Assembly (NCBI GenBank): GCA_903911435.1
Contig: CAIWDF010000184.1
Coordinates: 1-44,143, forward strand
DNA from: an uncultured Bacteroidota bacterium
GTDB lineage: Bacteria > Bacteroidota > Bacteroidia > 2-12-FULL-35-15
Length of the DNA: 44,143 bases
Direction: 5' to 3'
The notes beneath the pieces are model-generated. The model did not search any database. It was not told the DNA's origin and worked only from the letters and a program-made list of their open reading frames with translations. Positions within the stretch are counted from its first letter, which is position 1; each line of letters starts with the position of its first letter. Shown in pieces: positions 1-44,143 of the stretch. Both the position numbers and the translations under genes were made by a program.

Positions 1-1
1 A

Positions 2-349
2 AATAATGAAACTAGTAAAAATAACGGTTTCGTTTCCGAAAATTTAGCGGATATCTGTGCTTCAATTCAGCAAACCATAATTGATATTTTAATCACTAAA
101 TTAACAAAAGCTGCTGAACAAACAGGTATCAAAGAAATTGCAATTGCTGGCGGAGTATCGGCCAATAGTCAATTGAGAGAAACCTTAAAGAACAAAAAAA
201 GTGGATTGGGATGGAGGGTTTATATTCCTGACTTTTCTTATTGTACAGACAATGCAGCTATGATAGCGATAACAGGATACTACAAATTTCTTAAAAAAGA
301 TTTCACAACACAATCAACGATACCATTAGCAAGGTATGCTATGAAATAA
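2..349 (+). CDS. tsaD: tRNA N6-adenosine threonylcarbamoyltransferase, C-terminal part
   Basis: Only the last 115 residues are present; the gene enters from the left edge. The product transfers the threonylcarbamoyl group to A37 of ANN-decoding tRNAs in the cytoplasm, working with TsaB and TsaE. The visible reading frame has the family block IAGGVSANSQLR, which belongs to the nucleotide-binding ASKHA fold. It is followed by YCTDNAAMIA, whose Asp is a known metal ligand of TsaD/Kae1, and then GYYKF near the C-terminus. The end (LARYAMK then TAA) is complete. Downstream is a 38-bp gap to a secreted-protein gene on the same strand. The assignment rests on these motifs and is secure despite truncation. 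Confidence 0.95.
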   Translation, partial: NNETSKNNGFVSENLADICASIQQTIIDILITKLTKAAEQTGIKEIAIAGGVSANSQLRETLKNKKSGLGWRVYIPDFSYCTDNAAMIAITGYYKFLKKDFTTQSTIPLARYAMK

Positions 350-387
350 TCAGAAATACAGAACACCAAAAATCAATTTTGTTATTA

Positions 388-1095
388 ATGATTCGACTTA
401 AACACCTTTTTCTAATCTTCTTTGTAGCTCAAGGGTTTAATTTATTTGCCTTTGAACCTAAGGATACAATCATTTACAAGAAGGCTCCCATTGAAAATTT
501 TAAATCGAAAATAATTGATGCTCCCATAGTGATAAAGACAAGCCCGACAGCGTTCCTTTGGGGAGGATTGTTTCCGTATACTTCCGAATACCGATTAATG
601 GCTGAAATAACAACGGGAAGAACACAATCAGAACAAGTAAGTTTTTCATTTATCGGAAAAGGAGTTCTTTTAAAGATGATTGAAAGGAGCCAAAATTATA
701 CAGGTTCCGAGGTTCTAAAGGTTAATGGTTGGCGCGTACAATATGCGCATAAATTCTATTTGATAAAAAAAAAGAAATTTGCACCTTCAGGATTTTATTT
801 TGGACCCCTCCTCTCCTATTCGGATATTCACATTTCGTTAGGACTAAAGCGGTATTACAATAAAACCTATTACGATTTTAGAAATTTCAATGCTAATTTA
901 ATGATTGGACTTCAAGTTGCAAAAAAAAAGAGAATTGCTTTTGATTTGTATGGAGCTATAGGATATAAATCAAACAAGGCCTTTTACCATGCTAATTCTG
1001 TTCGTATCGACCAATTGGACACAAGTGATTACGGAGCATTTTATACTACTAATTTAAATCTCACATTTGGAATAAATCTAGGATATTCCTTTTAA
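388..1095 (+). CDS. Putative secreted or outer-membrane protein, unknown family
   Basis: I do not recognise the family. The frame is open from a TTG at 379, but the ATG at 388 gives a cleaner signal peptide (MIRLKHLFLIFFVAQGFNLFA), so I start there, giving 235 residues. The mature part is rich in Tyr, Phe and Lys, with alternating polar and hydrophobic stretches such as FAPSGFYFGPLLSYSDIHI. It ends in a strand with a terminal Phe (FGINLGYSF), a pattern typical of small outer-membrane beta-barrels. This suggests an outer-membrane location, but is inference. Its stop codon overlaps by 4 bp the stop of the convergent T9SS protein gene, so the two genes share their 3' ends. Confidence 0.7.
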   Translation: MIRLKHLFLIFFVAQGFNLFAFEPKDTIIYKKAPIENFKSKIIDAPIVIKTSPTAFLWGGLFPYTSEYRLMAEITTGRTQSEQVSFSFIGKGVLLKMIERSQNYTGSEVLKVNGWRVQYAHKFYLIKKKKFAPSGFYFGPLLSYSDIHISLGLKRYYNKTYYDFRNFNANLMIGLQVAKKKRIAFDLYGAIGYKSNKAFYHANSVRIDQLDTSDYGAFYTTNLNLTFGINLGYSF

Positions 1096-2717
1096 TTTTC
1101 TTTTTGAACAATTAGTTTTTTCTTAAACAAAACATTCTCTCGATTGCTTATCTCGATAAAAAAGACTCCATCATTTAGTCTTCCAAAATCAATCGGTATA
1201 GGCTCGATTCCTATTTCAAGTTTTTTATTCAAAATGTTCATGCCATTCGCATCATAGAGGGCTAAGGTAACACCTTTCTGATTCTTGTTGCTCCTAATAA
1301 AAAGGAGCCCACTACTTGGGTTAGGGGAAAGAGTAAACTCTTGCTCACCTTCAGAATTAACCGTTGTAATACCTCCAACGTTACCAGTAAGTACAGATGC
1401 TTTAGCAAAAAAGATATTTAAACTCCCTGTTCTTGTATCACCCCAGGCAGCATAAATAGTGTCATTCAAAAGTTCGCACCCCATGAAATCGTTGCCATTT
1501 TGTAACAATATATTTGCAAAAGGCGCAGATGCACTACTAAGACGAACATTTGATTGAAATGTTTGACCATTATTTATTGATACAGCACTATAGGTGTCGG
1601 TGTTTTGAGCATAACCAACACCAGCGCCATTTCGTCTATCACGCCAAACAACTACTAATCTATTATTAGAGTCATAGCTTCCCCATGGCATATCTTGCCC
1701 TATACCATTACCAATAGCATCATCATTCACACGCACTAAATTACTCCAGGTAATTCCTCCATCGTTAGTTGTTGAAACAAAAATATCAGGGTCTCCATAA
1801 TTAGCCGAAACTGCAATAAAAGCTAGTTGATTTGCATTCACGGGATTCGCAGTTAAATGATACCCTGCTTTAAAACTACTGTCTGCCGCTGCTAAAGGTG
1901 TTGGATTTACAATTAGATCATGATACTGAAAACTCGCCCCTTTGTTGTATGATTTCGCAAAAAGCATTTTTGGGTATATCGACTGTGAGGCCATATAACT
2001 AGGGTAAGCTATACAGAAGGCTCCATCTGCAGCCACAGTTGGAGCGGCCATTGGAGCGGCAATAAAATTCCCAATAAGAAAATTTGCTGTATCCACGTAC
2101 CTAAATGCATTCCAAGTTTGTCCACTGTCTGTAGAAGTTTTTAAATACGCACGGTTAGGTGGTGATATCCAAGGTGCCGGTTTTGTTGTCATATAAAAGG
2201 AACCATCGTTAACCCCTCCTGAATTATCCACAATTAACCAAGGCCTGTCCAATGGAAGTTTGGTAGGGTCTTCCAATAAAGCATTCCAAGCCTGAGTAGG
2301 AGTTGACCAACTAGTACCTCCGTTGATTGAATGAGAAACATAAACACCCCCAGAATCGGGAGATTGACGCGAGTCGATATAAGAAAGATAAAGTGTTCCA
2401 TTTGCTCTGAATTGCATTGAAACATCTGCCGAACTCCATGAAGCACCAAAATGAGGCCTTACTGAAGGGTTTCCCCATGTCTGTCCTCCATCAAAACTAG
2501 TTTTTGATTTAATTGAAATTCTAAAATTGGTGCTTGCGTCATCAGCCATCCATGCAATTACTATGTTATTCGGATTTGCAGGATTGATTGCGATGTAAGG
2601 CTCTCCTTCAAATAAAGAAGTAAGGGAAACGTTAATATTAGCGGGTTGAGCAGAAATTGCACACTCATAGAACATACAAAAATGTAATAGAAAACACCAA
2701 ATTACTTTTTTTATCAT
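1092..2717 (-). CDS. Secreted BNR/Asp-box propeller protein with T9SS sorting domain
   Basis: This 541-residue exported protein begins with a signal peptide ending near CAISAQ. The body carries repeated Asp-box-like motifs (FDGGQTW, INGGTSW, TDSGQTW, NDGGITW, NNGQTF), the hallmark of sialidase-type six-bladed beta-propellers. The last ~80 residues form a typical type A C-terminal sorting domain for the type IX secretion system: FTLSPNPSSG, then LALYDANG, then a final VLFKKKLIVQK strand. The protein is therefore probably delivered across the outer membrane and anchored or released at the surface. I cannot see a convincing sialidase Arg triad, so a binding or structural propeller is as likely as an enzyme. 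It is convergent with the preceding gene, with a 4-bp overlap of stops. Confidence 0.88.
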   Translation of the reverse strand: MIKKVIWCFLLHFCMFYECAISAQPANINVSLTSLFEGEPYIAINPANPNNIVIAWMADDASTNFRISIKSKTSFDGGQTWGNPSVRPHFGASWSSADVSMQFRANGTLYLSYIDSRQSPDSGGVYVSHSINGGTSWSTPTQAWNALLEDPTKLPLDRPWLIVDNSGGVNDGSFYMTTKPAPWISPPNRAYLKTSTDSGQTWNAFRYVDTANFLIGNFIAAPMAAPTVAADGAFCIAYPSYMASQSIYPKMLFAKSYNKGASFQYHDLIVNPTPLAAADSSFKAGYHLTANPVNANQLAFIAVSANYGDPDIFVSTTNDGGITWSNLVRVNDDAIGNGIGQDMPWGSYDSNNRLVVVWRDRRNGAGVGYAQNTDTYSAVSINNGQTFQSNVRLSSASAPFANILLQNGNDFMGCELLNDTIYAAWGDTRTGSLNIFFAKASVLTGNVGGITTVNSEGEQEFTLSPNPSSGLLFIRSNKNQKGVTLALYDANGMNILNKKLEIGIEPIPIDFGRLNDGVFFIEISNRENVLFKKKLIVQKEN

Positions 2718-2866
2718 ACAAGAATTTTAATTAGACCCAAATTTGATTGTACAACAAAGATAGGTTTTGTTTGCCTTCATTTAAAGCAAATGAATCAAAT
2801 AATATTCGTCTGTTTCAATTACCTTCATGACAATTAATTTTATTCTGATAAAAATAAATAATCAAA

Positions 2867-2900
2867 TTTGTGATAATTTAAGAGGATTCTTTTACCTTTA
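2867..2900 (+). promoter_or_regulatory. Candidate Bacteroidota promoter for the DUF885 gene
   Basis: TTTG at 2867-2870 lies 22 bp upstream of TACCTTTA at 2893-2900. This resembles the Bacteroidota -33 TTTG / -7 TAnnTTTG arrangement with one mismatch in the -7 element. It sits 25 bp before the ATG at 2926, which supports that start over the upstream in-frame ATG at 2827. Confidence 0.45.
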
Positions 2901-2925
2901 CAACTCCATTTTAAACTTTATTATC

Positions 2926-4695
2926 ATGAAGAAAACAATAATTATTTGCATTTTCTCAATTGCATTAGCTAGTTGTACAAATAGCAATGAAAAACAAGAA
3001 GTAAAGAAAATAGAGGATACCAATCCACAATTTGAAAGCTACAAACAACGTTTTATTACTAATTTATGGAATGTATACCCTGGTTGGGCGAGTAGCCAAG
3101 GTTACCATAAATTAGATAGTGTTTTGACCATACCTGATGAAGCAGAACGCACAAAAGAGATAAATTTCTCGAAAGCCAACCTCGATTCGCTTAAATCAAT
3201 GAATATCGAAGGACTTACCGATAATAACAAAACAGATTATCGAATAATTGAAAATCAGTTACAATCAACAATTTGGACATTAACTGAGGAGAAATCATTC
3301 GAATGGAACCCAACCGAATATAATGTTTCCGGAGCTTTTGCAGAAATGTTAAACGGAACTTACGACACACCTTCTATTCGCCTTCATAATTTTTATTTAA
3401 AAATGACAAATATTCCTGCATTTTATGAAACCGCAAAAAAGAATATCAAAAACCCCACTTTGGAGCACACTCAACTAGCCATTGATCAGAATTTAGGAGG
3501 ACTATCTGTCTTTCAAAATGATTTGAACGAGTCTATGAAAAAAGAAAAAATTGGTCGTATCGAACGAGAGAAGATTGAATCAAGAGCCTTGAAAGCTGTG
3601 AAGGCTATTAATGATTTTGTAACATGGCTAAAAGAATTAAAAAATGATAAACCAAGAAGTTTTAGATTAGGAAAAGAACTTTACACAAAAAAGTTTGAAT
3701 TTGATATTCAATCTGGTTATAGTTCTGATGTTATTTACGAAAAGGCATTAGCGCATAAAAAAGAATTGCATGAAAAAATGTTTGATCTTGCCGACAAATT
3801 TTGGATAAAATACATGGACAAGGCTCCTAAACCAAGTGATAAACTGTTAGAAATAAAACAAGTTATAAATAAGATTTCAGAAAACCACGCTAAACCAGAA
3901 GATTTTCAATCTGCGATAGAAAAACAATTACCAACGCTTATCAAGTTCATTAAAGATAAAGATTTGATATATATAGACCCAACGAAACCACTTGTTGTTC
4001 GCAAGGAGCCAGATTACATGGCTGGAGTGGCTGGAGCATCTATCTCCGCTCCCGGTCCATATGATAAAAACGGAAATACTTATTACAATGTCGGCAGCCT
4101 TGCTGGAATGGACAAGGACAAGGCCGAAAGCTATTTGAAGGAATACAACACTTATATACTGCAAATTCTTAATATACATGAAGCGATTCCAGGGCATTAC
4201 ACTCAACTTGTATATAGCAACCAATCTCCTAGCCTAGTTAAATCATTGTTTGGTAATAATGCAATGATTGAAGGCTGGGCTGTTTATGCTGAACGAATGA
4301 TGCTTGAAAGTGGTTATGGAAACAACGAAGATGAAATGTGGTTGATGTATTATAAGTGGAACTTGCGCAGTACTTGTAATACCATTTTAGATTACAGTGT
4401 ACATACTAAAGACATGAGTAAAGAAGAGGCTATGAATCTATTGATGAATGAGGCGTTTCAAGAGAAAACCGAAGCGGAGAACAAATGGAGAAGAGTTTCA
4501 GTGACCCAAGTTCAACTGTGTTGCTACTTTACAGGTTATACGGAAATTTATGATTTTAGGGAAGATTACAAAAAACAGTTAGGAGAGAATTTTAACCTTC
4601 GAAAATTTCATGAGAAGTTTTTAAGTTATGGAAGCGCTCCGGTAAAATATATCAAAGACTTGATGCTAGCTGACATGAAAGAAGTTAAAAAATAA
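2926..4695 (+). CDS. DUF885 family lipoprotein, putative metallopeptidase
   Basis: The product is a 589-residue exported lipoprotein. The frame is open from an ATG at 2827, but the start at 2926 gives a signal peptide with lipobox LASC (Cys17), so the longer start would bury the signal sequence. The DUF885 signature is clear: HEAIPGHYTQ at residues ~418-427 and, about 30 residues later, EGWAVYAER (Glu449). Together they resemble a zinc-peptidase HExxH...E site, though the second His is displaced (HEAIPGH). Family members are thought to be peptidases, but the substrate is unknown. The gene stands alone with about 200 bp of upstream non-coding DNA. A second DUF885 lipoprotein is at 12517-14361. 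Confidence 0.88.
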   Translation: MKKTIIICIFSIALASCTNSNEKQEVKKIEDTNPQFESYKQRFITNLWNVYPGWASSQGYHKLDSVLTIPDEAERTKEINFSKANLDSLKSMNIEGLTDNNKTDYRIIENQLQSTIWTLTEEKSFEWNPTEYNVSGAFAEMLNGTYDTPSIRLHNFYLKMTNIPAFYETAKKNIKNPTLEHTQLAIDQNLGGLSVFQNDLNESMKKEKIGRIEREKIESRALKAVKAINDFVTWLKELKNDKPRSFRLGKELYTKKFEFDIQSGYSSDVIYEKALAHKKELHEKMFDLADKFWIKYMDKAPKPSDKLLEIKQVINKISENHAKPEDFQSAIEKQLPTLIKFIKDKDLIYIDPTKPLVVRKEPDYMAGVAGASISAPGPYDKNGNTYYNVGSLAGMDKDKAESYLKEYNTYILQILNIHEAIPGHYTQLVYSNQSPSLVKSLFGNNAMIEGWAVYAERMMLESGYGNNEDEMWLMYYKWNLRSTCNTILDYSVHTKDMSKEEAMNLLMNEAFQEKTEAENKWRRVSVTQVQLCCYFTGYTEIYDFREDYKKQLGENFNLRKFHEKFLSYGSAPVKYIKDLMLADMKEVKK

Positions 4696-4801
4696 AATGA
4701 TTGTTTCCTGTAATTAACAGTTCAAGTGAAATAATTATTTTACTTCTAAACTCAAATAAATATCTATCCGACACCGTTCGGTTAGAAATAAAAACTATTC
4801 A

Positions 4802-6013
4802 GTGCGTCATAAAACAAAAAACGGACTAAGCTTCTCGACCTATAAGTCGGTATCAGCAGTTAATTCAGAACATTGGAATCGCATTATTCCCTTCGGGAGT
4901 GAGTTCCTTCATTTAGATTATTTAAGGGTATTAGAAAAAGTCCCTCCTCAGAACATGCGGTTTTATTATTCTATTGTATATGATAAGTTTGAACCTATTG
5001 CGATTGCGTATTTTCAGGTAATTGACTTTTCTTCGGAAAGTTTTGGAACATTTATTGAGTATGATTCCGATGAATTAAAATGTTATCTCACTAACTTAAT
5101 TAAAAAAAAAGTTACCAATCATTTATTACGAAATGTTGAGAAGTTCAACATGCGGCTTCTTATTTGCGGAAATGCATGCATCAGTGGAGAACATGGCTTT
5201 GCTGTTATTCCTAATAAATACGAAACAGAAATATTTGATGTATTGGCCGATGCTATTTCCGAAATAAGCAAAGCTGAAAAACTAAGAGGTAAAATTGCTG
5301 TAATATTAGTCAAGGATTTTTATGAAAACTCTATTCGTTATTCAAAAGAATTGGAAGCGCATAAATTTCATGACTTCCTCGTTGAGCCTAACATGATTGT
5401 GAACATAAACTGGGAAAGCTTTGAGGAATATTTGGACGCGATGAGCAAAAAATATCGGAATCGGGCAAAGAAAATCATTGGAAAAGGTCAGCAAATAAAG
5501 AGAGTACACTTTACAGCCGAAGACATAAAACTTAATAACAAAACAATAGATAACCTTTATAACAATGTTCAACTGAAAGCTAATTTCAGGATGGCATCTT
5601 TATCAGCAGAATATTTCTTTGAAATGAAATTGTCCTTAAAAGAAAATTTTAGATTTGTTGGATACTATCTTGATGATGTATTAATTGGGTTTAGAACTTC
5701 TTTTTCAATAAAAAACAATATTGATGCTCATTTTATAGGAATTGATTATAATTTGAACAAGGACCTAGAAATTTATCAAAATATACTATACGATTATGTT
5801 AAGGATGCCATTGAAAAAAAATCAGACCAATTATATTTAGGCCGAACCGCATCTGAAATCAAAAGTACAGTTGGTGCAAAAGCATACGAACTTAGATGTT
5901 ATGTGAGACATCGTAACCCTTTGTCGAATCGGATTATCAAACCATTCATTGATTACCTGAAACCGACAGAATGGATTCCAAGAAACCCATTCAAGGAGCA
6001 GGAATTAGAGTAA
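4802..6013 (+). CDS. FemAB/GNAT-like acyltransferase, unknown substrate
   Basis: A 403-residue soluble protein with no signal peptide. The first half is poorly conserved to my eye. The second half reads like the BioF2-like/FemAB branch of the GNAT fold: a YLDAMSKKYRNRAKK basic helix, FVGYYLDDVLIGF (a typical GNAT beta-strand pair), and LGRTASEIKSTVGAK near the acceptor/CoA site. Proteins of this type transfer amino-acyl or acyl groups in cell-wall or lipid synthesis; the substrate here cannot be read from sequence. The start is a GTG at 4802; I see no better ATG nearby and no clear Shine-Dalgarno sequence. It is convergent with the next gene, 12 bp away. Confidence 0.7.
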   Translation: MRHKTKNGLSFSTYKSVSAVNSEHWNRIIPFGSEFLHLDYLRVLEKVPPQNMRFYYSIVYDKFEPIAIAYFQVIDFSSESFGTFIEYDSDELKCYLTNLIKKKVTNHLLRNVEKFNMRLLICGNACISGEHGFAVIPNKYETEIFDVLADAISEISKAEKLRGKIAVILVKDFYENSIRYSKELEAHKFHDFLVEPNMIVNINWESFEEYLDAMSKKYRNRAKKIIGKGQQIKRVHFTAEDIKLNNKTIDNLYNNVQLKANFRMASLSAEYFFEMKLSLKENFRFVGYYLDDVLIGFRTSFSIKNNIDAHFIGIDYNLNKDLEIYQNILYDYVKDAIEKKSDQLYLGRTASEIKSTVGAKAYELRCYVRHRNPLSNRIIKPFIDYLKPTEWIPRNPFKEQELE

Positions 6014-6025
6014 AAAATCGATTTT

Positions 6026-6502
6026 TCAATTCAGAATACGAGTGTCTTTCAAAACACTCAATGCCTCCTTTTGGTTATAAATAGGAATTATTTTTCTAAG
6101 CACTTTCCCTTCCGGTCCGTTAAAGTAAATTACTAAACGGGGATATGAAAATTTTGGTGTTTTAAAACAAACGGATTTAATTTTTTCTCTTGAAATAGTT
6201 GGCGTTTTACTGCTAACCATCCCATTTCTTATACGAACAAAAGAGAGAAAAAGCAAAAACAAGGCACCGTAGTTTATAATGTTTGTTAAAAAAACAGCCC
6301 CATAAAAAGATGTACTAATAGCAACATAACCAAATAGGAAAGTAAAAAGAATATAATTCAACACACTCGCAATCCCCCACCCTTCTCCTAACTCAAATTC
6401 TAAAGGAACACGAGTCACTTGTTTGCTATTTATGATAAAAATCGTGTCATCAGTAATGTGGCAATATTCTTTCTCGTTAATTCTAAAATATTTCGTCTGC
6501 AT
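6026..6502 (-). CDS. Small two-helix membrane protein with PH-like ends
   Basis: A 158-residue protein of unknown function. Two hydrophobic helices lie in the middle (about residues 47-68 and 70-88). They are flanked by an N-terminal strand-rich stretch with DDTIFIINSKQVTRVPL and a C-terminal one (SREKIKSVCFKTPKFSYPRLVIYF), an arrangement seen in small bacterial PH-like membrane proteins. No catalytic motif is visible. It is divergent from prfB with about 90 bp between the starts, so the two promoters lie back to back. Confidence 0.65.
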   Translation of the reverse strand: MQTKYFRINEKEYCHITDDTIFIINSKQVTRVPLEFELGEGWGIASVLNYILFTFLFGYVAISTSFYGAVFLTNIINYGALFLLFLSFVRIRNGMVSSKTPTISREKIKSVCFKTPKFSYPRLVIYFNGPEGKVLRKIIPIYNQKEALSVLKDTRILN

Positions 6503-6579
6503 AATTGACTATCCTACTTCTAGTTTTGTTTTGACAAAAATACTTTTATTTTTTCCAACCTAACTCTTTATTATTTATT

Positions 6580-6587
6580 TACTTTTG
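6580..6587 (+). promoter_or_regulatory. -7 element (TAnnTTTG) of prfB promoter
   Basis: TACTTTTG matches the Bacteroidota -7 consensus exactly and ends only 4 bp before the prfB ATG at 6592. If used with normal spacing, transcription would begin at or next to the start codon, giving a leaderless or nearly leaderless mRNA. No convincing TTTG is visible at the -33 position. Confidence 0.5.
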
Positions 6588-6591
6588 CGGA

Positions 6592-7681
6592 ATGATAAGT
6601 ACCGATCAGCTAAAGGACCTTCGCTTACGCATTGACGCGTTGAAGGGACATCTTTGACATAGATGTTAAACTACGTGAAATAGCCGAAGAAGAAGAGAAG
6701 ACGCTTGCCCCTGATTTTTGGGACAACCCTAAAAAGGCAGAAGAGCTACTTAAGCAAATAAAAATAAAAAAGAACTGGACTCTGTCTTACGATACTTTAT
6801 GTCGTGAGGTGGATGATCTTTTCCTTATGTATGATTATTTCAAGGCAGGAGAGGCTACCGAAACAGAAATTGATACGCTCTATTCATCTGCTTTAAAATT
6901 ACTCGAAGAAATAGAATTCAAAAATATGTTGAGCCGAAAAGAAGATGTATTGAATTGTGTGGTTCAAATAAATTCGGGTGCAGGCGGAACAGAAAGTTGC
7001 GACTGGGTAGCTATGCTTATGCGTATGTATATAATGTGGGGAGAGAAAAACGGTTACAAAGTAAAAGAAACCGACAGAAATGACGGGGATGGAATAGGAG
7101 TGAAGCAGGTTACTTTGGAATTTGAAGGTGATTATGCTTTTGGGTATCTTAAAGGGGAAAACGGAGTTCATCGTTTGGTGCGGATTTCTCCTTTTGATGC
7201 CAATGCCAAGCGACATACCACTTTCGCATCGGTTTATGCATATCCCTTAATTGATGATTCTACAGTGATAGATGTAAATCCTGCCGATATCGAATGGGAT
7301 ACATTTCGATCGGGAGGGGCTGGTGGGCAGAATGTAAATAAGGTGGAAACAGCTGTAAGACTGCATCACAAACCATCAGGAATTATCATTAAAAATCAGG
7401 AATCGCGTTCTCAATTCGAAAATAAAGATAATGCTATAAAACTTTTAAGGTCTCAATTGTTCGAGGTTGAAATGAGAAAGAAGAGAGAAGCAACGGCCAT
7501 TATAGAAGGAAATAAAAAGAAAATAGAGTGGGGTTCGCAAATTCGTAATTATGTTTTTCATCCTTACAAAATGGTTAAAGACATACGCACCGGTTATGAA
7601 ACATCGAACGTTCAAGCTGTGATGGATGGTGAGTTGAATGAATTTATTAAGGCTTATTTAATGGAATATGGAAACAGTTAA
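6592..7681 (+). CDS. prfB: Peptide chain release factor 2, with programmed +1 frameshift
   Basis: RF2 recognises UGA and UAA stop codons and triggers release of the finished protein. The gene is split between two frames. Codons 1-21 run from ATG 6592 to CTT at 6652-6654, followed by in-frame TGA at 6655-6657; a +1 shift (CTT-T-GAC) joins the main frame from 6656, giving 362 residues in all. An internal Shine-Dalgarno-like AAGGGA sits just before the slip site, as in classical RF2 autoregulation. The SPF stop-recognition tripeptide is at residues 199-201, and the catalytic GGQ is at 244-246 in [12 protein letters not shown]. Length is normal for RF2. The shift makes RF2 synthesis depend on RF2 shortage. 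The 3' end overlaps the ArsC-like gene by 14 bp. Confidence 0.97.
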
Positions 7682-8021
7682 AATATATCACAACGCACGT
7701 TGTTCGAAGAGCAGACAAGCGTGTTCGATATTGGAAGAGCAGAAAGTAAAAGTAGAGATTATTGATTACTTAAAAACACCTTTTACCGAAACGGAAATCA
7801 AAAGTTTGTTACAGATGCTTGGAATGAAAGCAGAAGAACTGGTGCGCAAAGGTGAACCATTGTTTAAAGAGAAATTTGCCAATAAAAAATTAACAGAGAA
7901 AGAATGGATAAAAGCCCTTGCTGAAAATCCGATATTAATTGAACGGCCAATAATAGTAAAAGGAAACAAGGCTATAGTAGGACGGCCGCCCGAAAAAGTA
8001 TTAGCATTTTTGCAAGATTAG
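7668..8021 (+). CDS. arsC: ArsC/Spx-family glutaredoxin-like arsenate reductase
   Basis: A 117-residue thioredoxin-fold protein. The N-terminus [15 protein letters not shown] matches the ArsC active-site loop, with a single redox Cys12 as in glutaredoxin-linked arsenate reductases. The C-terminal half has [22 protein letters not shown], where the RP and GRP arginines match oxyanion-binding positions of ArsC. No arsB, arsR or acr3 gene is nearby, so a stress-related role, as for the related Spx/YffB proteins, cannot be excluded. The ATG lies 14 bp inside prfB, so the two are translationally coupled or at least co-transcribed. Confidence 0.87.
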
Positions 8022-8081
8022 CCTGACAAATATCATATCCGATTTTTGACATCATTAAACAAGGCTCAGCTATTTAAGTAG

Positions 8082-8089
8082 TATTTTTG
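8082..8089 (+). promoter_or_regulatory. -7 element (TAnnTTTG) of fumC promoter
   Basis: TATTTTTG matches the Bacteroidota -7 consensus and lies 40 bp before the fumC ATG, in the 108-bp gap after the arsC-like gene. This suggests fumC has its own promoter. No clear TTTG is seen at -33. Confidence 0.45.
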
Positions 8090-8129
8090 CAACTATTAAA
8101 AATTTACAAATTAATTTAAAATAAATACA

Positions 8130-9527
8130 ATGGAATACAGAATTGAAAAAGACACGATGGGTGAGGTAAAAGTACCTGCCGACAAATATTGGGGAGCGCA
8201 AACCGAACGCTCGAGAAATAATTTTAAGATTGGTCCGGAGGCATCCATGCCAAAAGAAATAATTTATGCATTTGGTTATTTGAAAAAAGCTGCTGCTTTA
8301 GCTAATCACGAATTAGGTGTGCTGGCTGCTGATAAAAAAGACCTGATAGCAAAAGCATGTGACGAGATTATTGCAGGGAAATTAGACAAAGAGTTTCCGC
8401 TAGTAATATGGCAAACCGGCTCGGGAACACAATCGAATATGAATGTGAATGAAGTGGTGTCGAACCGCACGCATGTGATGCAAGGAAATAAACTGGGAGA
8501 AGGAAAACCTTTTATTCATCCGAATGATGATGTAAACAAATCTCAATCATCAAACGATACTTATCCAACTGCAATGCATATTGCAGCTTACAAACAAGTA
8601 GTAGATATTACTATTCCCGGAATGGAAAAACTGAGAGACACCTTGGTTAAGAAATCGGAAGATTTTAAAACCATTGTAAAAACAGGAAGAACACATTTTA
8701 TGGATGCAACTCCTTTAACTCTTGGGCAAGAGTTTTCGGGATACGCACAGCAAGTTACCAATAGCATCCGTGCTATTAAAAATTCGTTGGAAGTATTACG
8801 CGAACTGGCTCTCGGAGGGACAGCAGTGGGTACAGGCTTAAACACACCTAAAGGTTACGATGTTTTAGTAGCAAAGAAAATAGCAGAACTTACCGGCTTG
8901 CCTTTTATCACCGCTCCAAATAAATTTGAAGCACTTGCGGCTCACGATGCAATGGTGGAGTTGTCGGGCGCACTAAAACGTTCGGCTGTGGCGTTAATGA
9001 AAATAGCGAATGATATTCGTATGCTTAGTTCAGGCCCTCGTTCGGGAATAGGAGAAATCATTATTCCAGATAACGAGCCGGGTTCGTCTATCATGCCGGG
9101 TAAAGTAAATCCTACACAACCCGAAGCACTAACAATGGTGTGCGCTCAGGTAATAGGAAACGATGTGGCGGTATCAATAGGTGGAATGAACGGACATTTT
9201 GAATTGAATGTTTTCAAACCATTAATTGCTTCTAATGTATTACAGTCGGCACGATTGATAGGTGATGCCTGTGTGTCGTTTACTGATAATTGCGCAGTAG
9301 GAATAGAACCAAACAATGCTATTATCAAAAGACATCTTGAAAATTCGCTGATGCTGGTAACTGCGCTCAACACCCATATTGGCTACGAAAATGCAGCGAA
9401 GATTGCTAAAAAAGCACACAAAGAAAACAAAACACTGCGTGAAGCAGCTATCGAATTAGGACTTGTTACTAACGAACAATTCGACCTCTGGGTGAAACCT
9501 GAAGATATGTGTGGTTCGATGAAATAA
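8130..9527 (+). CDS. fumC: Class II fumarate hydratase
   Basis: This 465-residue cytoplasmic enzyme interconverts fumarate and L-malate in the TCA cycle. It is full length for the class II family. The N-terminus has the family's [21 protein letters not shown] block. The middle has [14 protein letters not shown] and [13 protein letters not shown], which contribute to the substrate pocket, and [11 protein letters not shown] carries the catalytic His region. The fumarase/aspartase signature [11 protein letters not shown] starts at residue 318 on the mobile active-site loop. The preceding [13 protein letters not shown] and following [22 protein letters not shown] support fumarase rather than aspartase or argininosuccinate lyase. 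It is transcribed alone and closed by a strong hairpin. Confidence 0.97.
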
Positions 9528-9551
9528 TTACTGTATCTTCGAACCTTGAAA

Positions 9552-9581
9552 CATTAACAGCACTATTTAGTGCTGTTAATG
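9552..9581 (+). terminator. Hairpin downstream of fumC
   Basis: The left arm at 9552-9565 (CATTAACAGCACTA) is perfectly complementary to the right arm at 9568-9581, giving up to 14 bp with a very small loop. It lies 24 bp after the fumC stop. There is no T tract on the plus strand, so it may act as an mRNA 3'-end stabiliser or a factor-dependent terminator rather than a classical intrinsic one. Confidence 0.65.
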
Positions 9582-9625
9582 ATATCACAAAATAAAAGCT
9601 TCCCAATCATTTTATTTTAAGCGAT

Positions 9626-10312
9626 TTGAGAAACCAATCTTGTTTTTACTTCTTAATTTTCTTCAATATGTTGTTGATTAATCACCTTTTTGCACAAAAA
9701 GACACAGTGATTAATGGCACTCATTATAAAATCATGAAACCAAAACCGATTGATCGTTCTATGACTGGCCGAAGATTAATTCCACTTGATAGTGAATTTG
9801 TGATGGATAACAAAAAGTTCAGGTATTACAACAAATGGTTTTCATGTGGATACGGGGTACAACAAAATGTTACGGAGGACTCTAAATTGGGGAAAACATT
9901 AGGTGCCGATTTTAATTTTCATATTAAACAAAATTACTTTCAAACCGGTATTGAACTAACAAGTTCGGATATTAAATTCAATGGGGGATTCTCAAACTAT
10001 CAATTCCACGTAGGTTATGGATGGCGTTACGAAGATAAAGACGTTCACTTTTCAGGTTTTATCGGCCCATCTTATTCCACAGGTTTCAAAAATACACAAA
10101 TAGATTCGATAACAATGAACACTCGATATTATTATCAACCTGGAATTTACACTCAAGTTGAAATCATAAAAAAAATCGCTTTTGATGTTGGCTTAGGAGT
10201 AGGTATATACGCTGATTGGAATGAAGAGCAAACCTTAGTTGGCTTAAGAGCTATACTATATTTTTCGGGTTCGTATAGGGGCAAAAAGTTCAAAACCGAA
10301 CAAGATGATTAA
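9626..10312 (+). CDS. Putative outer-membrane beta-barrel protein, unknown family
   Basis: A protein of up to 228 residues with no function I recognise. A TTG start at 9626 gives a normal-length signal peptide ending LLINHLFAQ; the only nearby ATG (9668) would leave just ten residues before the same cleavage site, so I prefer TTG with moderate confidence. The mature part has repeated amphipathic strands ending in aromatic residues (YFQTGIELTSSDIKF, YQFHVGYGWRY, VHFSGFIGPSY, LVGLRAILYFSGSYRG), consistent with a small outer-membrane barrel. It is convergent with the lipoprotein gene at 10400. Confidence 0.65.
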   Translation: MRNQSCFYFLIFFNMLLINHLFAQKDTVINGTHYKIMKPKPIDRSMTGRRLIPLDSEFVMDNKKFRYYNKWFSCGYGVQQNVTEDSKLGKTLGADFNFHIKQNYFQTGIELTSSDIKFNGGFSNYQFHVGYGWRYEDKDVHFSGFIGPSYSTGFKNTQIDSITMNTRYYYQPGIYTQVEIIKKIAFDVGLGVGIYADWNEEQTLVGLRAILYFSGSYRGKKFKTEQDD

Positions 10313-10399
10313 GTTCACAAATCAATCTCAATTTTATGAATCTCAAATATTCAATATTATCAATGTAATATTAGAAAACTGGAGAATACCTGAATAGTT

Positions 10400-11278
10400 T
10401 TAATTTCCCTGAATCAAAGCATTTCTGATTTTCTCAACTTTTTTGTGAATGGATAATAATTGTAGTTCATTCAATATATTATCTCTTGTTACAGCATTAT
10501 AGTCAGACGTTAATTCTTCCAATTTCTTCATTAAAGTAGCAATGTATGGGTCAGATTTGTATTCATCTAACAAATTAATAACCAACTTTAAACTAATTTT
10601 TTGCTTCCCAATTATTTTGTAAATTGACTTATTGTCATCTGATTTTGGAGAATTCACAAAAGTACGAGTTGACAAATAAAGTCCTTCTATCCAACTTCCT
10701 GTCACCACTAAAGATGCTATACCTACACGTTCATCATTCTTCAGGGCATTATCCACTTTTTGATATGAATCAAAAACGATTTTGGTTAGCGAATCTTTAT
10801 TATTTTTATACTTGTTGTATTTGTCCATCATCTCTTGATTGAAGGCAAAATCAATGTTCAAATCTTCGGCTAATTTTTTTGTGTTTTTAACATATGGACC
10901 AATCTGTTGAAATTGCTCATAAGTAACAGCATAAGCTAAATCGGCACCATATATTCCTAAGTTTGTTGCTTTCGCATTGTATTGAATATACTTCGAATAG
11001 TTTTCAAGTGGATTCATCACTTTATCATCGTAAGGAATCTTCTTCCCGTATAAAGTATCCAGAATTTCGAAAGGAAAAGGAATATCATTAATCGACATTG
11101 ATAGGTTCAACTTCACTTTTGTAGGTTCGCTTGTTTTTGGAGACAATGTGTCATTTACAGAAACATTTACAATTTCTTTGCTTTGAGTGGAGTCAGAATT
11201 ACAACCAACAAAACACAAAATAGACCCAATAAAGGTTGTTAAGGCTACAGTACAAAATTTAGAAGATTTATTTATCAT
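10400..11278 (-). CDS. Lipoprotein of an unnamed family, paralogue of 27845-28741
   Basis: A 292-residue lipoprotein with lipobox FVGC (Cys26). The mature part is mostly helical and carries no enzyme motif that I recognise. It is clearly related to the product of 27845-28741. Shared blocks in the same order are NLGIYGADLAY, a KKLAEDL helix, SLTKIVFDSY with a second helix, then KNDERVGIASLVVTGSWIEGLY, and a C-terminal helix ending KVEKIRNAL. The repeat spacing suggests a helical bundle facing the periplasm. It stands alone between a convergent gene on its 3' side and the M42 peptidase gene, which ends 67 bp upstream on the same strand. Function unknown. Confidence 0.8.
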   Translation of the reverse strand: MINKSSKFCTVALTTFIGSILCFVGCNSDSTQSKEIVNVSVNDTLSPKTSEPTKVKLNLSMSINDIPFPFEILDTLYGKKIPYDDKVMNPLENYSKYIQYNAKATNLGIYGADLAYAVTYEQFQQIGPYVKNTKKLAEDLNIDFAFNQEMMDKYNKYKNNKDSLTKIVFDSYQKVDNALKNDERVGIASLVVTGSWIEGLYLSTRTFVNSPKSDDNKSIYKIIGKQKISLKLVINLLDEYKSDPYIATLMKKLEELTSDYNAVTRDNILNELQLLSIHKKVEKIRNALIQGN

Positions 11279-11345
11279 AATTTCATTTATTTGAATACAA
11301 AGTTACTTTTAAGTTTCATTATCAAGAATTTTTGTTTTAAATATT

Positions 11346-12443
11346 TTAAAAATATTTAAAATCGTGATTATTCCTGATGTCTTTAAGTGATTCAAAGATT
11401 AATCTAATCACATTTTCTACATCTCCCTTGTGAACGCTTTCGACTGTAGTATGCATATATCGAAGCGGTAATGAAATTAATGCTGAGGGTATACCTCCAA
11501 TAGAGTAGGCAAACGCATCTGTATCTGTACCTGTGGCGCGAGAAACTGCAGCTCTTTGAAATGGGATTTTTCTTTTAGTGGCCGCATTAATAATGAGTTT
11601 CAACAAATTATTTTGAACAGCTGGACCATATGTAACAACTGGTCCTTCTCCAGCCGCAATGTCTCCACTTGTTATTTTATTCATCATTGGTGATTGAGTG
11701 CAATGTGTAACATCTGTACATATTACAACATTTGGTTTGATGGTATGAGTAATCATTTCAGCTCCTCTTAAACCTACCTCCTCCTGAACGGAATTGGTAA
11801 TGTATAATCCAAAAGGCAATTTGGTCTTACTTTCCTTTAGTAAACGAGCTACTTCTGCTATCATAAAACCACCCATACGATTGTCCAATGCTCGACCTAC
11901 AAAATATTTATCATTTAATACCATGAACTTGTCTTCGTATGTAATCACACACCCAACATGAACTCCGAGGGCTTCCACCTCTTTCTTACTGTTGCATCCA
12001 CAATCCAAGAATATGTTTTTTAATGAAGCAGGTTCTTCTTTGCCTGATTCACGCACATGAATTGCTGGCCAACCAAAAACGGCTTTTACAATTCCTTTCT
12101 CAGTATGTATATTAACTCGCTTGGATGGTGCAATCATGTGATCGCTACCTCCATTTCGGCATACGTAAATAAAACCATCTTTAGTGATATAGTGAACAAA
12201 CCATGAAATTTCATCCGCATGGGCTTCAATAACAACTCTGAATTCGGCTAAAGGATTTATTACAGCTACCGCTGTTCCATAGTTGTCAACAAATGTTGTA
12301 TCCACATATGGTTTGATATAATTTAGCCAAAGTTTTTGCCCTTCACTCTCGAACCCAGTTGGTGAAGCATTATTTAAATATGATTCTAAAAAATCAACTG
12401 AGTTTTTTGTGAGGATTGATTTTGTTTTTTCTTTCTTTGCCAT
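11346..12443 (-). CDS. M42 family metallo-aminopeptidase
   Basis: A 365-residue cytoplasmic M42 peptidase (tetrahedral aminopeptidase/CelM group). The frame can be opened to 12491, but MAKKEKTK at 12443 is the better start, since the extension is low-complexity and lacks a ribosome site. Ligands of the di-metal centre are visible in order: His in VIEAHADEISWF, Asp in RALDNRMGGFM, the catalytic and ligand Glu pair in QEEVGLRGAE, Asp in CTDVTHC, and His in RYMHTTVE. Members form large hollow particles that trim peptides released by the proteasome or Lon-type proteases. Substrate preference cannot be read here. The DUF885 lipoprotein gene lies 73 bp upstream on the same strand. Confidence 0.92.
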   Translation of the reverse strand: MAKKEKTKSILTKNSVDFLESYLNNASPTGFESEGQKLWLNYIKPYVDTTFVDNYGTAVAVINPLAEFRVVIEAHADEISWFVHYITKDGFIYVCRNGGSDHMIAPSKRVNIHTEKGIVKAVFGWPAIHVRESGKEEPASLKNIFLDCGCNSKKEVEALGVHVGCVITYEDKFMVLNDKYFVGRALDNRMGGFMIAEVARLLKESKTKLPFGLYITNSVQEEVGLRGAEMITHTIKPNVVICTDVTHCTQSPMMNKITSGDIAAGEGPVVTYGPAVQNNLLKLIINAATKRKIPFQRAAVSRATGTDTDAFAYSIGGIPSALISLPLRYMHTTVESVHKGDVENVIRLIFESLKDIRNNHDFKYF

Positions 12444-12516
12444 GTTTATTAATTCTTTTGTTTTTGTTTGACTATTGTATTGGAATAACAAAATTACAAA
12501 ACTTATTACATCTATT

Positions 12517-14361
12517 TTATAATTTTTTTGTTACCCACGAATTTACCATTTCTTCTAAAATATCCATCGGAAGAGGTCCCGAAGTAAGCACAATGTCATG
12601 AAATTCACGAATATCAAATTTAGCTCCTAACTTCCGCTTTGCGTTTTCGCGTAGATCAAGAATTTTATTCATTCCGATTTTATAACCTGTGGCTTGAGAA
12701 GGCCATACAATGTACCGCTCAATTTCTTTCAAATTATCACCTTCAGGATTTGGTGTATTGTCCTTGAAATAGGTTAACGCTTTTTCTCGTGTCCACTTTT
12801 TCCGATGGATGCCAGTATCTACAACCAACCTTGCTGCCCTAAACAACTCCATTGCCAATCTTCCAAAATCTGAATAAGGGTCTTGATAAAAACCGATTTC
12901 TTTCGGCACCTTTTCCGAGTACAATGCCCAACCTTCTACATATGCAGTATTTCCACCATTCTTACGAAATTTTGGTATTGTAGACAATTCTTGAGCTATC
13001 GCTATTTGCATGTGATGTCCAGGTATTCCTTCGTGATATGCTAAAGCTTCCATTTGATAATTTGCTTGTGTCGTCATATCAAACAGATTAATATAATAAC
13101 GACCTGGACGAGAACCGTCTAATGCAGGTTCTTCGTAAAATGCACCACCTGCACTTTTCTCACGAAAAGGTTCTACTGCTTTTACTTCAATTGAAGCCTT
13201 TGGAAGTGTGACAAACAATTTTGGTAACTGTTGCTTCATGTCATCAATTATTTTGACGGCTTTTACCCTATAAGCTTCTTTACCATCCTTTGTATTTGAA
13301 AAATAAAACTTTTCATCAGAACGCATAAAATCAAAAAAATCATTAAGGTTGTCGTTCTTGAAGTTTACCTTCTTCATTATTTCTCTCATTTCGCTATGGA
13401 TACGGTCGACTTCCTTTAACCCCAACTGATGAATTTCATCTGCCGTCAAAGAGGTGGTGGTAGTTTGTTTTAAAGCAGCATCATAAAAAGCATCTCCATC
13501 AGGTAACTTCCAAGCACCATCATCTTTCGTAGCCTTTTTCTCTAATTCGTTCCAATATGCAATCAATTTTTCATAGGCTGGTTTTACTGAAGTGATTAGT
13601 GCTTCCTTCACTTTGCCAATTAAGCTCTCTTTTTCGGAAACTGAAATAGTTTTCAGTTCGTTCACTTTTTTTGAAAAATCTTCTAATAATGCATTCGCAG
13701 GTTTCCCTTTTTCGAAAGGTTCACCTGAGAGGATATTTTTACAGTCACTCACCACATATGGAAAAACAAATTTAGGCGGGATGCTGTTTTTTGTCTCCCT
13801 CAATTTCAAGTTGATTATCAATTGATCAAAAAGCGCATTAATGCCCAATAAACGATCAATGTATGCTTTTGCATCCATTTCATTGACGACAGTGTGAATA
13901 TTAATCAAGAATGCTGGTATTTCCGAATGCATTCCACCCATTTGAGTCACAGGATAATTATGAAATCTCCATTTGAAATTGTCAATTCTCTCGTTGCAGT
14001 TTTTTTCGAACAATCGATATGAAATTTTGGTTTGCTCATCCAAAGCCTCCATATTGAATTGTTTGTGCAAAGATTCTAAATTTGACTTGGTGTACTCTAA
14101 TTCTTTCTGAGCATGTTCGTCACTTATGTCTGTCCATTTATTGTAATCCGTTTTTATTCCGAGATAAGATTGTCGTTGAGGGTCGCGTGAAACCTCCGAG
14201 TCGAAAATACTATCGAAAAACAAATTGGCTTTCGAACTTTGAATTTTTATCTCATCAGGGGAAAATGATTTTTTGTTCGTGGTTTTATCGTCATTTACAC
14301 CACCACAACCATAAAGCAGAATTAATACTAGAAATGTAAAATTAATACTCAGTTTTTTCAT
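12517..14361 (-). CDS. DUF885 family lipoprotein, putative metallopeptidase
   Basis: A 614-residue lipoprotein with lipobox LYGC (Cys19) and the complete DUF885 signature: YHEGIPGHHMQIA, with the first His near residue 443, and the following YVEGWALYSE. The HHMQIA version is the more common form of the motif. Upstream of it lies RPGRYYINLFDM, a substrate-cleft block typical of the family. It differs substantially from the DUF885 protein at 2926-4695 outside these motifs, so the two are old paralogues rather than a recent duplication. It probably acts in the periplasm on peptides; the substrate is unknown. It follows the DUF4350 gene by 41 bp on the same strand and may be co-transcribed with that membrane cluster. 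Confidence 0.9.
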   Translation of the reverse strand: MKKLSINFTFLVLILLYGCGGVNDDKTTNKKSFSPDEIKIQSSKANLFFDSIFDSEVSRDPQRQSYLGIKTDYNKWTDISDEHAQKELEYTKSNLESLHKQFNMEALDEQTKISYRLFEKNCNERIDNFKWRFHNYPVTQMGGMHSEIPAFLINIHTVVNEMDAKAYIDRLLGINALFDQLIINLKLRETKNSIPPKFVFPYVVSDCKNILSGEPFEKGKPANALLEDFSKKVNELKTISVSEKESLIGKVKEALITSVKPAYEKLIAYWNELEKKATKDDGAWKLPDGDAFYDAALKQTTTTSLTADEIHQLGLKEVDRIHSEMREIMKKVNFKNDNLNDFFDFMRSDEKFYFSNTKDGKEAYRVKAVKIIDDMKQQLPKLFVTLPKASIEVKAVEPFREKSAGGAFYEEPALDGSRPGRYYINLFDMTTQANYQMEALAYHEGIPGHHMQIAIAQELSTIPKFRKNGGNTAYVEGWALYSEKVPKEIGFYQDPYSDFGRLAMELFRAARLVVDTGIHRKKWTREKALTYFKDNTPNPEGDNLKEIERYIVWPSQATGYKIGMNKILDLRENAKRKLGAKFDIREFHDIVLTSGPLPMDILEEMVNSWVTKKL

Positions 14362-14402
14362 ACAGTTTATTTGGGATAAAGATATGTTTTTTTTAACAAT
14401 GA

Positions 14403-15632
14403 TTATCTTTTATTCTCTTTATAAAACATCTCTATCATTGAATTAAGCTTGTGTAATTCTGCTTGATTAACTTCCTGTTTATAACTCATGTCGGATATCA
14501 AATTAAACAAATCAATGACCTTGTTTTTTTCAATACCCGAAAGATTAATTATACGATGAATAAAGTCGTCATCGAACAAATTTGTTCGTACTTGAAAAGT
14601 AGATCGTATGTATTCAAGAAAATATAGGATTTTTTTATCGGCTATGTTCTTGTGGTTTCCTTTCTGAAAATATAGCGTCCCGACAATTTCAACAAAATCA
14701 AGTGTAGTGTTACGAAGTGGTTCGATTACAGGAATTATCCTTTGCTTTCGTTTAATTCCTATCAACATAAACAAAAGGGTTGTAAGTAGGAGAACATAAT
14801 ATGCTGTTAATAAAGCCGGGTTGTTGAATAGAACTTTGAGTGGACTTTCTTGCTTTCCATTTCCTACTTTATAATATTCGTCCCATAATGTCTGTTGAAT
14901 TGGCAAATATGACAAGGCCTTACAAGCATAGTCGTTATTAGATAGACTTACAAAATGGTAATTGGTAAAAGCCTCAGGTACAGTAGAAAGATAAATGGAA
15001 CCTTTGCCTTGTCTTATTTCAATAAAATTGATTTTTTGATTTGCATTCTTTCCCAATACAATTGTTTTAGATGTATCAAATTTAACGAAATAAGTGTTCG
15101 CAATTACCTTTTGAAATACATAATCCCGTTTGTTTTTCAAAGATGGATTTACAAAATTAATTCTTGCTGTGTCATGTGGTTTATATAAATTTGATATCAA
15201 GTTAGAATCTTTTACCACATCAGGTTTAATGTCGAAATAGTCATCCGTTTTAATATTTAAGGTGTCTGCAAATTTTCCTGAAAAATAATTTGCTGCCACA
15301 AAAACTCGATTACCTTTTTCCACAAATTTCAATAATTCGCGGGTATCTAATTTATCTGGTTCGAACGATTGATTGATAAAAATGTAATTACATTTATCAA
15401 GTTCTTTACTTTTCAATGAATTATAAATGGGCGCATCTATCGTTGTAATAATTTGAGAAGGGAATAGTGTTGTCAACGTTTTGCTCAAAGCGGAAGTACC
15501 AAAAGGAACATTATCTTTTTTCAAATAACTCAACTTCCAATCGATTGGTTTGGGTGCAAGCACTTGTAACAATATTAACGTTACAAAACAAATAAAAAGG
15601 GCTACTATATATTTTCTATTTCCTCTCTTCAC
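14403..15632 (-). CDS. DUF4350 domain membrane protein
   Basis: A 409-residue protein with one N-terminal membrane helix (about residues 9-26), a large periplasmic part and a second helix at about residues 273-292 (ALLTAYYVLLLTTLLFMLIGI). The outer part has a Rossmann-like DUF4350 fold, with strands around CNYIFINQSF, ELLKFVEKGNRVFVAANYF and GKGSIYLSTVPE. The cytoplasmic tail is helical. The family is found next to DUF4129, SpoIIM-like and RDD genes, often with MoxR ATPase and DUF58 genes, and its role is unknown. It ends the visible cluster 20 bp after the DUF4129 gene. Confidence 0.83.
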   Translation of the reverse strand: MKRGNRKYIVALFICFVTLILLQVLAPKPIDWKLSYLKKDNVPFGTSALSKTLTTLFPSQIITTIDAPIYNSLKSKELDKCNYIFINQSFEPDKLDTRELLKFVEKGNRVFVAANYFSGKFADTLNIKTDDYFDIKPDVVKDSNLISNLYKPHDTARINFVNPSLKNKRDYVFQKVIANTYFVKFDTSKTIVLGKNANQKINFIEIRQGKGSIYLSTVPEAFTNYHFVSLSNNDYACKALSYLPIQQTLWDEYYKVGNGKQESPLKVLFNNPALLTAYYVLLLTTLLFMLIGIKRKQRIIPVIEPLRNTTLDFVEIVGTLYFQKGNHKNIADKKILYFLEYIRSTFQVRTNLFDDDFIHRIINLSGIEKNKVIDLFNLISDMSYKQEVNQAELHKLNSMIEMFYKENKR

Positions 15633-15652
15633 TTCTAAATCTACTTCATGCG

Positions 15653-16387
15653 TTATTCGATTCCAACTTTAAACTCTTTGAATTTTTCGATAGCTTTTCT
15701 GAAATTTGGTTCATCTAGATGAAAGTCGCCATACCAAATGAATTCATAGGAAATAGTTAATTCGTTGAATAATTTGGAATACCTTGTGTTTAGAAGCTCC
15801 ATGGAATAGTCAGAATTGGTTTTGTCAATCTGCCATTTGATGACATTGTGTTCGGCTAGTCCCTTCAGGAGTTGTAGAAAATGTAAACGAACCGCCTTCC
15901 TAAAATCCTTTTTTGAAATGGCTTCTTCAATCAATTTATTAAAATTGATTTTATTAATATCGTTATCGAATTCTTTAAAATCAATATCCACAGAAGCTCC
16001 CTTACCATAAAAGAGGGCTCGAATATTGTTTTTCAGTAAGAGCACAATTACCAATACCAACGCTGCTACAATAATTGAATATTCAAAAATATGCCAACCG
16101 ATCATTCCCCCTTTTGATTCGAAGATTTTTCCGATTTGTCTCCACACCCACTCCCAAAACCTATCCCACAATGATTTTGGTGCTGGGCCAATTCTATCGT
16201 AACGATAATTTTTATCTTCCATTAATTTGGTACGTTCATCATCAGTGAGTTTTCTAACATCCACATGGGCTGTATCCAACTTGAGGGAAGATGCTTTTTC
16301 TGTTTTTGCTTCTGATTTATAACTAAAGATTAAGCAATAACCAAACAAAACAAAATAGATGATTCGTTTAGAAATGTTGTTCCACAT
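15653..16387 (-). CDS. DUF4129 domain membrane protein
   Basis: A 244-residue protein with a signal-like N-terminal helix and a second membrane helix at about residues 102-123 (IFEYSIIVAALVLVIVLLL). A perimembrane segment rich in Trp precedes it (WDRFWEWVWRQIGKIF). The cytoplasmic C-terminal half is the DUF4129 domain, with the diagnostic order FRKAVRLHFLQLLKGLAE, then LTISYEFIWYGDF. DUF4129 occurs at the C-terminus of some transglutaminase-like proteins and in MoxR-linked clusters; its biochemical role is not known. The start overlaps the end of the upstream gene by 20 bp, indicating translational coupling. Confidence 0.85.
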   Translation of the reverse strand: MWNNISKRIIYFVLFGYCLIFSYKSEAKTEKASSLKLDTAHVDVRKLTDDERTKLMEDKNYRYDRIGPAPKSLWDRFWEWVWRQIGKIFESKGGMIGWHIFEYSIIVAALVLVIVLLLKNNIRALFYGKGASVDIDFKEFDNDINKINFNKLIEEAISKKDFRKAVRLHFLQLLKGLAEHNVIKWQIDKTNSDYSMELLNTRYSKLFNELTISYEFIWYGDFHLDEPNFRKAIEKFKEFKVGIE

Positions 16388-17339
16388 TGTTTGTTGGTGT
16401 TGTGCCTATTTCATCAATTCGTTCAAGCAATCCTTTTCCATCATTCTTTTCGGCAAGACTAAAGTAATGAAACCCACTGATGACGTGCATAACACTGTAA
16501 AGTGTAGTGGTACAAAATGTACAAACAGTTGCAACTATTAGAAACGACACAGAAACTTCATCGGTTGAACCTTTCAATCGGGTAAACATTAATACCATTT
16601 GATAAGCTGCTTGAGGAAGTGCAAACGCAAAATTAGCAATCATCACTGCGATGCCTGCACCTACAAATATTACCCATGTCCACCAAAAGTTTCCTCTTAA
16701 TGCGTCTTTTGTTTTAGTAAATGACTCTGATACACTTATCCCTTCGTTCATCTTTACTAAATACATAGCCGAAAGCAGCCACATGATTGGAGGTAAGACT
16801 ATCATGAGTCCAATGACAAGCAGAAAAACCAATAATATTCCCAAAGCAGGAACACCACTAGAGATACCAATGATAATACCTACTATAACAACTAAAATGA
16901 GGATGGTGGTGAAGGTAAATGATAAAAAAATGGAGAGTACATTACCTATGTTTTTAATCACTTTAGTACTTACCTCATTCATTGTTATTTCTTCAGGCCC
17001 CTTTTCATTGTAAATGATCATGAATGAAAATACCGTATTCACCATCATTAGACTTGCAACAATGGTAGCAATGATAAAAATAGCATAGGTCCAACCAAAC
17101 TGATCAATGATGCGAGAAAAAGCATTGACATTTGAACCAAGCTTAGCTAACGACATCATTGAAATGGCATGAGATTGATAAAAGGCACCTGCGATAGCAC
17201 TCATTAATACAAATGGTCCTGCAATGAGAATGAGGCATTGGAAAAACATTTTAAAATTCTGTCTTAAAAATTTGATGGACACATTGAATGTCTCGGTGAA
17301 ATCGCGTGCTTGCCGGAAATTAATTTTCTCTTTTGTCAT
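16368..17339 (-). CDS. Multi-pass membrane protein of the SpoIIM/DUF4129 cluster
   Basis: A 323-residue integral membrane protein with about six hydrophobic helices. They include FFQCLILIAGPFVLMSAIAG, TYAIFIIATIVASLMMVNTV, a long pair around residues 145-190, and WVIFVGAGIAVMIANFAFAL. There is a conserved-looking cytoplasmic start (KINFRQARDFTETFNVSIKFLRQNF). I do not recognise a named domain. Its position between the SpoIIM-like gene (11 bp gap) and the DUF4129 gene (20 bp overlap) marks it as a standard member of this cluster. A scaffold or transport role in the inner membrane is possible but not shown. Confidence 0.75.
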   Translation of the reverse strand: MTKEKINFRQARDFTETFNVSIKFLRQNFKMFFQCLILIAGPFVLMSAIAGAFYQSHAISMMSLAKLGSNVNAFSRIIDQFGWTYAIFIIATIVASLMMVNTVFSFMIIYNEKGPEEITMNEVSTKVIKNIGNVLSIFLSFTFTTILILVVIVGIIIGISSGVPALGILLVFLLVIGLMIVLPPIMWLLSAMYLVKMNEGISVSESFTKTKDALRGNFWWTWVIFVGAGIAVMIANFAFALPQAAYQMVLMFTRLKGSTDEVSVSFLIVATVCTFCTTTLYSVMHVISGFHYFSLAEKNDGKGLLERIDEIGTTPTNNVEQHF

Positions 17340-17350
17340 CTATCTAATTT

Positions 17351-18328
17351 TTAATTATCCATTTTTACTAATTGTTCAGCCTTCTTGTTTAATCGAATTG
17401 GGTAAACAATGAAATACCATATGATGAAACTAAGGGAGGAAAGAATAATACTTAGACTTAACCACATGGGCATATGAGCATATCGAGTGACGAACCCTTC
17501 GAAAAAGGCAGCGGTAATGAACACGGGTACAAGACCAATGCTAATTTTTACCCCTTGTTTTGCTCCACTAATAAAAGATACACCTCTCGAATAGGTTCCA
17601 GGAAACAATATGCTATTGCCCATTACAATACCTGCACAACCTGAAATGATGATAGCAGATATTTCTAATGTGCCATGTATCCAAATTACCAATACCGATT
17701 GCAGCAATAATCCTTTGGCATAGAAAAAGTATTGAAAAGCACCTAACATAAGTCCGTTTGAAAACAAAAGATATGCTGTTCCTAAGGAAAATAAAATTCC
17801 GAAAGTGAAACACATGAACGAAACATAAATATTATTAACCGTGATGCCAATGAACATATTAACTTGATTCATGCTTTGGTATACTGCCATTGGCTCGCCT
17901 TTATCAATGTTGTCGAGTGTCATATTTACATAACTGTCGCCAAGTATGAGTCTAACAAAATTATCGTCATAAGCGGCAGATACAATACCAATGAGCATGG
18001 CTACGATAAAGATGATAAAGGCATATAACAATTGTTTGTGAGAATTTTTAAAAATGAATGGTAATTCGTGAGTCCAAAAGGTAATGACTCGCGATTTCTT
18101 TTCTTTTTTGTTTTTGTAAATCTCTTGATGAACGCGCGCTGCAAGTGAATTGAGGTATTGAGTGGTTTTGGATTTAGGATAATTGGTTTTAGCATACGAC
18201 AAGTCATCGGTGAGTTGGATGAACAAATCAGCCATCAAATCGGGACTGGCAGAAGATTTTTTATTCATCATTCCTTCGAATTCTTGCCACTTATCGGCAT
18301 TCTGTTTTAAAAATGTTATTTCTTTCAA
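17351..18328 (-). CDS. SpoIIM-like (stage II sporulation protein M family) membrane protein
   Basis: A 325-residue membrane protein. After a ~90-residue soluble helical head it has about six membrane helices. They include the family pattern LLYAFIIFIVAMLIGIVSA, NNIYVSFMCFTFGILFSLGTAY, GLLLQSVLVIWIHGTLEISAIIISG and GVKISIGLVPVFITAAFFEGFVTRY; the HGTLE block is typical. The family is named after a sporulation protein but is common in non-sporulating bacteria, where its role is unknown. The start is a TTG at 18328; no in-frame ATG or GTG lies close by. It is the first gene of the leftward cluster and divergent from RDD. Confidence 0.87.
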   Translation of the reverse strand: MKEITFLKQNADKWQEFEGMMNKKSSASPDLMADLFIQLTDDLSYAKTNYPKSKTTQYLNSLAARVHQEIYKNKKEKKSRVITFWTHELPFIFKNSHKQLLYAFIIFIVAMLIGIVSAAYDDNFVRLILGDSYVNMTLDNIDKGEPMAVYQSMNQVNMFIGITVNNIYVSFMCFTFGILFSLGTAYLLFSNGLMLGAFQYFFYAKGLLLQSVLVIWIHGTLEISAIIISGCAGIVMGNSILFPGTYSRGVSFISGAKQGVKISIGLVPVFITAAFFEGFVTRYAHMPMWLSLSIILSSLSFIIWYFIVYPIRLNKKAEQLVKMDN

Positions 18329-18342
18329 TGTATGGATTTGAA

Positions 18343-18350
18343 CAAAAATA
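18343..18350 (-). promoter_or_regulatory. -7 element (TAnnTTTG) for the SpoIIM cluster
   Basis: On the minus strand this reads TATTTTTG, a full match to the Bacteroidota -7 consensus, 14 bp before the TTG start at 18328. A matching -33 TTTG is not evident. Confidence 0.45.
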
Positions 18351-18415
18351 GTCGATTTTTCGAAATTTAAATTTTGTAAATTTATATAAATTTCAATCGA
18401 AATAAAATCTATTCA

Positions 18416-18445
18416 TTGTTCACTCTCTTTTTTAAAATATATTTG
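18416..18445 (+). promoter_or_regulatory. Candidate promoter for RDD-queG
   Basis: TTG at 18416-18418 is followed after 19 bp by TATATTTG at 18438-18445, a full -7 match with good spacing. It lies 11 bp upstream of the RDD start codon, so the 5' leader would be very short. Confidence 0.55.
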
Positions 18446-18456
18446 TAATCCTTATT

Positions 18457-19173
18457 ATGGAGAATATACGCATACAAACATCGCAAAATGTAGACATTGA
18501 ATATGAATTGGCAAGCATTGGCGACCGCATACTTGCTACGTTGCTCGATTATGTGTTTTTTGTTGCCTATTTCTTAATTTTGCTACTCATCAACACTTAT
18601 ACAAAAGGATTTATGGTGAAAAATGTGGCTATGATTGTGATTTGGATGTTGCCCGTTTTGCTTTATGATTTGGTTTGCGAAGCATCATTGCAAGGCCGAT
18701 CGTTTGGGAAAATAATTATGAAAATAAAGGTGGTAAAAGTAGATGGTACACCAGCAAGTTTTGGTGCATATCTTTTGCGTTGGTTGCTTCGCATTATCGA
18801 CACACGATTGCTTTCGGGAGGGGTGGCGTTGATTGCCATATTAATTAATGGGAAAGGACAACGAGTTGGAGACATGGCCGCAGGTACTACTGTGATAAAA
18901 CTAAAACATCGAGTGAGCATAAACGATACGATATTGAACAAACCTATTCCTGAGTATCAACTGGTATTTCAAGAGGTATCGAAATTAACAGATAATGATA
19001 TTGCTATTATTAAAGAGGTGATGCTTGTATCGCTAAGGACCAACAATACGGAAGCGATTGACAAACTCGCTAAAAAAACTAAAGCGATTATGAATATAAG
19101 TTCGAATCTGCCGGACACAGAATTCCTCGCCACGGTGGTTCAAGATTATAGTTTTTATAATTTCGACAGATAG
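18457..19173 (+). CDS. RDD family membrane protein
   Basis: A 238-residue membrane protein. The RDD domain spans about residues 15-150: [17 protein letters not shown] contains the Arg-Asp pair that names the family, followed by helices at about 27-46 and 54-74. [18 protein letters not shown] is the conserved cytoplasmic loop, then [11 protein letters not shown] and [14 protein letters not shown] close the domain. A soluble helical tail of about 90 residues follows. RDD proteins may be transporters or membrane adaptors; some have Na+/H+ antiport activity. It is divergent from the SpoIIM-like gene, matching the usual composition of this gene neighbourhood, and queG starts 4 bp after its stop. 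Confidence 0.88.
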
Positions 19174-19177
19174 CGTT

Positions 19178-20104
19178 ATGACTACTTCGCAAGCTACATT
19201 GATGATAAAAAACGAAGCCAAACGATTGGGCTTTGATTATTGTGGAGTTTCGAAAGCTGGATTTTTGGAAGAGGAAGCACCACGACTCGAAAATTGGTTG
19301 CGCAAGGAAATGCAGGGAGAAATGAACTATATGAATAATTATTTCGACATGCGACTCGACCCTCGATTGCTTGTGCCGGATGCAAAATCGGTGATTTCAC
19401 TGTTGCTTAATTATTACCCTGCGCAAGTGCAAGCGGATGCTAAAGCTCCTAAAATAAGTAAGTATGCTTATGGTAAAGATTATCATTTTGTGATAAAAGA
19501 AAAACTGAGTGAATTGCTCAACTATATCAACATAACGATAGGAAGTGTGGATGGACGCGCTTTTGTTGACTCGGCACCGGTGCTGGATAGAGCTTGGGCA
19601 AAACGAAGCGGGTTGGGTTGGATAGGCAAGAATAGTAATTTGATAAACAAGCGTTCGGGTTCGTTTTATTTTATTGCCGAACTTATTATCGATTTGGAAC
19701 TTGATGCGGATATTGCGATGAAAGATTATTGTGGCAGTTGCAACCGATGCATGGAAGCTTGCCCTACACAAGCGATTGTGGCTCCTTACGTGGTGGATGG
19801 AAGCAAGTGTATTTCGTATTATACTATTGAACTAAAAAACAACCTACCTGCTGAAGCAAAAGGGAAATTGGATAATTGGGCATTCGGGTGCGATGTGTGC
19901 CAAGATGTGTGTCCGTGGAATAGGTTTGCGAAACCGAATAATGAACCTCATTTTCTACCTAATGAAGAATTGCTGGGCATGACAGCGCGAGATTTTTATG
20001 AGATAACAGAACAGACTTTTAAGCGCGTGTTTAAGGATTCGGCTGTGAAACGAACCAAGTTTGGCGGACTAAAAAGGAATCTGGAATTTTTGAAGCCCGA
20101 TTAG
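19178..20104 (+). CDS. queG: Epoxyqueuosine reductase
   Basis: QueG performs the last step of queuosine synthesis, reducing epoxyqueuosine to queuosine in tRNA with cobalamin and two [4Fe-4S] clusters. The 308-residue protein has all expected parts. An N-terminal catalytic domain contains [10 protein letters not shown] and the cobalamin-contacting [24 protein letters not shown]. The first cluster motif [12 protein letters not shown] has Cys185, 188, 191 and 195; further cysteines are Cys211, 238, 241 and 245 (CDVCQDVCP). It is slightly short because the C-terminal HEAT-like extension of some orthologues is absent. It follows RDD by only 4 bp, so the two are probably co-transcribed although unrelated in function. 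Confidence 0.95.
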
Positions 20105-20295
20105 GACTTTGTAATATTTTTAAATACTTCCTTGATTACGTCTTTGTATTGATTTCCGTAGGTGGTTAAGCACCACATCATCAACATTGTTTTTTCGTCA
20201 GGCTTTAGCCATTTTACGGCTTTTATGAGTTCTTTGCGAAAAAGTGTTTTATCGAAACTCACTTTTTCAAGTATCTTTTTACTTAATTCAAACAT
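20101..20295 (-). CDS. Small helical protein, unknown function
   Basis: A 64-residue soluble protein with no signal peptide or membrane segment. It reads as two or three helices: [40 protein letters not shown] and [12 protein letters not shown]. The well-spaced hydrophobic pattern and the ordered WLKP(D/E)E turn support real coding. I do not know a named family. Its stop overlaps the stop of queG by 4 bp in convergent orientation. Confidence 0.65.
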
Positions 20296-20524
20296 GACTT
20301 TTAGTGTTTTATTAAGGGGTTAATAACAAACTGAAGCACGAAAGTAGAGCAAGAAAATTAAAAAATCAAGAAAATAGTGTAGTATTTTTAAACAGTTGGT
20401 GTTTGGTAAGTTCTCGAAAAATAAAAATTGACCCTAAAAATGGGCTTAATGATTAAGGATTTGGGGAATTAGGATTTAGGATTGTCTATTAAATTTAATC
20501 AGATTAAAGTGAGTAAAGTAATGG

Positions 20525-20553
20525 CCTATAAAAACGCTTATGAATAGCGTTTA
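20525..20553 (-). terminator. Intrinsic terminator of the DUF2007 gene
   Basis: On the minus strand, AAACGCT and AGCGTTT (20546-20552 and 20532-20538) form a 7-bp stem with a 7-nt loop, followed directly by a short T run (GTTTTTATAG). The hairpin begins inside the stop codon of the DUF2007 gene. Confidence 0.6.
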
Positions 20554-20796
20554 TTCTTTGCGTGAGTTTTCGAATTCGGAAACGATTAATTTGGCTTTTT
20601 CGAAATCAAGATTTGAAACGACAACTTTGACGGAGCCTAAGCCTGGTGTGGAATAAAACGGGACTAATGTTCCGATGATTTGGTCGGTGAGGAAGGCTTC
20701 TATGTTTTCGTTTTCTAAGAGATTTTTTACCATTTCTGCTTCCCATTGCATCCCGATAAAAACTTCTACCGGGTAGGTTTCGTTGTTTAACTTCAT
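20551..20796 (-). CDS. DUF2007 domain protein
   Basis: An 81-residue protein. The pattern VEVFIGMQWEAEMVKNLLENENIEAFL, followed by LGSVKVVVSNLDFEKAKLIVSEF, matches the DUF2007 (putative signal-transducing protein) fold. This is a small ferredoxin-like alpha/beta domain in which the first helix follows a strand reading 'F.G...EA...K..LE...I'. No ligand or partner is known with certainty. It is cytoplasmic, monocistronic and ends in a hairpin terminator. Confidence 0.82.
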   Translation of the reverse strand: MKLNNETYPVEVFIGMQWEAEMVKNLLENENIEAFLTDQIIGTLVPFYSTPGLGSVKVVVSNLDFEKAKLIVSEFENSRKE

Positions 20797-20984
20797 AATT
20801 ATTAATTGTGGTTGGTGATTATTTTTTTGAAATAGTGAGTTGGGTGAAAAACTTTTTCAACTCAAAAATACTAAATTATTCAATTTATAATGATTTAAAT
20901 GAGGGTAAAAAACAGCTTGATGGAGGGTAAATTGATTTTTTGGGGAATTAGGAGAGGTGGTGGGATACCTCCTACTCATTAACA

Positions 20985-21007
20985 CGAGTTGAAAACTCGC
21001 GCTAGCG
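20985..21007. repeat. REP-like palindrome
   Basis: CGAGTT-GAA-AACTCG (20985-20999) is a perfect 6-bp hairpin with a 3-nt loop, followed immediately by the 8-bp palindrome CGCTAGCG (21000-21007). The paired layout resembles dispersed extragenic palindromes. Only one copy is seen in this window, so its repetitive nature is inferred. Confidence 0.4.
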
Positions 21008-21122
21008 AAAGGCTCAAATTTTTTCCATTTGATTGATTATGTTATTGTTAATGCGATTTTGAGTTGATTTTTGGTGGAATTTGTATAGATTTAATGGCAC
21101 TTAAAAACGCAATTGCTGCCGC

Positions 21123-21329
21123 GAGAAGGCTAAATGCTCCCCTGAGAAGGCTAAATGCTCCTCGGAGATTGTTAAATGCTGCTCGGAGATGGCTAAATGC
21201 TGCTCGGAGATGGCTAAATGCTCCCCGGAGATGGCTAAATGCTCCCCGGAGTTGGCTAAATGCTCCTCTGAGATGAGTACATTCTCCTCTTAAATGGCTG
21301 AATGCTGCACGGAGATGGCTAAATTTGAG
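21123..21329. repeat. 21-bp tandem repeat array, about 10 units
   Basis: Nine full units and one partial unit follow without spacers, starting at 21123, 21144, 21165, 21186, 21207, 21228, 21249, 21270, 21291 and 21312. The consensus is GAGATGGCTAAATGCTCC followed by a variable CCG, TCG or TCT; central units are nearly identical and both ends decay. A very degenerate unit may precede at 21102. Being a multiple of three, the array is open in one frame as a heptad R-(R/W)-L-N-A-P-R. In another frame each unit is a mini-ORF ATG CTC NNN GGA GAT GGC TAA. CTCC and GGAG within adjacent units could pair. Confidence 0.9.
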
Positions 21330-21562
21330 AAAGACGTAATTTTTCGAAATATGAAGAAGATGTTTTGGTGAAAAGGGGTGTTTTGAGGGTTGGGTGAATT
21401 GACACTATTATATATGTGTGAAAAACAATTGACTGTTTGCCATGTTGCACTACCTGTTAGTAACCTTGGGTTGTTGGTAATTTTATTTTGGGGAGTTGCG
21501 GGAGGGCTTTTCTATGGTTAATTTCGTATTTTGAATGTGGGAGGTGATTCCATTGGATTGAT

Positions 21563-24295
21563 ATGGTAAGAAAAATTGTTTCGGTGGTGATGGTGGTGTG
21601 TTGCTTGGCAGGCGGCATTGCGTGGTTTGTGTATTTGAAACAAATGAATACGCCTGTGAGCGAAGGCATCAATGCGATACCTGTGAATGCGGTGATGGTG
21701 ATGGAAAGCAGACAGGCGAGAAAACTATGGCGCAAACTGTCGCAGACGAACCTGATGTGGGAGGAGCTATTGGGAACGGAATTGGTGGGTAGGATGAATG
21801 GTGTGGGGCGGAGTATTGATTCGTTGCTCGAACTGAATAAGGATGTGGGTTCGGCACTTGATAATCATTCGGTTTTTGTGTCGGCACATGTGTCGTCAAG
21901 TTCGGAGCTTGACTTACTCTATATATATAGTATGCCTAATTTGACGTACGAAACGTATTTCGAGGATTTTTTAAAATCGATTGACAAAAATGCTCAAAAG
22001 CAAGATTATGCTGGGGTGGCGATAGGTAGACTAAAGCTTTCGCCAAGGAAGGGTTTGTACTATGCTTTTCAGGATGGGATTTTGATGATGTCGGAGCAGG
22101 AGGATTTGGTGAAAGAATCGATTCGTCAATTGAAATCGGGGAACTCGCTGGTGAAGGATGCTTCGTTTGGCAAGGTGGTGGGGTCGGCTGGAAAAAATGC
22201 GGATGCGAGTGTGTATGTGAATTATAAAACGTTTCCGAAACTGCTTCGGTTGTTTTCGTCCTCGAAACTGGGAACAAGATTGGAGGATGTTTCTCATTTT
22301 GCTGATTGTTCGGGCTGGGATGTGCAGGTGAAAGCGAATGCATTGTCGTTAACAGGATTTACCCAAGTGTCGGATTCAACACGTAGTTACTTGCGAGTTT
22401 TTAGTAATCAGAAACCTCAGGAGATAGAGATGACGAAGGTGATTCCGAACAGTACTGCTCAGTTTTTGTTTTTTGGGGTGAGTAATTTTTCAACGTTTTA
22501 TCGTGATTCGAAACTAGAAGAACAAACCGATGCGCATCATGCTGCGAATGAGGTTTTGCTGTCGTCAATAAATACTCGGTATGAGGTAAATGTGGCGAAT
22601 TGTTTTCTGAATTGGATGAATAATGAGATGGCGATGGTGGTGACTGAACCTAGCGGAGAGAACCTGATGGAGAAGAGTTATGGGGTTTTTAGGTCGAACA
22701 ATATAAAAAATGCGGTTGGCTCGTTGACGGATTTAGCCAAACAGATTAATAAAACTGAAGGTACGAAGCTTGACACGGCCCGCTATCGCGACCATACGAT
22801 AACGTTGCTGCCGTTGCCAACTATTATCCCTTTGCTTTTCGGCAACCAATTTGCTGAGCTGAAGAACAATTATTTTACTTCGCTTGGCAATTACGTGGTG
22901 GTGGGGAACTCGGCAGAAGCGTTGCACCCATTTATTGATGCGTATGAAAACCATAAAACATTGAGCGAAGAAAAGAGCTACAAGGATTTTTCGTCAAACC
23001 TTTCGTCAGAAACGAATCTCTACTTCTACTCTTCTATTCCGCGCTCATCGCTGATTTATGGTTCGATGTTGAACAAAAAATGTGGTGATGATTTAACCAA
23101 ACACTTGAAGTTGACAAAAAAATTTGAAGGTGTAGCGATTCAGTTTTCTTCGAATAAGAAATCGTTTTACAGTACGATTTTTCTGAAATATAATTCGGAA
23201 CAAAAACAAGAATCGAGCACTTTGTGGGAATCAGTGCTCGATACAACTATTAGTTCGAAACCATGGATGGTGCTTAATCACCTGAGCAATACGAAAGAAA
23301 TAGTGGTGCAGGATGATGCATATAAATTGTACTTGATTAGTGCCACAGGGAAAATATTGTGGCGAAAACAATTGGATGGAAAAATAATGTCGGACCTGCT
23401 GCAAGTGGATGCGTTGAAAAATAACAAACTTCAGTTGCTGTTCAATACTATGAATAGGATTTATGTAATTGATAGAAATGGAAATGATTTGAAAGGATTT
23501 CCGATTAATTTAAAATCGCCTGCTACTAATGCTCTTGCGCTGATTGACTATGAAAACAACAAGGAGTACAGAATATTTATAGCTACCGAAAACAAACACA
23601 TACTTTGCTACAAAATAAATGGAGAGCTGGTGAATGGTTTTAAATTTGACAAAACAAAAGCTACGGTGTTCTTGCCGATAACCTATTTCAGAGCCAATAA
23701 CAAAGACCACCTTGGAGTGGTAGATGTGAAAGGCAATGTTTACATTATGGACCGACATGGTGAAAGTAAGTTGACAACAAAAGAACAGATGCCAACAGGT
23801 ATGGCTAACTTTTTTGTTGAAAGTGGGAAGGATTATGCACATACTTTTGTGATTGGTTGTGATACATTGGGTAACGTGATTAAATTGAGTTTGTCGGGAG
23901 ATGGCGAAAATATAAAGTTTCAGAGTTTCGAAACCTCGCCTTATTTCTATTACTACGACATCAATAGGGATGATAAAAAGGAATATATATTTCTTACGAG
24001 AAACGAATTAAAAGTTTTCTCGCAAGACAAGTCGCTACTTTATAAGTATGAATTTAAAGACACCGTTTCGGGAGGTGTTCAGTTATTCACTTCTGGCGAT
24101 GGGAATGTACAGTTGGGTGTAGTTTCGGAAAGCGCGAATGAATTATTTTTAATCAACGAGAATGGATTGTTGAATTCGGATTTCCCGTTGTCGGGCAAAA
24201 CTAGTTTTAGCATTGGCGATATGAATGGAGAGGGGCTTAACAATGTGGTGACAGGAGGAGGAGATAAAAGAATTTATGTTTATCAGCTTCATTAA
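21563..24295 (+). CDS. Large envelope protein: DUF3352-like domain plus beta-propeller
   Basis: A 910-residue protein with one N-terminal membrane anchor or signal (about residues 4-25). Residues ~30-540 resemble the DUF3352-like periplasmic proteins common in Bacteroidota, with the opening INAIPVNAVMVMESRQARKLW and repeated blocks such as SLGNYVVVGNSAEALHPFIDAY. Residues ~570-910 form a repetitive beta-propeller of PQQ/FG-GAP type: LYLISATGKILWRKQL, IYVIDRNGNDLKGFPIN, ILCYKINGELVNGF, VYIMDRHGESK, LFLINENGLLNSDFPLSG and a final RIYVYQLH blade. No catalytic site is visible; a binding or assembly role at the periplasmic side is likely. The 5' third is noticeably G-rich compared with the 3' two thirds. 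Confidence 0.75.
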   Translation: MVRKIVSVVMVVCCLAGGIAWFVYLKQMNTPVSEGINAIPVNAVMVMESRQARKLWRKLSQTNLMWEELLGTELVGRMNGVGRSIDSLLELNKDVGSALDNHSVFVSAHVSSSSELDLLYIYSMPNLTYETYFEDFLKSIDKNAQKQDYAGVAIGRLKLSPRKGLYYAFQDGILMMSEQEDLVKESIRQLKSGNSLVKDASFGKVVGSAGKNADASVYVNYKTFPKLLRLFSSSKLGTRLEDVSHFADCSGWDVQVKANALSLTGFTQVSDSTRSYLRVFSNQKPQEIEMTKVIPNSTAQFLFFGVSNFSTFYRDSKLEEQTDAHHAANEVLLSSINTRYEVNVANCFLNWMNNEMAMVVTEPSGENLMEKSYGVFRSNNIKNAVGSLTDLAKQINKTEGTKLDTARYRDHTITLLPLPTIIPLLFGNQFAELKNNYFTSLGNYVVVGNSAEALHPFIDAYENHKTLSEEKSYKDFSSNLSSETNLYFYSSIPRSSLIYGSMLNKKCGDDLTKHLKLTKKFEGVAIQFSSNKKSFYSTIFLKYNSEQKQESSTLWESVLDTTISSKPWMVLNHLSNTKEIVVQDDAYKLYLISATGKILWRKQLDGKIMSDLLQVDALKNNKLQLLFNTMNRIYVIDRNGNDLKGFPINLKSPATNALALIDYENNKEYRIFIATENKHILCYKINGELVNGFKFDKTKATVFLPITYFRANNKDHLGVVDVKGNVYIMDRHGESKLTTKEQMPTGMANFFVESGKDYAHTFVIGCDTLGNVIKLSLSGDGENIKFQSFETSPYFYYYDINRDDKKEYIFLTRNELKVFSQDKSLLYKYEFKDTVSGGVQLFTSGDGNVQLGVVSESANELFLINENGLLNSDFPLSGKTSFSIGDMNGEGLNNVVTGGGDKRIYVYQLH

Positions 24296-24397
24296 CTGCC
24301 ATGGTGTTAAAATTTTTTCTACTTTCACATTCGAATTTGGACTACTAAATTTACAAAATCAAGATATCGAAAAACGAAGTCAAAATACTATAGGCGT

Positions 24398-26905
24398 ATG
24401 AAAAAAATTCTACTAATTATCTTTTCTGTTTTTACATTTTCATTTACTAGTTCGGCCCAAGATTTTCTGGAATATTTGAATAGTAATTATTCGGGATTGA
24501 TGGGCACAGAGCTACAGCCGGCTTCGGTGGTAGATAGCCGATTTAAAACCGACTTCAATGTGATTGGTGCAGGTATCGGCCTTTCGAATAATTATATTGG
24601 ATTAAAAAAATCGGCCTTGAAACATGAAGGAAGTTGGAATAATTTTTCAGAGGATAATTATAAAGCATTTAAGGATACTTCCTTCTCGCAAAATTATATG
24701 GTTAGACGAGAAAGTAGCCAGGCCAAATCGGTGAATTTTTACAATCAAATTTACTTGCCTTCTATAATGGTTACCATCAATGAAAAAAATGCCATTGCAA
24801 TAAAATGGAAAGCTAGAACCATATTGAATATTGATGGACTTGAACCCGATATGGCTAATCTTGTATCGAATGAATTGAACTATCCTTCGTTATGGCAAAA
24901 GAAAATTGAAAACAAAAATTTGAGTTTACAAACCATGTCGTGGATGGAATACGGAATTACTTACGGACACGTGTTTAAAGCAGAAGGAGCACACTTTCTG
25001 AAAGCTGGTATCACTGCTAAATATGTTCAAGGATTGCAAGCGGCTTATATGTATGTGAATGATTTGCATTATCAAATCACGAACGATACTACGATTTCGC
25101 TTTTTCACTCTGATGTGAGTTATGGACATTCTGACAATTTCGAACAAGATCAATCGACTGTGCAATATAAACCCTCACCGTTTGGTTCATTTGCATTCGA
25201 TTTTGGTGTAGTGTATGAATGGCGCCCAAAATATCAGGATTATAAATATGAAATGAATGGACAAAAAGGATTGAACAAATTAGATAAAAATAAATATAAG
25301 CTAAGAGTTGGACTCTCCGTGCTTGATGTGGGTACACCAGTAAAGTTCAGGAAAGGTTCATATAGCAGAGATTTCACAACAGATATTTCTCTTTGGGATG
25401 TGGCTCGTTTCAATCCAAACAATCTTCAAGAATTTGATGATTCTATTCAAAACATATTTATAAAGAAAAAACCAGAAGGAGACGAAACCTTTAAAATGAG
25501 TTTACCTACTGTGATTAGCTTACAAATAGATTATCAACTTTGGAAAGATTTTTATGTGAACTTAACTCCATACCTTGATTACAACTCACTTAAATTTGTA
25601 AGAAGTAAACGGACCACTGCGGTGCACGAACTAACTTCTATAAGCTTAACGCCAAGATGGGATTATAAATATCTTGGTTTGTTTGTGCCTGTATCTTACG
25701 ATGCTTATGGGACCACAAAAGTTGGATTGGGTTTACGCCTAGGGCCAATAATTATTGGAACATCAAACATATTACCTCTTGTAAGTAATAAAGATATCTA
25801 CGGAGCTGACATTCATGCGATGTTCAAAATACCATTAATGTATCGTAGAGTGCGTGATAGAGATAACGACCACGTTTCGGATGATAGAGATAGATGCATT
25901 GATGTACCTGGAGTTTGGGAGTTTTATGGTTGTCCTGACCGCGATAATGACCATGTGGAAGACAAAGATGACCAATGTCCGGATGATCCAGGATTACCAG
26001 AGTTTAATGGATGCCCTGACCGTGATGGAGATAAAGTAATCGACAAATTGGATGCCTGTCCGGATGTTGCTGGATTGGCTCAATTCAATGGTTGTCCGGA
26101 TACTGATGCCGATGGAATTCCTGATAAGGATGACGATTGCCCTTCAGAATATGGATTGAAACAATTCAAAGGCTGTCCGGATAAAGATGGAGATGGAGTG
26201 ATGGACAGATTGGATAAGTGTCCTGAAAAGCCAGGCCCTGCAAGCAATGAGGGATGCCCAGAATTAAAAATGATACTTATAGACTCCGTTGGAAATAGTT
26301 TACGGACTGTGATTCAAAATAAAGATGGAAGTTTCAGTTTTGATGACTTACCATCTGACGAAAAAGTGAGATTCAGAATGGAAGGTGAACGTACTGATAC
26401 CATTTTTGATGCGAAAGTTGTGGTTGGAGGAATTGCTAAAAAAGCAATAAAAGACAATAGGGATGGTTATTTACATTTCATAGTTTTAAAAACAGATGTG
26501 AATGTATTGAACCAAATGAGTACACAAGATGTAGCTGTGAAACTTGACACCATTGAACAAGCTATAGTTCAGAAAGCGTTTAGCAACTTGGAATTTGCAT
26601 CGGGTAATGATGTAATCAAGAAAGAATCGTATGCTTCGTTAAATGATTTATCGGCATTGTTGGCAAAAAAACCAAAATGGAGGTTAAAAGTCTCTGGACA
26701 CACCGATAATCAAGGAGTGGCTGCGGCTAATCTAAAGTTATCTCAAAAACGTTCGGAGGCTGTAAAGAAATACCTTGTTGGAAAAGGCATTGCACCCGAA
26801 CGATTTAAAATAGAATGGTTCGGACAGACAAAACCAATAGCTGACAATAAAACCATGGAGGGTAGGCAAAAAAATAGAAGAGTAGAAATGGTAATTATAA
26901 AATAA
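24398..26905 (+). CDS. DUF5723-TSP3-OmpA outer-membrane protein
   Basis: An 835-residue protein in three parts. After a signal peptide ending SSAQ, residues ~20-480 form a DUF5723-type outer-membrane beta-barrel (start DFLEYLNSNYSGLMGTELQP). Residues ~485-620 hold about five thrombospondin type 3 repeats, acidic Ca2+-binding loops of the form DxDxDxVxDxxDxCPD, each closed by FxGCPD. The final ~110 residues are an OmpA/MotB peptidoglycan-binding domain: LEFASGNDVIK, then VSGHTDNQGVAAANLKLSQKRSEAV, with the conserved Asp and Arg, and NRRVEMVI at the end. The protein probably spans the outer membrane, with a calcium-stiffened linker reaching the cell wall. Confidence 0.93.
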   Translation: MKKILLIIFSVFTFSFTSSAQDFLEYLNSNYSGLMGTELQPASVVDSRFKTDFNVIGAGIGLSNNYIGLKKSALKHEGSWNNFSEDNYKAFKDTSFSQNYMVRRESSQAKSVNFYNQIYLPSIMVTINEKNAIAIKWKARTILNIDGLEPDMANLVSNELNYPSLWQKKIENKNLSLQTMSWMEYGITYGHVFKAEGAHFLKAGITAKYVQGLQAAYMYVNDLHYQITNDTTISLFHSDVSYGHSDNFEQDQSTVQYKPSPFGSFAFDFGVVYEWRPKYQDYKYEMNGQKGLNKLDKNKYKLRVGLSVLDVGTPVKFRKGSYSRDFTTDISLWDVARFNPNNLQEFDDSIQNIFIKKKPEGDETFKMSLPTVISLQIDYQLWKDFYVNLTPYLDYNSLKFVRSKRTTAVHELTSISLTPRWDYKYLGLFVPVSYDAYGTTKVGLGLRLGPIIIGTSNILPLVSNKDIYGADIHAMFKIPLMYRRVRDRDNDHVSDDRDRCIDVPGVWEFYGCPDRDNDHVEDKDDQCPDDPGLPEFNGCPDRDGDKVIDKLDACPDVAGLAQFNGCPDTDADGIPDKDDDCPSEYGLKQFKGCPDKDGDGVMDRLDKCPEKPGPASNEGCPELKMILIDSVGNSLRTVIQNKDGSFSFDDLPSDEKVRFRMEGERTDTIFDAKVVVGGIAKKAIKDNRDGYLHFIVLKTDVNVLNQMSTQDVAVKLDTIEQAIVQKAFSNLEFASGNDVIKKESYASLNDLSALLAKKPKWRLKVSGHTDNQGVAAANLKLSQKRSEAVKKYLVGKGIAPERFKIEWFGQTKPIADNKTMEGRQKNRRVEMVIIK

Positions 26906-26913
26906 AAGGTTTG

Positions 26914-26921
26914 TATTTTTG
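26914..26921 (+). promoter_or_regulatory. -7 element (TAnnTTTG) for the 26946 gene
   Basis: TATTTTTG is a full consensus match 24 bp upstream of the ATG at 26946 and 8 bp after the previous stop codon. Its position makes the alternative TTG start at 26919 unlikely, because that start would lie inside the promoter. Confidence 0.5.
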
Positions 26922-26945
26922 CTTCAAATTTTAAACAGAATAAAA

Positions 26946-27572
26946 ATGAAACGAATAATTTTATTGACACTCGCAATTTCCTCAATTGGACTTACAAAAG
27001 CTCAAAACTCAAAAGCAGTATTTGAAACACATGAAATCGTATGGTATGGACTTGATTTCACCAAGGCGAAATTTGTTGGTCAATTTGACCAAGGAATGGG
27101 GGCAATGCCCGCTACAGGCCATGATATGAGAACAAAATGGATACCACAATGGAACGCACTAATTGCCAAAGAAAAAACGAACTTTCCGTTGAACAATGCA
27201 TTTGATGTAGATAACATTGCATACGACATGGGACCAGTGAATACCATTAACTCTAAGATTGATGCTAGCGCTTGTATGGTTTTCAATCCAGGCACAATAG
27301 ACAGAAAAGAAATAGATGGAATGGTTGCAAAATATACGGCAGGAGAAAAGAAAGATGGAATTGCCTGTGTTTTCATTGTTGAAAATTTTGACAAAGGCGC
27401 TGAAAATGCATCTATTTATGTGACATTCTTTGACATTGCGAGTAAAAAAGTACTTCTTTGCCAAAAAGAAGAAGGTAAACCACTTGGAGTAGGTATGCGC
27501 AATTATTGGGCAGGATCGGTAAAATCAATCATCAAACAAATTCAAAAAGACTGGCGCTCTTGGAAAGGATAA
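26946..27572 (+). CDS. Secreted protein, unknown function
   Basis: A 208-residue exported protein with signal peptide MKRIILLTLAISSIGLTKAQ; I start at this ATG rather than the upstream TTG. The mature part is alpha/beta, with EIVWYGLDFTKAKFVGQF near the N-terminus and GIACVFIVENFDKGAENASIYVTFFDIASKKVLLC near the C-terminus. The latter is a strand-turn-strand pattern seen in small Bacteroidota periplasmic proteins. It ends with NYWAGSVKSIIKQIQKDW. I recognise the style as a conserved Bacteroidota hypothetical but no named domain. It lies 40 bp after the OmpA-type gene with its own candidate promoter. Confidence 0.75.
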   Translation: MKRIILLTLAISSIGLTKAQNSKAVFETHEIVWYGLDFTKAKFVGQFDQGMGAMPATGHDMRTKWIPQWNALIAKEKTNFPLNNAFDVDNIAYDMGPVNTINSKIDASACMVFNPGTIDRKEIDGMVAKYTAGEKKDGIACVFIVENFDKGAENASIYVTFFDIASKKVLLCQKEEGKPLGVGMRNYWAGSVKSIIKQIQKDWRSWKG

Positions 27573-27610
27573 TCGCTGTGTTCTCGGATAAAGTAAAACT
27601 TTTGCCCTTT

Positions 27611-27725
27611 CAAACACTAAGCTTCTTTAGTAGATTGTGCAGTGTTTGAATATGAGTAATAATAGCCACTACAATTTAATCTAGCGTCACTAAAATCCAT
27701 CTCAGAGACATTGTTTGGATTTTAG
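27611..27725. other. Two inverted repeats in a 272-bp intergenic region
   Basis: CAAACACT (27611-27618) pairs with AGTGTTTG (27641-27648), and CTAAAATCC (27690-27698) pairs with GGATTTTAG (27717-27725). Neither is followed by a T run. They fall between the stop of the secreted-protein gene at 27572 and the promoter at 27756. They may be 3'-end structures or decayed element ends; no gene is visible in this gap. Confidence 0.4.
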
Positions 27726-27755
27726 AACAAATTATTTATAAAAATATTTACCTTA

Positions 27756-27789
27756 TTTGTATAAATATTAAGATAAAGTATTATTTTTG
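27756..27789 (+). promoter_or_regulatory. Candidate promoter of the 27845 lipoprotein gene
   Basis: TTTG at 27756-27759 and TATTTTTG at 27782-27789, separated by 22 bp, give both elements of the Bacteroidota promoter. The leader to the ATG at 27845 would be about 50 nt. Confidence 0.55.
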
Positions 27790-27844
27790 ACCATTCGTTA
27801 ATTTTCTATTACACTTAGAAACTAAATTATAAAATAAAACTGAA

Positions 27845-28741
27845 ATGACTTTGCAATTTATCAACCTTAAAGAAAAATTAGTCTTGTTATCATTAACTGC
27901 CCTATTGGCCGCAGGATGTAACAATGGTAATAAAAAAGACAATGATGAAATCCCTCCCGTGGATAGTACTCAAAGTACAATACTGAATGTCAATGGTGAA
28001 ATATTTAGTATTCCTTCGCCAATACAAACTGCTTTCTTGATAAAAAGCACAGGAGCAAAATATGATAAGACTATTTTGAATCCTGCGAATAAATCAGCAA
28101 GTTATTCAACAGGTTTTTCGAAAGGTGTAAACCTTGGCATTTACGGTGCAGACCTTGGTTATGTAACAATTTATGACCAGAATCAAGACGCGATTGGGTA
28201 TTTGAACTCAGCAAAGAAATTAGCTGATGAATTAGGTGTAGCAGGAGCATTTGATGCAAAGACTATTGAACGTTTTCAGAAAAACCTTGGGAAACAAGAT
28301 TCAATGCTAGTGCTTGTAGGTGATGCATATCGTTCAAGCGATACTTATCTAAAAAACAACGACAGAAATGATGTTAGTGGATTAGTGCTTGCAGGTGGCT
28401 GGATTGAGAGTTTGTATTTCGCAACAAACGTTTACAAAACTAAAAACACTGAAGATGTAAAACGTAGAATTGCAGAACAAAAATCATCTTTACAAAGTTT
28501 GATTAAACTATTAAAACAATATTATAGCCAACCAGAATACACTGAGTTTGTAGACAATCTTGAAGATTTATCAACTGTTTACGATGGAATTGAATTTAAA
28601 TATACTTATCAAAAACCATCCATTGACCCAAGCAACAAGATGACAGTAATAAACAGTAAATCTGAAATCAAAATTACTCCAGAGCAGATTGAGTCGATTA
28701 CTCAAAAAATAAAAAACATCAGAACCCAAGTTGTAGGATAA
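27845..28741 (+). CDS. Lipoprotein of an unnamed family, paralogue of 10400-11278
   Basis: A 298-residue lipoprotein with lipobox LAAGC (Cys25). Its mature sequence matches the 10400-11278 product in ordered blocks: KYDKTILNP, NLGIYGADLGY, SAKKLADELG, KQDSMLVLVGDAYRSSD with YLKNNDRND, then SGLVLAGGWIESLYFATN and a final long helix ending KIKNIRTQV. The most constant element is the GIYGADL turn followed by two helices, suggesting a shared helical fold in the periplasm. No enzyme motif is visible. The next gene starts 42 bp downstream on the same strand, so the pair may be an operon ended by the terminator at 29239. Confidence 0.8.
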   Translation: MTLQFINLKEKLVLLSLTALLAAGCNNGNKKDNDEIPPVDSTQSTILNVNGEIFSIPSPIQTAFLIKSTGAKYDKTILNPANKSASYSTGFSKGVNLGIYGADLGYVTIYDQNQDAIGYLNSAKKLADELGVAGAFDAKTIERFQKNLGKQDSMLVLVGDAYRSSDTYLKNNDRNDVSGLVLAGGWIESLYFATNVYKTKNTEDVKRRIAEQKSSLQSLIKLLKQYYSQPEYTEFVDNLEDLSTVYDGIEFKYTYQKPSIDPSNKMTVINSKSEIKITPEQIESITQKIKNIRTQVVG

Positions 28742-28783
28742 TATTTGAATAGAGAAACGTTCAACAAAAAAACAAAACGTAAT

Positions 28784-29221
28784 ATGAAAAAAGGATTTTT
28801 AAAATTAGTTATTTTAGTAAGTGGTTTCATTGGCATCAGTACTGCTTCCGCTCAAGTAAATGATACGGTTGCAAATGCTTGTGCAAAACATTTAGAAAAA
28901 CAGTTTATCTCTGATGGACAACAATACCGTGCGTTATTAATGAATACAGACGAAACAGCAGAGTTCCACACAACACTTTATGGAGGCTCCGTTTATCGAA
29001 TAGCAGCGTGCAGCGGATTATCAGACGGCAACTTGGTGTTTACTATTTACGATTCAGAGAGAAATTTACTTTACACTAACAAAGATTATAAAAACTCACC
29101 TTGGTGGGATTTTAAAATCAGCAATACCCTAGATTGCATCATCGAAGCTAAACTAAATGGCGAAGGAGGACAAAGTTCAGGGAGAGCCGTTATTTTAATT
29201 GGCTTTAAACAACAGAAATAA
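28784..29221 (+). CDS. Small secreted protein, unknown function
   Basis: A 145-residue exported protein. The frame extends upstream to a TTG at 28745, but the ATG at 28784 starts a clean signal peptide (MKKGFLKLVILVSGFIGIS, cleavage near ASAQ). The mature part is a compact beta-rich domain: YRALLMNTDETAEFHTTLYGGSVYRIAACSG, NLVFTIYDSERNLLYTNKD, WWDFKISNTLDCIIEAKLNG and AVILIGFKQ. It resembles small jelly-roll or pre-peptidase C-terminal-like (PPC) domains that bind other envelope components, but this is a fold-level guess. Three cysteines (ANACAKH, AACSG, DCIIEA) are present. It is encoded directly after the lipoprotein gene. Confidence 0.72.
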   Translation: MKKGFLKLVILVSGFIGISTASAQVNDTVANACAKHLEKQFISDGQQYRALLMNTDETAEFHTTLYGGSVYRIAACSGLSDGNLVFTIYDSERNLLYTNKDYKNSPWWDFKISNTLDCIIEAKLNGEGGQSSGRAVILIGFKQQK

Positions 29222-29238
29222 AAACACATAAATTTTTT

Positions 29239-29280
29239 AAAAAAGACATTAATTACTGAGGTAATAATGTCTTTTTTTTT
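29239..29280 (+). terminator. Strong intrinsic terminator
   Basis: An imperfect stem pairs GACATTAATTAC with GTAATAATGTC (one bulge, TGAG loop), extended by flanking A and T tracts and followed by ten T residues at 29271-29280. It ends the lipoprotein/secreted-protein pair. Confidence 0.85.
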
Positions 29281-29309
29281 CGAATGTAAAACGTTATCAA
29301 TATTAAACC

Positions 29310-32300
29310 ATGAGTGAACGAATATTAAAAGCCTTAATGCAAATGTTTGCTATCATTGCAAGGGTTGATGGCATTAATGACAATGGACGATTGATTGTTC
29401 AATCATTCTTGAAACAGCAATTAAATCAAGAATTGGTGGACCAATATCTTAAGATATTTGACGAATATCTGGAAGCTCACCATCAAGTAACCAAGAAAAA
29501 AGATGGAACTGCGAAACGCACATCTTTGAACTCGGTTAAGGTTTTAAGAATTTGCACTCAAATTAACAGCGAGCTCACACAAGTACAAAAAGTAGTTGTT
29601 CTCATTCGATTGATAGAGTTCATCAATTCGAATGTAGAAATATCGGAACAAGAATTAGAATTTGTTAAAACTGTTGCCGAGACATTTAATATTAGTGAGG
29701 ATGAATACAGAAGCAGTATGGGATTCATTCAAGCTAGTGTTGATGATGTTCCAGATTCAAGCCAAGTACTTATTATCGACAATCGCCTTTCTCATAATTT
29801 AAGAGATGCTAAACATGTTTTTGCAGAAGGAGTAACTGGTCAAGCAAGAGTATTATGGATACAAAGTGTCAATCTCTACGCCCTACTCTATTTTGGCAAA
29901 AGCGACTTGTACCTTAATGGCCAAATTCTTACATCTGGAAAAGTTTTCATCTTAACTCCTGGTTCGTCATTAAGAAGCTCAAAGGTAAAACCTGTATATT
30001 ATAGCGATATACTAAGTGCCTTTATGAGCGACACCTCTAAAGCAAAGGTATCGTTCACGGTTAATAATCTTGAATTTAAATTCAAAAGTGGAAAATTAGG
30101 TTTACGTGACATTAATTTTAGTGAAGACTCTGGACGACTCATTGGAATCATGGGTGGTTCGGGGGCAGGAAAGTCAACTTTACTAAATGTTTTGAACGGT
30201 AACGAAACACCTAGTGAAGGTTCGGTTAAGATTAATGGAATTAATATACATACTGAGAAGAACAAAATAGAAGGCGTTATCGGTCACGTTTCACAAGATG
30301 ATTTGTTGATTGAGGAACTAACGGTCTTCCAAAATTTATTTTACAATGCAAAACTTTGTTTTGGTAACAAAAAAGACAGTGAAATTTCTGATTTAGTTGT
30401 TGAAGTATTAACTAGTATAGGTTTAATCGAAACTCGCGATTTAAAGGTTGGAAGCCCACTTGAAAAAACAATATCTGGAGGTCAACGTAAGCGATTAAAT
30501 ATAGCACTTGAATTAATTCGTGAGCCATCCGTTCTTTTTGTTGATGAGCCTACATCAGGCCTTTCATCGCGAGATTCGGAAAACATCATGGACCTTTTAA
30601 AAGAGCTTGCTCTGAAAGGAAAATTGGTATTCGTTGTTATCCATCAGCCTTCATCTGATATTTTTAAAATGTTTGATAAGTTATTGATACTTGATGTTGG
30701 TGGTTATCCTATTTATTATGGTAACCCAGTTGACTCTGTCATCTATTTTAAGACTGTTGTTAATCATGCAAACAGTAATGAGAGTGAATGTATTGAATGT
30801 GGGAATGTAAATCCTGAGCAAGTTTTTAATATCATCGAATCAAAGGTATTGGATGAATATGGAAACATTACTCGAAACAGAAAGGTGTCTCCTGGCGAAT
30901 GGAATGAACACTTTAAGGAAAAAATAGAAACAAAAGTGAATGAGGCGGTTGAACTGACTGAAATTCCTGAAAGCACTTTTAAAGTTCCAAATAAATTCAA
31001 ACAATTTAAGGTATTCATTACTCGTGATGTATTATCGAAATTAACTAACAAACAATACCTTTCGATCAATTTCCTTGAATCACCTGTACTAGCCCTTATC
31101 CTTGCATATTTCGTGAAGTATACGAATATGGATTTATCTAATAAGGTTGGTTACACCTTCCGTGAGAATGAAAACATCACTGTATATATGTTCATGGCTG
31201 TGGTAGTTGCCCTTTTTATAGGATTGACTGTTAGTGCTGAAGAAATTATTAAAGATAGAAAGATACAGAAACGAGAATCCTTTCTAAACCTTAGTAAAGG
31301 AAGTTATATCTGGAGCAAGATTGTAATTATGTTCGTTCTGTCGGCTATTCAAACGTTCATGTTTATCCTTATTGGAAATTACATACTTGAAATAAAGGGG
31401 ATGTGGTTCGAATATTGGTTAGTGTTATTTACCACTTCTTGTTTTGCGAACATGCTCGGATTAAACATTTCAGCGAGTTTTAATTCGGCAGTTACGATAT
31501 ACATTCTAATTCCATTCTTAATAATTCCACAGTTATTATTCAGTGGTATTTTGGTGAAATTTGACAAACTTAATCCAACAATTACTTCTCAAAGTGAGGT
31601 ACCTATTATTGGCGAAGTTATGACATCTCGATGGGCATTTGAAGCTCTCGCTGTGAAACAGTTCAAAGATAACTTGTTCAACAACCGACTTTATAAATAT
31701 GAAAAAGCCATACATATTGCAACTTTTAAGAAGGACAATTGGTTAACTGCAATGCAGAACAAATTGAATAATTGTGAAGGCGATTATAAAGACCCTTCTA
31801 AAAAGAAAGAAGTTGCCGAAGCATTAAAAATGTTGCGAGACGAGATTACCAAAGAAGAAAGCACGCCAGGATTGAAATTGAAATGTGACGACAAAGATAA
31901 TCTTACCATTGAAAATTTTAACTCAACGGTAGCTCAACATATAAATGAGTTTTTTGAGTCAATAAAAAATTACTACATCAAATATTCAAAGAATGCAAGA
32001 GATCGATCTCAAGAAGTGATTTTAAAACTTACCAAGGATAGTACATCAAATGCAAAGTATTTGAAGGAACAGGACGATTACACGAATGAAAGTCTGAACG
32101 ATTTGGTCACGAACAAAAATTCTCTTCTACGGATTTTGGACTTGAACGGACGTTTTATTCAAAAACAGGACCCAATTTACTTAGATCCTTCAAACTCGAA
32201 TTGGGGTAGAGCACATTTTTATGCTCCACGTAAGAAATTTATGGGCATTTTTTATGATACATTTAATTTCAATATATGTATCATCTGGTTGATGACTTTA

Positions 32301-32393
32301 ACTTTTGGTATTACACTTTATTTTGATGTACTGAAAAAGTTAATAAACTCGTTAGAGAACCTTTTTAGCAAATTCGGAAAGAAAAAGGACTAG
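29310..32393 (+). CDS. TerB-like/ABC transporter fusion (ABCG-type half transporter)
   Basis: A 1027-residue fusion. Residues ~1-145 are helical and TerB-like (MFAIIARVDGINDNGR..., VEISEQELEFVKTVAETFNIS). Residues ~150-240 are beta-rich, possibly FHA-like (LLYFGKSDLYLNGQILTSGKVFIL). An ABC ATPase domain follows: Walker A GGSGAGKST at 282-290, signature SGGQRKR from 389, Walker B VLFVDEP from 408, and a VIHQPSSD His-loop. A short Cys motif (CIECG) lies in the linker. The membrane domain of ABC2/ABCG type has helices near 590-610, 630-650, 670-695, 705-750 and a last one near 985-1005; the last is separated by a large ~230-residue soluble insertion. Substrate unknown; the protein could dimerise to form a complete transporter. 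Confidence 0.85.
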   Translation: MSERILKALMQMFAIIARVDGINDNGRLIVQSFLKQQLNQELVDQYLKIFDEYLEAHHQVTKKKDGTAKRTSLNSVKVLRICTQINSELTQVQKVVVLIRLIEFINSNVEISEQELEFVKTVAETFNISEDEYRSSMGFIQASVDDVPDSSQVLIIDNRLSHNLRDAKHVFAEGVTGQARVLWIQSVNLYALLYFGKSDLYLNGQILTSGKVFILTPGSSLRSSKVKPVYYSDILSAFMSDTSKAKVSFTVNNLEFKFKSGKLGLRDINFSEDSGRLIGIMGGSGAGKSTLLNVLNGNETPSEGSVKINGINIHTEKNKIEGVIGHVSQDDLLIEELTVFQNLFYNAKLCFGNKKDSEISDLVVEVLTSIGLIETRDLKVGSPLEKTISGGQRKRLNIALELIREPSVLFVDEPTSGLSSRDSENIMDLLKELALKGKLVFVVIHQPSSDIFKMFDKLLILDVGGYPIYYGNPVDSVIYFKTVVNHANSNESECIECGNVNPEQVFNIIESKVLDEYGNITRNRKVSPGEWNEHFKEKIETKVNEAVELTEIPESTFKVPNKFKQFKVFITRDVLSKLTNKQYLSINFLESPVLALILAYFVKYTNMDLSNKVGYTFRENENITVYMFMAVVVALFIGLTVSAEEIIKDRKIQKRESFLNLSKGSYIWSKIVIMFVLSAIQTFMFILIGNYILEIKGMWFEYWLVLFTTSCFANMLGLNISASFNSAVTIYILIPFLIIPQLLFSGILVKFDKLNPTITSQSEVPIIGEVMTSRWAFEALAVKQFKDNLFNNRLYKYEKAIHIATFKKDNWLTAMQNKLNNCEGDYKDPSKKKEVAEALKMLRDEITKEESTPGLKLKCDDKDNLTIENFNSTVAQHINEFFESIKNYYIKYSKNARDRSQEVILKLTKDSTSNAKYLKEQDDYTNESLNDLVTNKNSLLRILDLNGRFIQKQDPIYLDPSNSNWGRAHFYAPRKKFMGIFYDTFNFNICIIWLMTLTFGITLYFDVLKKLINSLENLFSKFGKKKD

Positions 32394-32396
32394 CGA

Positions 32397-32822
32397 TTAT
32401 TTTTCTAGTATCTCTTTTATTTGAGGTTTGAAGTATAGTTTACTTTTTAATATCTTCCCATCTTCACGGAAAATGGGTTCGCCATTTTCGTCAAGTTTAC
32501 TCATATTGCTTCTTTGGATTTCGTCAAAAACCTCTTCTATTTTGTGCTGTAAACCATGACGTAAAATAGTACCAAATAAAATATATAGTTGATCACCTAG
32601 AGCATCTGCTATCTCAACAATATCTCCTTCTTTACATGCTTGAAGGTATTCTTCGTTCTCCTCTTTTATTAAGTTGTACCTCAAAGTATATTCGTTTTCA
32701 CCAATCTCAGCAGTGGGTACATAACGATTTCCAATTTTGAATACATCATGAAACTTCTCTACAAATTTTATTTTGTGAATAAGTGTTTGTTTATTTTCAG
32801 GAAATGCATTATCCTTTTTCAT
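32397..32822 (-). CDS. MazG/HisE-like nucleotide pyrophosphohydrolase
   Basis: A 141-residue all-alpha NTP pyrophosphatase. The metal-binding pattern is visible: RYNLIKEENEEYLQAC supplies the E-x-x-E pair on the first helix, and EIADALGDQLYILFGTI supplies the second acidic set (E...D). The C-terminal part EIQRSNMSKLDENGEPIFREDGKILK is typical of the phosphoribosyl-ATP pyrophosphohydrolase-like subgroup encoded outside his operons. There are no his genes nearby, so a house-cleaning role on non-canonical nucleotides is more likely than histidine synthesis. It lies 14 bp after the OmpH-like gene on the same strand and 3 bp from the convergent ABC transporter stop. Confidence 0.9.
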   Translation of the reverse strand: MKKDNAFPENKQTLIHKIKFVEKFHDVFKIGNRYVPTAEIGENEYTLRYNLIKEENEEYLQACKEGDIVEIADALGDQLYILFGTILRHGLQHKIEEVFDEIQRSNMSKLDENGEPIFREDGKILKSKLYFKPQIKEILEK

Positions 32823-32836
32823 TTGACTCTTGGGTT

Positions 32837-33475
32837 CTATTTCTTTTTCTTTGCTTTATACTGAGCATTCAATCCATCCACAATTTCATTTGTAATATCG
32901 AGACTATCATTTGCAAGTAGCACTATGCCCCCAGGTCCACTTGTGTAGGTGAGTATATAATTATATTTACTCGTTTCATTGTATTCTTTAACATATTCAA
33001 CAACAGTTTTACGTACCTCTTCATTACTTTTTTGAATTTCTTCCACCAGAGTTTGTAATTGAGCTTCCATTTGGTCAAGTTCTTCTTTGCGTTTAGTCAA
33101 ATCTTCCTGTGCTGCATTGCTTTGATTCTCTGACAAAAGACCTTGACTAGCCTTTTGTTGGAATTCCGCATAATCCTTCTGAAGCTTTTGTCCTTTTGCC
33201 TGATATGCACTTTCAAGTTTACCCTGCTTAACTTGGGCCGCAGAAGTTAAATCCTTAACATAATCGTATTTTTCATTCAAAATATCACTATTGAGATAAA
33301 CTATTTTTGACGCTTTAATTTCTTTCGGCATCTGCACCATTGGTCTTGCTAATTGCGAAGAATCTGTTGTTTTAGTTGTTAAATCAACTGTCCGATTTGG
33401 AGAAGAAAAGTGAAGATAATACAAGAAAGCAACAGCTGCTATCAGGATAACGTTTAAAATTTTTGAGAAATTCAT
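32837..33475 (-). CDS. OmpH/Skp-family periplasmic chaperone
   Basis: A 212-residue protein with an N-terminal hydrophobic signal or anchor (ILNVILIAAVAFLYYLHF). After a short linker with the Skp-like strand ASKIVYLNSDILNEKYDYVKD come long amphipathic helices (QVKQGKLESAYQAKGQKLQKDYAEFQQKA; EDLTKRKEELDQMEAQLQTLVEEIQKSNEEV), and then a closing strand pair (YNYILTYTSGPGGIVLLAND). This is the trimeric jellyfish fold of OmpH/Skp, which holds unfolded outer-membrane proteins. The first helix appears uncleaved, so it may be membrane-tethered. It is read from its own start after the peroxiredoxin terminator. Confidence 0.9.
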   Translation of the reverse strand: MNFSKILNVILIAAVAFLYYLHFSSPNRTVDLTTKTTDSSQLARPMVQMPKEIKASKIVYLNSDILNEKYDYVKDLTSAAQVKQGKLESAYQAKGQKLQKDYAEFQQKASQGLLSENQSNAAQEDLTKRKEELDQMEAQLQTLVEEIQKSNEEVRKTVVEYVKEYNETSKYNYILTYTSGPGGIVLLANDSLDITNEIVDGLNAQYKAKKKK

Positions 33476-33511
33476 AATGAGGAAAAGTTATAATTGTAAC
33501 AAATTTAAAAT

Positions 33512-33542
33512 AAAAAGCACCCCAAAATAATATAGGGTGCTT
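33512..33542 (-). terminator. Intrinsic terminator of the peroxiredoxin gene
   Basis: On the minus strand AAGCACCC (33535-33542) pairs with GGGTGCTT (33515-33522), an 8-bp stem, followed by TTTTTATTTT. It lies 25 bp after the peroxiredoxin stop. Confidence 0.8.
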
Positions 33543-33566
33543 CTCATTCTGTTAAAAAGTACTAAA

Positions 33567-34196
33567 TTAGTGTTTAGCCAAGTAGTCAGCTACACCATCA
33601 TGCGATTCTTTCATAGCTGCATCTCCTTTATGCCAATTAGCTGGACAAACTTCACCATTTTCTTCGAAAAATTGCAATGCGTCAACCATTCTCAAGGCTT
33701 CATCAACATTTCTTCCTAATGGAAAATCATTGATTAATTGGTGACGAACGATACCATTTTTGTCAATCAAATACAATCCTCTGAATGCAATCATAGGTCC
33801 CGTTGCTGTTAATTGGTCATTACCATCAACATCATACTCACCGAAAAGCACATCGTAGTTCATCGAAATTATCTTTGTTGTATCAGCAACAATTGGGTAG
33901 GTAACTCCCTGAATCCCTCCTTTTGCTTTTGGCATTTGTAACCATCCCCAATGTGATTGCTCTGTGTCTGTTGAACACGCTACCACAGCAACATTTCTTG
34001 CTTCAAATTCTTTTAATTTTTCTTGAAATGCGTGTAATTCTGTTGGACAAACAAAAGTAAAATCTTTTGGATAAAAGAAGAATATTACGTGTTTTTTACC
34101 AATAAATTGATCTAGAGAATAATCATTAACTATTTCTCCTCCATTTACTACTGCTTTTGCCATGAAAGATGGCGCTTTTTTTCCTACTAATGACAT
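33567..34196 (-). CDS. Typical 2-Cys peroxiredoxin (AhpC/Prx1 type)
   Basis: A 209-residue cytoplasmic thiol peroxidase that reduces hydrogen peroxide and organic peroxides. The peroxidatic cysteine is Cys50 in FYPKDFTFVCPTE, with the conserved Thr and Pro, and the resolving cysteine is Cys184 in GEVCPANW, so it is a typical 2-Cys enzyme. The loop after SHWGWLQMPKAKGGIQG carries a GG(I/L) motif partly like that of over-oxidation-sensitive Prx1, but the C-terminal tail (DYLAKH) lacks the YF motif. No ahpF is adjacent, so thioredoxin is the likely reductant. The gene has an independent promoter region and its own terminator. Confidence 0.95.
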   Translation of the reverse strand: MSLVGKKAPSFMAKAVVNGGEIVNDYSLDQFIGKKHVIFFFYPKDFTFVCPTELHAFQEKLKEFEARNVAVVACSTDTEQSHWGWLQMPKAKGGIQGVTYPIVADTTKIISMNYDVLFGEYDVDGNDQLTATGPMIAFRGLYLIDKNGIVRHQLINDFPLGRNVDEALRMVDALQFFEENGEVCPANWHKGDAAMKESHDGVADYLAKH

Positions 34197-34291
34197 ATTT
34201 TTTTATTTTTAAGTTTATTGATTTATATATAGGGTGCGAAATTACAAAAATAAAGATTACTAAATTTAATTAAGGGAAGAAGAAATTCACT

Positions 34292-35005
34292 TTAAACAAC
34301 ACTAAATAAAGCAAAACCTGCACCTAGCAATATGATGACGAATTTGATGAAGTTAAAACGATGATTTTCGGTTGATTCGAAAAGTATTGTAGTTGAAATA
34401 TGCAGGAAAATACCTATTACTACGGCCATAATTCGATCGAAATACACTGAAAAGTTTCCAATTAAATTTTCTCCTATGGCATAACTTGTAAGGGTACCTA
34501 TGGGTGTAATTGATGCAAAAACAACTAACCACAGGATAGCCCTTGATTTATCGATATGAGATTGCATGAGCATTGTCATCAATGCCATTGCAATTGGAAT
34601 GTTGTGCATAACTATGCCTGTCAACAACGAAGAATGAGAATCGGTCATTAAATTTGCTAGTGGCATTCCTTCCAGAAATGAATGAATGGAGAGCCCAATC
34701 ATCATTGCATATGGGAAAGCGTGATTTTGATGCTTATGCAAATGAATGTGACCATGTTCAATTCCCTCAGAGAAAAACTCAAGGAGTATTTGGGCAAAAA
34801 AACCGATCAATATGTAAATACCAACATTAGGAGTTTTTGATAAATAAATTTCCGGTATTAAATGTAGTACACTAATTGCAAACAAATAAGCACCACTGAA
34901 AGAAAGAATTAATTTTAAGTTTTTACTGCTGATTTCTACAAAAAGAATAGAAAGGCCGCTCACTATTACGGACAAAAAGAGAAGTAGATACATCCAAATA
35001 TTCAT
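34292..35005 (-). CDS. ZIP family metal transporter
   Basis: A 237-residue membrane protein with about eight helices. The metal-transport helices carry the ZIP signature: IGLSIHSFLEGMPLAN on helix 4 and LTGIVMHNIPIAMALMTM on helix 5, with the conserved His, Glu and Asn of the binuclear metal site. The loop between helices 3 and 4 is His-rich (EHGHIHLHKHQNH), typical of zinc-binding regulatory loops. It probably imports Zn2+ or a similar divalent ion. It starts 2 bp after the methyltransferase stop, so the two are co-transcribed. No metal-responsive operator can be identified. Confidence 0.92.
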   Translation of the reverse strand: MNIWMYLLLFLSVIVSGLSILFVEISSKNLKLILSFSGAYLFAISVLHLIPEIYLSKTPNVGIYILIGFFAQILLEFFSEGIEHGHIHLHKHQNHAFPYAMMIGLSIHSFLEGMPLANLMTDSHSSLLTGIVMHNIPIAMALMTMLMQSHIDKSRAILWLVVFASITPIGTLTSYAIGENLIGNFSVYFDRIMAVVIGIFLHISTTILFESTENHRFNFIKFVIILLGAGFALFSVV

Positions 35006-35007
35006 CT

Positions 35008-35751
35008 TTATTTCTTTTTAGCAATCATTATTAATCGATCAGAGTTGGTAAGATCAAACTCATTTAAACTATAATCACCTTTGACATCAACTATCTTGAG
35101 ACTAGCTGCAGAGCAGTATTTTTCAAAGTCGGATAATCTTAGTGTTGAAACACTTTCTTCGAAGCAGAATTCCTTCCCATTCTCAACAAATGTAATCCTC
35201 TTTTTTATAAAATCATTTTCAACTCTTTTGTTGATTTTAAAGACAATTCCTTCAACGGTGATTTCTTCTTCATTTACTAGCTTAGCTTTTGCCTTTTCAA
35301 TATTTAAAAAATCGATTACCAATACACCCTCTTCCGTTAATGCTTTACTTGCAGCTTGTATCGTTGCAAAATTATCTTCTTGGTTCTCAAAGTAACCAAA
35401 ACTAGTAAAAAGATTTACTATGTAATCAAAAGACTGTGAGTTATAATCTTCCCGCATATCTTTTACAAAGAAATGCAGAGAATTGTTTTCATACTGTTTG
35501 GCAGCCTCAATACTTTTCTGAGATAAATCAAATCCTGTAACATCCAGATTTTTCTTGTTCAAATAAATTGAATGCCTTCCTTTGCCACAACACAAATCAA
35601 GAAAACGAGCTTCTTTTGATGGATTCAAATACTCGATAAGCGTATCTATAAACAATTCCGCTTCTTTATAATTGCGATGTTTGTATAAGATATGGTAATA
35701 AGGTGTATCAAACCAATCTTTGAACCATTCTGTTTTCGTTTTTCTATCCAT
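35008..35751 (-). CDS. Class I SAM-dependent methyltransferase
   Basis: A 247-residue soluble enzyme. SAM-binding motif I is ARFLDLCCGKGRHSIYL (about residues 48-64), followed by VTGFDLSQKSIEAA with the acidic residue that binds the ribose. Motif IV-like FDYIVNLFTSFGYF comes at about 110-123, and the remainder is beta-rich. The N-terminal KTEWFKDWFDTPYYHILYKHRN block is typical of a Bacteroidota/Firmicutes group with unassigned substrates. It is the first gene of a two-gene unit with the ZIP transporter (2-bp gap), although a shared function is not obvious. Confidence 0.88.
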   Translation of the reverse strand: MDRKTKTEWFKDWFDTPYYHILYKHRNYKEAELFIDTLIEYLNPSKEARFLDLCCGKGRHSIYLNKKNLDVTGFDLSQKSIEAAKQYENNSLHFFVKDMREDYNSQSFDYIVNLFTSFGYFENQEDNFATIQAASKALTEEGVLVIDFLNIEKAKAKLVNEEEITVEGIVFKINKRVENDFIKKRITFVENGKEFCFEESVSTLRLSDFEKYCSAASLKIVDVKGDYSLNEFDLTNSDRLIMIAKKK

Positions 35752-35854
35752 AATCGATTCACAAAATTATAAATAATAAATTGCTATTTGAGAATAAAAG
35801 AATAAGTAATACTAAATGAAGCCTAATCGTTACTTACCAAATGATTCATCTGAC

Positions 35855-36451
35855 TTACTTACCGTTATCAATTTCTTCAATTAATTTGAAGCTCACACGA
35901 TGATAAGGTGTGATACCATGCTCCCGAATTGCATCTCTATGAACCTTTGTGCCATAGGCTCTGTTCTTCGACCATCCATATCGTGGAAACTCTTCATGTA
36001 ACCTATCCATATAATCATCACGGTAAGTCTTAGCCAAAATAGAAGCCGCAGCTATGCTCATGTACTTACTATCTCCTTTGATGATGCAAGTATGTGGTAT
36101 AAAATCATACGGTTTGAAACGATTACCATCAATCAAAAGATGATTCGGGGTGGTGGCTAATTGATCAATAGCTCGATGCATTGCTAGTAATGATGCATTC
36201 AAAATATTTATTTCGTCAATTTCTTGCGCACTCACTCGCCCTACAGCCCAAGCTATTGCATTCGTTTCGATAATAGGGCGAAGCAATTTACGTTGTTTAT
36301 CACTTAGCTTTTTTGAATCATTAAAGAGGTTGTTCTTGAAATTCTTAGGCAAGATTACAGCAGCCGCAAAAACATCACCAGCAAGACAACCTCTACCCGC
36401 TTCGTCACAACCTGCTTCTATTGCATGCTTATTAAAATACCTTTTTAACAT
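35855..36451 (-). CDS. rnhB: Ribonuclease HII
   Basis: A 198-residue enzyme that nicks RNA-DNA hybrids 5' of single ribonucleotides and starts ribonucleotide excision repair. The family opening [25 protein letters not shown] places the metal ligands Asp16 and Glu17. Further conserved parts are [21 protein letters not shown] with another acidic residue, [24 protein letters not shown] with the catalytic Asp region, and [22 protein letters not shown]. Length and motif order are normal for RNase HII rather than HIII. It lies 21 bp downstream of the glycosyltransferase gene, probably in one transcript. Confidence 0.96.
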
Positions 36452-36472
36452 TGATAATCCTCTGTTATAAAA

Positions 36473-37600
36473 CTAAGAATGTATTGTTTTCATAACACTC
36501 TCCCATAAAGCACTCGCTGTTTTGTCCCAATCGAAATCAAGTTTCCGCTTTCTACCTTTTAGTATCAATTCGTTTCTCAACGTTTGGTTTGAGAAAATTG
36601 ATGACATTGCCTTTTCAATTGAATCAACTGAAAATGGATCAACGAGCAAAGCTGCATCTCCAGCAACTTCTGGCATTGAAGTAACATTCGAAGTAATTAC
36701 TGGAACATCACAATTAAATGCCTCCAAAATTGGTATACCGAACCCCTCGAAATATGGCACATACGTCAAGGCAAGAGCAGATGCTATCACTTTTCTTAAT
36801 TCCACTTGTGATAATCTACTGGTGAAAACAACATCTTCCTTGTGTTTCATCTTTAGATAAGTCATTTTGATTTCGCTCGTCCAATAATATTTTTCACCCA
36901 CTATCACAAGCTTAACGTTACTCTTTTGCTTTGTCTTGAAACTATCGAAAGCCTGAAACAAGCGCGAAATATTTTTACGCGGATGCAAGGCTCCTACGAA
37001 AACAAAATAATCGCAACCGGAAGAATATTGTTGTTTTGTGGCCAACTTAATCTCTTCATCAACTGGTGTAAATTTATCATTACAACCATTGAAAACAACA
37101 TCAATTAGCGAAGGATTGATCCCGTATTGTTGGTGAATATCATTTTTCGAAAACTCGGAAACAGTTGCTATTCGAGTAGCCTTTCGTGCAAACTTTGGAA
37201 AAAAATAACGATAGTACTTCCGTACCAAAAAGGAAACATCATTAGGATAATGTTCGAAATTTAAATCATGTATAACAGCCAATTGTTTGCAATTCGAACG
37301 TAACGACAAGTAACCGTCAGGTGAAATAAACAAATCAGGTTTGAATTTATCTAAGAATGAAGCTACCGAAAATTCGAACCACCAATAAAATAAAAAAGGA
37401 TGGCGCGCAGGAGGAGATAAAATGATAGGAGTAATGTTGTCAGCAAATAAAAATTCTTCATCGAAGTCGCGATCAAATAAAAATACAAAATGATCATCTG
37501 GATGATTTTGAGTAATGCGCTTCAACGTTTCGAAGGTGAACCAACCGATGCCTTCTAACTTGTCTTTTATTAAAAGTCTTGTATTTACAACTATCTCCAA
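36473..37600 (-). CDS. GT4-type glycosyltransferase
   Basis: A 375-residue GT-B fold enzyme of family GT4. The N-terminal domain has LEGIGWFTFETLKRI, a glycine-rich acceptor loop, and LAVIHDLNFEHYP. The C-terminal nucleotide-sugar domain starts at about residue 190 with DYFVFVGALHPRKNISRLFQAF and LVIVGEKYYW, and contains the retaining-GT motif PYFEGFGIPILEAF, with the E-x7-E pair, followed by PVITSNVTSMPEVAGDAALLVDP. It transfers a sugar from a nucleotide donor to an unknown lipid or polysaccharide acceptor. No other sugar genes are nearby. It lies 12 bp after the PafA-like phosphatase gene. Confidence 0.93.
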   Translation of the reverse strand: MEIVVNTRLLIKDKLEGIGWFTFETLKRITQNHPDDHFVFLFDRDFDEEFLFADNITPIILSPPARHPFLFYWWFEFSVASFLDKFKPDLFISPDGYLSLRSNCKQLAVIHDLNFEHYPNDVSFLVRKYYRYFFPKFARKATRIATVSEFSKNDIHQQYGINPSLIDVVFNGCNDKFTPVDEEIKLATKQQYSSGCDYFVFVGALHPRKNISRLFQAFDSFKTKQKSNVKLVIVGEKYYWTSEIKMTYLKMKHKEDVVFTSRLSQVELRKVIASALALTYVPYFEGFGIPILEAFNCDVPVITSNVTSMPEVAGDAALLVDPFSVDSIEKAMSSIFSNQTLRNELILKGRKRKLDFDWDKTASALWESVMKTIHS

Positions 37601-37612
37601 TTCTCGCTTTTG

Positions 37613-39289
37613 TTATTTTACAAGAAATGAAATAGGCTTACCAGTGCATCCGTTCGGAAACTGAATATTCAACAACATAGCCATGGTTGCTGCTAGGTCA
37701 GTGATATAAACTTGTTCAGAAGAGCTTCCTTGTTTGATGTTCCATCCATAGAATAACAAAGGTACATGAGTATCGTAGCTATATGGTGAGCCATGCGTAG
37801 TTCCTGTTGGTGAATAGTCATCAATGTATGCTGGAAGGTAATTTACCAAAACATCACCCGAGCGCCTTGCATTATATCCCTTTTGCATCAAATAACGCGA
37901 ACCCTCCGTAAATTGATTATTATTGAGCGTTGTTGCGGTTAGTACTTCCGCAACATCTGGCAATGTCTGTATCAATTCAGCTACTGATTCTTCAACCAAT
38001 GAAAGGTTTAGTTTCTTTTCGTTAATCACTTTATGATTTAAAAAAACTTGTTGATTGTGGTACGAAAGCACTAAAGTATCGCCATATAGTTTTTGCATTT
38101 GCTTTTTAAGTGTATCAATTATTTTCTTTTCGTGAACATAACCTGATGGTATTTTCAGATCCATTAAATAATTTGGTACTTCAGGTGCTGCATGGTCAGC
38201 TGTTAAAAACAACAAGGTATTGCTTTTCCCAATTTGCGCATCAATAAAGTTAATCAATTCTGCAAGGTCTTTATCTAAGCGAATGTAATCATCTTCTTGC
38301 TCCACTGAATTAGGTCCGTAGGCATGCCCAATATAATCAGGAGAGGAGAATGAAACAGTGATAAAATCGGTAGTTCCCGACTTACCCATATTTTCACTTT
38401 TGATGGTTTCAATTGCAAAATCTTTAGTGAGTGTATTCCCAAATGGTGTAGTACGAATGATGTTCAGTCCGCCATTCAGCTTTTGTGTTTCGGGCAAATT
38501 GTGTGGAAAGGTTGGTTTTGTTTCCCCTTTTAGTATTGTTTCATATTTGTTATCATCAGGCAAACTCTCGGTATATTGCTCAATTGGAAGCAGGGTGTTC
38601 CAAGGTTGACTCAAGTATTTTTTCGCCAATTCCTTTTTATTAAAATCACTCACCCAAGTTGGTAATTCTTTCATGTAATAAGTGCTTGAGATAAAACTAC
38701 CAATGCTACCATCGTACCAATAGGCAGCATTCGCTGTATGGCCAGCGGGAAGTATGGCACTTCTATCTTTTAACGCCACACCAATCACTTTCGATTTCAT
38801 GTTCGAAGAGATTCTTAATTCATCAGTGATGGTGGTGGTAAGCATGTTCACAGGCGAACGTTTTCCTTCAGGAGCTGTTGTTCCTACTCCACTTACAGCA
38901 TTGTCTTGTGCGCAATAAATGTCTTTTCCTGATGTTTTATCATACCAATCGTTGGCAATGATACCGTGTACAGCAGGAGTAGTACCCGTGTAGATGGAAG
39001 TATGCCCTGGCCCAGTGTAAGTAGGCACATAATTATAATTGGTGTTTCGGCAAAAGAAACCTTCATTTACCAATTTCTTGAAACCATCATTACCAAATTT
39101 ATCCCAAAAGCGATAGATATAATCGTAACGCATCTGATCGATTACAATGCCTACCACTAGTTTTGGCTTAGCGTTCGAACTAATTGCTGATACAGGTTTT
39201 GGAGCCACCATTGTTTTTGCAGAAGGGTTTTGAGCCGATATTGCAAAAGTGATACTCACTAAACATAAAACACTTGTTATTCTTTTCAT
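37613..39289 (-). CDS. pafA: PafA-like alkaline phosphatase
   Basis: A 558-residue exported enzyme of the alkaline phosphatase superfamily, with a signal peptide ending AISAQ. Zinc and nucleophile residues match the PafA/NPP layout: Asp51 in VIDQM, nucleophile Thr92 in PTYTGPGHTS, Asn113 in IIANDWYD, and the PafA-specific Lys174 and Arg176 in LKDRSAILPAGH. Further zinc ligands are in DYIGHAYGP, TADHAAPEVP and GTTHGSPYSYDTH. The Lys/Arg pair favours a phosphomonoesterase rather than a phosphodiesterase. It would release phosphate from organic esters in the periplasm. It follows the S1/P1 nuclease gene by 39 bp on the same strand. Confidence 0.92.
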   Translation of the reverse strand: MKRITSVLCLVSITFAISAQNPSAKTMVAPKPVSAISSNAKPKLVVGIVIDQMRYDYIYRFWDKFGNDGFKKLVNEGFFCRNTNYNYVPTYTGPGHTSIYTGTTPAVHGIIANDWYDKTSGKDIYCAQDNAVSGVGTTAPEGKRSPVNMLTTTITDELRISSNMKSKVIGVALKDRSAILPAGHTANAAYWYDGSIGSFISSTYYMKELPTWVSDFNKKELAKKYLSQPWNTLLPIEQYTESLPDDNKYETILKGETKPTFPHNLPETQKLNGGLNIIRTTPFGNTLTKDFAIETIKSENMGKSGTTDFITVSFSSPDYIGHAYGPNSVEQEDDYIRLDKDLAELINFIDAQIGKSNTLLFLTADHAAPEVPNYLMDLKIPSGYVHEKKIIDTLKKQMQKLYGDTLVLSYHNQQVFLNHKVINEKKLNLSLVEESVAELIQTLPDVAEVLTATTLNNNQFTEGSRYLMQKGYNARRSGDVLVNYLPAYIDDYSPTGTTHGSPYSYDTHVPLLFYGWNIKQGSSSEQVYITDLAATMAMLLNIQFPNGCTGKPISFLVK

Positions 39290-39328
39290 TTAATTTTTAT
39301 TGTTTCGTAAATCGATAATTGTTCAAAA

Positions 39329-40315
39329 TTAAAATTCTTTTTCGCCTTCCATGCCAAACAATTTACCCGCTTTCCATTCCTTCAAGTCGTCTTTCATCAA
39401 CTTGCTATTTCTGTCGGTTACTTCTTTTGCATCCAAATCATTCAAGTCGGGTTTGCCAGCATTCACCCATGCTGTGTACCAAAAACTAGCTACACTCTTG
39501 GTTGATAACTTCATTTGATTTTCAACCATACCCTGCAAGTTGGTATGTAATGCAGTTGCATATTCATCGCTAAAAATAGAGCTACGGAATTTGTTCTTCA
39601 TCACTTCTCCCTTTTCATCTTTTTTGTACATTTTAGCTTCTCCCATTTTCTTTCTCAATTCCATCTCTATGTCGAGCGTTTTGGCAACAAGAGCATGTGA
39701 CGAATTGATGATGTTCCATATTTCGTTATGCACATTATCGATGTATTTAGCATCGCCACAATACAAGTTGTACTTACTGCCAAACATCTCAGGCAGCTGA
39801 GCTTCCCACAGGGCATGTATTCCTTTTTGATTTGTTTTTTGTCCATCATGATTGGCCGAAGTATGAAATGGCATATGTGCATCGCCAATGTAATGCCCCA
39901 AATCAGCAGCAATGAAAAGAATTTCTGTTTTCCTTTTTTCTTTCATCGACTTGGTAAGTTTCTCCATCATCTCTTCGATGTACCAAGGCAAAAATCCATT
40001 AGCCGAAAGGAACTTATCATCATACTTGGCTTTTGCTTCGCCCATTGTTTTTGGCAAACTATCCATCGAACCAAAGTTTTCTAAATCGATGAAGTGGCGA
40101 GGGTTTTCAGCTTTATCACTCAAGGTATATTTTCGCAAATCAGGAACGGTTGATTCTTGTGTCACAAAATCGATGTGATTGTAAAAGAAGGTTTGCATCG
40201 GTTGAGGCAAAGCCAGCACAGCTCCTTTATTGATGTGTTCGTGGCCGAATATTCCCCACGAGACCAATACTGCTGAGATGCTCACTGCACCGATTACTAA
40301 AATTGTTTTTTTCAT
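39329..40315 (-). CDS. S1/P1-type nuclease or zinc phospholipase C family protein
   Basis: A 328-residue exported protein of the P1 nuclease/phospholipase C superfamily. Trp20, right after the signal peptide (LVSWGIFGHEHIN), fits the known use of the mature N-terminal Trp as a zinc ligand, and His residues follow. Further ligands lie in ENPRHFIDLE and the long block AADLGHYIGDAHMPFHTSANHDG...GIHALWEAQ. Both P1 nucleases (single-stranded DNA/RNA to 5' nucleotides) and phospholipases C share this trizinc site; sequence alone does not decide. The adjacent phosphatase favours a nutrient-scavenging nuclease. The crcB gene lies 4 bp upstream on the same strand. Confidence 0.88.
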   Translation of the reverse strand: MKKTILVIGAVSISAVLVSWGIFGHEHINKGAVLALPQPMQTFFYNHIDFVTQESTVPDLRKYTLSDKAENPRHFIDLENFGSMDSLPKTMGEAKAKYDDKFLSANGFLPWYIEEMMEKLTKSMKEKRKTEILFIAADLGHYIGDAHMPFHTSANHDGQKTNQKGIHALWEAQLPEMFGSKYNLYCGDAKYIDNVHNEIWNIINSSHALVAKTLDIEMELRKKMGEAKMYKKDEKGEVMKNKFRSSIFSDEYATALHTNLQGMVENQMKLSTKSVASFWYTAWVNAGKPDLNDLDAKEVTDRNSKLMKDDLKEWKAGKLFGMEGEKEF

Positions 40316-40319
40316 ATAA

Positions 40320-40688
40320 TTAAATTGAATGTTTGGTTAAAAAATAAATTAGCGAAACACATACTGCCACGCTGATAAGTATATTGGCAATGGCTACTAA
40401 CGCATTGCCTGTACGGAAAAGTTCTACTGTCTCGAAACTAAAAGTAGAAAACGTAGAGAACCCTCCACAAAAACCTACCACTATCAAAACACGTAGTGTA
40501 GGGTTGTTTCCCACTTTCTCAGTAAAAAAACCTACTGCTAGTGCAAGTACTATGCAACTAATGATATTCGAAAGTAGCGTAGCAAGCGGGAATACCGATT
40601 TGAATTGCTGACGTACCAATTCCGAAATTCCATACCGAGCAATGCTCCCTAAACCTCCTCCCAAAAATACTAAGAATAGATTATTCAT
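40320..40688 (-). CDS. crcB: Fluoride channel Fluc
   Basis: A 122-residue, four-helix membrane protein that forms a dual-topology dimer and exports F-. The family motifs are GGGLGSIARYGISELV in helix 1, the pore segment LLSNIISCIVLALAVGFF with Asn, and GFCGGFSTFSTFSFETVEL, which carries the Phe-box and Na+-binding break of helix 3. Length is normal for a single-gene Fluc. I see no fluoride riboswitch in the short leader. It is the first gene of the leftward set that continues into the S1/P1 nuclease (4-bp gap). Confidence 0.95.
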   Translation of the reverse strand: MNNLFLVFLGGGLGSIARYGISELVRQQFKSVFPLATLLSNIISCIVLALAVGFFTEKVGNNPTLRVLIVVGFCGGFSTFSTFSFETVELFRTGNALVAIANILISVAVCVSLIYFLTKHSI

Positions 40689-40724
40689 ACATTATTCCAA
40701 CGTTATGCTTTTGTATTACGGGCG

Positions 40725-40732
40725 CAAATGTA
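40725..40732 (-). promoter_or_regulatory. -7 element (TAnnTTTG) for the crcB transcript
   Basis: The minus strand reads TACATTTG, a full consensus match, 36 bp upstream of the crcB start codon. No clear -33 TTTG is present. Confidence 0.5.
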
Positions 40733-40758
40733 AACATTGAAAAGCATTTTTTCAGGCT

Positions 40759-40792
40759 TTTGTAATTCGATAATTCAAATAATGTAATTTCG
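40759..40792 (+). promoter_or_regulatory. Candidate promoter of the TerB-DnaJ gene
   Basis: TTTG at 40759-40762 and TAATTTCG at 40785-40792 are spaced by 22 bp; the -7 element has one mismatch. It is 21 bp before the ATG at 40814 and back to back with the crcB promoter. Confidence 0.4.
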
Positions 40793-40813
40793 CACTAAAT
40801 AATTAAAACAAAA

Positions 40814-41557
40814 ATGGCGAAAATAAAATTTGGTAAATGGGTAGGTAGTGGCTTAGGATGGGCGTTTGGAGGCCCTTTGGGTGCAGTGTTGGGTTTTGCA
40901 CTAGGCTCAGCGTTTGATGCTGCCGATGTTACCGTGCAACGCGATGGCAAAACCACCTATAGTTCGTCACAGCCTCAAGTAGGCGACTTTGCAGCCAGTT
41001 TGCTCGTACTTTCGGCTGCCGTGATGAAAAGCGATGGCAAAATGATGAAAAGCGAACTTGAATTTGTGCGCAAGTTCCTTGTTCAGCAGTTTGGCGAAGA
41101 CCATGCTATGCAGCAAATGCTTTTGCTCAAAGAAATTATTAAACAAGAAATCCCTTTACAACAAGTTTGTTTTCAAATAAAGCAATACATGCCTGTGGCC
41201 GAACGATTGCAAATCATTCATTACCTATTTGGCATTTCGAAAGCCGATGGACATGTGCACGAGCTCGAACTACAAACGATACAAACCATTTCTAATTACC
41301 TTGGCATCAACCCTGCCGACTTTGGTTCCCTCAAAGCCATGTATTTCCGCGATGTGAACAGCGATTATCAAATACTCGAAATAGAACCAACTGCTTCGGA
41401 AGAAGAAATTAAAAAGGCATATCGAAGAATGGCGGTAAAATATCACCCCGACAAGGTTATTTCGCTTGGCGAAGAAGTTCAAAAAGCGGCTAAAGAAAAG
41501 TTCCAAGTGCTTCAGGCCGCTTACGAAAACATCAAAAAACAAAGAGGGATATCTTAG
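40814..41557 (+). CDS. DjlA-like co-chaperone (TerB plus J domain)
   Basis: A 247-residue protein in three parts. The N-terminus is a glycine-rich hydrophobic segment (GLGWAFGGPLGAVLGFALGSAF) that could anchor it to the membrane. Residues ~55-165 are a TerB-like helical domain with acidic residues in VLSAAVMKSDGKMMKSELEFV and GISKADGHVHELELQTI. The C-terminal ~65 residues are a J domain with HPD at 211-213 (MAVKYHPDKV), which stimulates DnaK. The order matches DjlA of Gram-negative bacteria, although the membrane segment is shorter. It is monocistronic and followed by the decayed phosphatase region. Confidence 0.92.
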   Translation: MAKIKFGKWVGSGLGWAFGGPLGAVLGFALGSAFDAADVTVQRDGKTTYSSSQPQVGDFAASLLVLSAAVMKSDGKMMKSELEFVRKFLVQQFGEDHAMQQMLLLKEIIKQEIPLQQVCFQIKQYMPVAERLQIIHYLFGISKADGHVHELELQTIQTISNYLGINPADFGSLKAMYFRDVNSDYQILEIEPTASEEEIKKAYRRMAVKYHPDKVISLGEEVQKAAKEKFQVLQAAYENIKKQRGIS

Positions 41558-41652
41558 TTGATATACTGCACTTAGCGCTATATAGGGCTTTCCACTTCAA
41601 TTAGGTGCAGTTAGTCAGCGCATCCCTTTTTGTAAAATACTCTTCTTAGTTC

Positions 41653-41958
41653 TTACACCATTACGTCCATCACAAGTATGTCGTCTATCTGTTCTATATC
41701 TTTTCTGTAGTCTATAATAAACGTTTCTAAGGCAATACCTTGTTCATGTAGTGTTTTGTCTTATACTGATAAAATTAAATCGTTGAATCGATTCTTGGTT
41801 AATTTCTTTTGCCCAGTTTCACCACCAAATTGGTCAGCAAATCCATCAGTAAATAAATCCTATCTCCATCATTTAAAGAAAATGAATGGTTAGTAAAAGG
41901 TCTGCTATTTTCATTCATTCCAATTGGTTGTTTGTCGTCTTGTACGGTTTTAAATTGT
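41653..41958 (-). pseudogene. Remnant of a SpoIIE/PP2C-type phosphatase C-terminus
   Basis: Read on the minus strand, the DNA encodes about 100 codons of a PP2C/SpoIIE phosphatase tail split across two frames. The first part reads KQPIGMNENSRPFTNHSFSL then NDGDRIY. A frameshift follows, and the next frame gives FTDGFADQFGGETGQKKLTKNRF and NDLILSV. An in-frame TAA then stands where a Gln would be expected (CAA to TAA), followed by DKTLHEQGIALETFI... to VMDVMV and a proper stop at 41653. The TDGxxDQFGG metal-binding motif is diagnostic. The N-terminal catalytic part is missing. The fragment lies 18 bp after the bactofilin-like gene, so it was probably the last gene of that operon. Confidence 0.8.
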
Positions 41959-41976
41959 GCTTGCAAATTGAGTTGG

Positions 41977-42951
41977 CTATTTGAATTTCTCTACGATGTC
42001 TTTCATGCTGAACTCACCCGACATTTCTTGAATGTCAATCTTGCCAAGTAAAATGTCAAAGAAAAAGTTTGAAATATTTTCAATTGTCAACGATTTGCCT
42101 TCGCCTCCATTTTCAATTCCCAAGTCATAAGTTCTAAGCAACTGCGAACCAAGAGAGGCAGCAGTCAAAAGAAAATGATTGTTGAATTTGTCAATGTCTA
42201 AAAGGTCTGCCGCCAAAACTTTTCCGATAACGGTGTAACTACGAATAATTTGTTGTGTGTCTTCTGAACGCAAAACTGATTTTAATTCATCTGCTTCCAT
42301 ACTCATTTTAATTTTGCCTGAATTTTTTGATTGTTCTTGTCCTTTGAAAAGAGAACCTAAGTCAGCCAAGCTCAAATTATACATTTCAGTCCCAGGTATT
42401 GCGTTAATTTTCTCAACTGTAAATGCACTCGGCAAAAGTAAGTGAACCACTTTTGAAATTCTTGCAAGTGGAGCGTTAAATGTTCCTATAATAGAATTGT
42501 TGATTTCAAGATTCAATGAAGCAAACACACCACCAATTACAACACAATCTTCCAAAACAATTTCGTCTGCAAAAATGCTTCCAGCAATAAAAGCATTACG
42601 TAATTTCACTTGCTTCGCATTTACATCACCTTGGAAAATTACACGGTAACTTGGAGCAAGTGAAACGATTGAATCGGCAGAACCAACAGCTTTGCGAAAA
42701 ATTGCTGAACCTTTTGCATCAGTATTTACATGCAATTCAATTTGTGTGAAAACAGCACCTTGCACTTCAAGTTTTCCTTTTTGAATTTCAAAGTATTTTG
42801 CATACACCGCACCTTCAATAATTGTGTCGCCTTGTATTACAACATCTCTTTCCAATTCGCTAGCTGCTCTCGGAAGTATTGAACTTTTTACAAGATTATC
42901 ATTCAGTAATAATCTTTGGTCGTTCACTCGGATTTCTTTTAATTCATTCAT
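41977..42951 (-). CDS. Bactofilin-like polymer-forming protein
   Basis: A 324-residue soluble protein. Residues ~30-165 have short beta-helix repeats with hydrophobic residues every second position, of the form 'VxxGxVxAxxVxL': VVIQGDTIIEGAVYAKYFEIQKG, AVFTQIELHVNTDAKGSAIFRK, VIFQGDVNAKQVKLRNAFIAGSIFADEIVLEDCVVIGGVFA. This is the pattern of bactofilins and other polymer-forming cytoskeletal proteins, but longer than a usual bactofilin (~100-150 residues). The remaining ~150 residues are helical and of no known family. There is no signal peptide or membrane helix. It sits 12 bp after the coiled-coil gene, in an operon-like set. Function inferred only. Confidence 0.6.
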   Translation of the reverse strand: MNELKEIRVNDQRLLLNDNLVKSSILPRAASELERDVVIQGDTIIEGAVYAKYFEIQKGKLEVQGAVFTQIELHVNTDAKGSAIFRKAVGSADSIVSLAPSYRVIFQGDVNAKQVKLRNAFIAGSIFADEIVLEDCVVIGGVFASLNLEINNSIIGTFNAPLARISKVVHLLLPSAFTVEKINAIPGTEMYNLSLADLGSLFKGQEQSKNSGKIKMSMEADELKSVLRSEDTQQIIRSYTVIGKVLAADLLDIDKFNNHFLLTAASLGSQLLRTYDLGIENGGEGKSLTIENISNFFFDILLGKIDIQEMSGEFSMKDIVEKFK

Positions 42952-42963
42952 TGGACTTAAATT

Positions 42964-44022
42964 TTAATTATTGGTTTGTATGTTAGTGTCATTGTTCCAA
43001 AGCTGCATGATTTGTTGTGCAACTCTCGGATTGATATTGTGTGTTTCGCTTTCCTGACTTGATAATTCAACTTTCAAAAATGTATTTATATGTTCTCTGT
43101 TCTTTGAATCAATGGTTTTCCATTTGCTAACAGAATTTGAAAAGCTATCTTTTAGTTTTGCCTTGTTAGATACCAATGTGGGAATTTGTTGAGAAGAAAC
43201 TATTGCAACATCATTTCCATTTTCTTGATTCTTACTTTCAAAATATAAAACAGGGATATTTCTTGTAACTACAACTCCAATTTCCATTGGAATTAAAATT
43301 TCTTGTAACTGTGCCGAAAGATTTTTTTCAGAAAACAAATAATGTTTTGCGTTGTCAATCAATGAAAGTGCTTTGCTTTTCAAGCCCGAAGCGAAAAGCA
43401 TGGATTGAAGATAATTACCTTCCTTGTTGTAAATGGTTGCGATACTTGTGCTGATGTCGCTGAATGAACGATGCACGCGGGTTGTAAGTGTTCCGTGAAC
43501 TCCAACTGCTGATTGATTCAACAAAAGAATTCTATTCCGCAATTCTTTGTCTAAGTCAAAAAATATTTTTGCATATCGCTCCGAAATTCTGCCAAAGTCG
43601 CCTTCCAATTGAACTTTCTTTTGAGCACACGTTTGTTGATGTTGCATCAACTCAATTATTAATGCTTCAACTCTTGGTTTTATTTCTGTGAGTTGTTGAT
43701 TGATTTCAGATTTTATCAATCCGAAAAATCCCTCAACCATTGTATCAGAAATATCTTCTGCACTTTTAACTTTTGCAGCTATGTGTGCGGCTTCTGTTGC
43801 TACTACTGAACCAGTAAGAAAATTGACTTGTCTATTTGCCGAACTCACGCTTCTATCAAAAGGATTGGTGTCAACATTAATTCTAACATTAACTGGAACA
43901 TGCTCCGTGTAATGAACTGTAACAGTCATGCTTCCTCCTGATTCAGACTTCGGATAGGATACGGTTTTAGATTCTGAACCGTTGACTGTAATTGTTTCGT
44001 GATAATCTCTTGAATAACTCAT
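42964..44022 (-). CDS. Coiled-coil protein with beta-rich head, unknown family
   Basis: A 352-residue cytoplasmic protein that I cannot assign. Residues ~1-60 are beta-strand-rich (DYHETITVNGSESKTVSYP; GSMTVTVHYTEHVPVNVRINVDTNPFD). Residues ~60-235 are long amphipathic helices, probably coiled coil, including INQQLTEIKPRVEALIIELMQHQQTCAQKK and RISERYAKIFFDLDKELRNRILLL. Residues ~235-300 return to strands (EIGVVVTRNIPVLYFESK) and the tail is helical. The ordered domain pattern and tight spacing (4 bp after the upstream stop, 12 bp before the next gene) argue for a structural component of a multi-gene system with the bactofilin-like protein. Confidence 0.65.
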   Translation of the reverse strand: MSYSRDYHETITVNGSESKTVSYPKSESGGSMTVTVHYTEHVPVNVRINVDTNPFDRSVSSANRQVNFLTGSVVATEAAHIAAKVKSAEDISDTMVEGFFGLIKSEINQQLTEIKPRVEALIIELMQHQQTCAQKKVQLEGDFGRISERYAKIFFDLDKELRNRILLLNQSAVGVHGTLTTRVHRSFSDISTSIATIYNKEGNYLQSMLFASGLKSKALSLIDNAKHYLFSEKNLSAQLQEILIPMEIGVVVTRNIPVLYFESKNQENGNDVAIVSSQQIPTLVSNKAKLKDSFSNSVSKWKTIDSKNREHINTFLKVELSSQESETHNINPRVAQQIMQLWNNDTNIQTNN

Positions 44023-44026
44023 AGGA

Positions 44027-44143
44027 TTAAGAATTTAATTTTTGCCATTTAGATGATTCAAGTAAAGACAACATTTGATTTTTCACTCTATCGGAAACAG
44101 TGGATTGATTTACAAAATTTCCAAACTCTTGTTTTACACGACT
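44027..44143 (-). CDS. C-terminal end of an unknown protein, cut by window edge
   Basis: The last 38 residues of a gene entering from the right edge are open on the minus strand and end at a TAA at 44027-44029. They read as a helical tail (VKQEFGNFVNQSTVSDRVKNQ then SLLESSKWQKLNS). The stop lies 4 bp before the start of the coiled-coil gene, so this is very likely the upstream member of the same operon. Too little is visible to suggest a function. Confidence 0.6.
   Translation of the reverse strand, partial: SRVKQEFGNFVNQSTVSDRVKNQMLSLLESSKWQKLNS

Follow-up and report, generated by a model that had tools for sequence, protein, structure and literature searches.

A conserved operon linking an SPFH protein to membrane, long-helix and beta-helix proteins as a candidate membrane scaffold in Bacteroidota

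In Bacillus subtilis, PspA, an ESCRT-III-type polymer, is localized to the membrane by YdjI, an SPFH/zinc-ribbon protein that is needed for this step together with the membrane proteins YdjG and YdjH (PMC8581546). The architecture of YdjI consists of an SPFH domain and zinc ribbons (PMC11237479), and Band-7 proteins have been tied to PspA operons in comparative surveys (PMC11237479, PMC10936438). The partners of bacterial SPFH proteins are mostly unknown. The bactofilins (PF04519) are a second group with which the present locus can be compared, and they are reported to direct morphogenesis (PMC10945521).

The window, which is the whole stretch of DNA that was analyzed, is a complete contig (C184, 44143 bp) from an assembly of 312 contigs that is 99.6% complete. 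The operon sits at the right end of this contig, which stops at 44143. Of the minus-strand units described in the first-pass annotation, reading frames of 352 and 324 amino acids are present with spacings of 4 and 12 bp, as is a third unit that is cut by the contig end. It also placed partners beyond 44143, and two short contigs of the assembly supply them, namely the SPFH protein, a 236-aa protein, CC637 and the full P304. One end of C18 (4014 bp) overlaps window positions 43754-44143 (L009:3625-4014) end to end over 390 bp at 96%, while its other end (L009:1-912) overlaps C136 (3048 bp; L016:2137-3048) over 912 bp at 93%. The differences of 4% and 7% in the two overlaps, which match exactly at their ends, are explained either by strain variation within the bin or by two operon copies in one genome. 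The join C184-C18-C136 is safe as a gene order because other genomes show the same order. The features are as follows:

L016:1038-2285, contig C136: gene 1, SPFH/Band-7 protein with C-terminal zinc ribbons, YdjI-like, 415 aa
L009:152-862, contig C18: gene 2, four-helix (4-TM) membrane protein, 236 aa
L009:882-2795, contig C18: gene 3, CC637, one-helix membrane protein with coiled coil, 637 aa
L009:2827-3741, contig C18: gene 4, P304, helical protein, 304 aa, complete
44027..44143, minus strand: 3' end of P304 (last 38 codons and stop), a frame entering from the contig end
42964..44022, minus strand: gene 5, P352, 352 aa, paralogue of P304, open reading frame with 31 homologues aligned
41977..42951, minus strand: gene 6 (last), BH324, 324 aa, bactofilin-like beta-helix protein, open reading frame with homologues
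41653..41976, minus strand: outside the operon, 3' relic of a SpoIIE/PP2C-type phosphatase, frameshifted, a two-frame fragment

The P304 stop is separated from the P352 start by 4 bp and P352 from BH324 by 12 bp, and intergenic gaps across the homologous loci are mostly -4 to 27 bp. Family profile searches found no enzyme family above cut-off in any of the six operon proteins. Two genes lie upstream on the same strand (L016:105-637), one YidD-like and the other for a small DUF4177-like protein; they are not conserved as operon members.

The unit at about 41653-41976 was initially taken as a PP2C/SpoIIE phosphatase of the operon. The residues of its SpoIIE C-terminus are split over two frames, its match to PF07228 (E=0.001) is below the cut-off, and it shares about 70% DNA identity with phosphatase genes elsewhere in the genome, which has similar genes at four further positions. 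No match to these genes was obtained at any of the 39 homologous loci described below. This unit was rejected as an operon member, being a frameshifted relic that is not conserved and adjoins the operon by accident. A phospho-regulated assembly, in which a PP2C phosphatase acts with kinase and vWA partners, could appeal to the position of the fragment directly downstream of the operon in this one genome. However, such an assembly is very improbable, as none of the 39 loci contains the frameshifted fragment, their flanks show no recurrent kinase, vWA or PP2C gene, and the true upstream genes encode SPFH and membrane proteins. Because the upstream genes encode two membrane proteins along with a protein of SPFH/zinc-ribbon type, a membrane or envelope scaffold is indicated rather than a kinase/phosphatase switch.

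Homologous loci were sought in 84,980 species genomes with CC637 as the sole query. Two of the three rows in the scan alignment were synthetic and steered the pattern search to motifs judged conserved, and confirmation was made with the real protein. Loci were typed by open reading frame calling and comparison with the six proteins of the window genome. The scan yielded 39 further loci, mostly in Bacteroidota (Bacteroidales, Flavobacteriales, Chitinophagales and Marinilabiliales), together with Ignavibacteriota and one Firestonebacteria bin. P304, P352 and BH324 follow CC637 on the same strand and in the same order at all 31 loci where the contig is long enough, and elsewhere the contig stops first. 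The SPFH and 236-aa genes stand upstream of CC637 in 27 loci; five loci are truncated by the contig and seven have unrelated genes at this position. Comparison of the window genes with near relatives gave dN/dS values of 0.10-0.22 for P352 and 0.05-0.09 for BH324, and codon comparison thus places them under strong purifying selection (0.05-0.22). With relatives at 39 loci and these ratios, they are real genes and not chance reading frames. The unit is a real six-gene operon with a four-gene core. The proposal of an undescribed operon was borne out in that homologues co-occur in a fixed order, so they are not singletons in unrelated neighborhoods. Because this order is fixed and a beta-helix is predicted for the 324-aa protein (see below), neither of the two outcomes held to speak against the operon occurred. 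Genes in the flanks recur only among near relatives. At one locus (L082:10001-13124), CC637 lies in two frames in its bin, which is a pseudogene or a sequencing error.

The seven carriers that lack the SPFH/membrane pair indicate that the four genes from CC637 onward can exist by themselves. A genome-wide search of five of these seven carriers, with three positive-control genomes alongside, gave no SPFH domain match, and two of the five gave weak matches to zinc ribbons only. The SPFH link therefore cannot be essential to the job of the core. In the phylogeny of CC637, the five rows lacking SPFH that were included cluster together (SH-aLRT 96) and are nested inside the others, and loss of the SPFH/4-TM pair in this group would be the simpler reading. 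The SPFH-less group shows that the four-gene core performs a task in its own right.

Among described systems, pspA-ydjGHI, the PSP envelope-stress system of B. subtilis, resembles the operon in that the genes of a cytoplasmic SPFH/Band-7 protein with C-terminal zinc ribbons, of integral membrane proteins and of helical proteins stand together. The SPFH protein of the operon matches PF13421 (Band_7_1) at 119.4 bits against a cut-off of 24, and Zn_Ribbon_1 and DZR are above cut-off at its C-terminus. The 236-aa protein has four hydrophobic segments and no family match. CC637 has a single strongly hydrophobic segment of membrane length at residues 61-87, and none that strong is present in the remaining operon proteins. 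Its conserved region of about 600 residues shows 50-57% identity in most relatives. The tail of CC637 is variable, long and acidic in many relatives, and contains zinc ribbons in a few (L054:10001-12412, L059:10001-12391), echoing the tail of the SPFH protein. In contrast to pspA-ydjGHI, there is no PspA in the operon or the genome. The remaining five genes have no Pfam match to PspA, to the TPM domain of YdjH or to the zinc-ribbon membrane protein YdjG, and the operon additionally encodes a pair of long-helix paralogues and a beta-helix protein. PspA (PF04012) was absent from the window genome and from 17 of 18 other carriers, in a search that was positive in 9 of 14 control genomes. Labilibaculum filiforme 59.16B (locus L064), a cultured carrier, does possess a PspA gene. 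The missing PspA is weak evidence of replacement because Bacteroidota may usually lack PspA.

P304 and P352 share 27% identity (hhalign probability 100), and by this profile comparison they are paralogous families. No relation between P352 and CC637 was found by profile, and the four core families have no relatives among PDB sequences, where the two marginal matches fall on acidic tails. The AlphaFold2 model of P352 contains a long N-terminal beta-hairpin, a helix of about 136 residues, a second long helix and a small beta/alpha tail. Its pLDDT of 72 and pTM of 0.24 make the secondary structure usable and the overall shape not. The model supports the earlier description of a coiled-coil protein with a beta-rich head. 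The likeness of these proteins to PspA/Vipp1 (ESCRT-III-like) is that long-helix proteins are encoded with an SPFH protein. They differ in that a sequence relation of P304/P352 to E. coli PspA is undetectable (hhalign probability 0.1% and 1.7%), so that identity with PspA was rejected, and in that P352 has a beta-hairpin at its start and a small mixed domain at its end. Comparison of the P352 model with the ESCRT-III fold gave no clear fold match at this low global confidence. Resemblances of the model to coiled coils and to the stems of pore toxins, with Z <=6 and limited to a single hairpin or helix, were set aside as uninformative.

BH324 has 29 homologues at 49-88% identity. Its AlphaFold2 model consists of a beta-helix at about residues 10-195 and a conserved helical C-terminal domain (pLDDT 84, pTM 0.84), as the first reading had anticipated, and pLDDT is mostly >94 at residues 40-170. 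The best structural match is the tapirin beta-helix 6n2c (Z 13.7, rmsd 2.6, 194 residues aligned). The solved bactofilin 6ria ranked 27 in Foldseek and was not among the VIA matches listed, which tells nothing either way. BH324 is like bactofilins in its beta-helix core and in a weak family similarity along part of the helix. In contrast to bactofilins, its beta-helix is longer (about 185 residues) and is followed by a conserved helical domain, and BH324 stands in the operon at every locus found, the loci being CC637-derived and solo copies elsewhere being possible. A Pfam match of BH324 to CdiI_3 (17 bits against a cut-off of 28, in 3 of 30 members) was dropped, and cas_Csa4 and other marginal matches were under cut-off.

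The likeness to bactofilins bears on a cell-shape or cytoskeletal module. In such a module, BH324 would form a filament of bactofilin type to position machinery of the cell wall or cell surface, and the remaining proteins would act as adaptors. The beta-helix model fits such a module, as do weak PF04519 matches in 25 of 30 BH324 members (E up to 0.1; best 2.3e-4) and the reported morphogenetic role of bactofilins (PMC10945521). However, the window copy of BH324 scores 14 bits against the Pfam cut-off of 27.9 and carries an extra helical domain, no peptidoglycan enzyme recurs beside the operon (M23 is encoded by 2 of the 119 flanking genes), and the distribution is too patchy for a basic shape determinant. 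A shape module is accordingly doubtful.

The operon is distributed patchily. P352 was found in 0 of 35 same-genus genomes and CC637 in 0 of 394 other sampled genomes of the phylum, while 8 of 101 sampled genomes are carriers in the genus of an Alistipes carrier. At window positions 39329-41557, genes for an S1/P1-type nuclease, a CrcB fluoride channel and a TerB/DnaJ-type djlA-like protein keep their order in the closest relatives. There, djlA is followed by a different set of genes and the operon is absent, so the operon side is the variable side. The CC637 tree mixes orders, although bins can hold foreign contigs. Since the closest relatives lack the operon and the tree mixes orders, horizontal spread of the operon is suggested. 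CC637 gave no match in searches of 72,556 plasmids and 50,697 phages, P352 gave none in plasmids, and neither these two proteins nor the P304/P352 pair gave a match in viral contigs.

Such a distribution could also be expected of an anti-phage or conflict system, in which a membrane complex senses or limits infection and phage selection lies behind the patchy horizontal spread. The contrast between the empty genus and phylum samples and the Alistipes genus would agree with this explanation, as would the mixed orders of the tree and the relatives lacking the operon after djlA; in one close relative, an AbiEi/AbiEii-type pair is located directly downstream of the operon (L050:7284-8917). In contrast, P352 and BH324, the two proteins scanned, have no match in PADLOC, where new systems would not be found, and none of the PADLOC families listed was matched by more than one of the 119 flanking genes. 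The flanks are largely unrelated and include housekeeping genes, CC637 is absent from the plasmids and phages searched, and no nuclease, NTPase or toxin-like effector is encoded. A defense role is not indicated, and a conflict system is unlikely.

Because no recognized enzyme is encoded and the operon, under strong purifying selection, is intact in three or more lineages, it must build something. At about an even chance, the six-gene operon encodes a membrane-anchored, non-enzymatic scaffold that resembles pspA-ydjGHI of B. subtilis, with new proteins replacing PspA. This reading draws on the gene order, tight spacing, conservation across several phyla, purifying selection, self-sufficient core and lack of a recognized enzyme domain, which are established at the level of sequence. 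Beyond the finding that membrane, long-helix and beta-helix proteins are encoded in a conserved operon, each step is one that we infer. In this scaffold, the SPFH protein would form a ring or cage below the inner membrane, held by the 4-TM protein. CC637 would serve as anchor and hub through its single membrane helix, its large conserved cytoplasmic domain and its often long acidic tail. P304 and P352 may pair through their long helices to form rods, whereas BH324 may stack by its beta-helix in a bactofilin-like manner and cap or cross-link the rods. These three proteins would constitute the polymer part of the membrane-attached scaffold. The assembly would stabilize or remodel damaged membrane, comparable to PspA-YdjG/H-YdjI in Bacillus subtilis, with the new proteins as the polymer in genomes that mostly lack PspA. 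More tentatively, the last four genes might form a self-contained, membrane-anchored rod-and-filament machine built from families without known relatives, to which the SPFH protein and its 4-TM anchor were added or from which they were lost in one clade.

The operon couples an SPFH protein to three families without assigned function and to a beta-helix protein, in genomes mostly without PspA. Searches of 5.39 million open-access papers gave no description of such operons, and none of these papers mentions both 'SPFH' and 'bactofilin'; most subscription papers and preprints lie outside this scope. The operon could represent a new form of SPFH-linked membrane scaffold, and the core has an open chance of being a new type of structure. 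If this is true, the rod-and-filament core would add a new kind to the membrane-associated structures of bacteria, one that is present in cultured Bacteroidota. It can now be tested what SPFH proteins scaffold without PspA and whether bactofilin-like proteins act in membrane protection. The four-gene form is a natural deletion by which the function of the core can be told apart from what SPFH contributes.

Other SPFH genes were also encountered. The SPFH gene that comes next in similarity in the phylum sample (G158, 45%) was set aside, as its neighborhood differs. In other Bacteroidota, a different SPFH gene stands beside zinc-ribbon proteins at two loci that contain no core genes (L047:1125-2968 and L048:9300-11333), and these are possibly ydjGHI-like systems without PspA.
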